A stretch of 50,867 nt of DNA from Acidimicrobiia bacterium (lineage in GTDB: Bacteria; Actinomycetota; Acidimicrobiia; Spongiisociales; Spongiisociaceae), in NCBI GenBank assembly GCA_009841075.1, contig VXMP01000069.1, positions 1 to 50,867 on the forward strand, read 5' to 3'. This document shows positions 1 through 50,867 of the stretch, piece by piece. A program made the translations under genes and the position numbers. Numbering within the stretch: position 1 is the first letter of the stretch; every line of letters starts with the position of its first letter. Below the pieces are notes generated by a model, which was not told the DNA's origin, searched no databases, and saw nothing but the letters and a program-made list of their open reading frames with translations.

Positions 1-265
1 CGCTCCGAATCAGGTGGTGTGCGGCGGGGGCGGGGACCCGGCGTAGCCGGGTGAGTTGGGCGGATTTTGCGATTTTGGTGCGTGTTCCCCCAGTTCATAG
101 CGGTTTTTCTACGAGCTTTAGGTTGGGGACTTTACTGATATCGTTGTGAACCAGGTTCCGGTTATCCGGCCGGGTTCAGGGTTTGAATATTTTGCCGAAC
201 CCCCCTTCCGAATGGTTCGATTCGCGCCCTCCTGGATTGGCACTAGACTTCACGGCGGCGTTTGA
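1..265. other. Gene-free left edge with one hairpin
   Basis: I see no convincing coding region here. Positions 36-42 and 46-52 form a perfect 7-bp inverted repeat (ACCCGGC / GCCGGGT, 3-nt loop) on the edge of a T-containing stretch, so it may be a weak terminator of a gene lying left of the window. A TAGACT hexamer at 244-249 sits 17 nt before the tRNA and could be its -10 element, but the matching -35 (TTCGCG, 221-226) is poor. Confidence 0.35.
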
Positions 266-337
266 TGGGGGGTAGTGTAAATGGCAGCACAGCGGGTTTT
301 GGTCCCGCTAGTACGGGTTCGACTCCTGTCCCCCCAG
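266..337 (+). tRNA. tRNA-Gln (anticodon TTG)
   Basis: A complete cloverleaf can be folded. The acceptor stem pairs 266-272 (TGGGGGG) with 330-336 (CCCCCCA). The anticodon stem GCGGG/CCCGC encloses a loop with TTG, which reads CAA glutamine codons. The T arm ACGGG-TTCGACT-CCTGT has the usual TTCGA loop start. G337 is the discriminator base. The 3' CCA is not encoded, so it must be added by the CCA-adding enzyme. It lies just upstream of glmU. Confidence 0.95.
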
Positions 338-363
338 CCCGACAGAGGAGATAACACTTCCCA

Positions 364-1797
364 GTGGATAGCAGACAGTCACCACCCGACCCTCCTAAAC
401 GCGTGCTCCCTATCCGGGCGGTGGTTTTAGGGGCCGGTTCGGGCTCCCGTATGAAGTCGACGCTTCCCAAGGTAATCCATCCGGTAGCAGGCCGGCCGAT
501 GATCGAATGGGTTATCGAAGCCACCTCATCATTGGATCCGATCCAGACCGTGGTGGTGGTCCGTTCTGATGCCCATCAGGTGACGGAAATCCTTCCCGAT
601 GAGGTAACCCCGGTGGTACAGCCCAGACAGCTGGGCACGGCCCATGCACTACAGATCGCCCTGGGAGTGGTACACCTGGACGAAAACGAACATGTTCTGG
701 TGGTACCCGCCGACACCCCGTTGATCACCGCCCAAACCCTGGAGAAGATGACCAAGTTGCATCGTCGCACCGGATCTGCGGTGACCTGCCTGACCGCAAA
801 AATGGATGACCCGACCGGATATGGGCGGGTGGTACGAAACGGGTGGGGACGGGTGGAAAGGATCGTGGAACACGCCGATACCACCACCTCGGAACGGGAG
901 ATCAACGAGATAAACGGCGGTATCTACCTGTTCGACGGTGCACTGATCCGGGAGGCGGTAGGTCGAGTCGAACGCGCCAACGCCCAAGGGGAGTATTACC
1001 TGCCCGATGTGGTGGCCATCCTCGGTGCCGACGGTCACGGGATCAGCGCCTATCAGACCACCGCCGAGGAGCTGTCCGGTATCAACACCCAGGATCAGCT
1101 GGCCCTGGTAGCCGAAATCGCCCGGCTTCGCATCAACCGCGGCTGGATGCGGCAAGGGGTTTGGATGCAGGATGCCGGTCGGGTCTACATCGACACTACG
1201 GTCCGTTTGCAGGCCGGGGTGCGGATCCGTCCGGGAGTCCACCTGGAAGGCGACACTACCGTTGCGGGCGGCACCGAGCTCGGACCCGACTGCTTTATCA
1301 GCGACAGTCGGATCGGCCCGGACTCCAAGGTTTGGTATTCGGTGCTTCGGGACGTTTCGGTGGGTGCCCGGGCAATGGTCGGCCCCTATGCGTCCTTGCG
1401 ACCCGGGACCGTGCTGGCGGACGGTGCCAAGGTTGGTACCTTTGTAGAGGTGAAGGATTCGGAGATAGGAGCGGGTGCCAAGGTGTCTCATCTTGCCTAT
1501 GTCGGTGACACGGAGGTGGGCGAGAACGCCAACCTGGGGGCGGGAACCATCACGGCCAACTATGACGGATACGAAAAGCATCCCACCCGTATCGGACGGG
1601 GTGCACTGATCGGGTCCAACACCGTACTGGTGGCACCGGTAGAGGTGGGAGACGAGGCGTTTACCGCCGCCGGATCGGCCATCACCAAGGACGTATCCGA
1701 GGGTGCGCTGGCCGTGGAAAGGTCCACCCAAAGGGAGATATCCGAATACTCCCGCCGCCGCCAAGAGCGTTACGAAGCCGGCACCTCCCAGGACTGA
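364..1797 (+). CDS. glmU: Bifunctional GlmU: GlcN-1-P acetyltransferase / UDP-GlcNAc pyrophosphorylase
   Basis: Cytosolic enzyme making UDP-GlcNAc for peptidoglycan: it acetylates glucosamine-1-phosphate and then couples it to UTP. The protein is 477 aa, normal for the family. The N-terminal nucleotidyltransferase domain shows the glycine-rich loop GAGSGSRMKSTLPK (about residues 24-37). The C-terminal half is a left-handed beta helix of hexapeptide repeats, including the acetyltransferase segment NYDGYEKHPTRIGRGALIGS. The start is GTG at 364, with an AGGAG at 346-350 that is rather far (13 nt). prs follows after 4 nt, so the two should be cotranscribed, the common arrangement in Actinobacteria and Firmicutes. 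Confidence 0.96.
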   Translation: MDSRQSPPDPPKRVLPIRAVVLGAGSGSRMKSTLPKVIHPVAGRPMIEWVIEATSSLDPIQTVVVVRSDAHQVTEILPDEVTPVVQPRQLGTAHALQIALGVVHLDENEHVLVVPADTPLITAQTLEKMTKLHRRTGSAVTCLTAKMDDPTGYGRVVRNGWGRVERIVEHADTTTSEREINEINGGIYLFDGALIREAVGRVERANAQGEYYLPDVVAILGADGHGISAYQTTAEELSGINTQDQLALVAEIARLRINRGWMRQGVWMQDAGRVYIDTTVRLQAGVRIRPGVHLEGDTTVAGGTELGPDCFISDSRIGPDSKVWYSVLRDVSVGARAMVGPYASLRPGTVLADGAKVGTFVEVKDSEIGAGAKVSHLAYVGDTEVGENANLGAGTITANYDGYEKHPTRIGRGALIGSNTVLVAPVEVGDEAFTAAGSAITKDVSEGALAVERSTQREISEYSRRRQERYEAGTSQD

Positions 1798-1801
1798 GCA
1801 A

Positions 1802-2773
1802 ATGGAACTCATCACCCGGAAGCGTTTTATGCTGTTTACCGGTTCGGCCAACCCGGAGCTGGCCGAGGCGGTAGCCGACGAGCTCGGGGTGCGGCTCGGG
1901 CGGGTGGAAATGTCGCAGTTTGCCAACGGCGAGGTCTACACCCGGCCTTTGGAGTCGGTTAGAGGGGTGGATTGTTTCGTCATCCAGAGTCATGCCCCGG
2001 AGATCAACTTTCACATTATGGAGCAGCTGATCCTGATCGACTCGCTTAAACGGGCGTCCGCCCATCGGATTACGGCGGTGGTTCCCTTCTTCGGCTACGC
2101 CCGTGCCGACAAGAAGGTGCTGCCCCGTGAACCGATTTCCGCCCGGTTGATGAGCGACCTGTTCGTGGCGGCCGGGGCCGATCGGATCGTCTCTGTTGAC
2201 CTGCACACCGGTCAGATTCAAGGATTTTTCCCCAAGCCGTTCGATCACCTGACCGCCTTGCCGATCGTCACCGATTACCTGAAGGAGCAGCTCGAAGGGC
2301 CGACCACGGTGGTTTCGCCCGATGCCGGCGGGGTGAAGCGGGCCGAGAAGTACGCCCGCTACCTCGGTGCCTATGTGGCGTTCGTACATAAGCGGCGGGA
2401 GCTGGATGTTCATAACGAATCACAGGCCCTGACGGTGGTCGGGGCGGTGCGTAACCGTAATGCGGTGATCGTGGATGACATGATCGATACCGGAGGGACT
2501 GTTGCCAATGCGGCCCGGCTGCTACGCGACTCGGGCGCCAACCAGGTGTTGGTAGCGGCCACCCATCCGGTGTTGTCCGCACCCGCCCTGGATCGACTCA
2601 AGCAGGCCCCGATCGACGAGGTAGTGGTTACCGACACCCTTCCCATCAGCTGTGCCGCCCGGGATTACGAAAAGCTAACCCGTCTGTCGGTCGCCCCGGT
2701 TCTGGCGGAAGCCCTGCAGGCCATCTTCATGGATAGCTCGGTTTCGGCCATATTCTTAGGAGATAATAATTAA
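1802..2773 (+). CDS. prs: Ribose-phosphate pyrophosphokinase
   Basis: Makes PRPP from ribose-5-phosphate and ATP for nucleotide, histidine and tryptophan synthesis. The 323-aa product has the family marks: a DLHTGQIQGFF segment near the ATP site, the SPDAGG motif, and the PRPP-binding loop VIVDDMIDTGGT. I place the start at the ATG at 1802, just after the glmU stop. The reading frame is open further upstream inside glmU, but the conserved N-terminus (KRFMLFTGSANPELA) begins right after this ATG. No strong ribosome site is visible, consistent with translational coupling to glmU. Confidence 0.96.
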   Translation: MELITRKRFMLFTGSANPELAEAVADELGVRLGRVEMSQFANGEVYTRPLESVRGVDCFVIQSHAPEINFHIMEQLILIDSLKRASAHRITAVVPFFGYARADKKVLPREPISARLMSDLFVAAGADRIVSVDLHTGQIQGFFPKPFDHLTALPIVTDYLKEQLEGPTTVVSPDAGGVKRAEKYARYLGAYVAFVHKRRELDVHNESQALTVVGAVRNRNAVIVDDMIDTGGTVANAARLLRDSGANQVLVAATHPVLSAPALDRLKQAPIDEVVVTDTLPISCAARDYEKLTRLSVAPVLAEALQAIFMDSSVSAIFLGDNN

Positions 2774-3089
2774 GGAAGGGTGTAGATGTGAGAAATGAAT
2801 AGTTGATATAGCTATTTTAAAAGGTTTTTACCGCAAAGAGATTTAAATCAACCGGAGTGTAATAAGGCGAACCTCGCCGGAACAGTCTCGAATTTCGACT
2901 TACGCACCCTTTAATGGGTATGGACTCCGATCTCTTTTCCTTGCGGACCGCCATCCGGGGCGGGAATGCCCGGTCACTGTTCGACTTCTAGAAAGCAGGT
3001 GCCCGGTCGGCCGGGTCGGGAGAATGTGTCACAGAGGAGTCCTAATATTCGAAGGTGGTAGAACCGCGGGAGGCAGGAGCGGAGCGAAT
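2774..3089. other. AT-rich gap after prs; no RNA identified
   Basis: The first ~90 nt are clearly AT-richer than the neighbouring genes (for example around 2795-2850). A TTGATA at 2803-2808 resembles a -35, but no good -10 follows. The rest holds short GC-rich inverted segments (around 2870-2880 and 2950-3016) that could fold, but I cannot match them to a known RNA or riboswitch. The downstream gene is open from an ATG at 3024, so part of this gap may be coding if that start is used. Confidence 0.4.
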
Positions 3090-4109
3090 ATGGCTGAGAA
3101 ACCGTCCGAAGGCGCTAGGCGTAGCCTGTTCAGTATGGCCCTTTGGGGCCCGGAGGGTCCACCCGAAACGGCCCTCTGCAGGAGGGACTGGGTCAGTTGT
3201 CCCGAGCAAGACGGGCATGATGAAGGATGTCTGGGGCATGTCTTCCCCATAAGGGCACCGGCATCGATACCGCCTCCGGACATACACCTCTCGCGGGATC
3301 AGATGCGGGAACTCGCCAAAGGGTACAGACCCATGGACATGAACGACAAGTGGCTCGCGTTCATGGAGGAAGATCGCTTGTTCATCCATCGGAGTTGGAC
3401 ACGTCATGGCATCTACGAAGTGAAGTTCGCGGCCAAAGAACTCGACTGGATGCCCAACGCCTTCATGCCCGTCTCGGCATGGGTCGAACGTCATACGGGT
3501 CGTTGGCCTTTGGGCTTCGACCCGATTCGCGCGAGCAGGCTGCTGCGAGATTTGATAGTGCACGTGTCCGGGGAGCCGATGCAACCGGCTATGCCGGTCG
3601 TGGTGTCGCGTTCGCCCGTTCTCGAAGCCGTTCTCGGAGACATAGTCGCCCAAGACGTCGACGCCATCGTCCATCCCGCCAACACAAGACTGGAGGCCGG
3701 AGGTGGGGTGAGCGGGGCCATCCACCACGCGGCGGGTCCGGAACTCCTCGCAGCCTGCCGGGCGCTCGGCGGTTGCCCGGTCGGGCGCGCCGCCGTCACC
3801 CCGGGCTTCAGGCTGGATGCTCGATGGGTGATCCACACCGCCACGCCGGGATGGAACGGCGGGACTCGAGGCGAGCCGGTGTTATTGGAGTCGTGCTACC
3901 GCGAGTCCCTGGCCCGCGCCGACGAGGTGGGCGCGGAGACCATCGCCTTCCCGGCGCTGTCTACGGGCGCTCGGGGCTATCCTCTCATGGAGGCTGCGAG
4001 AATCGCCGTGGACACGGTCCGCTCCACATCGACCCGGCTGCGCACGGTCCGTTTCGTCTGCTTCGACAGGCCGGCGTTGGGGGCATTCCAGTCGGCGTTG
4101 GACGGGTAG
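3090..4109 (+). CDS. Macro-domain protein with unrecognised N-terminal domain
   Basis: 339 aa from the ATG at 3090, chosen because AGGAG (3075-3079) and GGAG (3081-3084) precede it. An ATG at 3024 would add 22 residues. The C-terminal ~160 residues form a macro domain, the fold that binds or removes ADP-ribose: GDI...VDAIVHPAN, GGGVSGAIHHAAG, and the phosphate loop PALSTGARGYP. The usual NAAN ligand motif reads HPAN, so the first Asn is replaced. The middle part carries the segment MNDKWLAFMEEDRLFIHRSW followed by IYEVKFA; I have seen similar segments in bacterial proteins of unknown role but cannot name the domain. Substrate is unknown; ADP-ribosyl hydrolysis or binding is a family-based inference. 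Two small genes follow closely. Confidence 0.8.
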   Translation: MAEKPSEGARRSLFSMALWGPEGPPETALCRRDWVSCPEQDGHDEGCLGHVFPIRAPASIPPPDIHLSRDQMRELAKGYRPMDMNDKWLAFMEEDRLFIHRSWTRHGIYEVKFAAKELDWMPNAFMPVSAWVERHTGRWPLGFDPIRASRLLRDLIVHVSGEPMQPAMPVVVSRSPVLEAVLGDIVAQDVDAIVHPANTRLEAGGGVSGAIHHAAGPELLAACRALGGCPVGRAAVTPGFRLDARWVIHTATPGWNGGTRGEPVLLESCYRESLARADEVGAETIAFPALSTGARGYPLMEAARIAVDTVRSTSTRLRTVRFVCFDRPALGAFQSALDG

Positions 4110-4112
4110 GGA

Positions 4113-4376
4113 ATGCAACTGACTACTAAAAGACATTTCGGGAATTTTACTGAGGTGGAGGTTTCGCTTATCCGCCTAGTCGGGTTCGGTTCGGTGGCCG
4201 ATTGTCGGCTGCCACCGCGGACGCTGCCGCCACTATTCGGGAAGGGGAATCAGTCGCCACGTGAAGCCGCTGAGAAGCTGATCGATGCGGGAATATTCGG
4301 CATCGACGATTCCGATTCGGAGGATGGACAGGTTTTATATTTGACCCGGTTCGGTGAACGGGTTTTAGTCGGATAA
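4113..4376 (+). CDS. Small protein of unknown function (87 aa)
   Basis: Starts 3 nt after the macro-domain gene stop, so probably cotranscribed with it. The second half (EAAEKLIDAGIF, then QVLYLTRFGERVLVG) looks like the helix plus beta-wing end of a small winged-helix protein, but the protein is short and I cannot assign a family. No signal peptide or membrane segment. Being a real gene is supported by the tight spacing and by the absence of a competing frame. Confidence 0.55.
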   Translation: MQLTTKRHFGNFTEVEVSLIRLVGFGSVADCRLPPRTLPPLFGKGNQSPREAAEKLIDAGIFGIDDSDSEDGQVLYLTRFGERVLVG

Positions 4377-4383
4377 CCGGACT

Positions 4384-4734
4384 ATGAGGCGGACGGTGAT
4401 CGCCCTTGTTGTGGTCGCCATATATGCAACCGGCATATTTATAACCCGCCAGCCGGTAGGCCCAGAAGCCGATTTTGCGGAATCGTTATCCCGCCAGCAG
4501 ATCGAAGCGGAAGTCTGGATGAACGCCGGAGCGGAAAGGTTTTGTCAGATAGTCACAGCCTCCGAGGGGATAGATATTGTCTGGGCTGTAGAAGCCGACC
4601 TTCGATTATGGGAGCGTCGAGGATTCGGCGAAGATGATGCGATAGCCGCCTCGGTGGCCAGTGTTTCCGCTTTCTGCCCCGAGCAGCATCGGCGAATCTT
4701 GGACGCACTGGAGGAAGCCGGGCTAATCGAGTGA
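4384..4734 (+). CDS. Small exported or membrane-anchored protein of unknown function (116 aa)
   Basis: Residues 4-20 are hydrophobic after two arginines (MRRTVIALVVVAIYATGIF), which fits a signal anchor or signal peptide. The rest is soluble and acidic with two cysteines (in RFCQIV and AFCPEQ) that could form a disulfide outside the membrane. It begins 7 nt after the 87-aa gene. I do not recognise a family; the layout resembles many small secreted actinobacterial proteins. Confidence 0.6.
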   Translation: MRRTVIALVVVAIYATGIFITRQPVGPEADFAESLSRQQIEAEVWMNAGAERFCQIVTASEGIDIVWAVEADLRLWERRGFGEDDAIAASVASVSAFCPEQHRRILDALEEAGLIE

Positions 4735-5001
4735 CATCGAGACGATCCCCCCTACCCCCAGTGAGGGTCGAGGGCGAACAGGCCGTTAAATCGGGCTCCT
4801 ACGAGGGCATAAACCCTCAGTTCAGCCCACTTTCGCTTCCCCGTCCTAGGTTCTCATATCGCGTATCTACGAGTTGATGGCGGCCTCTAGAGGGGTGGGA
4901 GGCAGTCGGTTGTGGTGGTGGACACCAACTGCGACATCCGGTCCGTAACTAAGGCTGACTTTCCTGCCCGCCTGAGCCCGCCGGGGGCCTGGTAGACCAT
5001 T
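4735..5001. other. Convergent gap, nothing recognised
   Basis: Lies between the 3' ends of the 116-aa gene and the LysM gene. I see no coding frame with support, no T-tailed hairpin and no recognisable RNA. This closes the accessory-looking interval that begins after prs. Confidence 0.4.
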
Positions 5002-5832
5002 TCAGTACTCTTTCAGGTCGGGAAGGATGATCTTCTCTCCTGGGAAGATCAGGTTCGGGTCGCCGGATCTGATCGTGGCCCGATTCAGTTTCACTACCTC
5101 AACCCAGATTGCGTAGACCTCGTCTGTTGAGGGCCGGCGCTCTAGTCGGTGGGCCAGATACTTGGCGGAGATCGACCAAAGATGGTCGCCGGGTTCCACC
5201 AGGTAGGTAATCGTACCGTTTTGGTAGAGCCGGAAATGTGGCACTCCAGATCCGGGAACGGTGCGATGAGGAACCGGGATGGCGGCACCTTTCTCCGTTG
5301 GAGTGGTCGCAACGGGAACCTCTATCACGGTATCGGCACCCGGTTTGATAACCATCGGTATCGGGGAGGCTGCCTTCGGGCTCGAATCTGCCCTTCCGGA
5401 TTCCCCGCTCGATAGGTGGGTCGGCTCGGTTTGTTCGGCCGTCACCTGATAAGGAACCGGTGGGTCGGCCAAAGCACCGGCGGCGGTGGTGGTAATCGAC
5501 AGGCCGGCGAGGGTCAGGGCCAGGGCCGCCACCCGTCCGGCCAGACGGTGCAGTGGAGCAATGGTGAGCCTTCCGGTCAATCGGATCGCCTGCGGGATGC
5601 GAACGGAAAACGCCACTACAGACAGGATGGTGGTCAGCCCTAGCCAGGCGGTTACCGCCACAGCCAGCAGCCATACCGCCCCATAGATAGCTTCTTCGGG
5701 CGGAGCGGACATGATGCGCGTCGGAGGGGGAAGCCAGGATGCCTGGCTGATCCGTACCAAAAAATAGGCGCAGCCGGATAGCCCGACGATCAGAGTGGCG
5801 AACAAGGAAAGGGTTCGGGCGTTTTGTGACAT
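5002..5832 (-). CDS. Membrane protein with C-terminal LysM domain
   Basis: 276 aa. Three hydrophobic segments near residues 8-30, 48-75 and 95-120 anchor the protein. A Ser/Pro/Glu-rich linker follows, then a C-terminal LysM module: YLVEPGDHLWSISAKYL at its start and LIFPGEKIILPDL at its end, with an insertion between the two halves. LysM binds GlcNAc-containing glycans, so the domain probably touches peptidoglycan outside the membrane. The ATG at 5832 has an AGAGG-like site upstream. It is divergent from whiB with a 279-nt shared control region. Proteins of this layout beside whiB genes occur in other Actinobacteria; the exact role is unknown. Confidence 0.8.
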   Translation of the reverse strand: MSQNARTLSLFATLIVGLSGCAYFLVRISQASWLPPPTRIMSAPPEEAIYGAVWLLAVAVTAWLGLTTILSVVAFSVRIPQAIRLTGRLTIAPLHRLAGRVAALALTLAGLSITTTAAGALADPPVPYQVTAEQTEPTHLSSGESGRADSSPKAASPIPMVIKPGADTVIEVPVATTPTEKGAAIPVPHRTVPGSGVPHFRLYQNGTITYLVEPGDHLWSISAKYLAHRLERRPSTDEVYAIWVEVVKLNRATIRSGDPNLIFPGEKIILPDLKEY

Positions 5833-5950
5833 GACCTCTACATACCGTGATTCGGCGAGGATGTCTACCCCTATTTTGGAAGAAGGGGAAAAACCCGGTC
5901 CTCAATAGCGCCGGCCCCCGATTTCCAGTGGACAAAAGGGCCAGAACGCG

Positions 5951-5975
5951 AAAATATTTTGGGAGGAATCCTCCC
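5951..5975. promoter_or_regulatory. Two adjoining palindromes between the LysM gene and whiB
   Basis: AAAATATTTT at 5951-5960 is a perfect 10-bp palindrome. It is directly followed by GGGAGGA-A-TCCTCCC at 5961-5975, a perfect 7-bp inverted repeat around one base. Together they make a compact symmetrical block in the middle of the divergent control region, suggesting one or two dimeric regulator sites or an RNA hairpin. No binding protein can be named from sequence. Confidence 0.45.
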
Positions 5976-6010
5976 GATAACCAGCAGGTCCCTACTACTA
6001 TTCTGCTGTA

Positions 6011-6026
6011 AGCCGGTTCGCCGGCT
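6011..6026 (+). terminator. UUCG tetraloop hairpin upstream of whiB
   Basis: AGCCGG-TTCG-CCGGCT forms a 6-bp stem closed by the very stable UUCG tetraloop, followed by CTTAATTT. It could be a weak intrinsic terminator or attenuator, or a structural element of the whiB leader. It is located 86 nt before the whiB start codon. Confidence 0.4.
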
Positions 6027-6041
6027 CTTAATTTGGCCTTC

Positions 6042-6063
6042 GCTTGTGAAATTTTTCACAAGC
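6042..6063. promoter_or_regulatory. Perfect 22-bp operator-like inverted repeat upstream of whiB
   Basis: GCTTGTGAAA (6042-6051) and TTTCACAAGC (6054-6063) are exact reverse complements separated by TT. The site lies 48 nt before the whiB start codon. The length and 2-bp spacer suit a homodimeric helix-turn-helix regulator; the TGTGAAA...TTTCACA core resembles many TetR/GntR/CRP-type operators, but no specific regulator is implied. Confidence 0.55.
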
Positions 6064-6111
6064 AGAGCGGTCGGAAGTGATTCGTGACTTTGGAAAAAAG
6101 GAGGAGGGGGA

Positions 6112-6417
6112 TTGTCAACCTCGCTGATTGAGGACGCAAAAAGAATGTTAAATGTAACCGGGTCGAACTGGAGGGAAGCGTCTGCCTGCCGTGACTCCGA
6201 ACCCAACCTCTTTTTTCCTATAGGCACCACCGGATTGGCCATCGACCAGATCCAGGAGGCCAAAAGCATCTGCTCGATGTGCCTGGTAGCTGACGAATGC
6301 CTGCAGTACGCGCTGCAGACCAACCAGGAGGCCGGGGTGTGGGGTGGATACGCCGAGGATGAGCGGCGTCGGCTAAGAAAACGCTGGATGGCGGAGCGCC
6401 GCCGAGCCGCCAGCTAG
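6112..6417 (+). CDS. WhiB-family iron-sulfur transcriptional regulator
   Basis: 101 aa. Four cysteines at 26, 54, 57 and 63 match the WhiB pattern C-x(n)-C-x2-C-x5-C that holds a redox-sensitive 4Fe-4S cluster. The GVWGG turn is at 75-79, followed by a basic tail (RRRLRKRWMAERRR) for DNA binding. WhiB proteins are restricted to Actinobacteria and their phages and act with the housekeeping sigma factor; this one resembles WhiB1/WhiB2-type proteins in size, but I do not assign a paralogue. The start is TTG at 6112, with an excellent GGAGGAGGGG just upstream. The upstream region carries several inverted repeats. Confidence 0.94.
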   Translation: MSTSLIEDAKRMLNVTGSNWREASACRDSEPNLFFPIGTTGLAIDQIQEAKSICSMCLVADECLQYALQTNQEAGVWGGYAEDERRRLRKRWMAERRRAAS

Positions 6418-6454
6418 CCCGGGCTGCTTCTTTCCGTAACCCAAACCAGGCCTC

Positions 6455-6676
6455 CTAAGGGCCGAAACCTACGGATTGGTCGGGCGATTCCACCAACTCG
6501 ACAAAGGCGATTCGATCAATGGGTATGCCGATGTGGCGTCCTTTGTCGTTCTTGAACCAGAGGAGGGAGATGCCCTCGCCATAGGCCTTCTCCAGGCGCT
6601 TGGCCAGCTCGTCCCTGCCGCCCACCTCCACTTCGATTTCACGCCCCATGTCGGCGATACCGATCCGTGCCTTCAC
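6455..6676 (-). CDS. DUF3107 family protein (73 aa)
   Basis: Short acidic protein starting at a GTG (VKARIGIADMGREIEV) with the typical DUF3107 layout: an N-terminal beta strand, a central helix (RDELAKRLEKAY) and the closing segment GIPIDRIAFVELVE. The family is found in Actinobacteria and its function is not known. It is convergent with whiB and lies 89 nt downstream of ku on the same strand. Confidence 0.8.
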   Translation of the reverse strand: MKARIGIADMGREIEVEVGGRDELAKRLEKAYGEGISLLWFKNDKGRHIGIPIDRIAFVELVESPDQSVGFGP

Positions 6677-6765
6677 CTAAAACAGCTCCCGAGTAGTTGT
6701 GTATCCGGTATTTGGTAGAGGGAATCGTACCCGGCCCGCAGTCAAAGTCGATAAACCGAAGCGCT

Positions 6766-7560
6766 TTAACCGGCCTTGCGGTTCGCCTCCCTTTCCCTGG
6801 TCACCTCGACTGAGGCCTTGAGGGCTTCGAGAAGGTCGATCACCCGGGTAGGTTCGGGCGTTTCCGTTACCACGATTTCCTTGCCTTCCACTTTTTGTCG
6901 TACCAGATCCTCGATCTTCTCGCGGGTGTTATCCGTCCACTGCTCCGGGTCGAAACTATCGGTCAGGTTGTCGATCACCATCTTGGCCATACCCACTTCG
7001 TTTTCTCGGGCCTCAACCGGGGTTTCCAGGCCTTTGAAATCGGTAGAGCGGATTTCGTCCGGCCAGTACATGGTCTCCAGAACCAACACGTCATCCCGTG
7101 CTCTGAGTGAAGCCAGGTATTGGCGTGATCGGATGGCAACGGTGGCTATCCCCACCCGATCGCTCTCGGTTAAGGCCTCCCTAAGAATGGAGTAGGCCTT
7201 TTCACCGGTAAAGCCCGGTTCCAGATAGTAGGAGGAGCGGTAGTAGACCGGATCGATCTCCCGGGCGTCGACAAAGGCCGCTACGTCAACGGTTCGGGAC
7301 CCACCTTGGAAAGCGGCGGAGGCGATCTCCTCATCGGACAGCACCACATACCGGCCCTTTTCGAACTCGTAGCCTCGGACTATCTGTTCGTTTTTGACCT
7401 CTTGGCCATCGGCTTCGGCCACTTTGCGATACCGGATCGGGCTGTGGTCGGTCTGGCGTAGCTGACGGAACTTGGGCCTCCGGCTGGAGGTAGCCGGATA
7501 CAGGCGAACGGGAATGCTTACCAAACCGAACGATATAGCCCCACTCCAGATAGGTCGCAT
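6766..7560 (-). CDS. ku: Bacterial Ku DNA end-binding protein
   Basis: 264 aa from the ATG at 7560 (MRPIWSGAISFGLVSIPVRLY), the conserved beginning of bacterial Ku; the frame is open further upstream but the extra residues are not Ku-like. Ku forms a homodimeric ring on broken DNA ends and recruits LigD in non-homologous end joining. The core includes YYLEPG..G.KAY.IL.EAL and the region LETMYWPDEIRS. The C-terminus ends shortly after the core (EVTREREANRKAG), so the long basic tail of some actinobacterial Ku proteins is absent. No ligD is present in the window. Confidence 0.93.
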   Translation of the reverse strand: MRPIWSGAISFGLVSIPVRLYPATSSRRPKFRQLRQTDHSPIRYRKVAEADGQEVKNEQIVRGYEFEKGRYVVLSDEEIASAAFQGGSRTVDVAAFVDAREIDPVYYRSSYYLEPGFTGEKAYSILREALTESDRVGIATVAIRSRQYLASLRARDDVLVLETMYWPDEIRSTDFKGLETPVEARENEVGMAKMVIDNLTDSFDPEQWTDNTREKIEDLVRQKVEGKEIVVTETPEPTRVIDLLEALKASVEVTREREANRKAG

Positions 7561-7677
7561 ACCCGCCAGTTTAGAAGAGCCCCACCGGGAATAGGCAGTA
7601 AATCTCTCTGTACAGAGGTGGGATCCGGCCGGTTGTACCCGCCCGAATCGGGAGAAGAACGGGGTTAAAACCGGGGC

Positions 7678-7707
7678 TAGACAAACCGGTCTGGAGATAT
7701 GTATAAT
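7678..7707 (+). promoter_or_regulatory. Sigma70-type promoter, probably for tRNA-Arg
   Basis: TAGACA at 7678-7683 (one mismatch to TTGACA) and TATAAT at 7702-7707 (exact -10) are separated by 18 nt. Transcription would start near 7714 and run toward tRNA-Arg at 7851 and perhaps lysA. The leader would be ~137 nt, long for a tRNA, and includes the hairpin at 7725-7743. Confidence 0.5.
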
Positions 7708-7724
7708 CAAGTGACCCACCAACC

Positions 7725-7743
7725 GGCAGGATACCCACCTGCC
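7725..7743 (+). other. Hairpin in the leader before tRNA-Arg
   Basis: GGCAGG (7725-7730) pairs with CCTGCC (7738-7743) across a 7-nt loop, then GC-rich sequence continues to the tRNA. It may be a structural element of the tRNA precursor. The rest of 7561-7850 holds no supported gene. Confidence 0.35.
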
Positions 7744-7850
7744 AGCCGGCCGGGGCGCCGCTCCTCTCCCCCTAGGACCGCGCCCCGGCCTTCTCTTTTC
7801 CTACAGTTGGATTCGACCACTGTTAAACTTGTCTGAGCATTTCCATGCCG

Positions 7851-7922
7851 GCCCTCGTAGCTCAGGGGATAGAGCACCGGCCTCCGGAGCCGGGTGCGCA
7901 GGTTCGAATCCTGCCGGGGGCG
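7851..7922 (+). tRNA. tRNA-Arg (anticodon CCG)
   Basis: The acceptor stem pairs 7851-7857 (GCCCTCG) with 7915-7921 (CGGGGGC). The D arm is GCTC...GAGC. The anticodon stem CCGGC/GCCGG encloses CTCCGGA with anticodon CCG, reading CGG. The T arm is GCAGG-TTCGAAT-CCTGC. G7922 is the discriminator. No CCA is encoded. Confidence 0.95.
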
Positions 7923-7986
7923 CGTTCCCAATCCATGCGGAGCGCCCACTATTCTTGGGAATGCCCCATCTCCCTGAGGTTCTTCT

Positions 7987-9306
7987 ATGGCACTGCGCGA
8001 TGTGCTCCCCTTGACCTGGACTCAAACCGACCACCGGGCCCGGATCGGCGGCGTCCCGCTCCAGGCGATCGCCGAGCGTTTCGGAACCCCGGCCTACCTA
8101 TTCGATATGGCCCATATCGAAGCGCGTTTGGACCAATTTTCTCGGGCGATGGAAGGAATTGGCGTGCCCGTATACGCCACCAAGGCGTTTCTATGTCCGG
8201 CGCTGGCCGAGATGATCAGCACTCGGAACTGGTGGGTGGATGTGGTCTCGGTCGGCGAGGCCGCTCTAGCCCAACGGGGAGGGGTGCCGGCGTCCCGCAC
8301 CCTCCTGCACGGCAACCTGAAAACGGCCGCCGAGATAGACCTGGCCGTCTCGGGCCAGGTGGCGATTACCGTGATCGACAGCCTGGGGGAAATCGACCAA
8401 CTTGCCTGGGCGGGTGAGAGTGTCGGGCGTACTTTGGACGTGATGATCCGGCTCAACGAACAGGTGGGTTTGGACACCAACCGTAAGGTCTTAACCACCG
8501 GCGATAAATCAAAATTCGGTATGGCACCGGACGCCCTGGACCAGGCCATCAACCAGGTATCGGACTGCCCAAACCTTCGATTGCGAGGCCTCCACCTCCA
8601 CGCCGGTAGCCATATCACCGAACCGCAGATGTACGGGAGGATTTTGACCAGGCTGGGAGAGGCGGTGATGCGCCGTCGGTCGGCCTTCGCCACCGAGCCC
8701 GTTCTCCTGGATGTGGGGGGCGGCATGGCCTCGCCCTATCTTCGTACCGACCCGACGATCAGTCCTGACCGGATCGGCCAGGCCCTGCGGTCGGCCTTGC
8801 ACACCCAGGACCTGTTGAAGCGGATCGGGCCGGTTCAGGTCATGATCGAGCCGGGCCGAGCCTTGGTAGCCAATGCCGGGGTGCTCCTTTATGAGGTCGG
8901 GGTTCGTAAATCCCTGCCGGACGGGGGTGAAATGTTGGCCCTGGACGGGGGCATGACCGACAATCCGAGGCCGGCTTTATACGACTCCCGCTACGAGCTG
9001 CTGGTGGACGGAAAGTCGGGGAGCGAAACGACCCTCCCTTTCCGGGTGTTCGGCAGGATGTGCGAAACCGACGTTTTATTGGAGGAAGTGGCGTTACCGT
9101 CCACCATTGCCCCGGGCGATCTGGTGGCTATGCCCGCCGCCGGTGCCTACACCTTTGCCATGTCCTCTCGGTACAACGCCCTTCCCCGCCCTCCCATCCT
9201 GTTCGTCAAGGACGGAGAGGTTCGGGAGGTGGTAAGGCGGGAGACACTAAAAGAGGTCTTGGCGGGTCAAAAAACCTTGAGGGAGGCTAAGCGTATTGTT
9301 CTTTAG
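7987..9306 (+). CDS. lysA: Diaminopimelate decarboxylase
   Basis: PLP enzyme for the last step of lysine synthesis (meso-DAP to L-lysine and CO2). 439 aa. The PLP lysine lies in YATKAFLCPALAE, followed by HGNLKT, the HLHAGSHI segment, the phosphate-binding DVGGG, EPGRALVANAG, and the late active-site cysteine in FGRMCETDVL, where the usual CESxD appears as CETDV. The start ATG at 7987 has TGAGG upstream. First of three aspartate-family genes (lysA-hom-thrC), probably one operon. Confidence 0.95.
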   Translation: MALRDVLPLTWTQTDHRARIGGVPLQAIAERFGTPAYLFDMAHIEARLDQFSRAMEGIGVPVYATKAFLCPALAEMISTRNWWVDVVSVGEAALAQRGGVPASRTLLHGNLKTAAEIDLAVSGQVAITVIDSLGEIDQLAWAGESVGRTLDVMIRLNEQVGLDTNRKVLTTGDKSKFGMAPDALDQAINQVSDCPNLRLRGLHLHAGSHITEPQMYGRILTRLGEAVMRRRSAFATEPVLLDVGGGMASPYLRTDPTISPDRIGQALRSALHTQDLLKRIGPVQVMIEPGRALVANAGVLLYEVGVRKSLPDGGEMLALDGGMTDNPRPALYDSRYELLVDGKSGSETTLPFRVFGRMCETDVLLEEVALPSTIAPGDLVAMPAAGAYTFAMSSRYNALPRPPILFVKDGEVREVVRRETLKEVLAGQKTLREAKRIVL

Positions 9307-9327
9307 ACCTAAACAGGAGTACCAAAT

Positions 9328-10617
9328 ATGAGCTTGCCAATCGGGATCGGGTTTCTCGGCGCGGGTACGGTCGGCAGTGCCCTGATCCGTCGGCTCATCT
9401 ACGAGTCGGATGCCATCGCGGCCAAAACCGGTCTTGATCTGGAAGTACGCGGCATCGCGGTTAAGCATTTGGAAAAGGATCGGGGTATCGAGATACCGGC
9501 CGGTCTGCTGACCGATCGTCCGGCCGAGGTGGTCGACAACCCCGAGGTACAGATCGTGGTGGAGGTGATCGGCGGTTTGGATCCGGCCGGTGATCTGGTG
9601 ATGAGAGCCCTCCGATCCGGCAAGGCCGTGGTCACCGCCAACAAGGAGCTTATGGCCTCCCGCGGGCGGGACCTGCTCTCGGCGGCGGAAAAGGCCGGCG
9701 TTTCCCTGCTGTTCGAAGCGGCGGTGGGAGGGGGCATCCCCATCATCCGCCCGCTCTCCGAGTCGTTGGCGGGGGAGCGGATCACCTCGGTGGTGGGAAT
9801 TGTGAACGGCACCACCAACTACATATTGACCCGTATGGCCGAGGAAGGATCCGCTTACGAGGAGGTTTTGGCAGAAGCCCAGGAGCTGGGTTACGCGGAG
9901 GCCGACCCCACCGCCGATGTAGGAGGAGGGGATGCGGCGTCCAAGGCCGCCATCCTGGCCAGTCTGGCCTTCGGCATCTGGGTAGACGGTGCCAAGGTGG
10001 TGAGAGAAGGTATCGAGGACCTCCGCACCGAAGATTTCGAGTTTGCCCGCCGGCTCGGTTACATCCCCAAACTGTTGGCGGTCGCCGAGGATTCCGCCGA
10101 AGGCATAGGGGTACGGGTACACCCCACCCTGGTTCCGCTGGATCATCCGCTGGCCTCGGTTCGGGGGGCCACCAATGCGGTGTTCGTTTCGGGCCCGTCG
10201 ATCGGCGAGCTGCTTTTCACCGGTCCAGGTGCAGGAGGTGAGCCGACCGCCACCGCCATCCTAGGTGACCTGATCGCCGCCGCCCGGGAGCGGTTGGCCG
10301 GTACGGAAGTCGATGCCCGGATCCGGTTCGTAGCCGGGCATCTCAGGAGGCCGGAGGATATTTCCACCCAATGGCTGCTGAGGATCACCGTGATTGATCG
10401 GCCTGGGGTTTTGGCCCGGATCGCCGGGGTTTTTGGGACCCATTTGGTCTCGATCAAGTCGGTTTGGCAGGACGGCCGGGGTGACGAGGCCACCCTGTTG
10501 CTGGTGACCCACGAGTCTCCGGAGGGTGACTTGCAAAAGGCCGCCTCCGACCTGTCCAAGCTGGATGTGGTGACGGAGGTGGCGTCGGCTATGCGGGTCT
10601 ACAGCCAAGAAATCTAG
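9328..10617 (+). CDS. hom: Homoserine dehydrogenase with ACT domain
   Basis: Reduces aspartate semialdehyde to homoserine with NAD(P)H, at the branch to threonine and methionine. 429 aa. The N-terminal Rossmann motif is GFLGAGTVGSALI; catalytic segments are VTANKELMA, EAAVGGGIPII, GIVNGTTNYIL and EAQELGYAEADPTADVGG. The last ~80 residues form an ACT domain (TVIDRPGVLARIAGVFG), which usually confers feedback control by threonine. AGGAG lies 10 nt before the ATG. Its TAG stop is directly followed by the thrC ATG. Confidence 0.96.
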   Translation: MSLPIGIGFLGAGTVGSALIRRLIYESDAIAAKTGLDLEVRGIAVKHLEKDRGIEIPAGLLTDRPAEVVDNPEVQIVVEVIGGLDPAGDLVMRALRSGKAVVTANKELMASRGRDLLSAAEKAGVSLLFEAAVGGGIPIIRPLSESLAGERITSVVGIVNGTTNYILTRMAEEGSAYEEVLAEAQELGYAEADPTADVGGGDAASKAAILASLAFGIWVDGAKVVREGIEDLRTEDFEFARRLGYIPKLLAVAEDSAEGIGVRVHPTLVPLDHPLASVRGATNAVFVSGPSIGELLFTGPGAGGEPTATAILGDLIAAARERLAGTEVDARIRFVAGHLRRPEDISTQWLLRITVIDRPGVLARIAGVFGTHLVSIKSVWQDGRGDEATLLLVTHESPEGDLQKAASDLSKLDVVTEVASAMRVYSQEI

Positions 10618-11976
10618 ATGGTTCGGCTGGTCTCCACGCGCGGTGGTCCGGCGGTTGATTTCACTACCGCGATACTGTCCGGTTTGGCCCCGGACGGCGG
10701 ACTTTACGTACCCGAAGCCTGGCCGAGTCTGCCGCGGCCGGACTCGCCCACCGGGTTTAATGAGGTGGCCGAAGCGGTTATAGGAAGGTTCACCTCCGAG
10801 CTCTCCTCGGGCGGGGAACTCAGCCAACTGGTCGGCGACTCTTTCGCCCGCTTCGAGCACCCCGAAATAGCTCCTTTGGTCGAGTTGGCACCCAACCTGT
10901 ATCTGATGGAGCTGTTTTGGGGACCCACCCTCGCCTTCAAGGACTTCGCCCTTCAGGTGTTGGGCCGTCTGGTTGACGTTGCCCTCGGCAGGAGGGGGGG
11001 CCGGGCCATGATCCTCGGGGCCACCTCGGGAGATACCGGTTCGGCGGCTATGGAGGCCTTTCGGGATCGGGAGTGGGTAGACGTGGTCATCCTCTTCCCG
11101 GCCGGGCGGACCACCGAGGTACAAAGACTTCAGATGACCACCATCGACTCGCCCAACGTCCACGCCATAGCGGTCGAGGGAACCTTCGACGACTGCCAGG
11201 ACCTGGTTAAAGCGGTGTTTGCCGACGCCGAGCTGCGGAACCGCCTTTCCCTTACCACCGCCAACTCGATCAATTTCGGCCGGTTGGTCACCCAGATCGC
11301 CTACTACGTCTGGGCGGTGGAACGCCTGGGTAAACCGGTCACATTCGCGGTGCCGAGCGGCAACTTCGGCAACGTCTACTCTGGGTACGCCGCCGCCTGC
11401 ATGGGGGCACCCATCCGGAAGCTGATAGTGGGCAGCAACGCCAACAACGTCCTGGACGGGTTCTTCCGTAACGGGCGACTGGACCTCGGCGAGGTTATTC
11501 CCACCCTAAGCCCGTCAATGGATATTCAGATTCCTTCCAATCTGGAGCGGCTGATGTTCGACCTTTACCGGAGGGACGGTAGGGAGCTGACAGAAGCCAT
11601 GGGACAACTCCGGGAGAAGGGTAGATTGGAAGTAGGGGAGGGGATCTATCCGCTGTTTATTTCTCGATGGTGTGACGACCAGGCGACCATAAGAACCATG
11701 CGGGAGGTGCATAGTAACTACGGAATCGTGGTCGATCCCCATTCGGCGGTCGGAATTGCGGCGGCCCGGGAGACGAAAACGGAGGGCCCGGTGGTTTGCC
11801 TGGCGACCGCCCATCCGGCCAAATTTCCCGAAGCGGTGCGGCAGGCCATCGGCCATCTCCCTGCGCAGCCACCCTCTATCGAAGATCTGTACCACCGTCC
11901 CGAACGGGTCACCGATATACCGGGCGATCTGCAAGTCCTGCGCCGGTTGTTAAAGGAAAAAAGCCGCTTCTGGTAA
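10618..11976 (+). CDS. thrC: Threonine synthase
   Basis: PLP enzyme converting O-phosphohomoserine to threonine. 452 aa, the longer form of threonine synthase that begins directly with a VRLVSTRGGP-type lead. The PLP lysine is in PTLAFKDFALQ, and the phosphate loop is ATSGDTGSAA; NSINFGRLVTQ and VPSGNFGN are also typical. The ATG abuts the hom stop with no gap, so translation is coupled. A promoter for rho begins just after the stop. The thrB homoserine kinase is not in the window. Confidence 0.95.
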   Translation: MVRLVSTRGGPAVDFTTAILSGLAPDGGLYVPEAWPSLPRPDSPTGFNEVAEAVIGRFTSELSSGGELSQLVGDSFARFEHPEIAPLVELAPNLYLMELFWGPTLAFKDFALQVLGRLVDVALGRRGGRAMILGATSGDTGSAAMEAFRDREWVDVVILFPAGRTTEVQRLQMTTIDSPNVHAIAVEGTFDDCQDLVKAVFADAELRNRLSLTTANSINFGRLVTQIAYYVWAVERLGKPVTFAVPSGNFGNVYSGYAAACMGAPIRKLIVGSNANNVLDGFFRNGRLDLGEVIPTLSPSMDIQIPSNLERLMFDLYRRDGRELTEAMGQLREKGRLEVGEGIYPLFISRWCDDQATIRTMREVHSNYGIVVDPHSAVGIAAARETKTEGPVVCLATAHPAKFPEAVRQAIGHLPAQPPSIEDLYHRPERVTDIPGDLQVLRRLLKEKSRFW

Positions 11977-11983
11977 GCCTTCT

Positions 11984-12014
11984 TTGACATCTCTCACCCT
12001 CTCTGTGGTAGAGT
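11984..12014 (+). promoter_or_regulatory. Promoter of rho
   Basis: TTGACA at 11984-11989 is an exact -35 and TAGAGT at 12009-12014 a plausible -10, spacing 19 nt. It starts 8 nt after the thrC stop and points to rho, giving a leader of roughly 270 nt. Confidence 0.55.
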
Positions 12015-12292
12015 AAGACCTGAGCCCACCCGAGCTGTGAGGCTTCCAATCCCCGCCATCGGAGTTTTATAGCCCTATTCCGGTGTTCTCGTAAACAGGC
12101 CGAGCGGTCATCTCAAGGCATCCCGGGGCTATGACCGAAACCTTTTTGATTACCTGATAGGTCCCGAAAAGGTTATCCGATGAAGGTATCCGGTTCCGAT
12201 TTGGTAAATCGCCTTTCAGGACCAGGGATAGGGATATATCGAATAAAGACACCTCCCCTTTTGGTGGGTAGGTGCATTATGGAGGAATACAA
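12015..12292 (+). promoter_or_regulatory. Long leader of rho
   Basis: About 270 nt between the putative promoter and the rho start, without a supported gene. It contains short complementary segments, including a CACCTCCCC...GGTGGGTAGGTG element (12250-12274) immediately before the ribosome site GGAGGA (12281-12286). Rho genes in several bacteria are controlled by attenuation or Rho-dependent termination in their own leader; that this one works so is inference. The pairing next to the ribosome site could also control translation. Confidence 0.4.
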
Positions 12293-13765
12293 ATGGCCAC
12301 CCGATCCGATTTACAGTCTAAGAACATAAAGGACCTGCGCGCCATCGCTTCGGCGGTCGGGGTAGAGGCCGACGGCTTGCAAAAAGCCAAGCTGATCGAT
12401 GCGATTATGTCGAAGGACGGTTTTGAGTTGGCGGCGGAGGTTGCTCAGGTTGACCTGCCCGACGCCACGATTCGGGAAGTGCAGGCCAACGGTGACTCTC
12501 AGTCCCGGTCGAACTCCGATGAAACTTCGGTCCCGGGTGGTCTCCGCGGTCACGAAGCAGGTGCCAGAAGGGGCAGACCGACTTCCGGAGGACCCGCCGG
12601 ACGGCGGCACGGAAGGAGAGGTACCGGCGGACCCATACAGGAAAGGCCTACCGAGACCCGGGAAGGTGCTCTGGATATCCTCCCGGAAGGCTACGGGTTT
12701 CTTCGCTGTACCGGATATCTCCCCAGCGACCAGGATGTTTACGTATCTGCAGGCCAGATCCGCAAGTTCGCGCTCCGGAAGGGCGACATTTTAAGCGGCC
12801 CGGTGCGTCCCCCTCGTAACCAGGAGAAATTTCCCGCTCTCGCCCGGATCGAGGAGAGCAACGGGATGTCCCTTCAGGAAGCCCGACAGCGCCCCAAGTT
12901 TGCCAACCTTACGCCCTTATTTCCCGATGTTCGGTTGCGGCTGGAGGTTTCGGGTAAACCCAAGAGCACCCTCACCCGCATTATCGACCTGATCGCCCCG
13001 ATCGGTAAAGGTCAGCGGGGTTTGATCGTCTCCCCGCCCAAAGCGGGCAAGACCACGGTACTCAAAGAAATCGCCCAGGCCATCACCGTCAACAACCCGG
13101 AGTGCTACCTGATGGTGGTGCTGGTCGACGAGCGCCCGGAAGAGGTCACCGACATGCAGCGCTCGGTCAAGGGTGAGGTGATCTATTCCACCTTCGATCG
13201 TCCGGCCGAGGAACACACCCAGGTGTCCGAGCTGGCCATCGAGAGAGCCAAGCGGCTGGTGGAGATGGGTACCGATGTGGTGGTGCTGCTCGACTCGATT
13301 ACCCGCCTGGCCCGGGCCCATAACCTGGCTACCCCGGCTTCGGGGCGGATTTTGTCCGGTGGGGTGGACTCCACCGCCCTTTACCCGCCCAAGCGCTTTT
13401 TTGGTGCCGCCCGCAACATCGAAGAGGGAGGCAGCCTGACCATAATCGGAACCGCTCTGGTTGAGACCGGTTCGAAAATGGACGAGGTGATCTTCGAGGA
13501 GTTCAAAGGCACCGGTAACATGGAACTACGCCTCGACCGTAAACTGGCCGATCGGCGGGTCTATCCGGCTATCGACATAGCCTCGTCCGGCACCCGACGG
13601 GAGGAGCTCCTGTTCGACCCGGACGAGCTGCAGCAGGTTTGGAAGCTGCGTCGGGTGCTGTTGGGATTAGACCCCGGTGCGGCCCTAGAGCTGCTGATCG
13701 ACAAGCTGAAGACTTCCAAATCCAACGCCGATTTCCTGACCGAGGTAGCCCGGTCCCGTAACTAA
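12293..13765 (+). CDS. rho: Transcription termination factor Rho
   Basis: Hexameric RNA-dependent ATPase that ends transcription. 490 aa from the ATG at 12293, preceded by GGAGGA at 6 nt; an in-frame GTG at 12272 overlaps the ribosome site and is less likely. Domains: SAP-like N-terminus ([15 protein letters not shown], about 10-24); an Arg/Gly-rich insert at about 80-113, typical of Actinobacteria but shorter than in Micrococcus or Mycobacterium; the cold-shock RNA-binding domain (EGYGFLRC...); the ATPase with Walker A PPKAGKT (248-254) and Walker [17 protein letters not shown]. First gene of a conserved core cluster. Confidence 0.97.
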
Positions 13766-13775
13766 AGGAGGAGAC

Positions 13776-14048
13776 GTGAAAGACGAAATACATCCCCCCT
13801 ACCGACCGGTGGTGTTTCAGGACCCGTCGGTGGATTTTGCGTTCCTCACCCGGTCGACCATCCAAACCAACGAGACCATCGTCTGGGAGGACGGGGAAAC
13901 CTATCCACTGGCCCGGGTCGAAATTTCCAGCGCCAGCCATCCGTTCTTCACGGGTAAGCAGAAGCTGGTGGATACCGCCGGACGGGTGGAACGATTCGAG
14001 CGGCGCTACGGCCGGAAAGTCCGTGATCAGAAGGATACGGAACAATAA
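13776..14048 (+). CDS. rpmE2: Ribosomal protein L31 type B
   Basis: 90 aa. [24 protein letters not shown] and [15 protein letters not shown] are diagnostic of L31. There is no cysteine, so this is the zinc-free type B form; zinc-binding paralogues are often replaced by it when zinc is scarce, but here it sits in the housekeeping rho-prfA cluster and may be the only copy. GTG start with an excellent AAAGGAGGA 5 nt upstream. Confidence 0.94.
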
Positions 14049-14161
14049 TCTCAACCAGGTGTTGCTGAGAAATGTCCTATTGGCCCGATAGCCATATGCT
14101 AAACCCCCCGGTAGAGCCATCCAGGGCCACTCCACCTCCGTCTTTTCCAGCACCCTTCTAA

Positions 14162-15094
14162 ATGGCCAGGCAGTCGGGGACGACCGTCGGAGGGCAGGCG
14201 GTGTTGGAGGGGGTGATGATTCGGGCACCCTCGGCCTGGTCGGTGGCGGTACGTAACCCATCAGGTGAGATAGAGGCGATCAGCCACCGGCTTCCCAGAA
14301 TCAGCTCCAGGTCCCGTTGGGCCCGGATTCCGTTAATCCGAGGGGTGCTGGTGCTGGGAGAGACCTTGGTACTCGGCTTTCGGGCTTTGGCCTGGTCGGG
14401 ACAGCGGTCGATGGGCGAAGAGGAAGAGCCGGTCACCAAAGGACAGATGGCCGGTTCTATGACCATAGCGGCGGTTCTGTTTGTGGGGATATTCATCGTC
14501 ATCCCCCTGCTGGTAGCCCGCTGGGGAGGATTCAATGCCGATTCGGTATGGTTTCATCTTATTGAAGCGGTGATCCGGATCGGCTTGTTGGTCGGTTATG
14601 TCTGGCTGATAGGGCGATGGGAAGAGATAGGACGGGTTTATGCCTATCACGGTGCCGAACACATGACCATCCATGCCTATGAGGCAGGCGATCCACTAGA
14701 CAGAGACCATATCGCCGCCTATCGTCCCGAACACCCTCGGTGCGGGACCAGCTTTCTGTTGCTGGTGATGCTGACGGCCATAGTGGTGTTCAGCGTGGTC
14801 GGAAGCCTGCCCTGGTATGGGCTGATAGCCAGTCGGGTGGTACTTATTCCGGTGGTGGCGGGTATCTCCTATGAGCTGCTGAAATTGGGAGGTGCCCGGG
14901 CCGACCGACCGCTGGGGCGGCTCCTGACCCGGCCCGGACTATGGCTCCAGCGCCTCACTACCCGGTTTCCCGAGATGCATATGATCGACGTGGCCGTCAC
15001 CGCCCTGCTCTCCGCTTTGAGCGACGAAGAGGTGGGGGAGGTGCTGGCCAGGGGGCCGATCGTCCCCGAGGCGTTGACCGCCTATACCCGTTAG
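14162..15094 (+). CDS. DUF1385 (YqhQ-like) membrane protein
   Basis: 310 aa. The start VGGQAVLEGVMIRAP is the family signature and YHGAEHMTIHAYEAGDPL a second conserved block. Hydrophobic segments near 100-122, 138-160, 200-222 and 228-250 predict an integral membrane protein. Function unknown. Conserved beside rpmE and prfA in many Actinobacteria and other Gram-positive or deep-branching bacteria. No clear ribosome site is seen before the ATG at 14162; a 113-nt gap separates it from rpmE2 and holds nothing I recognise. Confidence 0.9.
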   Translation: MARQSGTTVGGQAVLEGVMIRAPSAWSVAVRNPSGEIEAISHRLPRISSRSRWARIPLIRGVLVLGETLVLGFRALAWSGQRSMGEEEEPVTKGQMAGSMTIAAVLFVGIFIVIPLLVARWGGFNADSVWFHLIEAVIRIGLLVGYVWLIGRWEEIGRVYAYHGAEHMTIHAYEAGDPLDRDHIAAYRPEHPRCGTSFLLLVMLTAIVVFSVVGSLPWYGLIASRVVLIPVVAGISYELLKLGGARADRPLGRLLTRPGLWLQRLTTRFPEMHMIDVAVTALLSALSDEEVGEVLARGPIVPEALTAYTR

Positions 15095-15107
15095 GAAGGA
15101 GCAGGTC

Positions 15108-16184
15108 TTGGATCAGAAGCTTCTCGACGGTCTGGCCGAGATAGAAGCGTCTTTTAAGGAGGCCGAGGTTTTGCTGATGGATCCGGCAGTGTTGGGCGAT
15201 CAGACCAGATACCGCCAGGTATCTCGGGAATATGCCCGGCTCCGGTCCCTGGTACGGGCCTACCGTTTGTGGACGGCGGCGGTCACCGAATCCCGTGAAG
15301 CTACCGAGCTGGCCGAAAAGGAAGAGGACCCCGAGCTGGCAGCGGAGTGGCAAGAGTTGGCCGTTACCCGACAGAGCGACGCCGAACAGATTGCCGAGGA
15401 ACTTCGAGCCGCCTTCACCCAGGAGGACCCGGAAGACGCCAAGGACGCCATTGTAGAGATAAGGGCGGCGGCCGGAGGTGCCGAAGCCTCTCTTTGGGCC
15501 GCCGATCTGCACCGCATGTATCAGCGTTTCACCGAGACCGAAGGGCTGGTTTTAGAGCCGATCGACAGCGCCGGCGCGGAGGGTGGCGGTCTGAGCTCGG
15601 TGATCTTCGGGGTCAAAGGGCCGGGTGCCTTCGGCCGGTTCAAGTTCGAGGCCGGGGTTCACCGGGTGCAGAGGGTACCCAAAACCGAGGCGCAGGGTCG
15701 GGTACATACCTCCACCGCCACGGTGGCGGTGATGCCCGAAGCCGAGGAGGTGGATGTTCAGATCGGCGATGGCGACGTCAAGGTGGACACCTTCCGAGCG
15801 TCCGGACCGGGCGGCCAGTCGGTCAACAAAACCGATTCGGCGGTCCGGCTCACCCATTTTCCCACCGGTCTGGTAGTTACCTGCCAGGACGAAAAGTCGC
15901 AGCTTCAGAACAAGGAAAAGGCCTTTCGGGTGCTGCGGGCCCGTCTCTATGAGGAAATGCGGCTTTCCCTGGAAGCCGACCGGGCCGCCGGACGCCGTTC
16001 TCAGATCGGCACCGGTGATCGATCCGAGAAGATCCGAACCTATAACTTCAAAGAAAACCGGGTTACGGATCATCGGATAGGCCTCACCGTGCGCCGCCTC
16101 GCCCAGATACTGGACGGCGACCTGTCGGTATTTGTGGACGCTTTGGTAGCTGATCAGGCCACCCGCCAGATATCGGAAATATGA
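15108..16184 (+). CDS. prfA: Peptide chain release factor 1
   Basis: Ends translation at UAA and UAG. 358 aa. The peptidyl-tRNA hydrolysis motif is in ASGPGGQSVNKTD. The stop-codon recognition tripeptide of the PxT type is PKT in RVPKTEAQGRVHTS, which marks RF1 rather than RF2 (SPF). The TTG start at 15108 follows a ribosome site (AGGAAGGAG) closely after the DUF1385 stop. The GGQ glutamine is the target of PrmC, encoded two genes downstream. Its stop overlaps the next ATG (ATGA). Confidence 0.96.
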   Translation: MDQKLLDGLAEIEASFKEAEVLLMDPAVLGDQTRYRQVSREYARLRSLVRAYRLWTAAVTESREATELAEKEEDPELAAEWQELAVTRQSDAEQIAEELRAAFTQEDPEDAKDAIVEIRAAAGGAEASLWAADLHRMYQRFTETEGLVLEPIDSAGAEGGGLSSVIFGVKGPGAFGRFKFEAGVHRVQRVPKTEAQGRVHTSTATVAVMPEAEEVDVQIGDGDVKVDTFRASGPGGQSVNKTDSAVRLTHFPTGLVVTCQDEKSQLQNKEKAFRVLRARLYEEMRLSLEADRAAGRRSQIGTGDRSEKIRTYNFKENRVTDHRIGLTVRRLAQILDGDLSVFVDALVADQATRQISEI

Positions 16185-16438
16185 TCTTCTACGTCCGTTT
16201 TCCGGCCCATGCCGAGCCTCCTCCTGAAGCGGTCGAAGAAATAGTGCAGACCTGTATCAGCCGCTTCGGGTCGGTGATAGGCGCATCGGAGGACTCGATC
16301 GATGTGGAAATGAGCGACCAGGCACCGGCCGGGGTTATGGCTATGCTGGCGGCGGAACTGCGGGCCGCCGGACTCCCTCCGGATACGGTGATCGCCATCC
16401 CCTCCCGAGGCCAGCGGCTGGGGATATACGAGATCTAG
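16181..16438 (+). CDS. Small conserved-context protein of unknown function (85 aa)
   Basis: Its ATG overlaps the prfA stop by 4 nt, so it is translationally coupled between prfA and prmC. The predicted pattern strand-helix-strand-helix-strand (IFYVRFPA; EAVEEIVQTCISRFG; SIDVEMS; VMAMLAAELRAAG; VIAIPS) suggests a small ferredoxin-like alpha/beta fold. I recognise no family and can only say it is probably real. Confidence 0.7.
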   Translation: MIFYVRFPAHAEPPPEAVEEIVQTCISRFGSVIGASEDSIDVEMSDQAPAGVMAMLAAELRAAGLPPDTVIAIPSRGQRLGIYEI

Positions 16439-16453
16439 CACGGATTAATCGGG

Positions 16454-17308
16454 GTGAACTCAATAGTTGGAGAAGGCGGTTCGCCTTTGGCGGCGGTCAA
16501 CTCGCAGCACCTGGTTGACGACAAACACCTGCCCTCCCATGAGGCGATTCGGCTGCTGGCCGCCGTCACCGGTCGGTCGGGTGCCGAGCTGCGGGCCGGA
16601 GTTTTGGTAGAGCCTCGGTCTGTTGACCTATTCCATCATTTGGCGGATCGGCGGGCGAGTGGAACCCCGCTTCAGTATCTGGAAGGTACCGTATCGTTCG
16701 GCCCGATAGAGCTGCTGGTGGATAGCCGGGCGCTGATCCCCCGGCCGGAGACCGAACAGCTTTGGGAAACGGCGATCGGCCAGATACCCCTCGACTCTCC
16801 ATTTACAGTGGTTGATCTGGGAACCGGTTCCGGCTGCCTGGCCTTGGCCATTGCGCATGAGCGACCTCGAACGCGGGTGGTGGCCTGTGATATCAGCCCG
16901 GACGCCCTTGATCTGGCCCGTCTCAACGCCTTCCTCCTGGACCTACCGGTCGAGTTCTTCCAGGGCGACCGCCTCTCTGCCCTACCTACCGCTTTGTCGG
17001 GAAGGATCGACCTGATCGTCACCAACCCCCCTTACATCTCCGAGTCGGAATGGCCGGGGCTCCCCGAAGAGGTCCGCGACCATGAACCCCGGATTGCGCT
17101 GGTGGCCGGAGACGGGCTGCGCGAGTTCAGGTATCTGGCGTCCCATGCCCCGTCATGGCTGGTCTCCGGCGGCGGGCTGGCCGCAGAGATAGGTGACGGG
17201 CAGGGCCAAGCCATCCTGCGGCTGTTCTCTACCCCGCGCTGGGCCGCAGAGATCCGGAGAGACCTGGCCGGACGGGAACGCTTTCTGATCGCCCGGCTTC
17301 AAACGTGA
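16454..17308 (+). CDS. prmC: Release factor N5-glutamine methyltransferase PrmC
   Basis: SAM-dependent methylation of the GGQ glutamine of RF1 and RF2. 284 aa. The SAM loop is VVDLGTGSGCLALAIA and the catalytic motif is VTNPPYI (NPPY binds the glutamine side chain). The N-terminal helical domain carries GTPLQYLEGTVSFG, typical of the family. The GTG start at 16454 is the first in frame after the 85-aa gene. The end overlaps tsaC by 4 nt. Confidence 0.95.
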   Translation: MNSIVGEGGSPLAAVNSQHLVDDKHLPSHEAIRLLAAVTGRSGAELRAGVLVEPRSVDLFHHLADRRASGTPLQYLEGTVSFGPIELLVDSRALIPRPETEQLWETAIGQIPLDSPFTVVDLGTGSGCLALAIAHERPRTRVVACDISPDALDLARLNAFLLDLPVEFFQGDRLSALPTALSGRIDLIVTNPPYISESEWPGLPEEVRDHEPRIALVAGDGLREFRYLASHAPSWLVSGGGLAAEIGDGQGQAILRLFSTPRWAAEIRRDLAGRERFLIARLQT

Positions 17309-17886
17309 CCATCCAAAAAGCCCGGCAAGCCATCCGGGCCGGCCTGATCGTGGGCGTCCCCACCGACACGGTCTACGGCTTGGCGGCCGACCCCGGCAAC
17401 CAGGCCGCGGTCCAATCCCTCTTCCGGCTGAAGGGACGCGGTCAGAACCTTCCGATCGCGGTGCTGGCCGCCTCGATAGAACAGCTGGACCAACTGGTGG
17501 CGTGGACCGGCACCTCTCGACAGATCGTCGAACCCCATTGGCCGGGTCCTTTGACGGCGGTCTTGTATGCCCGGACCCCTCTGGTAGAGGGGCTCGGCGA
17601 CCCGGAACGGGGCACGCTGGCGGTTCGGATACCCGACCAGGATCTCCTATTGGAGCTGCTGGGCAGAACCGGCCCGCTGGCGGTAACCAGCGCCAATCCG
17701 AGCGGAGCGCCTCCGGCCCTGGATGCAACCCAAGCCCAAGCTCTCTTCGGCAAGCGGGTATCCGTATACCTGGAAGGACCCCAAAAAGGTGACCAGGCCT
17801 CCACGGTGGTAGACCTGACCCGCCTCCCTCCGGTAGTGCTAAGAAAAGGCCCGATAAGTCCGGCCGACCTGGCCCCGGAGATTTGA
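17305..17886 (+). CDS. tsaC: L-threonylcarbamoyladenylate synthase (Sua5/YrdC/YciO family)
   Basis: Makes threonylcarbamoyl-AMP for the t6A37 modification of ANN-decoding tRNAs. 193 aa, the short YrdC-only form. Family marks are VPTDTVYGLAAD, KGRGQNLPIAVL, HWPGPLTAVL and TSANPSGAPP. GTG start inside the prmC stop. Last gene of the rho-to-tsaC cluster; it converges on etfA with a 12-nt gap that contains only a GGGG-TTTT-CCCC mini-hairpin. Confidence 0.93.
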   Translation: MTIQKARQAIRAGLIVGVPTDTVYGLAADPGNQAAVQSLFRLKGRGQNLPIAVLAASIEQLDQLVAWTGTSRQIVEPHWPGPLTAVLYARTPLVEGLGDPERGTLAVRIPDQDLLLELLGRTGPLAVTSANPSGAPPALDATQAQALFGKRVSVYLEGPQKGDQASTVVDLTRLPPVVLRKGPISPADLAPEI

Positions 17887-17898
17887 CGGGGAAAACCC

Positions 17899-18891
17899 CT
17901 AGGTGGATTCGTCGGCCAAGGCCTGACGGCGGGATATTTCGGCCGAAATAGCGGGTACTACCTGGTGAAGGTCGGCGATAATCGCCCAGTTCGCCTTGGT
18001 GACCATGGGGGCGTCGAGATCGGTGTTGATGGCCAGGACGTTTTTGGCGTTCATCATCCCCACCCAATGTTGGATAGCACCGGAGATGCCGCAGGCTATA
18101 TAAAGATCCGGGGCTACCACCGTACCGGTCTGGCCCACCTGGAACTTGTGGTTTTTCCAGCCGTTGTTGGTGACCACCCTGGAGCAGCCCACCGCCCCGC
18201 CGAGCAGGTCGGCCAGCTCTTCGATAATGTCGAAGGCCTCGGCGCTTCCCACCCCTCTTCCGCCGCTTACCACCACCGGGGCGGTGGCCAGGGTTATCCC
18301 GGCGGATACGGTGGTTCGTTCCACCACCAGGGTGGTAGTGACGCTTTGGTCCAGGTCGGGGGTGAACCTGGAGACGGTTCCGGAAGCGGGTTTGCCGGCC
18401 GAGGTGGGGTTGGTGTGATGGGGGGCGAGGGTGGCCAGCTTCACCGGAGCGGACAGGCGGGCCTTCTCATGGAGGCTCCCACCCCATCGCACCCGGGTCA
18501 TAACCCAGTCTTCTGCGTCCGGCTCAATGTCTAGGCAGTTGGCGACCATGGCCAGGTCCATCCTCGCACCCACCTGGGCCATCACTTCGTTGCCTCGATC
18601 GGTTCCGGTCGCCATCACCGCTACCGCTCCCGAAGATCGGGCCAGCTGATGAAGGGACTCGGCCCAGGCGTCGGGTCCGTAGTCGGTAAGAAGCTCATGG
18701 CTCACCACATGTATATGCTCCACTCCGTAGGTGTCCAGACCGTTGACGGCGGATTCGGCATCGGGGTCGATCAGCATGGCGTGCAGCTCGACTCCCAGTT
18801 GAGATGCCAGCTGTCGGGCACCCGTCAGGCTGCCCATTACGGCGTCGTCGATCTGCCCGCCCTTGTGTTCGACCAGAAACAGCAGGCTCAT
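17899..18891 (-). CDS. etfA: Electron transfer flavoprotein alpha subunit
   Basis: 330 aa. The C-terminal FAD-binding domain shows GQTGTVVAPDLYIACGISGA and IQHWVGM, classic for EtfA; the N-terminal half shows LVEHKGGQIDDAVMGSLTGA. With EtfB it takes electrons from flavin dehydrogenases and passes them to ETF:quinone oxidoreductase. Overlaps etfB by 4 nt and lies downstream of the DMGDH-like gene, which is most likely its electron donor. Confidence 0.95.
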   Translation of the reverse strand: MSLLFLVEHKGGQIDDAVMGSLTGARQLASQLGVELHAMLIDPDAESAVNGLDTYGVEHIHVVSHELLTDYGPDAWAESLHQLARSSGAVAVMATGTDRGNEVMAQVGARMDLAMVANCLDIEPDAEDWVMTRVRWGGSLHEKARLSAPVKLATLAPHHTNPTSAGKPASGTVSRFTPDLDQSVTTTLVVERTTVSAGITLATAPVVVSGGRGVGSAEAFDIIEELADLLGGAVGCSRVVTNNGWKNHKFQVGQTGTVVAPDLYIACGISGAIQHWVGMMNAKNVLAINTDLDAPMVTKANWAIIADLHQVVPAISAEISRRQALADEST

Positions 18892-19655
18892 AACAGCCCC
18901 AGTTCTTCCAGAATGTCAACCACCCGAACCGCCGCCTCGGGACTTTCACCCAGGATCTCCACCGAGGTTCCCGCATCCGGAGGAGAAAGCAGGGTCACCT
19001 TCGACTGCCCGCTCGAGCCGACCAAGGGTTCCATCTCGGTAAGAGAAGACTTGCGGGCCGCCATCCTCCCTTTAAGGGTGGGATAGCGGGGCAGGTTGAT
19101 ACCCTCCTTAACCCCTACCACCGCCGGTAGAGGTAGCCGATATACCTCCCAACCGCCCGGGGTTTCGCGGCGGGCGGAGACCGAACCTTCTTCCAAATCG
19201 ATTCCTTTGATGCCGGTGACCATAGGGCGTTTAAGGTGGCGGGCTACCCGTATGCCCACCTGATAGCCTCCCGAATCGGCCGATTCGTTTCCGAACAGGA
19301 TCAGGTCGAAGGGGGCTCCCGATTCGCTTTCCAGGTTTTGGATGGCGGCAGCCAAGGCCTTGGCGGTGGGAAGGGGATCCCAATCAGGCTGGGCGGAGGG
19401 TAGGAGGACGATCGAATCGGCCCCTACCGACACCGCCGCCCGCAGCTGCTCCTCGGCTTCGGGAGGACCGAGGGTTAGCACCGTCACCGACCCGGTTTCC
19501 CGCTCGGCGATCTGAACCGCCTCTTCGATAGCGCATTCCTCATGGGGGCTGATCGTGAAGCCCAGCAAGGAGGAGTCGATGTCCTGACCGTCGGAGGTTA
19601 GGACGATTTTCGCCCCGGGTGCGGGCACCCGCTTGACGCAAACCAGAATCCGCAC
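18888..19655 (-). CDS. etfB: Electron transfer flavoprotein beta subunit
   Basis: 255 aa, GTG start. The N-terminus RILVCVKRVPAPGAK and segments SPHEECAIEEAVQI and FGNESADSGGYQVG are typical EtfB; it binds AMP and shields the FAD of EtfA. It begins 16 nt after the DMGDH-like gene and overlaps etfA, so the three form one operon reading right to left. Confidence 0.95.
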   Translation of the reverse strand: MRILVCVKRVPAPGAKIVLTSDGQDIDSSLLGFTISPHEECAIEEAVQIAERETGSVTVLTLGPPEAEEQLRAAVSVGADSIVLLPSAQPDWDPLPTAKALAAAIQNLESESGAPFDLILFGNESADSGGYQVGIRVARHLKRPMVTGIKGIDLEEGSVSARRETPGGWEVYRLPLPAVVGVKEGINLPRYPTLKGRMAARKSSLTEMEPLVGSSGQSKVTLLSPPDAGTSVEILGESPEAAVRVVDILEELGLL

Positions 19656-19671
19656 CGTATCTAGGCCCGGT

Positions 19672-22182
19672 TCAGGGTTTCATCCGGCGGTCGTCCGGGT
19701 CGAAGAGCGGCCGAGAGCCGACCCGGGCTACCTCCACCGGGAAGAGCTCGTTCTGATACATGATCTGCAGGCTTCGGCCCTCCTCCGCATAGTCTGGCGG
19801 CAGATAACCCAGCAGCAGATAGGCGTCCAGCGAAGGTCCCGCCCCGGCGGAGGTCACCCTCGAAACCCGACCCAGGCGATCCACGATCCGTTCCCCCTCC
19901 AAAGTGAGGATGGGTTCGTTCCCTCCCATCGGGAATCGGGGGATTCCCGAGGCCGACACGTGGTCTTTTACGGTCAGGGTGCAACAAATAGCGTCCGGTT
20001 CCTCTTCCCGTGCCCGTAGATAGGCTTCCTTGCCCACGAAGTCGGCCTTTTTAACCAACGGTCGGGCCAAATCGGCTTCCACCGGGTTGTACTCCGATTC
20101 GAGTTCCGCCCCCATCAGACGGTACCCCTTTTCAAGCCGGGCGGTCGTCCCGTAGACGCCCGCCCCCACCGGCACCACCCCCAGATCCTGTCCGGCCTCC
20201 CAGAGCGTGTTCCACAACATCGGGGCGTGCTCCATGGCCGTGTAGACCTCCCAGCCCAGCTCGCCCACATAGGAGATGCGGAACATGGTTACCGGAATCG
20301 AATCGATGGTGGCGTGCTTCCATTGGCCGTATGGAAGTCCCTGATCGGATAGGTCGTCTTTGGTAACCCGCTCGATCAGCCTCCGAGCGTGGGGACCCCA
20401 AACCCCGATAGTGGACAGGGAGGAGGTGATATCGGCGAAGGACACACAATCGCTGTCCGGCAACCATTTACGGAACCAGTGGGCGTCCCGTGCCCCGTCG
20501 AAACCCCCGGTAATCACCCGGAACCGGTCTTCGGCCATTCGCAGCACGGTCAGATCGGAACGGAACCCGCCCTCCTGGGTTAGAAGCGGGGTGTAGATAC
20601 CGCTTCCTACCGGCCTATCCACCTGGTTGACCGTCAGGTACTGCATGAATTGAAGAGCGCCCGACCCGGAGACCTCGAAGATGGCGAAGGCGGTCAGGTC
20701 GATCATCCCCACCTTGTCGCGCATGGCCAGGTGCTCGGCGTTCTGGATGGGCGACCACCAGCGGCGATCCCATTCGTGCGGGCGTTCGGGGATTCGGTCC
20801 CGGTATTCTTCCAGGAGGGAAGCGTTGGACTCGTACCAGTGGGGCCGCTCCCACCCGCCCGCCTCGAAGTAGACCGCCCCCAGCGCCGAGGTGGTAGCCC
20901 CCAGGGTGCTGACCCGACTGTTCCGCCTGGAATCCCACTGCTCTCTGGGATGAACAATCCCGTAGGTCTTGTTGAAATGCTCCGCACAGCGGGACAGGAT
21001 ATGGTTTGCGGTCTTCATGTACGGGTAGAAGCGGGCGATGTCGGAAGCGTGCGGATCGATCTCCGGGTAACCCTGGGTCATCCATTCCGCCAGCGCCTTT
21101 CCGGTACCGGGACCTTCCTTGATCCAGATGGCGGCGCACGACCACAGGTTTTTTACCTCGGGGGTTTCGCCAACCAGGGGCATCGCATCAGGAGTCAGGG
21201 AGAGCAGCCCGTTGATCCCGTACTTGATCTCGGCATCCCCGAGAAACGGCATCAGCTCCACCGCCTGTTCCAGCTGCGGATCGAAATCGTCCATGGTCAG
21301 CGGTAGCTCGGTAGGGGAGAGTCGGGCCTGGTCGTTGGAGGGAATGGTGTCGGGGTGATGGAAAATAGGCCGATGCGCATACGAGCCCACCTCCATCGAG
21401 CCTCCGGTCTGCCGCTCGTAGCAGAAGGTGTCCATGTCACGGACGATGGGATAGCCGATTTCGTTGTTGGTAGCCGACAATATTTCCAGCGGGCCCACAT
21501 CGATCATCTGATGAACCGCCGGGGTAAGCGGGATGGAAGCCCCGGCCATGGCGGCCAGGCGGGGAGACCAGACCCCGCAGGCGATCACCACGTATTCACA
21601 GGTGATCCTGCCCCGGTTGGTCACTACGGCGCTGATCCGCCCTCGGTCGGTTTCGAAATCCAAGACCTCGGTCAGGGGATGGACGGTCAAGGCTCCCAGC
21701 TGTTGGGCGTATTCCCGCATGATCGTCCCGGCCCGTAACGAATCCACCACCGACACGCTCGGGGTATACCAGCCTCCTACGATGACGGTCTCGTCTATGA
21801 ACGGAACCAGCTCCTGGGCTTCGGCCGGCGAGACCAGCCAACTTTCTATTCCCCAGGTCTTGGCGGAGGTCATGCGGCGGTTGAGCTCGTGCATTCTGGC
21901 TTTGGTGCGAGCGACTTCCAGACCTCCAGAGACGGTATTGATGCCCATCTCCTCATACTGTTCCTGGCTGTCCAGGGTGAGGTGGGCCATTTCCTTGTTG
22001 TGGTCCACCGGAAAGATAAAGTTGGAGGCGTGGCCGGTGGACCCGCCCGGGTTGGGGAGGGGGCCCTTATCCAGCTGGACCAGATCCCGCCATCCCAGCG
22101 CGGCCAGATGTTTTACTACCGAGTTCCCGACTATCCCGGCCCCGATCACTACCACTTGGGCGCTGGAAGGGAAATCGCTCAT
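19672..22182 (-). CDS. Dimethylglycine/sarcosine dehydrogenase-like flavoprotein
   Basis: 836 aa. The N-terminal FAD domain has the dinucleotide motif VVVIGAGIVGNSV and a GGSTGHASN segment whose His51 is at the position of the covalent FAD histidine in DMGDH-type enzymes. The C-terminal ~400 residues are the GcvT-like folate-binding domain (GVWGPHARRLIERV; FRISYVGELGWEVY). Family members remove an N-methyl group and hand the formaldehyde-level carbon to THF; dimethylglycine, sarcosine or a related tertiary amine is expected. The ATG at 22182 has AAAGGTG 6 nt upstream, so I prefer it to the GTG at 22191. etfBA follow. It is divergent from the corrinoid methyltransferase operon, whose demethylated product would be a natural substrate. 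Confidence 0.9.
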   Translation of the reverse strand: MSDFPSSAQVVVIGAGIVGNSVVKHLAALGWRDLVQLDKGPLPNPGGSTGHASNFIFPVDHNKEMAHLTLDSQEQYEEMGINTVSGGLEVARTKARMHELNRRMTSAKTWGIESWLVSPAEAQELVPFIDETVIVGGWYTPSVSVVDSLRAGTIMREYAQQLGALTVHPLTEVLDFETDRGRISAVVTNRGRITCEYVVIACGVWSPRLAAMAGASIPLTPAVHQMIDVGPLEILSATNNEIGYPIVRDMDTFCYERQTGGSMEVGSYAHRPIFHHPDTIPSNDQARLSPTELPLTMDDFDPQLEQAVELMPFLGDAEIKYGINGLLSLTPDAMPLVGETPEVKNLWSCAAIWIKEGPGTGKALAEWMTQGYPEIDPHASDIARFYPYMKTANHILSRCAEHFNKTYGIVHPREQWDSRRNSRVSTLGATTSALGAVYFEAGGWERPHWYESNASLLEEYRDRIPERPHEWDRRWWSPIQNAEHLAMRDKVGMIDLTAFAIFEVSGSGALQFMQYLTVNQVDRPVGSGIYTPLLTQEGGFRSDLTVLRMAEDRFRVITGGFDGARDAHWFRKWLPDSDCVSFADITSSLSTIGVWGPHARRLIERVTKDDLSDQGLPYGQWKHATIDSIPVTMFRISYVGELGWEVYTAMEHAPMLWNTLWEAGQDLGVVPVGAGVYGTTARLEKGYRLMGAELESEYNPVEADLARPLVKKADFVGKEAYLRAREEEPDAICCTLTVKDHVSASGIPRFPMGGNEPILTLEGERIVDRLGRVSRVTSAGAGPSLDAYLLLGYLPPDYAEEGRSLQIMYQNELFPVEVARVGSRPLFDPDDRRMKP

Positions 22183-22427
22183 TATTGACACCTTTTCACT
22201 TTATTTGAGACCTAGGTTCTTCGATCGGGTTACCCGTTTTTGACGCGGCTAGTTTACAACCGGTATAACCCCGCGATGGATACCGCTTTACCGCCTTAGA
22301 GGGGTCGGTTCGGCACCTTTTCTATTTTATGTCGGAATGGTTACCACCCCCCATAAGATTCGGTAGAATATGCCTCCACTTTTAGCACTGTTCCACTTCT
22401 TTGGAACCGATTCGGTTGTGAGGACAC
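22183..22427. promoter_or_regulatory. Divergent control region of the one-carbon module
   Basis: The 245-nt region between the DMGDH-like gene and the corrinoid protein gene must contain both promoters. On the plus strand TTACCA (22341-22346) and TAGAAT (22364-22369) are separated by 17 nt and lead to the corrinoid gene, whose ribosome site GTGAGGA is at 22418-22424. I could not define a good minus-strand promoter. No riboswitch, including cobalamin or glycine types, could be recognised. Confidence 0.45.
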
Positions 22428-23129
22428 ATGACTGAAGACGAACTGGACCTTCGAACCCTTCCCGACTCCGAACTCGTTGAGCAGATGCACGACGACCTCT
22501 ATGACGGTTTAGCCGACGAAATCGACGAAGGAACCCGAATCCTTCTGGAACGAGGATGGGGGGCGTCCGAGGTACTCAACGACGCTCTGGTCGAGGGGAT
22601 GCGCATAGTGGGTATCGACTTCCGGGACGGCATACTCTTTGTCCCGGAGGTGTTGTTGGCGGCCAACGCCATGAAGGCGGGTATGGCCGTACTAAGGCCT
22701 CTGCTGGCGGAGACCGGTGCGGAAACGGTCGGAACGGTGGTTATCGGAACCGTCAAGGGTGACATCCACGACATAGGCAAGAATCTGGTCGCCATGATGA
22801 TGGAAGGGGCCGGATTCGAGGTCATCGATTTGGGGATCAACACCGATGTGGAGGAGTTCCTGGAAGCCATAGACACCCATCAGCCCGACATTCTGGGGAT
22901 GTCGGCCCTGCTCACCACCACCATGCCCTATATGAAAGTGGTAGTGGACACCCTGATCGAGCGGGAGATGCGGGAGGATTACATCGTCATGGTGGGTGGT
23001 GCCCCTCTCAACGAGGAGTTCGGTAAGGCGGTGGGTGCCGACGCCTACTGTCGGGACGCCGCGGTAGCCGCCGAGACCGCCAAGGACCTGGTGGCCAAGA
23101 AGCGGATCCTGATGAGCGAACAGGTCTAG
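22428..23129 (+). CDS. Methyltransferase corrinoid protein (MtgC/MttC-like)
   Basis: 233 aa cobalamin carrier for a methyltransferase system. The B12-binding motif D112-I-H114-D-I-G117 supplies the histidine lower ligand; MSALLTTTMPYMK and VGGAPLNEEFGKAVGADAY are the other cobalamin contacts. The N-terminal cap domain is present. The first ~40 residues are unusually acidic (about 14 Asp/Glu against 2 Arg). It would shuttle the methyl group between the MttB-family enzyme (27132-28673) and the pterin enzyme (24166-25071). First gene of a long operon. Confidence 0.94.
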   Translation: MTEDELDLRTLPDSELVEQMHDDLYDGLADEIDEGTRILLERGWGASEVLNDALVEGMRIVGIDFRDGILFVPEVLLAANAMKAGMAVLRPLLAETGAETVGTVVIGTVKGDIHDIGKNLVAMMMEGAGFEVIDLGINTDVEEFLEAIDTHQPDILGMSALLTTTMPYMKVVVDTLIEREMREDYIVMVGGAPLNEEFGKAVGADAYCRDAAVAAETAKDLVAKKRILMSEQV

Positions 23130-23130
23130 C

Positions 23131-23772
23131 TTGTCCGCTCGGCCGGCCCCAAACCCCACCCCGATATCCCCGCCTCGGCTGCTTATATTGGCCTGCGGGG
23201 CGCTCGCCAACGAGATCAAGCATCTCATCAGGCTTAACGACTGGGATCATGTGACGATGGAATGCCTACCCGCCCGATACCACAACACTCCCGACCGGAT
23301 CGTGCCCGAATTGAAGGCCCGCCTGGAAGAAGAGGCGTCTTTATACGACCGCATTTTTATCGGCTATGCCGACTGCGGCACCGGAGGGCAACTCGACTCA
23401 CTGCTCAAAGAATGGGAGAACGTGGAGCGTCTCCCCGGGGCCCACTGTTACGAGTTCTACGCCACCTCGCCGGTTTTTCACCAACTTCACGAACGGGAGA
23501 TCGGAACCTTCTATCTGACCGACTTTCTGGCCAGGCATTTCGACCGACTGGTCTGGCAGTCCCTAGGCCTGGATCGTTACCCGCAGCTTCGGGAACTCTA
23601 CTTCGGGAACTATCGCAAGCTGGTCTACCTGGCGCAGTTCGACGACCCGACGACCGCTCGTATGGCAGAGGAGGCTGCTCAACGACTGGGGCTCGAATAC
23701 CAATATCTGCCGGTCGGTCTCGGCCATCTGGAGACCGGCCTGGTGACATTCGTGCAACCGGCCGGCGTTTGA
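23131..23772 (+). CDS. DUF1638 family protein
   Basis: 213 aa, TTG start 1 nt after the corrinoid gene stop. Family segments LACGALANEI, LPARYHNTPDRI, YADCGTGGQLD and GAHCYEF include four cysteines (22, 45, 82, 106) that could bind a metal or cluster. DUF1638 genes recur beside corrinoid methyltransferases; no biochemical function is established to my knowledge. Its place between the corrinoid protein and the methyltransferases suggests a role in corrinoid loading, reduction or substrate handling, which is inference. Confidence 0.85.
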   Translation: MSARPAPNPTPISPPRLLILACGALANEIKHLIRLNDWDHVTMECLPARYHNTPDRIVPELKARLEEEASLYDRIFIGYADCGTGGQLDSLLKEWENVERLPGAHCYEFYATSPVFHQLHEREIGTFYLTDFLARHFDRLVWQSLGLDRYPQLRELYFGNYRKLVYLAQFDDPTTARMAEEAAQRLGLEYQYLPVGLGHLETGLVTFVQPAGV

Positions 23773-23809
23773 TGTACACCGGAGGCGGGCACATCAAGGG
23801 AGCCCGGCT

Positions 23810-24169
23810 ATGACCTCCCGTCAGGGCCGATCCCGTAACCGGAGGTCCCGTTCGGAGCTGGTAGTCATCTACTGGCGGGATATCCCGGCCCAGGTCACCG
23901 CTCGGTTCGGCGAAGAGAAGATGGCGGTGACGCTGCATCGGCGGTTTCAGGCCGCCATCGACCGGGCGGCGATGGTGGCCGGTAAGAAAACCTACGACGA
24001 ATACATCTCCGAATGGCGGAGAACCTCCCGGCCCTGTCAAGGTAACGTAGAAGAAGAAGCCCGCCGGGCCGCCGCCCGCCTCGAACAGGAATATCCGAGC
24101 GACCGGGTACGGGCTATCGCCTCCAACGGCGGCTTCGAGGAATCGGCGTCCGAAGAAGGTACCTCATGA
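23810..24169 (+). CDS. PF13769-like ('virulence factor') small protein
   Basis: 119 aa. The body (LVVIYWRDIPAQVTARFG, then HRRFQAAIDRAAMVAG and YISEWRR) resembles the family labelled Virulence_fact, a name with little bearing here. The first 14 residues are Arg-rich (R at 4, 7, 9, 11, 12, 14). It overlaps the next gene by 4 nt, so it is translationally coupled to the pterin methyltransferase and probably works with it. Function unknown. Confidence 0.75.
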   Translation: MTSRQGRSRNRRSRSELVVIYWRDIPAQVTARFGEEKMAVTLHRRFQAAIDRAAMVAGKKTYDEYISEWRRTSRPCQGNVEEEARRAAARLEQEYPSDRVRAIASNGGFEESASEEGTS

Positions 24170-25071
24170 TCCGAACCGTGGTCAGCTCACCGACCCGCTC
24201 GGTCACCATCGGCCCTGATCTGCCGTTTGTGGTGATCGGAGAGCGGATCAACCCGACCGGACGCAAGCTCCTCGCCGAGGAGATGAGAAACGGAGACTTC
24301 AGTCGGGTAGAGGCCGACGCCTTGGCCCAGGTAGCCGCCGGAGCGCAGATGCTGGACGTTAACGCCGGTATCCCACTCACCGACGAACCGGCCCTGCTTG
24401 CCGAAGCCGTCCGGCTGGTCCAGTCTTTGGTGGAGGTCCCCCTTTCGATCGACTCCTCAATAGTCAAGGCACTGGAAGCCGGATTGTCGGTTTACCAGGG
24501 AAAGGCCTTGGTCAACTCGGTAACCGGGGAAGAGGAACGGCTGGAACAGGTTCTCCCTTTGGTGGCCGAACACGGGGCTGCTGTCGTGGCCATCTCCAAC
24601 GACGAGACCGGCATCTCCGAGGATCCGGAAGTCCGTTTCCGGGTGGCGGCCAAGATCGTGGAGCGGGCTGAGAGTTACGGTATACCGCCCGAGGATGTGG
24701 TGGTGGATCCCCTGGTTATGCCGGTGGGTGCCCTTCGTTATGCCGGCCGACAGGTGTTTGATATCCTGACCCGCCTCCGCCAGGAGCTGGGGGTTAACTC
24801 CACCTGTGGGGCCTCCAACATCAGCTTCGGGCTGCCCAACCGGTCCGGCATCAACAGCTCCTTTTTGACCATGGCTATCGCCAGTGGTCTGACCTCGGCG
24901 ATTACCAACCCTTTAGAGCCCGAGGTGGTACAGGCGGTCAAGTCGGCGGACGTGTTGATGGGAAACGACCCGGACTGCACCCGCTGGATACGTACCTACC
25001 GGCAGCCCACCGCCGGGGGTCGAACCCGATCGGGCCGGCGGGGCGGACGCCGGCGGTCCGTACCCTCCTAG
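24166..25071 (+). CDS. Methyl-THF:corrinoid methyltransferase (MtgA-like, pterin-binding)
   Basis: 301 aa of the dihydropteroate-synthase-like barrel also found in MetH and AcsE. FVVIGERINPTGRKL, MLDVNAGIP, SIDSSIVKALEAGL, VVDPLVMPVG and GASNISFGLPNR are family marks for pterin binding. It would move the methyl group from the methylated corrinoid protein to THF, or the reverse. The last ~16 residues form an Arg/Gly-rich tail (R-T-R-S-G-R-R-G-G-R-R-R from 286). Located between the PF13769-like gene (4-nt overlap) and the activating protein. Confidence 0.92.
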   Translation: MIRTVVSSPTRSVTIGPDLPFVVIGERINPTGRKLLAEEMRNGDFSRVEADALAQVAAGAQMLDVNAGIPLTDEPALLAEAVRLVQSLVEVPLSIDSSIVKALEAGLSVYQGKALVNSVTGEEERLEQVLPLVAEHGAAVVAISNDETGISEDPEVRFRVAAKIVERAESYGIPPEDVVVDPLVMPVGALRYAGRQVFDILTRLRQELGVNSTCGASNISFGLPNRSGINSSFLTMAIASGLTSAITNPLEPEVVQAVKSADVLMGNDPDCTRWIRTYRQPTAGGRTRSGRRGGRRRSVPS

Positions 25072-25080
25072 GTCGAGGCC

Positions 25081-27135
25081 TTGACCACCCCATCCGTCAA
25101 AGTGGTGTTCACCCCATCCGGCCGGCGGGGACAGTTCAAATCGGGTACCACCGTCCTGGAAGCGGCCCGCGGCCTAGGGGTTGACCTTGACTCGGTATGC
25201 GGCGGTCGGGGAATCTGCGGACGCTGCCAGATCACCCTGGGTAGCTCCGCCACCGAGGGCATCGGATCGGAGGGAGAGCGCCTGTCCCCTCCCGGCGAGA
25301 CAGAAACCGGCTATCGCTCCCGCCGCCGCCCTCTTCGGGATGGCCACCGACTGGGTTGCGCCGCCCGACTCCAAGACAACGCGGTCATCAACGTTCCTCC
25401 CTACAGCCAGGTGCGCCGTCAGGTGGTACGGAAACGGGCCGAGGTGGTGGATATTGCGGTCGATCCGGTGGTTCGCCTCTATTACCTGGAGGTAGAGCCG
25501 GCGGATATGGATCGGCAGGCCTCCGATCTGGTCCGGGTTCTGGAGGCTTTGCAGGAACAGTGGGGCGTGTCCGGTGTGTCGGTCGATCATCAGGTGCTGG
25601 TCGGGCTCCAGTCCGCCCTGAGGGAAGGGAAATGGGCGGTGACCGTAGCCGTTCACGACCAGGCGGCCATTACCGGGGTCTGGCCCGGCTTCCATGACGG
25701 ACCTCTCGGCATTGCCTTCGATGTCGGGTCCACCACCGTGGCCGGACATCTCTGCGATCTTTCCAACGGTAAGGTGCTGGCCTCTTCGGGGAGGATGAAT
25801 CCGCAGATCCGTTTCGGTGAGGACCTGATGAGCCGGGTGTCGTATGTGATGATGAACGAAGGCGGCCAGGCCGAGCTAACCAAGGCGATCCGGTCGACCA
25901 TCGACGAAATGATAGGCGACCTGGTCGAACAGGTGGGCCGTACCCGGGAGGAGGTTCTGGAGCTGGCCCTGGTCGGCAACCCGATCATGCACCATCTGGT
26001 GCTCGGGATCGACCCCACCAATCTGGGGGTGGCACCGTTTGCCCTGGCCACGGACGAGTCGGTGCGTCTGCCCGTCTCGAGGATCGGCATCGAAGCCCAC
26101 CCGGGTGCCCGACTATATGTTCTGCCATGCGTGGCCGGACACGTCGGTGCGGATGCGGCCGGTGCCATCCTGTCCGAGGGGCCTCATCGGGGCCGGGCAA
26201 TCCAGCTGCTGATCGATGTGGGTACCAATGCCGAGATCGTCTTGGGCAGCAATGGACGCTTGTTGGCCGCTTCAAGTCCCACCGGCCCGGCTTTCGAGGG
26301 GGCCGAGATCAGCTCCGGCCAACGGGCTGCTCCGGGAGCCATCGAGCGGGTGCGGATCGATCGGAAGACCCTCGAACCCAGGTTCAAGGTGATCGGGTCG
26401 GACCTCTGGTCGGACCAGGAAGGTTTCGATGCCGCGGTGGAGGAAACCGGGGTGATCGGTATCTGCGGGTCGGGCATAATCGAGGCGGTGGCCGAGTTGG
26501 CCCTGACCGGGGTGGTTTCCAAAGAGGGTCGCATATCGGATAACGGACGCAGTCGGCGGGTCACCACTTCCGGCCGATCGGCCGCCTACCTTCTCTATCA
26601 GGATCCGACCAATCCGCAGAATCGGATCAACGTCACCCAAAACGACATTCGAGCTATCCAGCTGGCCAAGGCGGCGTTATACGCCGGGGTTAGGCTGCTG
26701 ATGGACTGCCTGGAGGTGGAAGAAGTGGACGAAATCCGGTTGGCCGGGGCTTTCGGCAGCCACATCGACCCTACCTACGCCATGGTGCTGGGGATGATCC
26801 CCGACTGCGCGATAGATCGGGTTTCGGCGGCGGGTAATGCGGCCGGTACGGGAGCGATGATGGCTTTGCTGAGCGGGGCGGCCCGCACCGAGATAGAAGC
26901 CTTGGTCAACGACATAGAGAAGATCGAAACCGCGGTGGCACCCGCCTTTCAGCAGCATTTTGTCGAGGCGATGGGCATTCCTCATGGCCGCGCCGACCAC
27001 CCTAACCTGGCCCGTGAGGTGGATCTTTCCGGGATCGTTTCGGCGGGTACGGTCGGTGGAGAACGGCGGCGAAGCCGCCGCCGGACAGTTGTGTCATCGG
27101 GCCGGGTTGACCAGGGAAAGGAGTCGGGGCCATGA
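25081..27135 (+). CDS. Corrinoid-activating protein: 2Fe-2S ferredoxin plus ASKHA ATPase domain (RamA/RACE-like)
   Basis: 684 aa, TTG start. The N-terminal ferredoxin domain has Cys40, Cys46, Cys49 and Cys93 in the plant-type pattern C-x5-C-x2-C...C. A middle domain leads to an ASKHA ATPase region (AFDVGSTTVAGHLCDL; LLIDVGTNAEIVL; ICGSGIIEAVAEL; AGAFGSHIDP), the DUF4445 type. Such proteins use ATP to reduce Co(II) corrinoid back to Co(I) after accidental oxidation. A basic cluster R662-664, R666-668 stands near the C-terminus. The end overlaps the MttB-like gene (ATGA). Confidence 0.92.
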   Translation: MTTPSVKVVFTPSGRRGQFKSGTTVLEAARGLGVDLDSVCGGRGICGRCQITLGSSATEGIGSEGERLSPPGETETGYRSRRRPLRDGHRLGCAARLQDNAVINVPPYSQVRRQVVRKRAEVVDIAVDPVVRLYYLEVEPADMDRQASDLVRVLEALQEQWGVSGVSVDHQVLVGLQSALREGKWAVTVAVHDQAAITGVWPGFHDGPLGIAFDVGSTTVAGHLCDLSNGKVLASSGRMNPQIRFGEDLMSRVSYVMMNEGGQAELTKAIRSTIDEMIGDLVEQVGRTREEVLELALVGNPIMHHLVLGIDPTNLGVAPFALATDESVRLPVSRIGIEAHPGARLYVLPCVAGHVGADAAGAILSEGPHRGRAIQLLIDVGTNAEIVLGSNGRLLAASSPTGPAFEGAEISSGQRAAPGAIERVRIDRKTLEPRFKVIGSDLWSDQEGFDAAVEETGVIGICGSGIIEAVAELALTGVVSKEGRISDNGRSRRVTTSGRSAAYLLYQDPTNPQNRINVTQNDIRAIQLAKAALYAGVRLLMDCLEVEEVDEIRLAGAFGSHIDPTYAMVLGMIPDCAIDRVSAAGNAAGTGAMMALLSGAARTEIEALVNDIEKIETAVAPAFQQHFVEAMGIPHGRADHPNLAREVDLSGIVSAGTVGGERRRSRRRTVVSSGRVDQGKESGP

Positions 27136-28673
27136 GTACTCGAAGGGGAAGAAGAGGAGGTGGCCGAGGTGCCCGTCGCGCCGAACGCCTCGCCCGGGTA
27201 ATCGAACAGCAGCCCTTCCTGACCCGCCGGCTGGATCAGAACCAGGTTCTTTCCGCAGAAGGTATGGAGATCATCGAGCACAACGCCGACACCCTGTTGG
27301 AGCAGGTTGGTATAGAGGTGGTGGATTTCCCGGAGGCCCTGGCCATATTTTCTGATGGTGGTGCCGAGGTGGACGGTACCCGGGTTCGTTTCCCCCGCGG
27401 GATGTGTCGGGAGATAATCTCCCGCCGAGCCCCGTCCTCTTTTGTGCAGCACGCCCGTAACCCGCAGCGCTCGGTGACCATCGGCGATCCCCATACCGTG
27501 TTCGCCCCCGCCTACGGGTCTCCGTTTGTCCGTGACCGTGACGAAGGGCGTCGCTACGCCACCATCGAAGACTTCCGGAACTTCACCAAGCTGACCTATA
27601 TGAGTCCGGCCCTGCACCACGGCGGGGGAACCCTGTGCGAGCCGGTGGATTTGCCGATCGAAACCAGGCACCTCGACATGATCTACAGCCACGTGGTTCT
27701 GCACGACAAGCCCTTCATGTCGTCGGTTACCCGTCCGGAACGAGCCCAGGATTCGGTGGACCTGGCCAAGGTGGTCTTCGGCGAGCAGTTTGTGGCGGAT
27801 AACACGGTGCTGATCGGGCTGTGTAACGCCAACTCGCCCATGCAGTGGGACCGGGCCATGCTGGGTTCGGCCCAGGTGCTGGCCGAAAACAACCAATGCG
27901 TCCTTATCACCCCGTTCATCATCGTCGGGGCCATGTCGCCGGTGACCGTGGCGGCAACCGCCACCCAGACCCTGGCGGAGGCGATGGCCGCTATGTCGTT
28001 CACCCAGCTGGTGCGCCCCGGTGCTCCGGTGATTATGGGTTCGTTCGCCACCACCATGTCGATGCAGACCGGCGCACCCACTTTCGGAACCCCGGAAGCG
28101 GCTCTGGCGCTTTTGGCCATCCGCCGTCTGGCCGCCCGGCTGGGCGTTCCCTTCCGTTCCGGCGGCAACCTGACCGCCTCCAAGATTCCGGATGCCCAGG
28201 CGGCCTACGAGAGTTTCATGACCTTTCTTCCCGCCTTGAGCGCCGGGGTCAACTTCGTGCTCCACTCGGCCGGATGGCTGGAAGGCGGCCTGACCATGAG
28301 CTACGAAAAGTTTGTCCTGGACGCCGACCAGATCTCGATGATGGCCCGCCTGGTGGGTGGGGTGGACCTGAGCGAAAACGGGCTGGCCCTGGACGCCCTG
28401 CTCTCCAACGAGCCCGGACAGCACTTCCTGGGTGCCGAACATACCCTGACCAATTTCGAGTCAGCCTTTTGGGTGTCCGATTTGGGAGACAACAGCAGTT
28501 TTGAGCAGTGGGAATTGGACGGTGCCCTCACCTCCGTCGACCGGGCCCACGCCGAGTGGAACCGGCTGTTATCCGATTATGAGGCACCGCCGATCGACGA
28601 TGCGGTCCGAGCAGAACTTGAGGATTGGATCATGGCCCGCAAAGCCACCCTACTTCCCGACTCGCCGGCCTAA
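27132..28673 (+). CDS. MttB-family methylamine:corrinoid methyltransferase, non-pyrrolysine
   Basis: 513 aa. The protein is read through without an internal amber codon, so it belongs to the non-pyrrolysine group (MtgB-like) known to demethylate quaternary amines such as glycine betaine, proline betaine or carnitine rather than trimethylamine. Family blocks include GVPFRSGGNLTASKIPDAQAA split across the barrel, PAYGSPFVRD, TVLIGLCNANSPMQWD and GSFATTMSMQTGAPTFGTPE. Residues 4-16 are an Arg/Gly-rich leader (RRGRRGGGRGARR). Methyl acceptor is presumably the corrinoid protein at 22428. The DMGDH-like gene nearby favours glycine betaine as substrate; this is inference. Confidence 0.9.
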   Translation: MSTRRGRRGGGRGARRAERLARVIEQQPFLTRRLDQNQVLSAEGMEIIEHNADTLLEQVGIEVVDFPEALAIFSDGGAEVDGTRVRFPRGMCREIISRRAPSSFVQHARNPQRSVTIGDPHTVFAPAYGSPFVRDRDEGRRYATIEDFRNFTKLTYMSPALHHGGGTLCEPVDLPIETRHLDMIYSHVVLHDKPFMSSVTRPERAQDSVDLAKVVFGEQFVADNTVLIGLCNANSPMQWDRAMLGSAQVLAENNQCVLITPFIIVGAMSPVTVAATATQTLAEAMAAMSFTQLVRPGAPVIMGSFATTMSMQTGAPTFGTPEAALALLAIRRLAARLGVPFRSGGNLTASKIPDAQAAYESFMTFLPALSAGVNFVLHSAGWLEGGLTMSYEKFVLDADQISMMARLVGGVDLSENGLALDALLSNEPGQHFLGAEHTLTNFESAFWVSDLGDNSSFEQWELDGALTSVDRAHAEWNRLLSDYEAPPIDDAVRAELEDWIMARKATLLPDSPA

Positions 28674-28684
28674 AGGGAGTCGGG

Positions 28685-29527
28685 GTGGTAGATCTCAGCC
28701 CGGAGGCCCGCCGACGGATCCGCCGCATCCTGGAGGAACCCAAGTTCGAGCTGCTTCCTCTCGGCAATGTGCTGGAACAGTGCCGCTATCTTCCGTCGGG
28801 GGCGCAGGTGTCGATAACCGCCTCTCCCACCAGGACGTTGGAACACACCCTCGACGTGGCCGCCGATCTGGCTATGTGGGGTTTTGAGGTGGTCCCTCAC
28901 CTGTCCGCCCGCATGACCAAAGATCTGACCCATTTGGCGGCCCTGCTGAAGCGGATCGAGGATCTCAACATCTCCCGGGTGTTCGTAGTGGGAGGCGACG
29001 CTCCTCAGCAGGGAGATTTCCCGGACGGTTTCTCACTTATTTCGGGGCTGGAAAAAATCGGCCATGACCTGGAGGAGATCGGCATCCCCTGCTACCCGGA
29101 CGGGCACAGCGTCATCCCCGACGACCGACTCTGGCAGGCTCTTTACGACAAGCAGCCCCACGCCCGATACATGACCACCCAGATGTGTTTCGACGGCGAG
29201 CTGATCGCCGACTTTCTGGTCCACTCTCGTGCCAAGGGGGTCGACCTGCCGGTTCGGTTCGGCATCCCCGGCGTGGCGGATCGACTCAAGCTGGCCCGGA
29301 TTTCCACCCGAATCGGGGTGGGGCAGTCGGTCCGTTTCCTCACCAAACATCGAGGCCTGGTCAGCCGGTTTGTCAGGCCGGGTGGCTTCGCACCCGATGA
29401 GCTGCTGGAGGACCTGATTCCCAGGTTGGACGGGCCCGAAAGCGACGTTAAGGGGGTGCACATCTACACCTTCAACCAGTGCGACACCACCGAGCGTTGG
29501 AGACAAGAGTACCTGGCCGTTCTCTGA
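28685..29527 (+). CDS. metF: Methylenetetrahydrofolate reductase family protein
   Basis: 280 aa TIM barrel flavoprotein. The start is set at GTG 28685 because AAAGGGAG (28673-28679) precedes it; the frame is open further up into the MttB-like gene. Typical parts are the first strand (FELLPL), HLSARMTKDLTHL, VFVVGGDAPQ, and the late VHIYTFNQCDTT. In this operon it would oxidise methyl-THF produced by the pterin methyltransferase to methylene-THF, opposite to its usual anabolic direction; direction is inference. Symbol is given at family level. Confidence 0.85.
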   Translation: MVDLSPEARRRIRRILEEPKFELLPLGNVLEQCRYLPSGAQVSITASPTRTLEHTLDVAADLAMWGFEVVPHLSARMTKDLTHLAALLKRIEDLNISRVFVVGGDAPQQGDFPDGFSLISGLEKIGHDLEEIGIPCYPDGHSVIPDDRLWQALYDKQPHARYMTTQMCFDGELIADFLVHSRAKGVDLPVRFGIPGVADRLKLARISTRIGVGQSVRFLTKHRGLVSRFVRPGGFAPDELLEDLIPRLDGPESDVKGVHIYTFNQCDTTERWRQEYLAVL

Positions 29528-29553
29528 ACCGGCCCCGTCCTTCCTTGGAGGGA

Positions 29554-31284
29554 GTGACCGCCCGCTTCGACGACTACCGAGGGGGCGTCCCGCCGCTCCG
29601 GCTGGATGACCCCTACCGGATCTGGCAGGCCCAGCAGATCGAAGAGGTGCGAACCGTGGTCGACCAGGCCGAGGCCGAGTCACGGGCAGGCGCATGGGTG
29701 GCCGGTTACATCGCCTACGAGGCGGCACCAGCCTTCGATCAACGGTTGGTGGTAAGGGAGGCGAAATCCGAGCTACCTTTGGTCTGGTTCGCCGCCTTTC
29801 GTTCCGCCGCCGCCCACCCCGCCGGTGGAGGAGAGTACTACCGGCTCGACTCGTTAAGACCCGAGATAGGTCAGGAGGAATACAGCCGCCGGATCGAAAC
29901 CATCCGCGACCTGATCCGGGTGGGCGATACCTACCAGACCAACTTCACCTTCCGGTTGCGGGGACGGTACGAGGGAGACCTGCGATCCCTATATGCCGAC
30001 CTGGGTGCTGCCCAGCGGGGTGGATATCACGCTCTTTTGACCGGAGGACGGCACACGGTGGTCTCGGCGTCGCCGGAGCTGTTCTTCAGCTGGGATGGCC
30101 GTCGCATCGAGAGCCGACCTATGAAGGGGACGGTCCCGAGAGGCCGTTGGGAACAGGAGGATTCCCGCTATCGGCAGCGTCTGCTGACTTCCGCTAAAGA
30201 CCGGGCCGAGAACGTGATGATCGTTGACCTCCTTCGCAACGACCTGGGTCGGGTGGCCCGGTTCGGAAGCGTGGGGGTGGAGCGCCTTTTTGAGGTGGAA
30301 CGTTACGAAACGGTGTGGCAGATGACCTCCACCGTCGCCGCCCAAACCCGACCGGAGGTGGGTTTGTTCGACATCTTGGCCGCCATGTTCCCTTGTGGCT
30401 CGGTGACCGGTGCCCCGAAGGTTCGAACTATGGAGATAATCCGGGACCTGGAAGTATCTCCCCGGGGTGTCTACTGCGGGGCCATCGGGTTGCTGGCACC
30501 TCCCGGTTCGGGAAGGCCCAGGGCCGAGTTCTCGGTGGCGATTCGCACCTTGGTGGCCGACCAGGTCGGCGGTGAGGTGGAATACGGGGTGGGCGGAGGG
30601 GTGGTTTACGAGTCAACCCCGAACCGGGAGTATCAGGAGGCGATGGTCAAGGCCCGGTTCCTATCCCGAAGGCACCGACCGTTGGCACTGCTCGAAACCA
30701 TGAAATGGGAACCGGACCAAGGGATCTGGCTCCGAGAGAGGCATCTGAACCGACTTAGGTCGTCGGCCCGGTTTCTGGGCATACCGGTTCGAGAGGTTGA
30801 AATAGCCGCAATCCTGGACGGGTTGGAAGGGGCTATCCCGCTTCGGGTACGTCTGTTGGTGGGGAAGGACGGAAACCCCTCGTTGGAGACCACTCCGCTC
30901 GGTTCCAACCGGGCCGAGCCGGTTCGATTGGCGATCGACAATTGTCCGCTGGACAGATCCGACTACCTGCGGTACCACAAGACCACCCGCCGCGAGCCGT
31001 ATGAAGAAGCCGCCGCCCGGCATCCCGGGGCGGACGATGTGGTGCTGGTGAACGACCGCGGGGAGGCAGTAGAGACCACCATCGCCAACCTGGCCGTGCG
31101 CTGCTCCGATCGGTGGGTGACCCCGCCGATCGGCTCCGGATGCCTGCCTGGTACCTACCGTGAGGAGCTGCTCGACACCGGGCTTCTGGTGGAAGGGGAA
31201 CTTTTGGTGGCCGACCTGGTGGAGGCGGAAGAGGTGGCGGTATTCAACTCCGTTCAGGGGTGGCGTCCCGCCCGGCTGCTATAA
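29554..31284 (+). CDS. PabB-PabC fusion: aminodeoxychorismate synthase component I / lyase
   Basis: About 576 aa from GTG 29554; the start is uncertain (GTG 29479 or TTG 29545 possible; the GGAGGG before 29554 is very close). The N-terminal chorismate-binding domain has GDTYQTNFTFRL, SRPMKGTVPRG, MIVDLLRNDLGR, GSVTGAPKVRTMEIIRDLE and the GGGVVYESTP loop. The C-terminal fold-type IV PLP lyase has LLETMKW, the PLP lysine in RYHKTTRR, and ETTIANLAV. The product would make 4-aminobenzoate for folate. Its position at the end of the one-carbon operon fits a higher demand for THF. It converges on the 227-aa gene with a 6-nt overlap. Confidence 0.9.
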   Translation: MTARFDDYRGGVPPLRLDDPYRIWQAQQIEEVRTVVDQAEAESRAGAWVAGYIAYEAAPAFDQRLVVREAKSELPLVWFAAFRSAAAHPAGGGEYYRLDSLRPEIGQEEYSRRIETIRDLIRVGDTYQTNFTFRLRGRYEGDLRSLYADLGAAQRGGYHALLTGGRHTVVSASPELFFSWDGRRIESRPMKGTVPRGRWEQEDSRYRQRLLTSAKDRAENVMIVDLLRNDLGRVARFGSVGVERLFEVERYETVWQMTSTVAAQTRPEVGLFDILAAMFPCGSVTGAPKVRTMEIIRDLEVSPRGVYCGAIGLLAPPGSGRPRAEFSVAIRTLVADQVGGEVEYGVGGGVVYESTPNREYQEAMVKARFLSRRHRPLALLETMKWEPDQGIWLRERHLNRLRSSARFLGIPVREVEIAAILDGLEGAIPLRVRLLVGKDGNPSLETTPLGSNRAEPVRLAIDNCPLDRSDYLRYHKTTRREPYEEAAARHPGADDVVLVNDRGEAVETTIANLAVRCSDRWVTPPIGSGCLPGTYREELLDTGLLVEGELLVADLVEAEEVAVFNSVQGWRPARLL

Positions 31285-31962
31285 CGGCAGCGCCAACCCG
31301 ACTATCAAAACCGCCCAGGCCATCAGAGCCGAGCCGAGACATCCCATCCCCCTTCCCGGGTTTTTGGACCCGCCGCCCGGTCGGGAGGAAGAGACTGGTA
31401 CCGAGTCGGGATTTTCGCCCAGATGCTCCCGGATCACCTCTGCGGTTCGGCCTTCGAGCTCTATTTGTTCGGTAACCGCTTGATCGGTCTGCTTTACCAA
31501 CGCATGCAACTCGACCCGTTGAGCATCGGAAATCCAGCGGAGCTCCACCTTCTTTATCTCGTTGAAGGCGGCTTTGGGGTCGAACAGGGCCAGAAACTCC
31601 GTGGCATTTTTCATGTGTCGGTCGGCTGCGGCCTGGTAGCGTTTTTGTCGCAGTAGGGCACCGTCCAGATGGAGCCTGGCACCCCGATTGATCTCGGGCG
31701 GAATCAAGTTCAGCAAGGGCTCCGTTTCCGGATCCTCCGCCAGGTCCAGCAGACCCTCGTAATGGTCCGCCCGGGCCATCGCCTGGATGCGGCCCGCCAG
31801 CTGCTCGGCTCGGGCGACCGCCTCCATCCGGCCCGCCTCCACCAGATCTCTCAGTCGGGTACGTTCCTCGCCCTCCGCCTGATCGGCCCGGGCCTGGGCG
31901 GTAGCAAAATCCAGCCGGATGATCGCCTCTTCCACGGCGCGTCGGCGGCGGGCGGATGGCAT
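31279..31962 (-). CDS. Coiled-coil protein with C-terminal membrane anchor, unknown function
   Basis: 227 aa. Residues 1-190 are helix-rich and charged (AEGEERTRLRDLVEAGRMEAV, KAAFNEIKKVELRW), followed by a Pro/Gly/Ser linker and a hydrophobic tail (LGSALMAWAVLIVGLALPL) that would place the body in the cytosol if it is tail-anchored. It starts 34 nt after the last permease gene, so it may belong to the transporter operon, but a transporter role is only positional. No family recognised. Confidence 0.65.
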   Translation of the reverse strand: MPSARRRRAVEEAIIRLDFATAQARADQAEGEERTRLRDLVEAGRMEAVARAEQLAGRIQAMARADHYEGLLDLAEDPETEPLLNLIPPEINRGARLHLDGALLRQKRYQAAADRHMKNATEFLALFDPKAAFNEIKKVELRWISDAQRVELHALVKQTDQAVTEQIELEGRTAEVIREHLGENPDSVPVSSSRPGGGSKNPGRGMGCLGSALMAWAVLIVGLALPL

Positions 31963-31996
31963 GTCTATGAACCTTAGGAGGCGGGTAGATCGTACA

Positions 31997-32914
31997 TCAG
32001 GCCGATGTGGTCAGATCCAGTAGCCGGGCGAAGCGCTTGCGGGCGGCGATCAAAGCTATCAGGGTCACCACAAAGGGCAGGGCGTCGGTGACCTGCACCG
32101 GAAGTCCGTTGCCCTGGAAACGGAATCCGAGCGCCTCGGCCAGGGCAAAGAGTGCGGCCGCCGCCAAAACACCCGCCGGATGGGCGCGCCCCAGCATCAC
32201 CGCCACCACCGCCACCCACCCTCGTCCGCTGGACATGTTCTCGGCGAACTGCACCACATTGCCGAGTGAGAGCTGGGCACCTGCCATGCCGGCCAGAGCT
32301 CCCGAAGTCAACACCGCCCCGTACTTATAGACGGTGGGGCTCACCCCCAAGGTCTCGGCGGCCAAAGGTCGCTCACCCACCCCCCGCAAACGCAACCCGA
32401 TCGGGGTGCGGAACAAGAAAACCCAGAGAGCCGGTACCAAGAGGAGGGCCACATAGGTGAGGATGGTGTTGTCGAACAGCACCGGACCCACCCAAGGAAT
32501 CTGCGAAAGTCCCGGAATGGCGATCCGGTCCAGACCATCGATCCGGGCATGCTGGAAGACGCCTCGCACATCAAACAGCTGCGGCAGCAGGAACCCGGTG
32601 AGGCCCATGGCCAAAAGATTCAAGGCTATTCCCAGCACGATGGAGTCACCTTTGCGGGTGACGGTGCCGTAGGCCAACGCCAAAGAAATCAGCATCCCGG
32701 CGGCTACGCCGAACATCACCCCCACCCCGGAGTTCAAGGCCAGATAGGAACCGGCCACCGCAGCGAAGGCCCCGGCCAGCATGATTCCCTCCAGGGCGAT
32801 CTGGAAGACGCCCGCCCTTTCACAGATCATCCCGCCCAGCGCCGCCAGCAGAATGGGGATCATCGCCCGGGTGGCCGAGTCGAACAGGGCGGTATCAAAA
32901 ATCTGTTCGAACAT
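31997..32914 (-). CDS. ABC transporter permease, BMP/nucleoside type (YufQ-like)
   Basis: 305 aa integral membrane protein of the BPD_transp_2 family (MIPILLAALGGMICERAGVFQIALEGIML is the family start, shown here as two blocks). About eight to ten hydrophobic segments. Pairs with the permease at 32914-34008 to form the channel of a BMP-family importer; characterised relatives import nucleosides. The start codon overlaps the stop of the preceding permease. Confidence 0.93.
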   Translation of the reverse strand: MFEQIFDTALFDSATRAMIPILLAALGGMICERAGVFQIALEGIMLAGAFAAVAGSYLALNSGVGVMFGVAAGMLISLALAYGTVTRKGDSIVLGIALNLLAMGLTGFLLPQLFDVRGVFQHARIDGLDRIAIPGLSQIPWVGPVLFDNTILTYVALLLVPALWVFLFRTPIGLRLRGVGERPLAAETLGVSPTVYKYGAVLTSGALAGMAGAQLSLGNVVQFAENMSSGRGWVAVVAVMLGRAHPAGVLAAAALFALAEALGFRFQGNGLPVQVTDALPFVVTLIALIAARKRFARLLDLTTSA

Positions 32915-34008
32915 CAGACCTCACCCACCCCGGCCGTTTCGGCATCGACCGGCTGCGAGGGCCTTCGGTCCCGGCGGCGGATTACCAGCCGACAGGCCAC
33001 CGCCACTATCACCACCGCTTGCAACACCTGCGACAGCCGCCAGGAAACTCCGGCGTTGCGTTGCATGGCCAACCCGCCGATCTGCAGGCCGGAGAAGAAC
33101 AATCCGGTCACGAAGATGGGGATGGGCCGGTTCACCGCCAGCAGTGAGACCAGCAGTCCGGTCCAGGCAAACCCGCTCAGCACCAGCTCGCCGTCGATGA
33201 AACGAAGGGCTTCGCCGATTATGAGATGGGTGCCGATCAGGCCACCGATGGCACCCGCCACCATCATCACCTGAACCGTTCGTTGCTCCACGTCTATACC
33301 CCCGTAGCGGGCGGAGCGCATGTTGAAGCCGGCCATCTGGGTTTCGTAACCCATCACGGTGCGGCTGTAGACCAGCCATAACCCGACCACCATCAGAATT
33401 ACCAATATCAACGACAGGCTGACCCCTCCGAACAGGGGCATCTTGGGCATGCGGGTGGTCTCGGGAACCTGGCGGGTGGTAGCCAAGGTCACCGACACAT
33501 CCGCCAGCGGAAAACGCACCAGAAATCCGGTGATGGCCCTGGCCACATAGTTGAGCAGGAGGCTGGTGATGAGTATGGGCAGCTGCAACCGGGTTTGACC
33601 GTAGGCGGGGAGCAAGGCCCACAGGGCACCCACCACGGCTCCGGTGAACATCGCCAACGGCACTATCAGAAAACCCGGGCCGGGAACGTAGATGGCAACG
33701 ATCGTTCCGGCCAGACCGCCGATCACCATCTGCCCTTCACCCCCCAGATTGATGATGCCCGACCGGAAGGCCACGGAAACCGCCAGGGCCATACCCACTA
33801 TCGGGATGGCCCGGCCCAGGGTATTGCGCAAACCCGAGCCGGTCACCGCCCCGGTGAACATTTCCTCACCGGCGGCCAAGGGGTTACCCCCGGTTACGGC
33901 CACAATGGACGCAGCCAGGGCAAAGGCGAACAGCAACGAAAAGGTCACCGGACTCACCAAAGCCCGTCGGCTGAGATCCTGCAGCTCTTCCAGAACTTTT
34001 CTAGGCAA
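32914..34008 (-). CDS. ABC transporter permease, BMP/nucleoside type (YufP-like)
   Basis: 364 aa, BPD_transp_2 family, longer than its partner because of an N-terminal extension (RKVLEELQDLSRRALVSPVTF). The block GSGLRNTLGRAIPIVGMALAV and INLGGEGQMVIGGL are typical of the YufP/NupP subunit. Overlaps the ATPase gene by 8 nt and the second permease by 1-3 nt, so the subunits are translationally coupled. Confidence 0.93.
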   Translation of the reverse strand: MPRKVLEELQDLSRRALVSPVTFSLLFAFALAASIVAVTGGNPLAAGEEMFTGAVTGSGLRNTLGRAIPIVGMALAVSVAFRSGIINLGGEGQMVIGGLAGTIVAIYVPGPGFLIVPLAMFTGAVVGALWALLPAYGQTRLQLPILITSLLLNYVARAITGFLVRFPLADVSVTLATTRQVPETTRMPKMPLFGGVSLSLILVILMVVGLWLVYSRTVMGYETQMAGFNMRSARYGGIDVEQRTVQVMMVAGAIGGLIGTHLIIGEALRFIDGELVLSGFAWTGLLVSLLAVNRPIPIFVTGLFFSGLQIGGLAMQRNAGVSWRLSQVLQAVVIVAVACRLVIRRRDRRPSQPVDAETAGVGEV

Positions 34009-35524
34009 CCTGGTTCTCCAGATGCGATCCGGTCATGTAAAGGCCGATCTCCGGCTCCGCCACCTTCCGAGGATCAAGGCAGGCCACAATGTGCCCTTCG
34101 AACATCACCAGGATACGGGTGCTCAAGGCCAGAATCTCCGACAATTCGGCAGAGACCAACAGCACCGCCCCTCCCCGATCTCGGTATTCGATCAGTTGGC
34201 CATGGACGAACTCGATGGCACCGATGTCAAGACCGCGGGTGGGCTGCTCGGCTATGAGCAGCGGCGTTTGGTGCTCCATCTCCCGGGAGACCACCACCTT
34301 CTGCAGGTTGCCTCCGGAAAGGGTTTCGACCGGTCCTGACACCGACGCCACCTTGATCCCGAATACCTCCACCAGGCGGCGGGCCAGGGCGGCCACCGCA
34401 CCCCGATCCAGCCATCCTTTGTTCTGTATGCCGGGACGGCGATGATGCCCCATCATAAGGTTGGCCGCGACCGAAGCCTGTCGGGTCGTCCCCACTCCGT
34501 AACGGTCCTCCGGTATGTAAGCCAATCCGGCCCGCCGTCGCTCCGTCACATCGGCATGGGTGATGTCCCTTCCCGATAGGGTCACGGTACCGGCGTCTGT
34601 CTCGCGCAAACCGCAGAGAGCCTCGATCAGCTCGCTTTGGCCGTTTCCGGCTACCCCGGCTATTCCCACAATTTCGCCGGATCTAACCTCGAAATCGGCC
34701 TCCTCCACCACCGGCCGACCATGTCCGCCCAGCACGGTCAGGTTCCCCACCTCCAAAACCACCTGATCCGACTGGTGTTCGGGTGCCCTCCGGTCCAGGT
34801 CGACCGCCCGGCCGGTCATGTGCATGGTGATCTCGGCGGGATCGGTTTCCGAGGTGGTCAGGTGGGCTACCGCCCGGCCCCGGCGCAGCACGGTCACCCG
34901 ATCGGAGATGGCCATGACCTCGCCCAATTTGTGGGTGATGAACAGGATGGTTCGGCCTGCCTCCCGCAATCGACGAATTACCTCGAATAGCTGGTCCCTT
35001 TCCTGAGGGGTTAGCACCGCGGTGGGCTCATCAAGGATCAGCACCTGGGCATCCCGGTAGAGGGCTTTCAGTATCTCCACCCGCTGCAATACCCCTACCG
35101 GCAGATCCTCCACCGCCGCCTCAGGATCCACCGCCAAGCCGTACCGTTCGGCCAGATCCTTGACCCGGGCGGCCCCGGCGGCCCGGTCGATCAGCCCCCG
35201 TCGGGTGGGTTCCTGGCGAAACACCACATTGTCGGCCACGTTCAGGGTGGGAAAAAGCTTGAAGGACTGATGAACCATGCCCAGACCGGCGGCTATGGCG
35301 TCCAACGCCGAATCGAACCGGACCGGTTCCCCTCGGATGAAGATCTCTCCCTCGTCGGGGGGAAACAACCCGTATAGCAGCGACATCAGGGTGGTCTTCC
35401 CCGCTCCGTTTTCCCCGACTATGGCATGGATCTCCGCGGGATGGACAGCCAAATCCACGGCGTCGTTGGCCAAGACGCCGGGATACCGTTTGGTTATCCC
35501 GCGGAGTTCCAGCTCGAAAGTCAA
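34001..35524 (-). CDS. ABC transporter ATPase with two nucleotide-binding domains (YufO-like)
   Basis: 507 aa with two ATPase halves. First: Walker A GENGAGKTTLMSL, degenerate signature LPVGVLQRVEI, Walker B VLILDEPTAVLTP. Second: an atypical Walker A GVAGNGQSELIEAL lacking the lysine, intact signature LSGGNLQKVVV, and IAEQPTRGLDIGA. This asymmetry is normal for the sugar/nucleoside CUT2-like class. Starts 4 nt after the bmpA-like gene. Confidence 0.95.
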   Translation of the reverse strand: MTFELELRGITKRYPGVLANDAVDLAVHPAEIHAIVGENGAGKTTLMSLLYGLFPPDEGEIFIRGEPVRFDSALDAIAAGLGMVHQSFKLFPTLNVADNVVFRQEPTRRGLIDRAAGAARVKDLAERYGLAVDPEAAVEDLPVGVLQRVEILKALYRDAQVLILDEPTAVLTPQERDQLFEVIRRLREAGRTILFITHKLGEVMAISDRVTVLRRGRAVAHLTTSETDPAEITMHMTGRAVDLDRRAPEHQSDQVVLEVGNLTVLGGHGRPVVEEADFEVRSGEIVGIAGVAGNGQSELIEALCGLRETDAGTVTLSGRDITHADVTERRRAGLAYIPEDRYGVGTTRQASVAANLMMGHHRRPGIQNKGWLDRGAVAALARRLVEVFGIKVASVSGPVETLSGGNLQKVVVSREMEHQTPLLIAEQPTRGLDIGAIEFVHGQLIEYRDRGGAVLLVSAELSEILALSTRILVMFEGHIVACLDPRKVAEPEIGLYMTGSHLENQVA

Positions 35525-35528
35525 GCCA

Positions 35529-36560
35529 TCAACCGAAGAGGGGGTCGGGGACCACGATTTCGCCGTTCACGATGGCGTCCCGGGCCGCGCGGACTTCGGC
35601 CACGATGTCAGGATGATCGGCGATCAGGCATTGACTGTCGGCCAGCTCGTCATCGGAGGCCAGGGCCATTACGCCCGTTCCGCGTTCGGCCAACCCGAAG
35701 GCGACTACCGATTCGGCGGTCCCGTCCAACACCGCCTTTGCCAGCTGCACCACCAGAGCATCAACCAGCTTCATGTTGTTATCCACTATGCGTCCAGGAG
35801 CTTCCGGACACTGGTTGACGTCAACGCCGTAGCTGAAGAATCCCTCCTGTTGGGCGGCTTCGAAGATGCCACCGTTGGAACCGGCCCCTACCGCGAAAAT
35901 GTGATCGGCCCCTCGGGCCGCCACCGCCAGAGCCTGCTCCTTGGCCCGGGCCGGGTCGGAGAAGGGGTTGTCGCCTCCGATGAACACCTGGGTGTCGTTG
36001 ATGGAGGGATCAACGCTCTGGGCACCTAAGGCGAAACTATCCGAATAGCGATGGAGGAAGGGGATATCCAGCGCCACCACCGAGCCGACCTCCTTGGTCT
36101 CGGTGAGGCGTCCGGCCATGATCCCCAGCAGGTAAGCCCCCTCATGCTCGCGGAAGACCCCGCAGTGCAGGTTGGCGGCAGGCTCATCCGGGCAGGTGTC
36201 GATCAGGATGAACTCCTGATCGGGATGGGCCTTGGACAGCTCGTCGGCCAGCTCCACCAGGGTGAAGGTGGTGAGAACTATCACGTCGGGTGCCTCGTCT
36301 ATGGCGGCTTCTATGTTGGCCCGCCGGTCGGAATCGTTGGTCGATTCGAAAGTCTTCCAGGTTCCTCCCAGTTCTTCCGCTACCTGCTGAGTACCGATCT
36401 GGCCCAGTTCCAGGAACTTGTTGACCCCGATCGGGTTGGGCGTAACGTAGATCAGGCTGGGCCCGTCGGGACCTTCCTCCGCATCGTCTCCGCAGGCCGC
36501 CGCCACCAAGGACAGGGCCAGTATCACGGCCAAAGTTAGAACCGTCTTGCTGTGCTTCAT
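35529..36560 (-). CDS. BMP-family substrate-binding lipoprotein
   Basis: 343 aa from the ATG at 36560, chosen for the perfect AAAGGAGGT ribosome site upstream and because a signal peptide follows at once (KHSKTVLTLAVILALSLVAAAC). The lipobox VAAAC gives a lipidated cysteine, so the mature protein is attached outside the membrane. The family binds nucleosides in characterised cases (BmpA, PnrA, BmpNup). FRIGG-like segments and GAGSNGGIFEAA are typical. Lies between mtnA and the ATPase in one operon, which points to uptake of a nucleoside whose sugar MtnA handles. Confidence 0.93.
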   Translation of the reverse strand: MKHSKTVLTLAVILALSLVAAACGDDAEEGPDGPSLIYVTPNPIGVNKFLELGQIGTQQVAEELGGTWKTFESTNDSDRRANIEAAIDEAPDVIVLTTFTLVELADELSKAHPDQEFILIDTCPDEPAANLHCGVFREHEGAYLLGIMAGRLTETKEVGSVVALDIPFLHRYSDSFALGAQSVDPSINDTQVFIGGDNPFSDPARAKEQALAVAARGADHIFAVGAGSNGGIFEAAQQEGFFSYGVDVNQCPEAPGRIVDNNMKLVDALVVQLAKAVLDGTAESVVAFGLAERGTGVMALASDDELADSQCLIADHPDIVAEVRAARDAIVNGEIVVPDPLFG

Positions 36561-36579
36561 TTCAGCTACCTCCTTTGGG

Positions 36580-37653
36580 TTAAACATTTTCGGGATTATC
36601 GGATTGGTTGGTTCGGAGTTCTCCCCGGGGAACGGTCTGCGGACTCTCTCCCCGGTCGGGTCTGATGATTCGTCGGTCGGTGACAATGGCGGTGATGAAA
36701 TCCGCCGGGGTTATATCGAAAGCCGGGTTGAGGGCGTCGGTGCCGGGCAAAGCCACCTCCATCCCGCCCAAGGAGGTGACTTCTTCGGCACCCCGATCCT
36801 CTATGTCGATGTCGGCCCCGGTAGGCGTTTCGAGGTCGATTGTAGATTCGGGTGCCACCACGATGAAGGGAACCCCGGCATGGCGTGACGCCAGCGCCAA
36901 GCTGAAGGTGCCGATTTTGTTGGCCACGTCCCCATTGGCGGCGATGCGATCGGCCCCGGCCAGCACCAGGTTGGCCTCACCCCGGGACAACAGGAAGGGG
37001 GCCGCTCCGTCCACCAAAAGTCGAAAAGGCGCTCCCATTCGGCCCAGCTCCCAGGTAGTGAGACGGCCACCCTGCAGGAGTGGACGGGTCTCGGTGGGAA
37101 GCGCCATTTCCAAACGCCCGCGTTCATGCAGCGTTTGGATCACCGCCAAGGCGGTTCCCCGTGAGACCGCCGCCAGACCGCCGGTATTGCAGATGGTCAT
37201 GGCCCGGGCGGCCGCTTCGCCGATCAATTCGTCGGCCAAATCCGCCCCGTATTCCCCCATCGAGATGGAGGCGGCCAGCTCTTCGTCGCGTATCCGATCC
37301 GCTTCGGCCAACACCTCCTCCAGGCCTGCCGAAACCCGAGCAGCGGTACGGTCCACCATCTTGGCCAGATTGACCGCAGTGGGGCGGGCCGAACGGACCG
37401 CACTGATCGCTTCCGCCAATTTCGGACCCGTGTTTCCGTAGAGATGTACCGCCAAAGCCACTCCGTAGGCCCCGGCAACCCCGATGGCCGGGGCTCCGCG
37501 CACCGACAGCCTCCGGATGGCGGCAACCAGGGTTGGTATATCGGGGATATCAAGCACGACCAATTCCTGGGGAAGGCGGGTCTGGTCGATCATCTTCACC
37601 ATCCCGTCATGCCAACCGACAGTTTCGAGCGAGGTTTTCGGGTCAGAAGTCAA
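36580..37653 (-). CDS. mtnA: Methylthioribose-1-phosphate isomerase family protein
   Basis: 357 aa. It converts 5-methylthioribose-1-phosphate, and in the promiscuous members 5-deoxyribose-1-phosphate, to the ribulose-1-phosphate form. SVRGAPAIGVAGAYG, ETRPLLQGGRLTTWEL, catalytic Cys155 (TICNTGGLA), Asp235 (AGADRIAANGDVANKIGT) and APESTID are all present. The TTG start at 37653 has AGGA 12 nt upstream. It heads the operon with the BMP transporter. A ribose-1,5-bisphosphate isomerase-like role is an alternative, since those enzymes share the fold, but the conserved MtnA N-terminus (VGWHDGMVKMIDQTRLP) favours MtnA. Confidence 0.92.
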   Translation of the reverse strand: MTSDPKTSLETVGWHDGMVKMIDQTRLPQELVVLDIPDIPTLVAAIRRLSVRGAPAIGVAGAYGVALAVHLYGNTGPKLAEAISAVRSARPTAVNLAKMVDRTAARVSAGLEEVLAEADRIRDEELAASISMGEYGADLADELIGEAAARAMTICNTGGLAAVSRGTALAVIQTLHERGRLEMALPTETRPLLQGGRLTTWELGRMGAPFRLLVDGAAPFLLSRGEANLVLAGADRIAANGDVANKIGTFSLALASRHAGVPFIVVAPESTIDLETPTGADIDIEDRGAEEVTSLGGMEVALPGTDALNPAFDITPADFITAIVTDRRIIRPDRGESPQTVPRGELRTNQSDNPENV

Positions 37654-37656
37654 CGT

Positions 37657-37675
37657 AGGGTTTTTCCTAAACCCT
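37657..37675. promoter_or_regulatory. Operator-like inverted repeat in the 40-bp mtnA/amidohydrolase gap
   Basis: AGGGTTT (37657-37663) and AAACCCT (37669-37675) are perfect reverse complements around TTCCT. The gap between the two divergent start codons (37653 and 37694) is only 40 bp, so this site would control both directions at once. The plus-strand gene has no ribosome site, and TAGCCT (37681-37686) lies 8 nt before its ATG, which fits a leaderless mRNA. Confidence 0.5.
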
Positions 37676-37693
37676 GATACTAGCCTTTAATAG

Positions 37694-39010
37694 ATGGCTC
37701 TATTTTGTCGATACCTGGTCGATCACCTTATCCCCATGGAACCCGAGGGGGTGGTCTACTCGCCGGGTGTGGTGGATGTGGAGAACGGGAAGGTGGTCTG
37801 GGCGGGTCGGGCACAGGATGCCCCGCCGAAGAAAAGCGCCCTGACCGAGAAGGTGGACGGGGTGATGTTGCCGGGATTGGTGAACATCCACTGCCACACA
37901 CCCATGGTTCTTTTGCGAGGTGCGGGCGAAGACCTGCCGGTGGACCGGTGGCTCCACGAGGTGATGTGGCCCCGTGAGGCGCGCCTGTCACCCGAAGATG
38001 TGGAAATGGGAATGATGGCCGGGGCGGGGGAGCTGTTGGAGGGGGGAGTAACCACCTCGATGGAGATGTACTTCTTGGGCGAGGCGGTGGCGTCCGGCGC
38101 CGAGGCGGCGGGCCTACGTTGTCTGGTTACCGCCCCGCTCATCGAAGATGCCCTGCTCACCAGGTACGGCTCTTGGCAGGATCAGCTCGATCAGATGGTC
38201 GCCTTGGGTAAGCAGTGGCAGGGAAACGATCTGATCCAGGTCGGAATCGGACCACACGCCGTCTATTCCCTTTCCGATGAATGTATGCGAGGGGTGGCCC
38301 AAGCCGCCCGGGATCATGGGATGTTGGTACATATCCATGTCGATGAACAGGAATGGGAAGTGGGGGCGGTTCACCGACAGACCGGGGGGTCGGCCCTTTC
38401 CTATCTAGAGAAGATCGGGGTTTTGGATTCCCCCACGGTGGCGGCCCATTCGGTGTGGATTTCGCCTCAGGACATCGACATTTTGGCCCGTACCGGTTCC
38501 GCAGTGGCCCACTGTCCGTGCTCCAACGGCAAACACGCTTCTGGTATCGCTCCCGTCCAGGAGATGAGGGCCGCCGGAATCCCGGTGGGGATCGCCACCG
38601 ACGGGCCCGCCTCGCACCATCGTTTGGATCTTTTCGAGGAGATGCGTATGGCCCTTCGTTTGGCCCGGATCCGCTCCCAGGATGCCGAGGCGCTACTGGT
38701 ACGCGAGGCGCTGGCGATGGTTACCAGAGAAGCGGCCGACGCCATCGGCCGTACCGATCTGGGCAGAATCGCTCCGGGGAATCCTGCCGACCTGATCGCG
38801 GTCTCAATCGAAGCCCCGTCGTTCCAACCGGTGGTTCCCGAGGAGGACGACCTGATCGCTCGGCTGGTCTGGTCTGCCACCCGGGAGGCGGTCCATTCCG
38901 CCTGGGTGGGGGGCCGCCGCATGGTGTCGGAGGGTAAGGTGCTTACCGTGGACACAGAGATGGTTCGCCGAGAGATCAACCGCCGCGCCGCCCGAATAGC
39001 AGTGGGATGA
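37694..39010 (+). CDS. Amidohydrolase, MTA/SAH deaminase-like
   Basis: 438 aa metal-dependent deaminase of the SsnA/TrzN/MtaD group. Metal and active-site residues: H66 and H68 (NIHCHTPM), H215 with E218 (HIHVDE), H252 (AHSVW), D303 (ATDGPAS). HCPCSN and the GPHAVYS segment are typical of 5'-methylthioadenosine/S-adenosylhomocysteine deaminases, which turn adenosine moieties of such compounds into inosine moieties. In this operon it would act before the phosphorylase at 42990. ATG start without ribosome site; possibly leaderless. Confidence 0.88.
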   Translation: MALFCRYLVDHLIPMEPEGVVYSPGVVDVENGKVVWAGRAQDAPPKKSALTEKVDGVMLPGLVNIHCHTPMVLLRGAGEDLPVDRWLHEVMWPREARLSPEDVEMGMMAGAGELLEGGVTTSMEMYFLGEAVASGAEAAGLRCLVTAPLIEDALLTRYGSWQDQLDQMVALGKQWQGNDLIQVGIGPHAVYSLSDECMRGVAQAARDHGMLVHIHVDEQEWEVGAVHRQTGGSALSYLEKIGVLDSPTVAAHSVWISPQDIDILARTGSAVAHCPCSNGKHASGIAPVQEMRAAGIPVGIATDGPASHHRLDLFEEMRMALRLARIRSQDAEALLVREALAMVTREAADAIGRTDLGRIAPGNPADLIAVSIEAPSFQPVVPEEDDLIARLVWSATREAVHSAWVGGRRMVSEGKVLTVDTEMVRREINRRAARIAVG

Positions 39011-39453
39011 ACGCCGAAGAGGTGATCACCGCCTTAGGCCTGCAGCCCTTGCCTTCGGAAGGGGGTATGTGGACCAGGATATGGCTGGACGAATACAGCA
39101 GCGCCATCTATTACCTGATGCGACCGGGCGATTTTTCCGCCCTGCACCGACTGGGTTCCACCGAAGTCTGGCATCACTATCTGGGCGCACCCGCCGGCAT
39201 GCTGTTGCTTTACCCCGACGGAACGGTGGATCGGCCCATTCTCGGTAAGGACTTGTTTGGCGGGCAGCGCCCCGGCGTCCCGGTGCCGGCCGGTGTTTGG
39301 ATGGGTGCCTCGACCCTGGGCGAATGGACTTTGGTGGGTGCCACCATGGCTCCGGCCTGGGATCCGGACCGGTTTGAGCTGGGCAGCCGCACCCACCTGG
39401 CCGCCCGCTATCCCGAGGCGGCGGTACGGATCGGCGAGCTGACCCGCCCATGA
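39007..39453 (+). CDS. DUF985 (Cupin_5) protein
   Basis: 148 aa single cupin: FSALHRLGSTEVWHHYLGAP holds the metal-ligand-like histidines, and MGASTLGEWTLVGATMAPAWD the second cupin block. The family is widespread and its function is unproven; some members are thought to act on sugar-related metabolites. Overlaps the deaminase gene by 4 nt and the next SDR gene by 4 nt, so it is a true member of the operon. Confidence 0.88.
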   Translation: MNAEEVITALGLQPLPSEGGMWTRIWLDEYSSAIYYLMRPGDFSALHRLGSTEVWHHYLGAPAGMLLLYPDGTVDRPILGKDLFGGQRPGVPVPAGVWMGASTLGEWTLVGATMAPAWDPDRFELGSRTHLAARYPEAAVRIGELTRP

Positions 39454-40220
39454 CCCTTCCTGCTCCCGCCTCCATGCTCGACCTTTCCGATCTGGTGGTG
39501 GCCGTTACCGGAGCAGGCGGCGGCATAGGTCAGGGCATCGTCCGGCGGTTCTCCCAGGCCGGGGCGGCGGTCGTAGCCCACACCAATACCAGTAATCCGG
39601 ACCATCTGCTCGACTCGCTGGCCGGCCCCAAGGCGGCCGTCAAAGCCGACCTGCTCCATCCCGAAGGCCCGTCCCGGGTGGTGGAGGCCGCGCTGGACTC
39701 CTTCGGGAAGCTCGACGCCCTGGTCAACAACGCCGGTGTGTACCCGGTGGCCTCCCTGTCCGAAATGCGCCCGGCGGAGTGGCAGGAGATGCTGGACATC
39801 AACCTCACCTCGGTGCACCGGCTCACCCAGGCCGTGGCCACCCATCTCATGGATCGGGGTTCTCCGGGATCCGTAACCCATATCGCCTCCATCGAAGGTA
39901 GCCAACCGGCCTTTTCCCACGGCCACTACTCGGTCTCCAAGGCGGGTGTCATCATGCACGCCCGGGCGGCCGCCCTGGAATGGGGAGGGCACGGGATTAG
40001 GGTCAACTCTGTCTCGCCCGGACTAATCCATCGACCGGGCATCGAGGATATGTGGCCCGAAGGGGTGGCTCGCTGGAAGGCCGCCGCCCCCCTCACCAGA
40101 CTCGGAACCCCCGAAGACATAGCCGACGCCTGCCTGTTCCTGGCCTCTCCTTTGGCCCGATGGATCACCGGGATCGATCTGGTGGTGGACGGGGGAGTTT
40201 TGGCCCGTCCCACCTGGTGA
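39450..40220 (+). CDS. Short-chain dehydrogenase/reductase (SDR 1)
   Basis: 256 aa. Cofactor loop TGAGGGIGQGI, NNAGV, catalytic Ser in HIASIEG and Tyr-x3-Lys in HYSVSKAG, and the C-terminal GIDLVVDGG of classical SDRs. NAD(P)-dependent oxidation or reduction of an alcohol or aldehyde group; substrate unknown. Overlaps the cupin gene by 4 nt. Its neighbour at 40238 is a second SDR with only moderate similarity, so they probably act at different steps. Confidence 0.9.
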   Translation: MTLPAPASMLDLSDLVVAVTGAGGGIGQGIVRRFSQAGAAVVAHTNTSNPDHLLDSLAGPKAAVKADLLHPEGPSRVVEAALDSFGKLDALVNNAGVYPVASLSEMRPAEWQEMLDINLTSVHRLTQAVATHLMDRGSPGSVTHIASIEGSQPAFSHGHYSVSKAGVIMHARAAALEWGGHGIRVNSVSPGLIHRPGIEDMWPEGVARWKAAAPLTRLGTPEDIADACLFLASPLARWITGIDLVVDGGVLARPTW

Positions 40221-40237
40221 AAAAGGAGATTGTCAGG

Positions 40238-41008
40238 ATGAAGCTGACCGATCGGGTTTACGTGGTAACCGGTGCCGGCGGGGGGATCGGCCAGGGCGTG
40301 ACCGAGGCCCTCTTACAGCAAGGGGCCGGGGGAGTGACGATGGTGGATCTGACCGCCCCCCACCGGACGGCGGCGGTTGTCGATCCCGGCGGAGACCGCA
40401 CCCTGGACGTCGCGGCCGATGTGACCTCGCCAGAAGACGCCCATCGGGTGGTGTCGGCCACGGTAGAGAGGTTCGGTCGTCTGGATGGGCTGGTCAACTG
40501 TGCGGGCGTGGTCTTTCTGGACACCGCCTGGGAGGCAGCCGTCTCGGACTGGAACCGCCAGCTGGAGGTGAATGTAACCGGCTCCTTTGTATTTTCCCGG
40601 GCGGTCGGCGGCCACCTTAGAGATCATGGGGGCGGCGCGATAGTCAACGTGAGCTCCAACTGCGGTAAGGCGGGTTATCCCAACATGGCCGCCTACAACG
40701 CCTCCAAGGCGGCCGTGCTAGGACTTACCCGATCGCTGTCCATGGAATGGGCCGCTGACAAGATCAACGTCAATGCGGTCTGTCCGGGTGGGGTGGAGAC
40801 CCCGATGCTGGCCGGGGTGGCGGAATGGCTGGCCCCGCGTCTCGAAACCCCGTCCGCCGAGCTCCTGGAGCAAATGGGGCCCGCCCAGCTGGGACGCAAG
40901 ATAAAACCACTGGAAGTAGGCCGGGTAATCGCCTTTTTACTCTCCGACGATGCTTTGATCATCCGAGGACAGGCCATCAGCATCGACGGCGGGGACACCC
41001 CTTATTGA
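40238..41008 (+). CDS. Short-chain dehydrogenase/reductase (SDR 2)
   Basis: 256 aa from the ATG at 40238, preceded by AAAAGGAG. TGAGGGIGQGV, NCAGV, catalytic NVSSN and AYNASKAA, and AISIDGGDTPY near the end. Classical SDR with the acidic-residue type cofactor site (VDLTAPHRT), more likely NAD than NADP. Substrate unknown; expected within the nucleoside-sugar pathway of the operon. Confidence 0.9.
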   Translation: MKLTDRVYVVTGAGGGIGQGVTEALLQQGAGGVTMVDLTAPHRTAAVVDPGGDRTLDVAADVTSPEDAHRVVSATVERFGRLDGLVNCAGVVFLDTAWEAAVSDWNRQLEVNVTGSFVFSRAVGGHLRDHGGGAIVNVSSNCGKAGYPNMAAYNASKAAVLGLTRSLSMEWAADKINVNAVCPGGVETPMLAGVAEWLAPRLETPSAELLEQMGPAQLGRKIKPLEVGRVIAFLLSDDALIIRGQAISIDGGDTPY

Positions 41009-41015
41009 GAAAACC

Positions 41016-42989
41016 GTGTTAATCCAGTACCTTTGGAACGACGAGTCGGCACCCGATCCCGGTGATCCGCTGGCCGAATGCGTGTATGGCTCTCGGCTGA
41101 TCGGTTCCGATCCCGACTTAGTTCTCCACGGCGGCGGCAACTCTTCGGTCAAGATGCCGTTCCGGGACATCACCGGATCGGATGTCGAGGCACTCTGGGT
41201 CAAAGGGTCCGGTTGGGACATGGCCGATATCGAGAAGGAAGGGTTCGCTCCGCTGCCCCTCCGCCGACTGCGTCGGCTTCTAGACCTACCAAGCCTCTCC
41301 GACACCCAAATGATGCGGGAGCTGTCGGCCGCCCGTCTGGATCCGGCCGCCCCGCAGCCTTCGGTGGAGACCCTGCTCCACGCCCTGATCCCTCACCATG
41401 CGGTACTGCACAGCCATGCCGATGCCATCGTCAACCTCACCAACCTCTCGGACGGCACCGACCGGGTGCGAGAGGTCTTGGGGGAACGGGTAATAATCGT
41501 GCCCTACGTTATGCCTGGTTTCGACCTCGCCCGCCTGGTGCGGGACCTCTGGCCTGCCGGAGGGGAGAAGTCGGCCGGCATGGTGCTGATGAACCATGGG
41601 CTCTTCACCTACGGCTCTACCACCAAAGACGCCTATCGCCGCCACATCGACTTGATCGGCCGCGCCGTCCGATGGCTCGGCCTCCACGCCCCCTACCGCC
41701 CGGCCGAAGAGCCTCCACTAGGCCGGGTGGATCCCGTAGATCTAGCCCGGCTGCGGACCGAGATTTCCAAGCTGGCGGGAAGGCCCATGATCTCGGTGCG
41801 TCACCGCTCGCCGGAAGTGGCCCGGTTCGTGCGCCGTGACGACCTGGCCGGGTTGGCTACCCGAGGACCTCTTACCCCCGACCACATTATCCGCACCAAA
41901 CGGGTGCCGATGGTGGGCCGGGATGTCGATGCCTTTGCCGAGGACTACCGCCGCTACTACCGGCGTAACCTCCCACGCGCCCGCGGCGAGACCACCAGGT
42001 TGGATCCCGCCCCCCGGGTGGTGGTGGATCCCGAATGGGGAATGTTGTCCGTAGGCACCTCCGCAGCCGCGGCCCAGGTCGCCTCGGATATCTACCACCA
42101 CACCATCCCCGTCCTCATCAGATCGGAAGACCACCTAGGCGGATATCAAGCCCTTCCCGAGGGAGATCTTTTCGAAGTGGAATACTGGGAGTTGGAACAG
42201 GCCAAGCTCAAGCGCTCCGGCAATCCCCCCGAGCTCACCGGTATGACCGCGCTGATAACCGGGGCGGCCTCAGGTATCGGTCGGGCCTGCGGGGCGGAGC
42301 TGATGGAACGGGGAGCGGCCGTAACCGGATTGGACATTTCTCCTGAGGTGGTAGCCGCCTTCGACTCGGTCGGTTGGCTGGGCGTGGAGTGCGACGTGAC
42401 CGATCCGGAGGCCCAGGCGGCGGCCATCGCCGAGTCGGTAGAACGGTTCGGCGGGATCGACATCGTGGTGATCTGCGCCGGTATCTTCGCCGGTGCCGGG
42501 CCCATTGCCGACCTGGACCGTCCGGCCTGGCGATCGACCATGTCGGTCAATGTGGATGCGGCCGCCGATCTACTGGCCGGAGTCCATCCTTTCCTGGCGC
42601 TTTCTCCGGTCGGGGGGAGGGTGGTGGTGGTTTCCACCCGCAACGTGGCGGCACCAGGTCCGGGAGCGGCCGCCTACTCGGCCTCCAAGGCCGCGCTCAC
42701 CCAGCTGGCCCGGGTCGCCGCCTTGGAATGGGCATCTGATGGCATCCGAGTCAATATCGTCAACCCGGACGGGGTATACGACACCGGCATATGGAACGAG
42801 GAGCTTCTGGCCGCCCGGGCCGCCCAATACGATCTGGACGTGGAGTCCTATCAACGCCAGAACCTCCTGGGAACCAAGGTGACCTCCCACCAGGTGGCCA
42901 CGGTGGTAGCCGAATTGGCGGGTGACCGGTTCTCTGCCACCACCGGTGCCCAGATACCTATCGACGGCGGGAACGAAAGGGTGATCTGA
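41016..42989 (+). CDS. Bifunctional class II aldolase / short-chain dehydrogenase
   Basis: 657 aa. Residues 1-400 form a class II (fuculose-type) aldolase: GGGNSSVK, catalytic Glu118, zinc histidines H132 and H134 (LHSHAD), and H194 (MNHGLFTYG). Residues ~408-657 are a classical SDR (TALITGAASGIGRA, VVSTRN, AAYSASKAA, PIDGG). This fusion is known from L-rhamnose catabolism (RhaEW), where the aldolase gives DHAP plus lactaldehyde and the SDR oxidises the aldehyde. With mtnA nearby, the substrate here is probably a 5-modified ribulose-1-phosphate, giving DHAP plus acetaldehyde, methylthioacetaldehyde or glycolaldehyde. GTG start 7 nt after SDR 2. Confidence 0.9.
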   Translation: MLIQYLWNDESAPDPGDPLAECVYGSRLIGSDPDLVLHGGGNSSVKMPFRDITGSDVEALWVKGSGWDMADIEKEGFAPLPLRRLRRLLDLPSLSDTQMMRELSAARLDPAAPQPSVETLLHALIPHHAVLHSHADAIVNLTNLSDGTDRVREVLGERVIIVPYVMPGFDLARLVRDLWPAGGEKSAGMVLMNHGLFTYGSTTKDAYRRHIDLIGRAVRWLGLHAPYRPAEEPPLGRVDPVDLARLRTEISKLAGRPMISVRHRSPEVARFVRRDDLAGLATRGPLTPDHIIRTKRVPMVGRDVDAFAEDYRRYYRRNLPRARGETTRLDPAPRVVVDPEWGMLSVGTSAAAAQVASDIYHHTIPVLIRSEDHLGGYQALPEGDLFEVEYWELEQAKLKRSGNPPELTGMTALITGAASGIGRACGAELMERGAAVTGLDISPEVVAAFDSVGWLGVECDVTDPEAQAAAIAESVERFGGIDIVVICAGIFAGAGPIADLDRPAWRSTMSVNVDAAADLLAGVHPFLALSPVGGRVVVVSTRNVAAPGPGAAAYSASKAALTQLARVAALEWASDGIRVNIVNPDGVYDTGIWNEELLAARAAQYDLDVESYQRQNLLGTKVTSHQVATVVAELAGDRFSATTGAQIPIDGGNERVI

Positions 42990-43721
42990 ATGCATCTACC
43001 TATTCTCAATCTGGATTCGGGGGACATCCCTCCCCGGATGTTGGTGGTGGGCGACCCGGGTCGGGCGCGACGGGCCGCCACTCGGTTGGAAGCGGCGGAG
43101 GAAATCGGACATAACCGGGAATACCTCACCCTGGTGGGGCGTCATCGGGGAGTTGAGGTGGGCGTGGTCTCCCATGGGGTAGGTGCTGCCGGGGCGGCGG
43201 TTTGCTTCGAGGAGCTGTTCCGGGCCGGAGTGCGGAGGGTGATCCGAGCCGGCACCTGCGGCGGCATGCAAGAAGAGGTCACCGACGGCCACCTGGTGAT
43301 CGTTACCGGCGCGGTGCGCAACGACGGGTTCACCAACCAGATCGTCCCCGACGGGTACCCGGCCCTGGCGTCAACGGACGTGATCGCCGCCCTGCGGGGG
43401 GCCGCATCGGACCACCCCGACCTCCACGAGGGTTTGTCGCTGACCGGCGCGGTCTTCTACTCCCACGAGATATTGGGTTCGGACCTGACGCTCTGGCAGA
43501 AAACCGGTGTGAAGGTGGTGGAGATGGAATGTGCGGTGCTGTTTGTGCTGGGCGGACTGGCAGGAGTGGAGACCGGTGCCATTTTGACCGTGGACGGCAA
43601 CCCTCTGCTGCGGGCGGATGCCGAAATGAACGCCTACAACCCCCATCGTGAGGTCGTCCAAGAAGCGGTGGGACAGATGATCGACATCGCCTTCGACGCC
43701 CTGATAGACCAACCCGCCTAG
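42990..43721 (+). CDS. Nucleoside phosphorylase (PNP_UDP_1 family)
   Basis: 243 aa. VVGDPGRARRAA binds phosphate, VSHGVGAAGAAVCFEEL and RAGTCGG contact phosphate and base, VVEMECAVLF contacts ribose through the conserved Met-Glu. It resembles uridine or inosine phosphorylases. It would release the base and leave the sugar-1-phosphate used by MtnA. ATG directly after the aldolase stop. The stop TAG shares the palindrome CTAG with the stop of the convergent FAD oxidase. Confidence 0.92.
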   Translation: MHLPILNLDSGDIPPRMLVVGDPGRARRAATRLEAAEEIGHNREYLTLVGRHRGVEVGVVSHGVGAAGAAVCFEELFRAGVRRVIRAGTCGGMQEEVTDGHLVIVTGAVRNDGFTNQIVPDGYPALASTDVIAALRGAASDHPDLHEGLSLTGAVFYSHEILGSDLTLWQKTGVKVVEMECAVLFVLGGLAGVETGAILTVDGNPLLRADAEMNAYNPHREVVQEAVGQMIDIAFDALIDQPA

Positions 43722-45319
43722 GGGGTATCCACCAACACCCCGGGATTCAGGATCCCCTTCGGGTCCAGCTGCCCTTTTGCCTTGGCCAGAACCTCGCCGA
43801 ACAGGCCAGGCCTTTGTTGGTCATACCAGGGCCGATGGTCTCGCCCGATGGCATGATGGTGGGTTATGGTGCCGCCCGCCGCCATGACCGCATCCGACAC
43901 GGCCTGTTTGATCTCCCACCACTGTTCCTGCATCGAAGCCGGATCGGCGGCGCAGTGGAAGGCGAAATAGGGTGCGGGCCCGTCCGGGTAGACATGACTG
44001 AACCGGCAGGAAACCGCCCCTTCTGCGCCTGTGACCGACCGGATGGCGGCCCGGGTGGTCTGGCCCACCTCATGGTAAAGAGGCTCGAAGCGGTCCCAGG
44101 TTATGGCCGTCTCGAAGGTGTCCGAGATTATCCCCAGCGGGGTGAGGAACTCCCGGTTATAGGGCATCCGGATGAAGGCGTTACGCCAGGCCCCTACCGA
44201 CCCTTTCAGGTGGGCGTCGGGGTCTGAGCCCCCTTCGACATCCGGTATCCCCCCACCATCCCGGGCGCATTCGGCGGCCCGGGCCATCCAGACGTCTACC
44301 GGATGGTCGGACGATTCGAAGGAGATCACCAGTAGGGCGAACGACCCGTCTCCGGCACCGTTGATGCCCAGCTCCACCCCGTCCACGATCCGAACGTTGG
44401 ACGGATACAGGCCGGTCTGGGATATGGCCCGAACCGATCGGGCGGCCTGGAGGAAGTCGGGGTATCGGAACCCGGCGGTCGCTTTGAAGCGAACCCGGGC
44501 TTGAAGACGCACCCAGGCCTCGGTGATGATCCCGAGCGAACCTTCGGAGCCGAGCATGAGCCGATCCGGGCTGGGTCCGGCCCCGGATCCCGGAAGTCGT
44601 CTGGATACGATCCTCCCCCCCGGAGTAACCATGGTCACGTTCTCCACCAGGTCGTCGATGTGGGTGTATAGGGTGGCGAAATGCCCGCCGGATCGGGTGG
44701 CTATCCATCCTCCCAACGTGGAATGCTCGAACGATTGGGGGAAATGTCGCAGGGTGAGGCCGTGCGGTTTAAGTCCGGCTTCCAGTTCGGGTCCCCGGGC
44801 ACCGCCTTGGATGCGGGCGGCTCTGGAAAGCGGGTCCACTTCCAGCACCCCATTCATCCGGCTGGTGTTTACGGTCACGGTTCCCCGAAAGCCCCCATTG
44901 ATATCTGGGGTAACCCCGCCCACCACCGACGACCCGCCCCCGTAAGGGATCAGCGCCACCTGGGCTTCGGAGGCCCAGTCGAACAGGGTTATAAGGTCGG
45001 CTTCATGGCGAGGATAGGCCACCGCATCCGGGGCGTGAGAAAAGTCCCGGGCGAAAATACGGATCGAGTCGGGTTGGGACTGCCCAAAGCTGTGCAGGAC
45101 GCGTTCGTATGGTTCGGCAGTGGAGAAGTGGTCGATAGGGGCCGGAAGGCGGAGACGGCTATCCGCCAGGTCGATTTCGGCCAGGCCGGGAACGGGTAGC
45201 TCGGGGCCGGGTCTGATACCGTAGCCTTCGGCGAGGGCGGAGAGAAGCTGGCTTTTTTCGGTTGCGGTCAGGGATTCGTTTTCGTACCCCCAACCCCAAT
45301 ATTTCAGCCGGATGGCCAA
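43718..45319 (-). CDS. FAD-binding oxidase, alkyl-DHAP synthase-like
   Basis: 533 aa from TTG 45319; AGGAGGT is ideally placed upstream, whereas the start 14 codons earlier has none, and RLKYWGWGYE at its beginning matches the family. The p-cresol methylhydroxylase-type FAD domain shows YGGGSSVVGGVTP and SEGSLGIITEAWVRL. The late CRFSHVYPDGPAPYF and HHHAIGRDHRPWY are typical of alkyldihydroxyacetonephosphate synthase and its bacterial relatives, several of which oxidise 2-hydroxy acids. The substrate is unknown; a hydroxyacid from the aldehyde made in the adjoining operon is one possibility. Its 5' end is divergent from the EamA gene. Confidence 0.88.
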   Translation of the reverse strand: MAIRLKYWGWGYENESLTATEKSQLLSALAEGYGIRPGPELPVPGLAEIDLADSRLRLPAPIDHFSTAEPYERVLHSFGQSQPDSIRIFARDFSHAPDAVAYPRHEADLITLFDWASEAQVALIPYGGGSSVVGGVTPDINGGFRGTVTVNTSRMNGVLEVDPLSRAARIQGGARGPELEAGLKPHGLTLRHFPQSFEHSTLGGWIATRSGGHFATLYTHIDDLVENVTMVTPGGRIVSRRLPGSGAGPSPDRLMLGSEGSLGIITEAWVRLQARVRFKATAGFRYPDFLQAARSVRAISQTGLYPSNVRIVDGVELGINGAGDGSFALLVISFESSDHPVDVWMARAAECARDGGGIPDVEGGSDPDAHLKGSVGAWRNAFIRMPYNREFLTPLGIISDTFETAITWDRFEPLYHEVGQTTRAAIRSVTGAEGAVSCRFSHVYPDGPAPYFAFHCAADPASMQEQWWEIKQAVSDAVMAAGGTITHHHAIGRDHRPWYDQQRPGLFGEVLAKAKGQLDPKGILNPGVLVDTP

Positions 45320-45395
45320 CCCGACCTCCTGTTGGTTCCGCTCGTCCGGGTCCCTCCTCAACCTTACCCGCTTCCAACCCTCTTAACATGATCGG

Positions 45396-46313
45396 ATGAG
45401 CTTGCGGATCACCAACCGGCGGATTTGGGTGATCCTGGCGATAATCAGCCTTTGTTGGGGTACCTCGCCCATCGCCGCCCGCATCGGAATCCGAGAGGAA
45501 ATCGGCCCCTCGACCTTGGCCGCCGGAGCATCCCTGGTAGCCGCCGGAGGGGTGTGGCTGATGATCGCCCTCCTACGGAGGGGGAACCTGGTGGGGCCGA
45601 TCGAGATGCGGGTCGGCCTGGTCTTGTCCGTTCTCAGCGTTTTTCTGCCTCAGCAGGCCCGCTATATCGCCCTGGCCAACGCCTCGGCCGGATTCGTAAC
45701 CCTGGTGACGGCCCTGATCCCTCTCGCCACCGCCCTGATCGCCCATATCGCCCTGTCCGACGAGCGGCTCAGCTGGTCGACCACCGTAGGTTTGCTGCTG
45801 GGCCTGCTGGGTATTGCCGCCCTCATCCTGATCGGCGATGCGGGCATAATCGAAGGGGGCGATCCGATCCTGGCCGGACTGCTGAGCCTGGCCGGGGTGG
45901 TGCTGGTTTCGTCGGCCAGTGTCTACGCCAAACGCTATGCCGGGCAGTACTCGGTGCTGGGTGTCACCGGCGTTCAGCTGGTGTTGGGGAGCGCCGCCCA
46001 ATGGGTGGTGGCCTTGATCGTGGACGGCTCACCGTTCGGCCACAGCACCACCGGACTCCTCACCATTGTTTATGCCGGTCTGATCGGAACCTTTGTCCCC
46101 CTCAGCCTTTACTACTTTCTGCTCCGTCACGTTTCGGTGGTCTTCTCGTCGATCATCGCCTACCTGATCCCCTTGGTGGCGGTTTTCTTCGGGGTTTTGA
46201 TTCTGGACGAGCAGCTCCAGCCCGGGATTCTGATCGGAGGGGCGCTGGTTCTATCGGGGGTGGTGGTCACCGACCTGGTTCGCCTTCGCTCGTCTCGCCT
46301 GGAGAGGTCATGA
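45396..46313 (+). CDS. EamA/DMT-family transporter
   Basis: 305 aa, about ten hydrophobic segments in two repeats: SLCWGTSPIAARIGI and later LYYFLLRHVSVVFSSIIAYL, then PLVAVFFGVLILDEQL are typical EamA blocks. Members export amino acids, nucleosides or other small metabolites. Substrate unknown; possibly releases a product of the surrounding catabolic genes. A 139-nt gap with no recognised element follows. Confidence 0.9.
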   Translation: MSLRITNRRIWVILAIISLCWGTSPIAARIGIREEIGPSTLAAGASLVAAGGVWLMIALLRRGNLVGPIEMRVGLVLSVLSVFLPQQARYIALANASAGFVTLVTALIPLATALIAHIALSDERLSWSTTVGLLLGLLGIAALILIGDAGIIEGGDPILAGLLSLAGVVLVSSASVYAKRYAGQYSVLGVTGVQLVLGSAAQWVVALIVDGSPFGHSTTGLLTIVYAGLIGTFVPLSLYYFLLRHVSVVFSSIIAYLIPLVAVFFGVLILDEQLQPGILIGGALVLSGVVVTDLVRLRSSRLERS

Positions 46314-46452
46314 TCGGGCGAACCAGTCCTAATCGCCGGGATAACCGCCCGCCAACCCTCTAACCTTTTCTTATGGCGCGCCAAACCCGGCCTGAGGCAC
46401 TCTCAACCCGTGACCGCGGGATACCTCCCCACCGACCCGACCGGAGGTGCGG

Positions 46453-47475
46453 ATGAAAGCCGCGGTCATCACCGGACCAGGACGGGTCGAGTTACGCGAA
46501 GAACCTTCACCCACTCCCGGTCCCGATCAGCTTCTCATCAAGATGACGGCCTGCGGGGTGTGCACCTTCGAGAGAAGGCTGTACGCAGGCGACAACCCCT
46601 GGTATCCGGTTTCTCCCGGTCACGAGATATCCGGACAAGTGGTAGAGGTGGGGGAGAGCGTAGATGGTTTGGAGGGCACTCCTCGGCGCGGCGAGACCGT
46701 CACGGTGGACCTGCTGCCCCGCTGCCTGACCTGTCGGTCCTGCCGCCGGGGCCGGACCGCCCTGTGCCGATCCCGGCATCGCCGTCGGCTTTCGGACGGG
46801 ACGGTCAGCTTCGGAGGCTTCGTGGAAGTCATCTCCGTGGACGCCAAATCCGCCTATCCCACCGGTGACGCCCCTCCCCTCCACGCCGCCATGGGCGAAC
46901 CTCTGGCCTGTACCGTCCATTCGTTACGAAGGGCAGGGCTTAGGCCCGGGGATCGGGTGGCCATCATCGGCGGCGGCTTTATGGGAAGGCTGCACCTTGC
47001 TCTGGGCCGTCTGGAAGGGGCTTCGGCAATCGGAGTGGTGGATATATCCGAGGAGCGCCGCCTCCAAGCCCGGGAAGCCGGTGCCGACTGGGTGGCCGCC
47101 CCCGAGCAGGCCCGACAGGTGGGTGGACTACAGGATGTGGTGTTTGTCACGGCTATGGGAGGATTGGATCTGGCCTGGGATATCGTGGATGTGGGAGGCT
47201 CGATCGGCTTGTACAGCTCCTTCGCCTCGGAGGCCGTGGTACGGGTCGAGGCCGATCGAGCCCATCGTGAGGAGATTTCGGTGGTGGGCATCTTCAATCA
47301 GGAGCCCGAGGATTGGCGGCGGGCGGCGGCGTTGATACGTTCCGGTGCCCTCTCCGACCCGCTCGATGGTCTGATCTCGGCCCGTTATCCGATGGCCCGG
47401 ATCGACCAGGCCTTGGCCCTGGTTACCTCGCTTCCCACCTACCGGGTTTTCGTCGAGGGCGGGCCCGCAGGATGA
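46453..47475 (+). CDS. Zinc-dependent alcohol dehydrogenase (MDR family)
   Basis: 340 aa from the ATG at 46453, with GGAGGT 4 nt upstream. Catalytic zinc: Cys34 (TACGVC), His57-Glu58 (GHE) and Glu149 (GEPLAC). Structural zinc: Cys91, 94, 97 and 105. Rossmann loop IIGGGFMGRL, then VVDISEERR with an Asp for NAD. Resembles sorbitol, threonine or polyol dehydrogenases. In an operon with an FGGY kinase and aldolase, oxidation of a sugar alcohol or sugar to a ketose is expected. The stop overlaps the kinase ATG. Confidence 0.92.
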   Translation: MKAAVITGPGRVELREEPSPTPGPDQLLIKMTACGVCTFERRLYAGDNPWYPVSPGHEISGQVVEVGESVDGLEGTPRRGETVTVDLLPRCLTCRSCRRGRTALCRSRHRRRLSDGTVSFGGFVEVISVDAKSAYPTGDAPPLHAAMGEPLACTVHSLRRAGLRPGDRVAIIGGGFMGRLHLALGRLEGASAIGVVDISEERRLQAREAGADWVAAPEQARQVGGLQDVVFVTAMGGLDLAWDIVDVGGSIGLYSSFASEAVVRVEADRAHREEISVVGIFNQEPEDWRRAAALIRSGALSDPLDGLISARYPMARIDQALALVTSLPTYRVFVEGGPAG

Positions 47476-48776
47476 CCGGGGAGCTGGTCGCCGGGGTGGA
47501 TATCGGCACCGGCGCGGTACGGGCCGTGGCCATCGACCGCTCGGGTGAGGTACGGGCCTCATCGGAACTTCCCCTACCGGCGCAAGATCTACCTAGGGGT
47601 GAGTCGAACCCCGATCTCTGGAAGGAAGGGCTGATCAAGGTTTTGGAGCAGCTGAAGGTAGGCCCACCGGTCGCCCTCGGAATCGGAGGGCATGGCCCCA
47701 CCACCGTTTTACCCTCTTCGGGCCGGGCACTCACCTATCAGCATCCGGCCGGCGCTTCCGCCGATTATGACGGGCAGCATCGGGCTCAGGCCCAGGAGTT
47801 GTCGGCCCGATCCGGGGGCGGCAACAACCAACCCCGCCGGCTGTGGGATTACCTGGCCTCACAGTTGGGTGGCTCACCCCATACCCAGGCGGTCTGGCCC
47901 GGTCTCGACCCGCTGGAAGGGTTCGGAGACCCTATTCCGGTCGGTTCCTCCTGCGGGGTAACTGCGGGGGGTTACGTTCTGCCCGACGGCATCATTTTGG
48001 CACCAGGGGCCAACGACGCCTTTCTCACCGCCTGGGCCTCCTCCATTGATATCCCTGGTAAAGGATTTGATCCGGGCGGCCGGACCGGAGGGCTTGGCGT
48101 GGCGATTTCCTCCGCCGAACATCCGGTTGAAGCTCGTCGGGGTATGCCCGGCCACGTGCCGGGCATCGCCGTGGTGGGAGGTCCGGTGGCCGCGCACGGT
48201 GCCATGCTGGAGTGGTGGTCCCGGGTCACCGGTCGGGAGGTAGGGGAGCTGATCGGCTCGGCCGGCCGGGTACGACCCGGATCCGAAGGGGTGATGATCC
48301 TGCCCTATTTGGAAGGAGAGAGAGCCCCCCGCTGGGAACCCGACCTTCGAGCCGAGATACACGGATTGTCCTCGGATGCCGGGCCGGAAGTGATCGCCCG
48401 AGCCCTGCTGGAGGCCTCCGCCTACGGGCTGGCCCACATCGCCCAAGACCTGGCCGACCGGGGCATTACCATGAACCGAATGGTCAGCTCGGGAGCACCC
48501 TCCCAAAGCGAATTATGGGTCAGGATCAAAGCAGCGGTGCTGGGGATACGGGTGGATGTCCCCGAATGTCACCATATGGCCGCCTATGGAGCGGCGTTGG
48601 CGGCCGGCGCGGCTGCCGGATGGTGGCCTCGCCCGGGCGAGGGGAGTCCGGGCGACTGGCCCACCCCGGCGGTTACCACCTACCCACCCGAGCGGGTTAC
48701 CGCCTATGAGGAGGGGTTGTCCCGTTTCATAGCACTAGGCGATCAAGCCGTCCGCCGTATCCGCCAGGAGACCTGA
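47472..48776 (+). CDS. FGGY-family carbohydrate kinase
   Basis: 434 aa, shorter than xylulokinase or LsrK (about 480-530). The ATP-phosphate motif GVDIGTGAVRAVAID, GVTAGGYVLPDG, the probable catalytic Asp in APGANDAFLTAW, VVGGPVAAHGAMLEWW and the ATPase block VSSGAPSQSELW place it in the FGGY family. The substrate cannot be told from sequence; it stands between a zinc dehydrogenase and an aldolase, so it probably phosphorylates the ketose between those two steps. The ATG overlaps the dehydrogenase stop (ATGA). Confidence 0.9.
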   Translation: MTGELVAGVDIGTGAVRAVAIDRSGEVRASSELPLPAQDLPRGESNPDLWKEGLIKVLEQLKVGPPVALGIGGHGPTTVLPSSGRALTYQHPAGASADYDGQHRAQAQELSARSGGGNNQPRRLWDYLASQLGGSPHTQAVWPGLDPLEGFGDPIPVGSSCGVTAGGYVLPDGIILAPGANDAFLTAWASSIDIPGKGFDPGGRTGGLGVAISSAEHPVEARRGMPGHVPGIAVVGGPVAAHGAMLEWWSRVTGREVGELIGSAGRVRPGSEGVMILPYLEGERAPRWEPDLRAEIHGLSSDAGPEVIARALLEASAYGLAHIAQDLADRGITMNRMVSSGAPSQSELWVRIKAAVLGIRVDVPECHHMAAYGAALAAGAAAGWWPRPGEGSPGDWPTPAVTTYPPERVTAYEEGLSRFIALGDQAVRRIRQET

Positions 48777-48780
48777 CCAT

Positions 48781-49554
48781 ATGACCTCCGTGTTCTCCGC
48801 CGTAGCCGCCGGTAAAGTCCGCCGAACCCATCGGTTCATCGGCGGGGAGGGTCGGGCGGTGTTGGTGGCTATCGATATGCAGCTGGCAACCGGAACCGGC
48901 CCCGCTCCTCAGGTGGTGGAGGAGGTGACCAGGGGCGAACCGGACGGCATCTTGACCACCTGGCAGATCGCCCGCCGCTTTCCCGAAGCCCTGGCACGAT
49001 CCGGTCTGATACTCCGGGTGGATGGAGGCGAAACCCATCTCAACCCCACCGGTCAAACCGATGAACTTTCTCTCCTACACGGTGCCGAACAGGCGGCGGC
49101 CATCGGGGCGGACGCGGTGGCACTGATGGTCTATCCCGGCAAAGAAGACGAACACCGTTCCCTGCGCAGGCTGGCCTCCCTGGTAAACGAGTGCGAGCTC
49201 TTGGGAATGCCGGTTTTGGCCGAATCGATCCCCGGCGGTTGGGGTAGGGATATACCCTGGAACGCCGAGAGTATCGCCCGCAGCGCCCGCATCTGCGCGG
49301 AGATCGGTGCCGACGCCATCAAAACCATGGCACCTCAACCGGTCGGCGACCTCGGCCAGGTACTAGCCGGATGCCAGGCACCGGTGTTCGTTCTGGGAGG
49401 ACCCAAGATGGAGACCGAGGATCGGGCGGTGCGGTACGCCGCCGAGGTGGTGGCCGCCGGTGCCGCCGGAGTCTGCTTCGGACGCAACGTTTGGGGGAGC
49501 CATGATCCGGAGGCCATGGTAAAACGCCTGGTCGGGGTGGTGCATCGGTTCTGA
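48781..49554 (+). CDS. Class I aldolase, DhnA/LsrF/FbaB family
   Basis: 257 aa TIM barrel. The Schiff-base lysine is probably Lys181 (IGADAIKTMAP); phosphate binding is in VFVLGGPK and AAGVCFGRNVWG. It resembles fructose-bisphosphate aldolase class I of archaeal type and LsrF, the enzyme that breaks down phospho-AI-2. Together with the FGGY kinase it forms a kinase-aldolase pair for an unidentified sugar. The ATG is 4 nt after the kinase stop. Confidence 0.88.
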   Translation: MTSVFSAVAAGKVRRTHRFIGGEGRAVLVAIDMQLATGTGPAPQVVEEVTRGEPDGILTTWQIARRFPEALARSGLILRVDGGETHLNPTGQTDELSLLHGAEQAAAIGADAVALMVYPGKEDEHRSLRRLASLVNECELLGMPVLAESIPGGWGRDIPWNAESIARSARICAEIGADAIKTMAPQPVGDLGQVLAGCQAPVFVLGGPKMETEDRAVRYAAEVVAAGAAGVCFGRNVWGSHDPEAMVKRLVGVVHRF

Positions 49555-50669
49555 TGGTCGGAAAAATATCTCTGCTTGGTTCCTCCTTCCGCCATCCGGT
49601 GCCGGCCTTGTTTATGGTCGTCCTGCTGGCGGCCTCGGCCTGCTCAAGCAGCGAAAACGGCGTGGTTTCCGACCCGACCGCTACATCATCCCCCGATTGG
49701 GGTTTGGCCGATTTCAACCGTGACGGCTCGGTCCGAATCGCGGTGGTAACCGAAGGATCACGGGACGACGGTGCCTACTATCAGGCCCTGGTGGAACGGG
49801 TGCAGGACATCTCCTCCCAATCGGGATACCAAGCCCCGCTGATAGTCGACCAGGTTGACCCGGCCAACGCCCGCTCCGAGCTGAACAACGTGGTTGACCA
49901 GGGGGCCGACATCATCGCCATCGGGTCCAGCAACCTGGCGGACGGTAACGAGGACCTCTTTTTGGAGCACGACGAGATCTTCTGGTACTGCAACTGCGGA
50001 TCCGGTTATCAGGATCATCCCGGCCTGTTTAGAAGCACCGACAGCGGGGCCGAGCTGGGGATTTCCGCCGGATACGCCGCCGGACTTCTCCTCCAGACCC
50101 GCAACGCCGACCGGGCGGTGTTTCTGGGTTGCTGCGAACTTAACTTTGAGGTGGAATCCTTCCTGGCTTTCCGGTTCGGTCTGCAGCTGGTGGACGAGTC
50201 CTTCACCGTGGTCTACGTTCCTACCGGCAACTTTCCGTTCGATTTCAACAACACCGCCGGGGCAACCGAGGCCTACAACACGGCCGTAGCCGAAGGGATA
50301 ACCGCCGTCTACCCCTTCCTGGGCGGTGCCCACGAGCCGATCATCCGCCTGGCCAACCAGGATGGTCTGATCGCCATGACCGCCGGATCATCTCGGGGAT
50401 GCGAACGGACCGACCTGGAATACGACATCGAGGTTCGGTTCGACGCCGGAGATTATCTGGCACCGATCTTCGACGAGATCCTGAGCGGGGCGGCCACCGA
50501 AGGCGGTGCCCGTCGGTTCACAGTCGGGGTGGATCCTCAGGTCGGGGCGGAATTATGCCACGGAACCCCCCAACAGAACCAGGCCCTGGCCGACCTCAAC
50601 ACCGGAATCGGAGAGGGCCGCTTCGAAGAACAGATCGCCAGGATCCTCTCCGAGGCCTACGGCTTCTAA
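49554..50669 (+). CDS. BMP-like substrate-binding lipoprotein, second copy
   Basis: 371 aa. A signal peptide with lipobox LAASAC (Cys30) is followed by a Ser/Thr/Pro linker and a periplasmic-binding fold (RIAVVTEGSRDDGAYYQAL; GADIIAIGSSNLADGN). Distant from the first binding protein. It contains six cysteines in the mature part (146, 148, 193, 194, 283, 335), many for such a protein. No permease or ATPase is nearby, so it may use the transporter at 31997-35524 or serve one outside the window. TGATG overlap with the aldolase gene. Confidence 0.85.
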   Translation: MVGKISLLGSSFRHPVPALFMVVLLAASACSSSENGVVSDPTATSSPDWGLADFNRDGSVRIAVVTEGSRDDGAYYQALVERVQDISSQSGYQAPLIVDQVDPANARSELNNVVDQGADIIAIGSSNLADGNEDLFLEHDEIFWYCNCGSGYQDHPGLFRSTDSGAELGISAGYAAGLLLQTRNADRAVFLGCCELNFEVESFLAFRFGLQLVDESFTVVYVPTGNFPFDFNNTAGATEAYNTAVAEGITAVYPFLGGAHEPIIRLANQDGLIAMTAGSSRGCERTDLEYDIEVRFDAGDYLAPIFDEILSGAATEGGARRFTVGVDPQVGAELCHGTPQQNQALADLNTGIGEGRFEEQIARILSEAYGF

Positions 50670-50867
50670 CCCACAACCTTCTTGCTCCGGTCTTTCGGGG
50701 GTACCTAAACCGAAGCCGGCGGCTTCCCATCAGGTAATTTGAGGTGCTGAGGGGGATTTTTTGCGTTCTCAAAATTAGGGGTTGACCTTTTCTGAAAGTC
50801 ATGATACGTAGGGGGTTGCCAAGCACCGAAGGCCGGGTTAGAGGTAGGTATCCCGATCGGATCCCCG
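50670..50867. other. Right edge, hairpin and possible promoter
   Basis: GAAGCC (50712-50717) and GGCTTC (50721-50726) form a perfect 6-bp hairpin with a 3-nt loop, not followed by a T run, so it is at best a weak terminator for the operon ending at 50669. TTGACC at 50782-50787 resembles a -35 for a gene beyond the window, but the -10 is unclear (TGATACGTA). No supported gene. Confidence 0.35.

Follow-up and report, generated by a model that had tools for sequence, protein, structure and literature searches.

Arg-rich protein tails as candidate docking tags for a shared corrinoid protein in an MtgBCD-type operon

The sharing of a single corrinoid protein by many methyltransferases and their reactivase is an open question, and the Arg-rich tails carried by an operon in the window (the whole stretch of 50,867 nucleotides that was analysed) make this question testable. 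Profile searches of the window proteins assigned the operon, by its parts, to the MtgBCD-type split corrinoid methyltransferases, a system described from Ruegeria in 2025 (PMC12478193). Its features are as follows.

22428..23129, plus strand: MtgC-like corrinoid protein of 233 aa, the putative shared hub (PF02607 at 17-89, PF02310 at 103-211; AF2 model pLDDT 89.9)
22428..22550, plus strand: acidic N-terminus of MtgC, the proposed socket, with a loose extension (1-12) and acidic first cap helices (13-41)
23131..23772, plus strand: DUF1638 protein (PF07796), TTG start, without a tail
23810..24169, plus strand: PF13769 protein (domain at 21-103), basic N-end at nt 23819-23851
24166..25071, plus strand: MtgD/MtvH-like methyl-THF:corrinoid methyltransferase (PF00809; NF005719 at 357.7 bits, cut-off 259)
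25021..25056, plus strand: Arg-rich C-terminal tail of MtgD, residues 286-297
25081..27135, plus strand: RamA/AcsV-like reductive activase, TTG start (RACo domains PF17650, PF17651, PF14574)
27064..27084, plus strand: Arg-rich C-terminal tail of RamA, residues 662-668
27132..28673, plus strand: MttB-superfamily (non-pyrrolysine) methyltransferase, MtgB-like (PF06253, 691 bits), the frame open without an internal stop
27141..27179, plus strand: Arg/Gly-rich N-terminal tail of MttB, residues 4-16, modelled with low confidence, with a short helix at 12-21
28625..29527, plus strand: MTHFR-like protein (PF02219) without a tail, an internal negative control

Both the helical cap and the Rossmann B12 domain are present in MtgC, with PF02607 and PF02310 above cut-off, and residues G111, D112 and H114-N119 of the B12-binding motif are invariant in the MtgC alignment. 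The window MtgC missed the cut-offs of the NCBIfam MtgC models NF047995 (166.2 of 310 bits) and NF047996 (207.5 of 370 bits), and the window MttB missed that of the pyrrolysine MttB model TIGR02369 (261.5 of 525 bits). RamA scored below the cut-offs of AcsV (NF040756, 378.8 of 800 bits) and RamA (TIGR04270, 100.5 of 500 bits); judged from its sequence, the window activase is related to, but distinct from, AcsV/RamA. Genes for a DAO/GCV_T oxidoreductase and ETF adjoin the operon, and the substrate of its MttB is probably glycine betaine. In the window's genome, a 95.9% complete assembly, there was no PF02574 match for MtgE (the homocysteine subunit, with methionine function) and no match to the MetH reactivation domain PF02965.

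The preliminary description had placed Arg-rich ends on four products of this operon, and the sequences read there agree: RQGRSRNRRSR in the PF13769 protein (4-14), RTRSGRRGGRRR in MtgD/MtvH (286-297), RRRSRRR in the RamA-like protein (662-668) and RRGRRGGGRGARR in the MttB-like protein (4-16). The view that the tails are unlikely to be inherited from the folds had to be corrected for MttB: position 1 of PF06253 aligns at MttB residue 8, so that the tail region lies inside the family model. The AF2 pLDDT is below 50 for MttB residues 1-10. The tails exceed what chance would give. Their charge was set against a background of 261 heuristic gene calls, covering 334 kb of the genome's 2.30 Mb with the window included. 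A 15-residue stretch of net charge at least +7 within the last 35 residues was found in only 4 of the 261 sampled genes; RamA and MtgD were two of these four, the others being proteins of 610 and 149 aa. The N-end of MttB also attains +7, a level met by 2 of the 261 N-ends in this sample.

GC-rich DNA, gene overlaps or ribosome-binding sites could have produced such Arg/Gly codons as a side effect. The GC of the window is high and its genes are tightly spaced, and GC-rich stretches yield more Arg-rich C-ends among their heuristic gene calls: C-ends of at least +7 made up 6 of 95 in the sample of the GC-richer genome G162, and around the operons 32 of 463 and 11 of 239 gene calls, the tails themselves and spurious frames included. 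Because the same heuristic flags more C-ends in GC-richer DNA, a single tail is weak evidence, and conservation is what counts. However, tails persist in loci of 33-50% GC, on MtgE genes located outside the operon, and in S. meliloti (L293), where a 54-base gap comes after RamA. In a genome of 33% GC (G366), 3 of 109 sampled genes reached at least +7, and these were only MtgE, RamA and MtgD, the operon stretch having been included deliberately; the MtgD tail of that genome contains 8 Arg and lacks Lys. Moreover, an untailed operon (L128) lies inside the GC-rich genome G162, which also has a tailed one (L094). On these grounds (33% GC, unlinked MtgE genes, an untailed operon in a GC-rich genome) the artefact was rejected, and we give it almost no credence.

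Among homologues, tail state was scored as a net charge of +4 or more in a 15-residue stretch of the last 35 residues. With the tailed and untailed labels assigned after inspection, RamA C-ends reached this level in 58 of 60 cases in tailed operons versus 1 of 26 in untailed ones, counting L135, which is tailed by eye, as under the threshold and L120 as over it, yet with a terminus of core sequence; for MtgD the values were 57/58 and 3/11. RamA tails were found in 59/59 members of one clade (one by eye) that spans the window's phylum and the Alphaproteobacteria. The operon labels match this clade, which was recovered in a tree that used only core columns; the re-fetched duplicates L031 and L089-L092 were omitted from that tree. 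MttB N-ends were tailed in 73/73 proteins assigned to an acidic MtgC versus 0/12 without one. For 65 of these 73, the acidic MtgC was read or aligned from the same genome; it was assigned by operon type alone for 8, where the acidic end itself was unseen (L052, L053, L063, L064, L071, L099, L109 and L139). Duplicates and rows failing the coverage or start filters were dropped from the MttB table, among them L034, L085 and L097, which look tailed. L193, scored as untailed after the script had cut its N-end, was reset to tailed by eye. The MttB starts of L039, L043, L046, L088, L126 and L209 were placed at the closest start upstream, with homology as the guide for L039 and L046. Like G162, G183 contains both types: its operon L125 is untailed, and its MttB/RamA fragment L109 has tails. 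The S. meliloti cluster, also named in PMC12478193, was read here and is tailed. The tail sequence drifts among homologues, and the charge is kept.

The other side of the pattern is the N-terminus of MtgC. This protein has a pI of 4.18 and a net charge of -8 across its first 25 residues. Of the roughly 40 acidic starting residues noted earlier, the extension proper takes up only about the first 12; 17-89 is an ordinary B12-binding_2 cap domain. In the AF2 model, residues 1-10 have a mean pLDDT of 74 and helices 13-25 and 29-41 are folded. Across the alignment of 47 of 50 candidates (L050, L051 and L069 omitted as near copies), the charge up to position 40 was -11 to -21 in 38/38 MtgCs of the tailed type and -3 to -5 in 9/9 of the untailed type, one of which (L063) comes from a genome with a tailed operon, as an additional MtgC. 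The charge of the body (41-233) overlaps between the two types.

Because MtgE must also dock on MtgC, a tail was predicted for it, and this prediction held: an Arg-rich C-end was present on 15 of the 16 complete stand-alone MtgEs, all of them from tailed genomes. The MtgE of L171 meets the +4 statistic and was counted as untailed because it has no Arg cluster. As controls, C-ends of at least +5 were found in 0/40 DUF1638 proteins, 2/40 MTHFRs (38/40 without a tail), 0/46 MttBs and 0/44 MtgCs, the last two being the ends opposite to the tail or the acidic end. The exceptions are few. G302 combines an acidic MtgC and a tailed MttB with an untailed RamA, the sole RamA match in that genome; in G007, where MttB is tailed, the only MtgC found is 50% identical; in G365 one MttB paralogue (L292) is untailed and a PF02574 protein is without an Arg cluster, as is the C-end of the MtgE of G011. 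Thus, in the comparison of homologues that the preliminary description had called for, basic tails and the acidic N-terminus of MtgC co-occur with few exceptions, and the refuting pattern named there, tails missing or scattered at random among close homologues, was not seen.

Given this co-occurrence and the tail on MtgE, charge-based docking is the best reading. The Arg-rich tails are probably electrostatic tags by which the partner enzymes dock on a single corrinoid protein that they share, MtgC, with direct binding and a kinetic role inferred. The charge-based tethering first proposed is thereby retained as a docking system, with the PF13769 protein left out of it. Its tail is present here and is not conserved outside the window's family of genomes; many homologues lack a basic N-end and begin M-AELTVI or M-NLTTIYW, and its membership of the set was rejected.

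In the proposed mechanism, MttB/MtgB would demethylate a quaternary amine and load the methyl group onto the cobalamin carried by MtgC, MtgD would pass it from MtgC to tetrahydrofolate, and MTHFR would further oxidise the methyl group on folate, while RamA would re-reduce oxidised cobalamin. The tails of MttB, MtgD, RamA and, in other genomes, MtgE would contact MtgC at its acidic N-terminus and its first cap helices, which would raise the local concentration of each partner and allow quick exchange. They may also help to draw the helical cap away from the corrinoid. The docking reading has a precedent: an N-terminal domain of MtaC sits in a groove that the MtaB subunits form between them, and the cap shifts away upon docking (PMC9842639, excerpt). 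The AF2 models used here are of single chains. DUF1638, which others have implicated in corrinoid reactivation (PMC5764234, excerpt), has no tail, and this counts against the docking reading.

Short Arg/Gly-rich ends are typical of RNA-binding proteins. The tails might accordingly bind another polyanion (RNA, polyphosphate or membrane lipid) and localise the pathway, the acidic MtgC end being a separate feature; the fuzzy tail sequences and the very low model confidence of the MttB tail suit this view. It leaves unexplained, however, why an acidic MtgC N-terminus co-occurs and why tails are confined to the enzymes that dock on MtgC, the MTHFRs of the same operons being mostly untailed, and we regard it as unlikely.

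A quite improbable explanation, in our judgement, is that the tails and the acidic end were fixed once, when this version of the system arose, and spread with it by descent and gene transfer, being of little or no use today. On the RamA tree the tailed proteins form one clade, and the MttB tree has 2-3 tail-state changes; many independent tail gains were therefore rejected. The independent contrasts, too few for a sign test, also count against the docking reading, since the features may have descended together as a package. The C-tails also evolve faster than the cores (pN/pS 0.46-0.54 versus 0.13-0.19). Against this, there are zero losses in the 59 clade RamAs across two phyla, Arg is retained at 33% GC, and in MttB the tail and the core are under like constraint (pN/pS 0.18 versus 0.17, with synonymous sites near saturation). 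Charged ends could instead make the partners assemble with one another, in the extreme as a condensate that takes in the whole pathway, in place of one-to-one docking. Several polybasic partners face one polyacidic hub, and in most lower-GC genomes read the tails favour Arg over Lys, but each tail is short and the acidic part of MtgC is mostly folded in the model. We consider such assembly very improbable.

If the tails are docking tags, the pattern may extend to a charge-coded docking language, for which we see somewhat less than an even chance: one acidic corrinoid socket, in at least two phyla of aerobes, would serve up to about 11 demethylases together with MtgD, MtgE and RamA, each bearing a fuzzy Arg-rich plug on an unrelated fold and at either end. 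The plug and socket would then replace the covalent linkers of MetH and separate the system from untailed corrinoid systems in the same cell, and a tail together with PF06253 would predict which MttB enzymes feed the acidic hub. The tails thus offer a sequence marker for MttB-family enzymes using a shared hub and suggest a portable wiring of separate enzymes to a carrier protein. Taken from sequence comparison, the data suggest a plug-and-socket sharing of the B12 carrier in many aerobic bacteria, with unrelated enzymes taking turns. The mtgC of such systems is highly expressed across the ocean (PMC12478193, excerpt), and the S. meliloti member leads us to infer that this ocean-expressed MtgC would be of the acidic type.

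In the literature, the words 'tail', 'arginine' and 'N-terminal' have 0 occurrences in the main text of PMC12478193, as has 'tail' in PMC5764234. When the literature was searched for Arg-rich or disordered tails on corrinoid methyltransferases, the matches listed (10 of 22) were unrelated except for the known MttB-MttC structure paper. MtgBCDE of Ruegeria pomeroyi and the split methionine synthase of Phaeobacter inhibens share the parts list of the window's operon (corrinoid MtgC, pterin MtgD, PF06253 MtgB, RamA-like DUF4445, DUF1638 and a MetF-like protein; PMC12478193 and PMC5764234, excerpts). As in the window, one corrinoid hub serves several enzymes, a likeness drawn from the published parts list rather than from their sequences, whereas the window has a single operon with PF13769, and no MtgE was found in its genome. 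The MtgB/MtgC-like proteins of anaerobes and methanogen MttB/MttC (2qne, 9yce, 7xcn, 4jgi) have detectable homology to the window's hub and methyltransferase. Alignments of MtgC with the solved corrinoid relatives 1y80, 7xcn, 4jgi and 3ezx begin only at MtgC residue 18-23, past the acidic extension, and those of MttB with 2qne and 9yce only at MttB residue 34-37, past the tail. In the MtaB/MtaC methanol system (2i2x), the corrinoid protein has an N-terminal addition that aids docking on the methyltransferase (PMC9842639, excerpt), and its phmmer alignment begins at MtgC residue 4. That addition is a folded domain in a groove, whereas in the window's system a short acidic stretch faces short basic tails. 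The closest solved MttB, the putative trimethylamine methyltransferase PDB 4yyc (E 1.9e-184), aligns from residue 5, and its sequence has an R/G-rich N-end, as does the window MttB. Classical MetH has the same kinds of module on one corrinoid, but they are covalently joined by linkers, whereas those of the window are separate proteins on one corrinoid protein.

The operon of interest and its neighbours lie on a window that is the entire contig (G000:C76) of an assembly of 2.30 Mb, 95.9% complete:

22428-29527, + strand: in order, MtgC-like corrinoid protein, DUF1638 protein, PF13769 protein, MtgD/MtvH-like pterin methyltransferase, RamA/AcsV-like activase, MttB-superfamily methyltransferase and MTHFR
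Directly upstream, - strand: DAO/GCV_T oxidoreductase and two ETF subunits

The upstream neighbours would fit the oxidation of dimethylglycine-like products. In the preliminary description, Arg-rich tails on the partner enzymes were proposed to tether them by charge to the acidic corrinoid protein, and the tail positions given there matched the residues found exactly. The first 40 residues of MtgC are indeed acidic, but only about 12 of them form an extension, the remainder being the two helices that begin the ordinary cap. In the AF2 model of MtgC (pLDDT 89.9), residues 1-10 were mainly coil (mean 74), followed by helices at 13-25 and 29-41. In that of MttB (pLDDT 92.2), residues 1-10 scored below 50 and were followed by a short low-confidence helix at 12-21. 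The alignments of the solved corrinoid relatives 1y80, 7xcn, 4jgi and 3ezx start at MtgC residue 18-23, and that of MtaC (2i2x) at residue 4. According to PMC9842639, MtaC has an N-terminal domain that fits into a groove between the MtaB subunits, and the cap shifts away on docking.

The charge of MtgC was then compared in an alignment of 47 sequences. Over the residues up to window position 40, the net charge was -11 to -21 in all 38 tailed-type proteins vs -3 to -5 in all nine untailed ones. The body (41-233) ranged from -2 to -16 and from -6 to -17, respectively, and since these ranges overlap, the charge difference sits in the N-terminus. Acidic positions specific to the tailed type were 3-5, 7, 13, 26, 30 and 31, and type-specific positions were also present in the body (56, 64, 67, 149, 174, 196 and 216).

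To place the tails against the background, C-ends whose last 35 residues include 15 in a row with a net charge of at least +7 were counted in heuristic gene calls. Only 4 of 261 sampled calls of the window's genome qualified, RamA and MtgD among them. Such ends were commoner in GC-richer stretches (6/95 in the G162 sample; 32/463 and 11/239 around operons), counts that include the tails themselves and spurious frames, and the case therefore rests on conservation. In the GC-33% genome G366, only MtgE, RamA and MtgD reached +7 or more among 109 sampled genes, a sample in which the operon stretch was deliberately included. The second MttB paralogue of the window's genome (L086, G000:C89:17090-18610; 28% identical) has an Arg-rich N-end too, MARRKRGGGRAARIAARQRG.

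Homologue ends were read from whole genomes of the order (59 genomes), the phylum (246) and the class of a Rhizobium, Alphaproteobacteria (190), together with named plasmid records; the genome sets are samples, and stretches were taken from part of the matches. The predicted co-occurrence of basic tails with the acidic MtgC end was borne out, with few exceptions. MttB was tailed in all 73 cases assigned to acidic MtgC (L193 corrected by eye; acidic end seen or aligned in the genome for 65, eight assigned by operon type) vs none of the 12 with plain MtgC. Under a fixed statistic (some 15 residues among the final 35 carrying a net charge of at least +4; operon labels assigned after inspection), RamA was positive in 58/60 tailed vs 1/26 untailed operons and MtgD in 57/58 vs 3/11. 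At +5, the values were 53/60 vs 0/26 and 52/58 vs 1/11. In a RamA tree built from core columns only, a clade of 59 of the 85 rows was wholly tailed, 58 of them passing the threshold and L135 judged by eye. Of the 26 rows outside this clade, 25 were under the threshold, and the sole flagged row, L120, ends in core sequence. Common descent weakens the statistics: tail states changed few times, which leaves an association that is strong in its breadth but weak in independent events.

MttB, MtgD and RamA were tailed and the MtgC end acidic in Sinorhizobium meliloti (pSymB, strain Ak57) and in Paracoccus aminovorans. The betaproteobacterium Azoarcus sp. KH32C likewise combined tailed MtgD and RamA with an acidic MtgC end, with no MttB within the stretch. 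Nine genomes (G494-G502; eight titled Acidimicrobiales or Acidimicrobiaceae, one Microthrix) had a tailed MttB without an operon in the fetched stretch, and an acidic-type MtgC elsewhere (74-82% identical, aligned from residue 2-3). In G007, whose tailed MttB was counted in neither group, the only MtgC match was 50% identical. Among 40 further MttB N-ends, 35 came from genomes where acidic MtgC was seen and no second operon is known; by eye, 34 of these were Arg-rich, all but L292 of G365. An Arg-rich cluster was absent from the remaining five: L277 adjoins an untailed RamA in G106, L288 and L289 belong to G101, and L290 and L291 to G162, which holds both systems. MttB-family genes were numerous in alphaproteobacterial genomes (15 matches in G338, about 11 near full length; nine in G390), and the N-ends read there (10 and 9) were all Arg-rich by eye. 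In Rhizobium sp. RCAM05350 (L129, G301), RamA, MtgD and MttB are each split over several frames, which indicates broken genes or sequence errors. A Halomicrococcus gelatinilyticus plasmid (L296) carries a haloarchaeal cluster of corrinoid protein, RamA-like protein, DUF1638 and MtrH-like protein; it showed no Arg-rich tail of the window's kind, the MtrH C-end having a short GERRRPS.

Other ends in the tailed operons served as controls. Net +5 or more was found in 0/40 DUF1638 ends, 0/43 PF13769 C-ends, 2/40 MTHFR ends, 0/46 MttB C-ends and 0/44 MtgC C-ends. Two genomes hold both systems: in G162, one locus (L094) has tailed MttB, MtgD and RamA with acidic MtgC and the other (L128) none of these, and in G183 the tails are confined to L109 (MttB and RamA fragment), L125 having none. 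In eleven close operons, pN/pS of the MttB tail was close to that of its core (0.18 vs 0.17), while the C-tails were less constrained than their cores (0.46-0.54 vs 0.13-0.19), values that are rough because synonymous differences are near saturation.

A role of the tails in docking to MtgC would predict that MtgE, the homocysteine subunit, also bears one. PF02574 matches were found at 30 loci, with ten MetH-like (L153-L156, L158-L163) and two of other types (L157, L164) set apart; L182 (G365) had neither the ADGxxGT motif nor a tail. The motif is present at 17 loci; one of these is cut off by the contig end, and 15 of the 16 complete proteins had an Arg-rich end. The exception, L171 (G011), has no Arg-rich stretch, and its scattered Arg still reach the +4 statistic. 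Of the 17 genomes, 15 showed the acidic MtgC end, and for G400 and G469 the stretch did not include it; the test set consists of tailed genomes, the negative control being only the rarity of such ends in sampled gene sets. The window's own 95.9%-complete assembly gave no match to PF02574 or the MetH reactivation domain PF02965.

The pattern fits a docking code, with the same charge type on unrelated folds, at either end and mainly on enzymes that have to meet MtgC. Judging from the sequences, direct contact of the tails with the acidic MtgC N-terminus would be the simplest account. One MAG (G302; L048, L092/L130), titled Acidiferrobacteraceae, a gammaproteobacterial family, combines acidic-type MtgC and tailed MttB with a sole RamA match that is untailed and 34% identical. 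Either a gene is missing from the assembly, or RamA may be able to work without a tail. A weak PF13769-like match adjoins this RamA. Elsewhere, a single annotated CDS joins RamA to the PF13769 'virulence factor' (L297 7707-9989, Terrarubrum flagellatum NZ_CP091854.1), and another organism has PF13769 in one open frame with DUF1638 (L106 6034-8076). The PF13769 protein is therefore probably an accessory of corrinoid reactivation, and its name is misleading.

No mention of the tails was found in the literature listings and main texts searched; term counts were 0 in the main text of PMC12478193, as were those of 'tail' in PMC5764234 and of 'arginine' in passages of PMC12366255. The enzyme system itself is already known. 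By gene content, not sequence, the parts list in the window matches two described systems: MtgBCD in Ruegeria pomeroyi (PMC12478193) and a split methionine synthase in Phaeobacter inhibens (PMC5764234).
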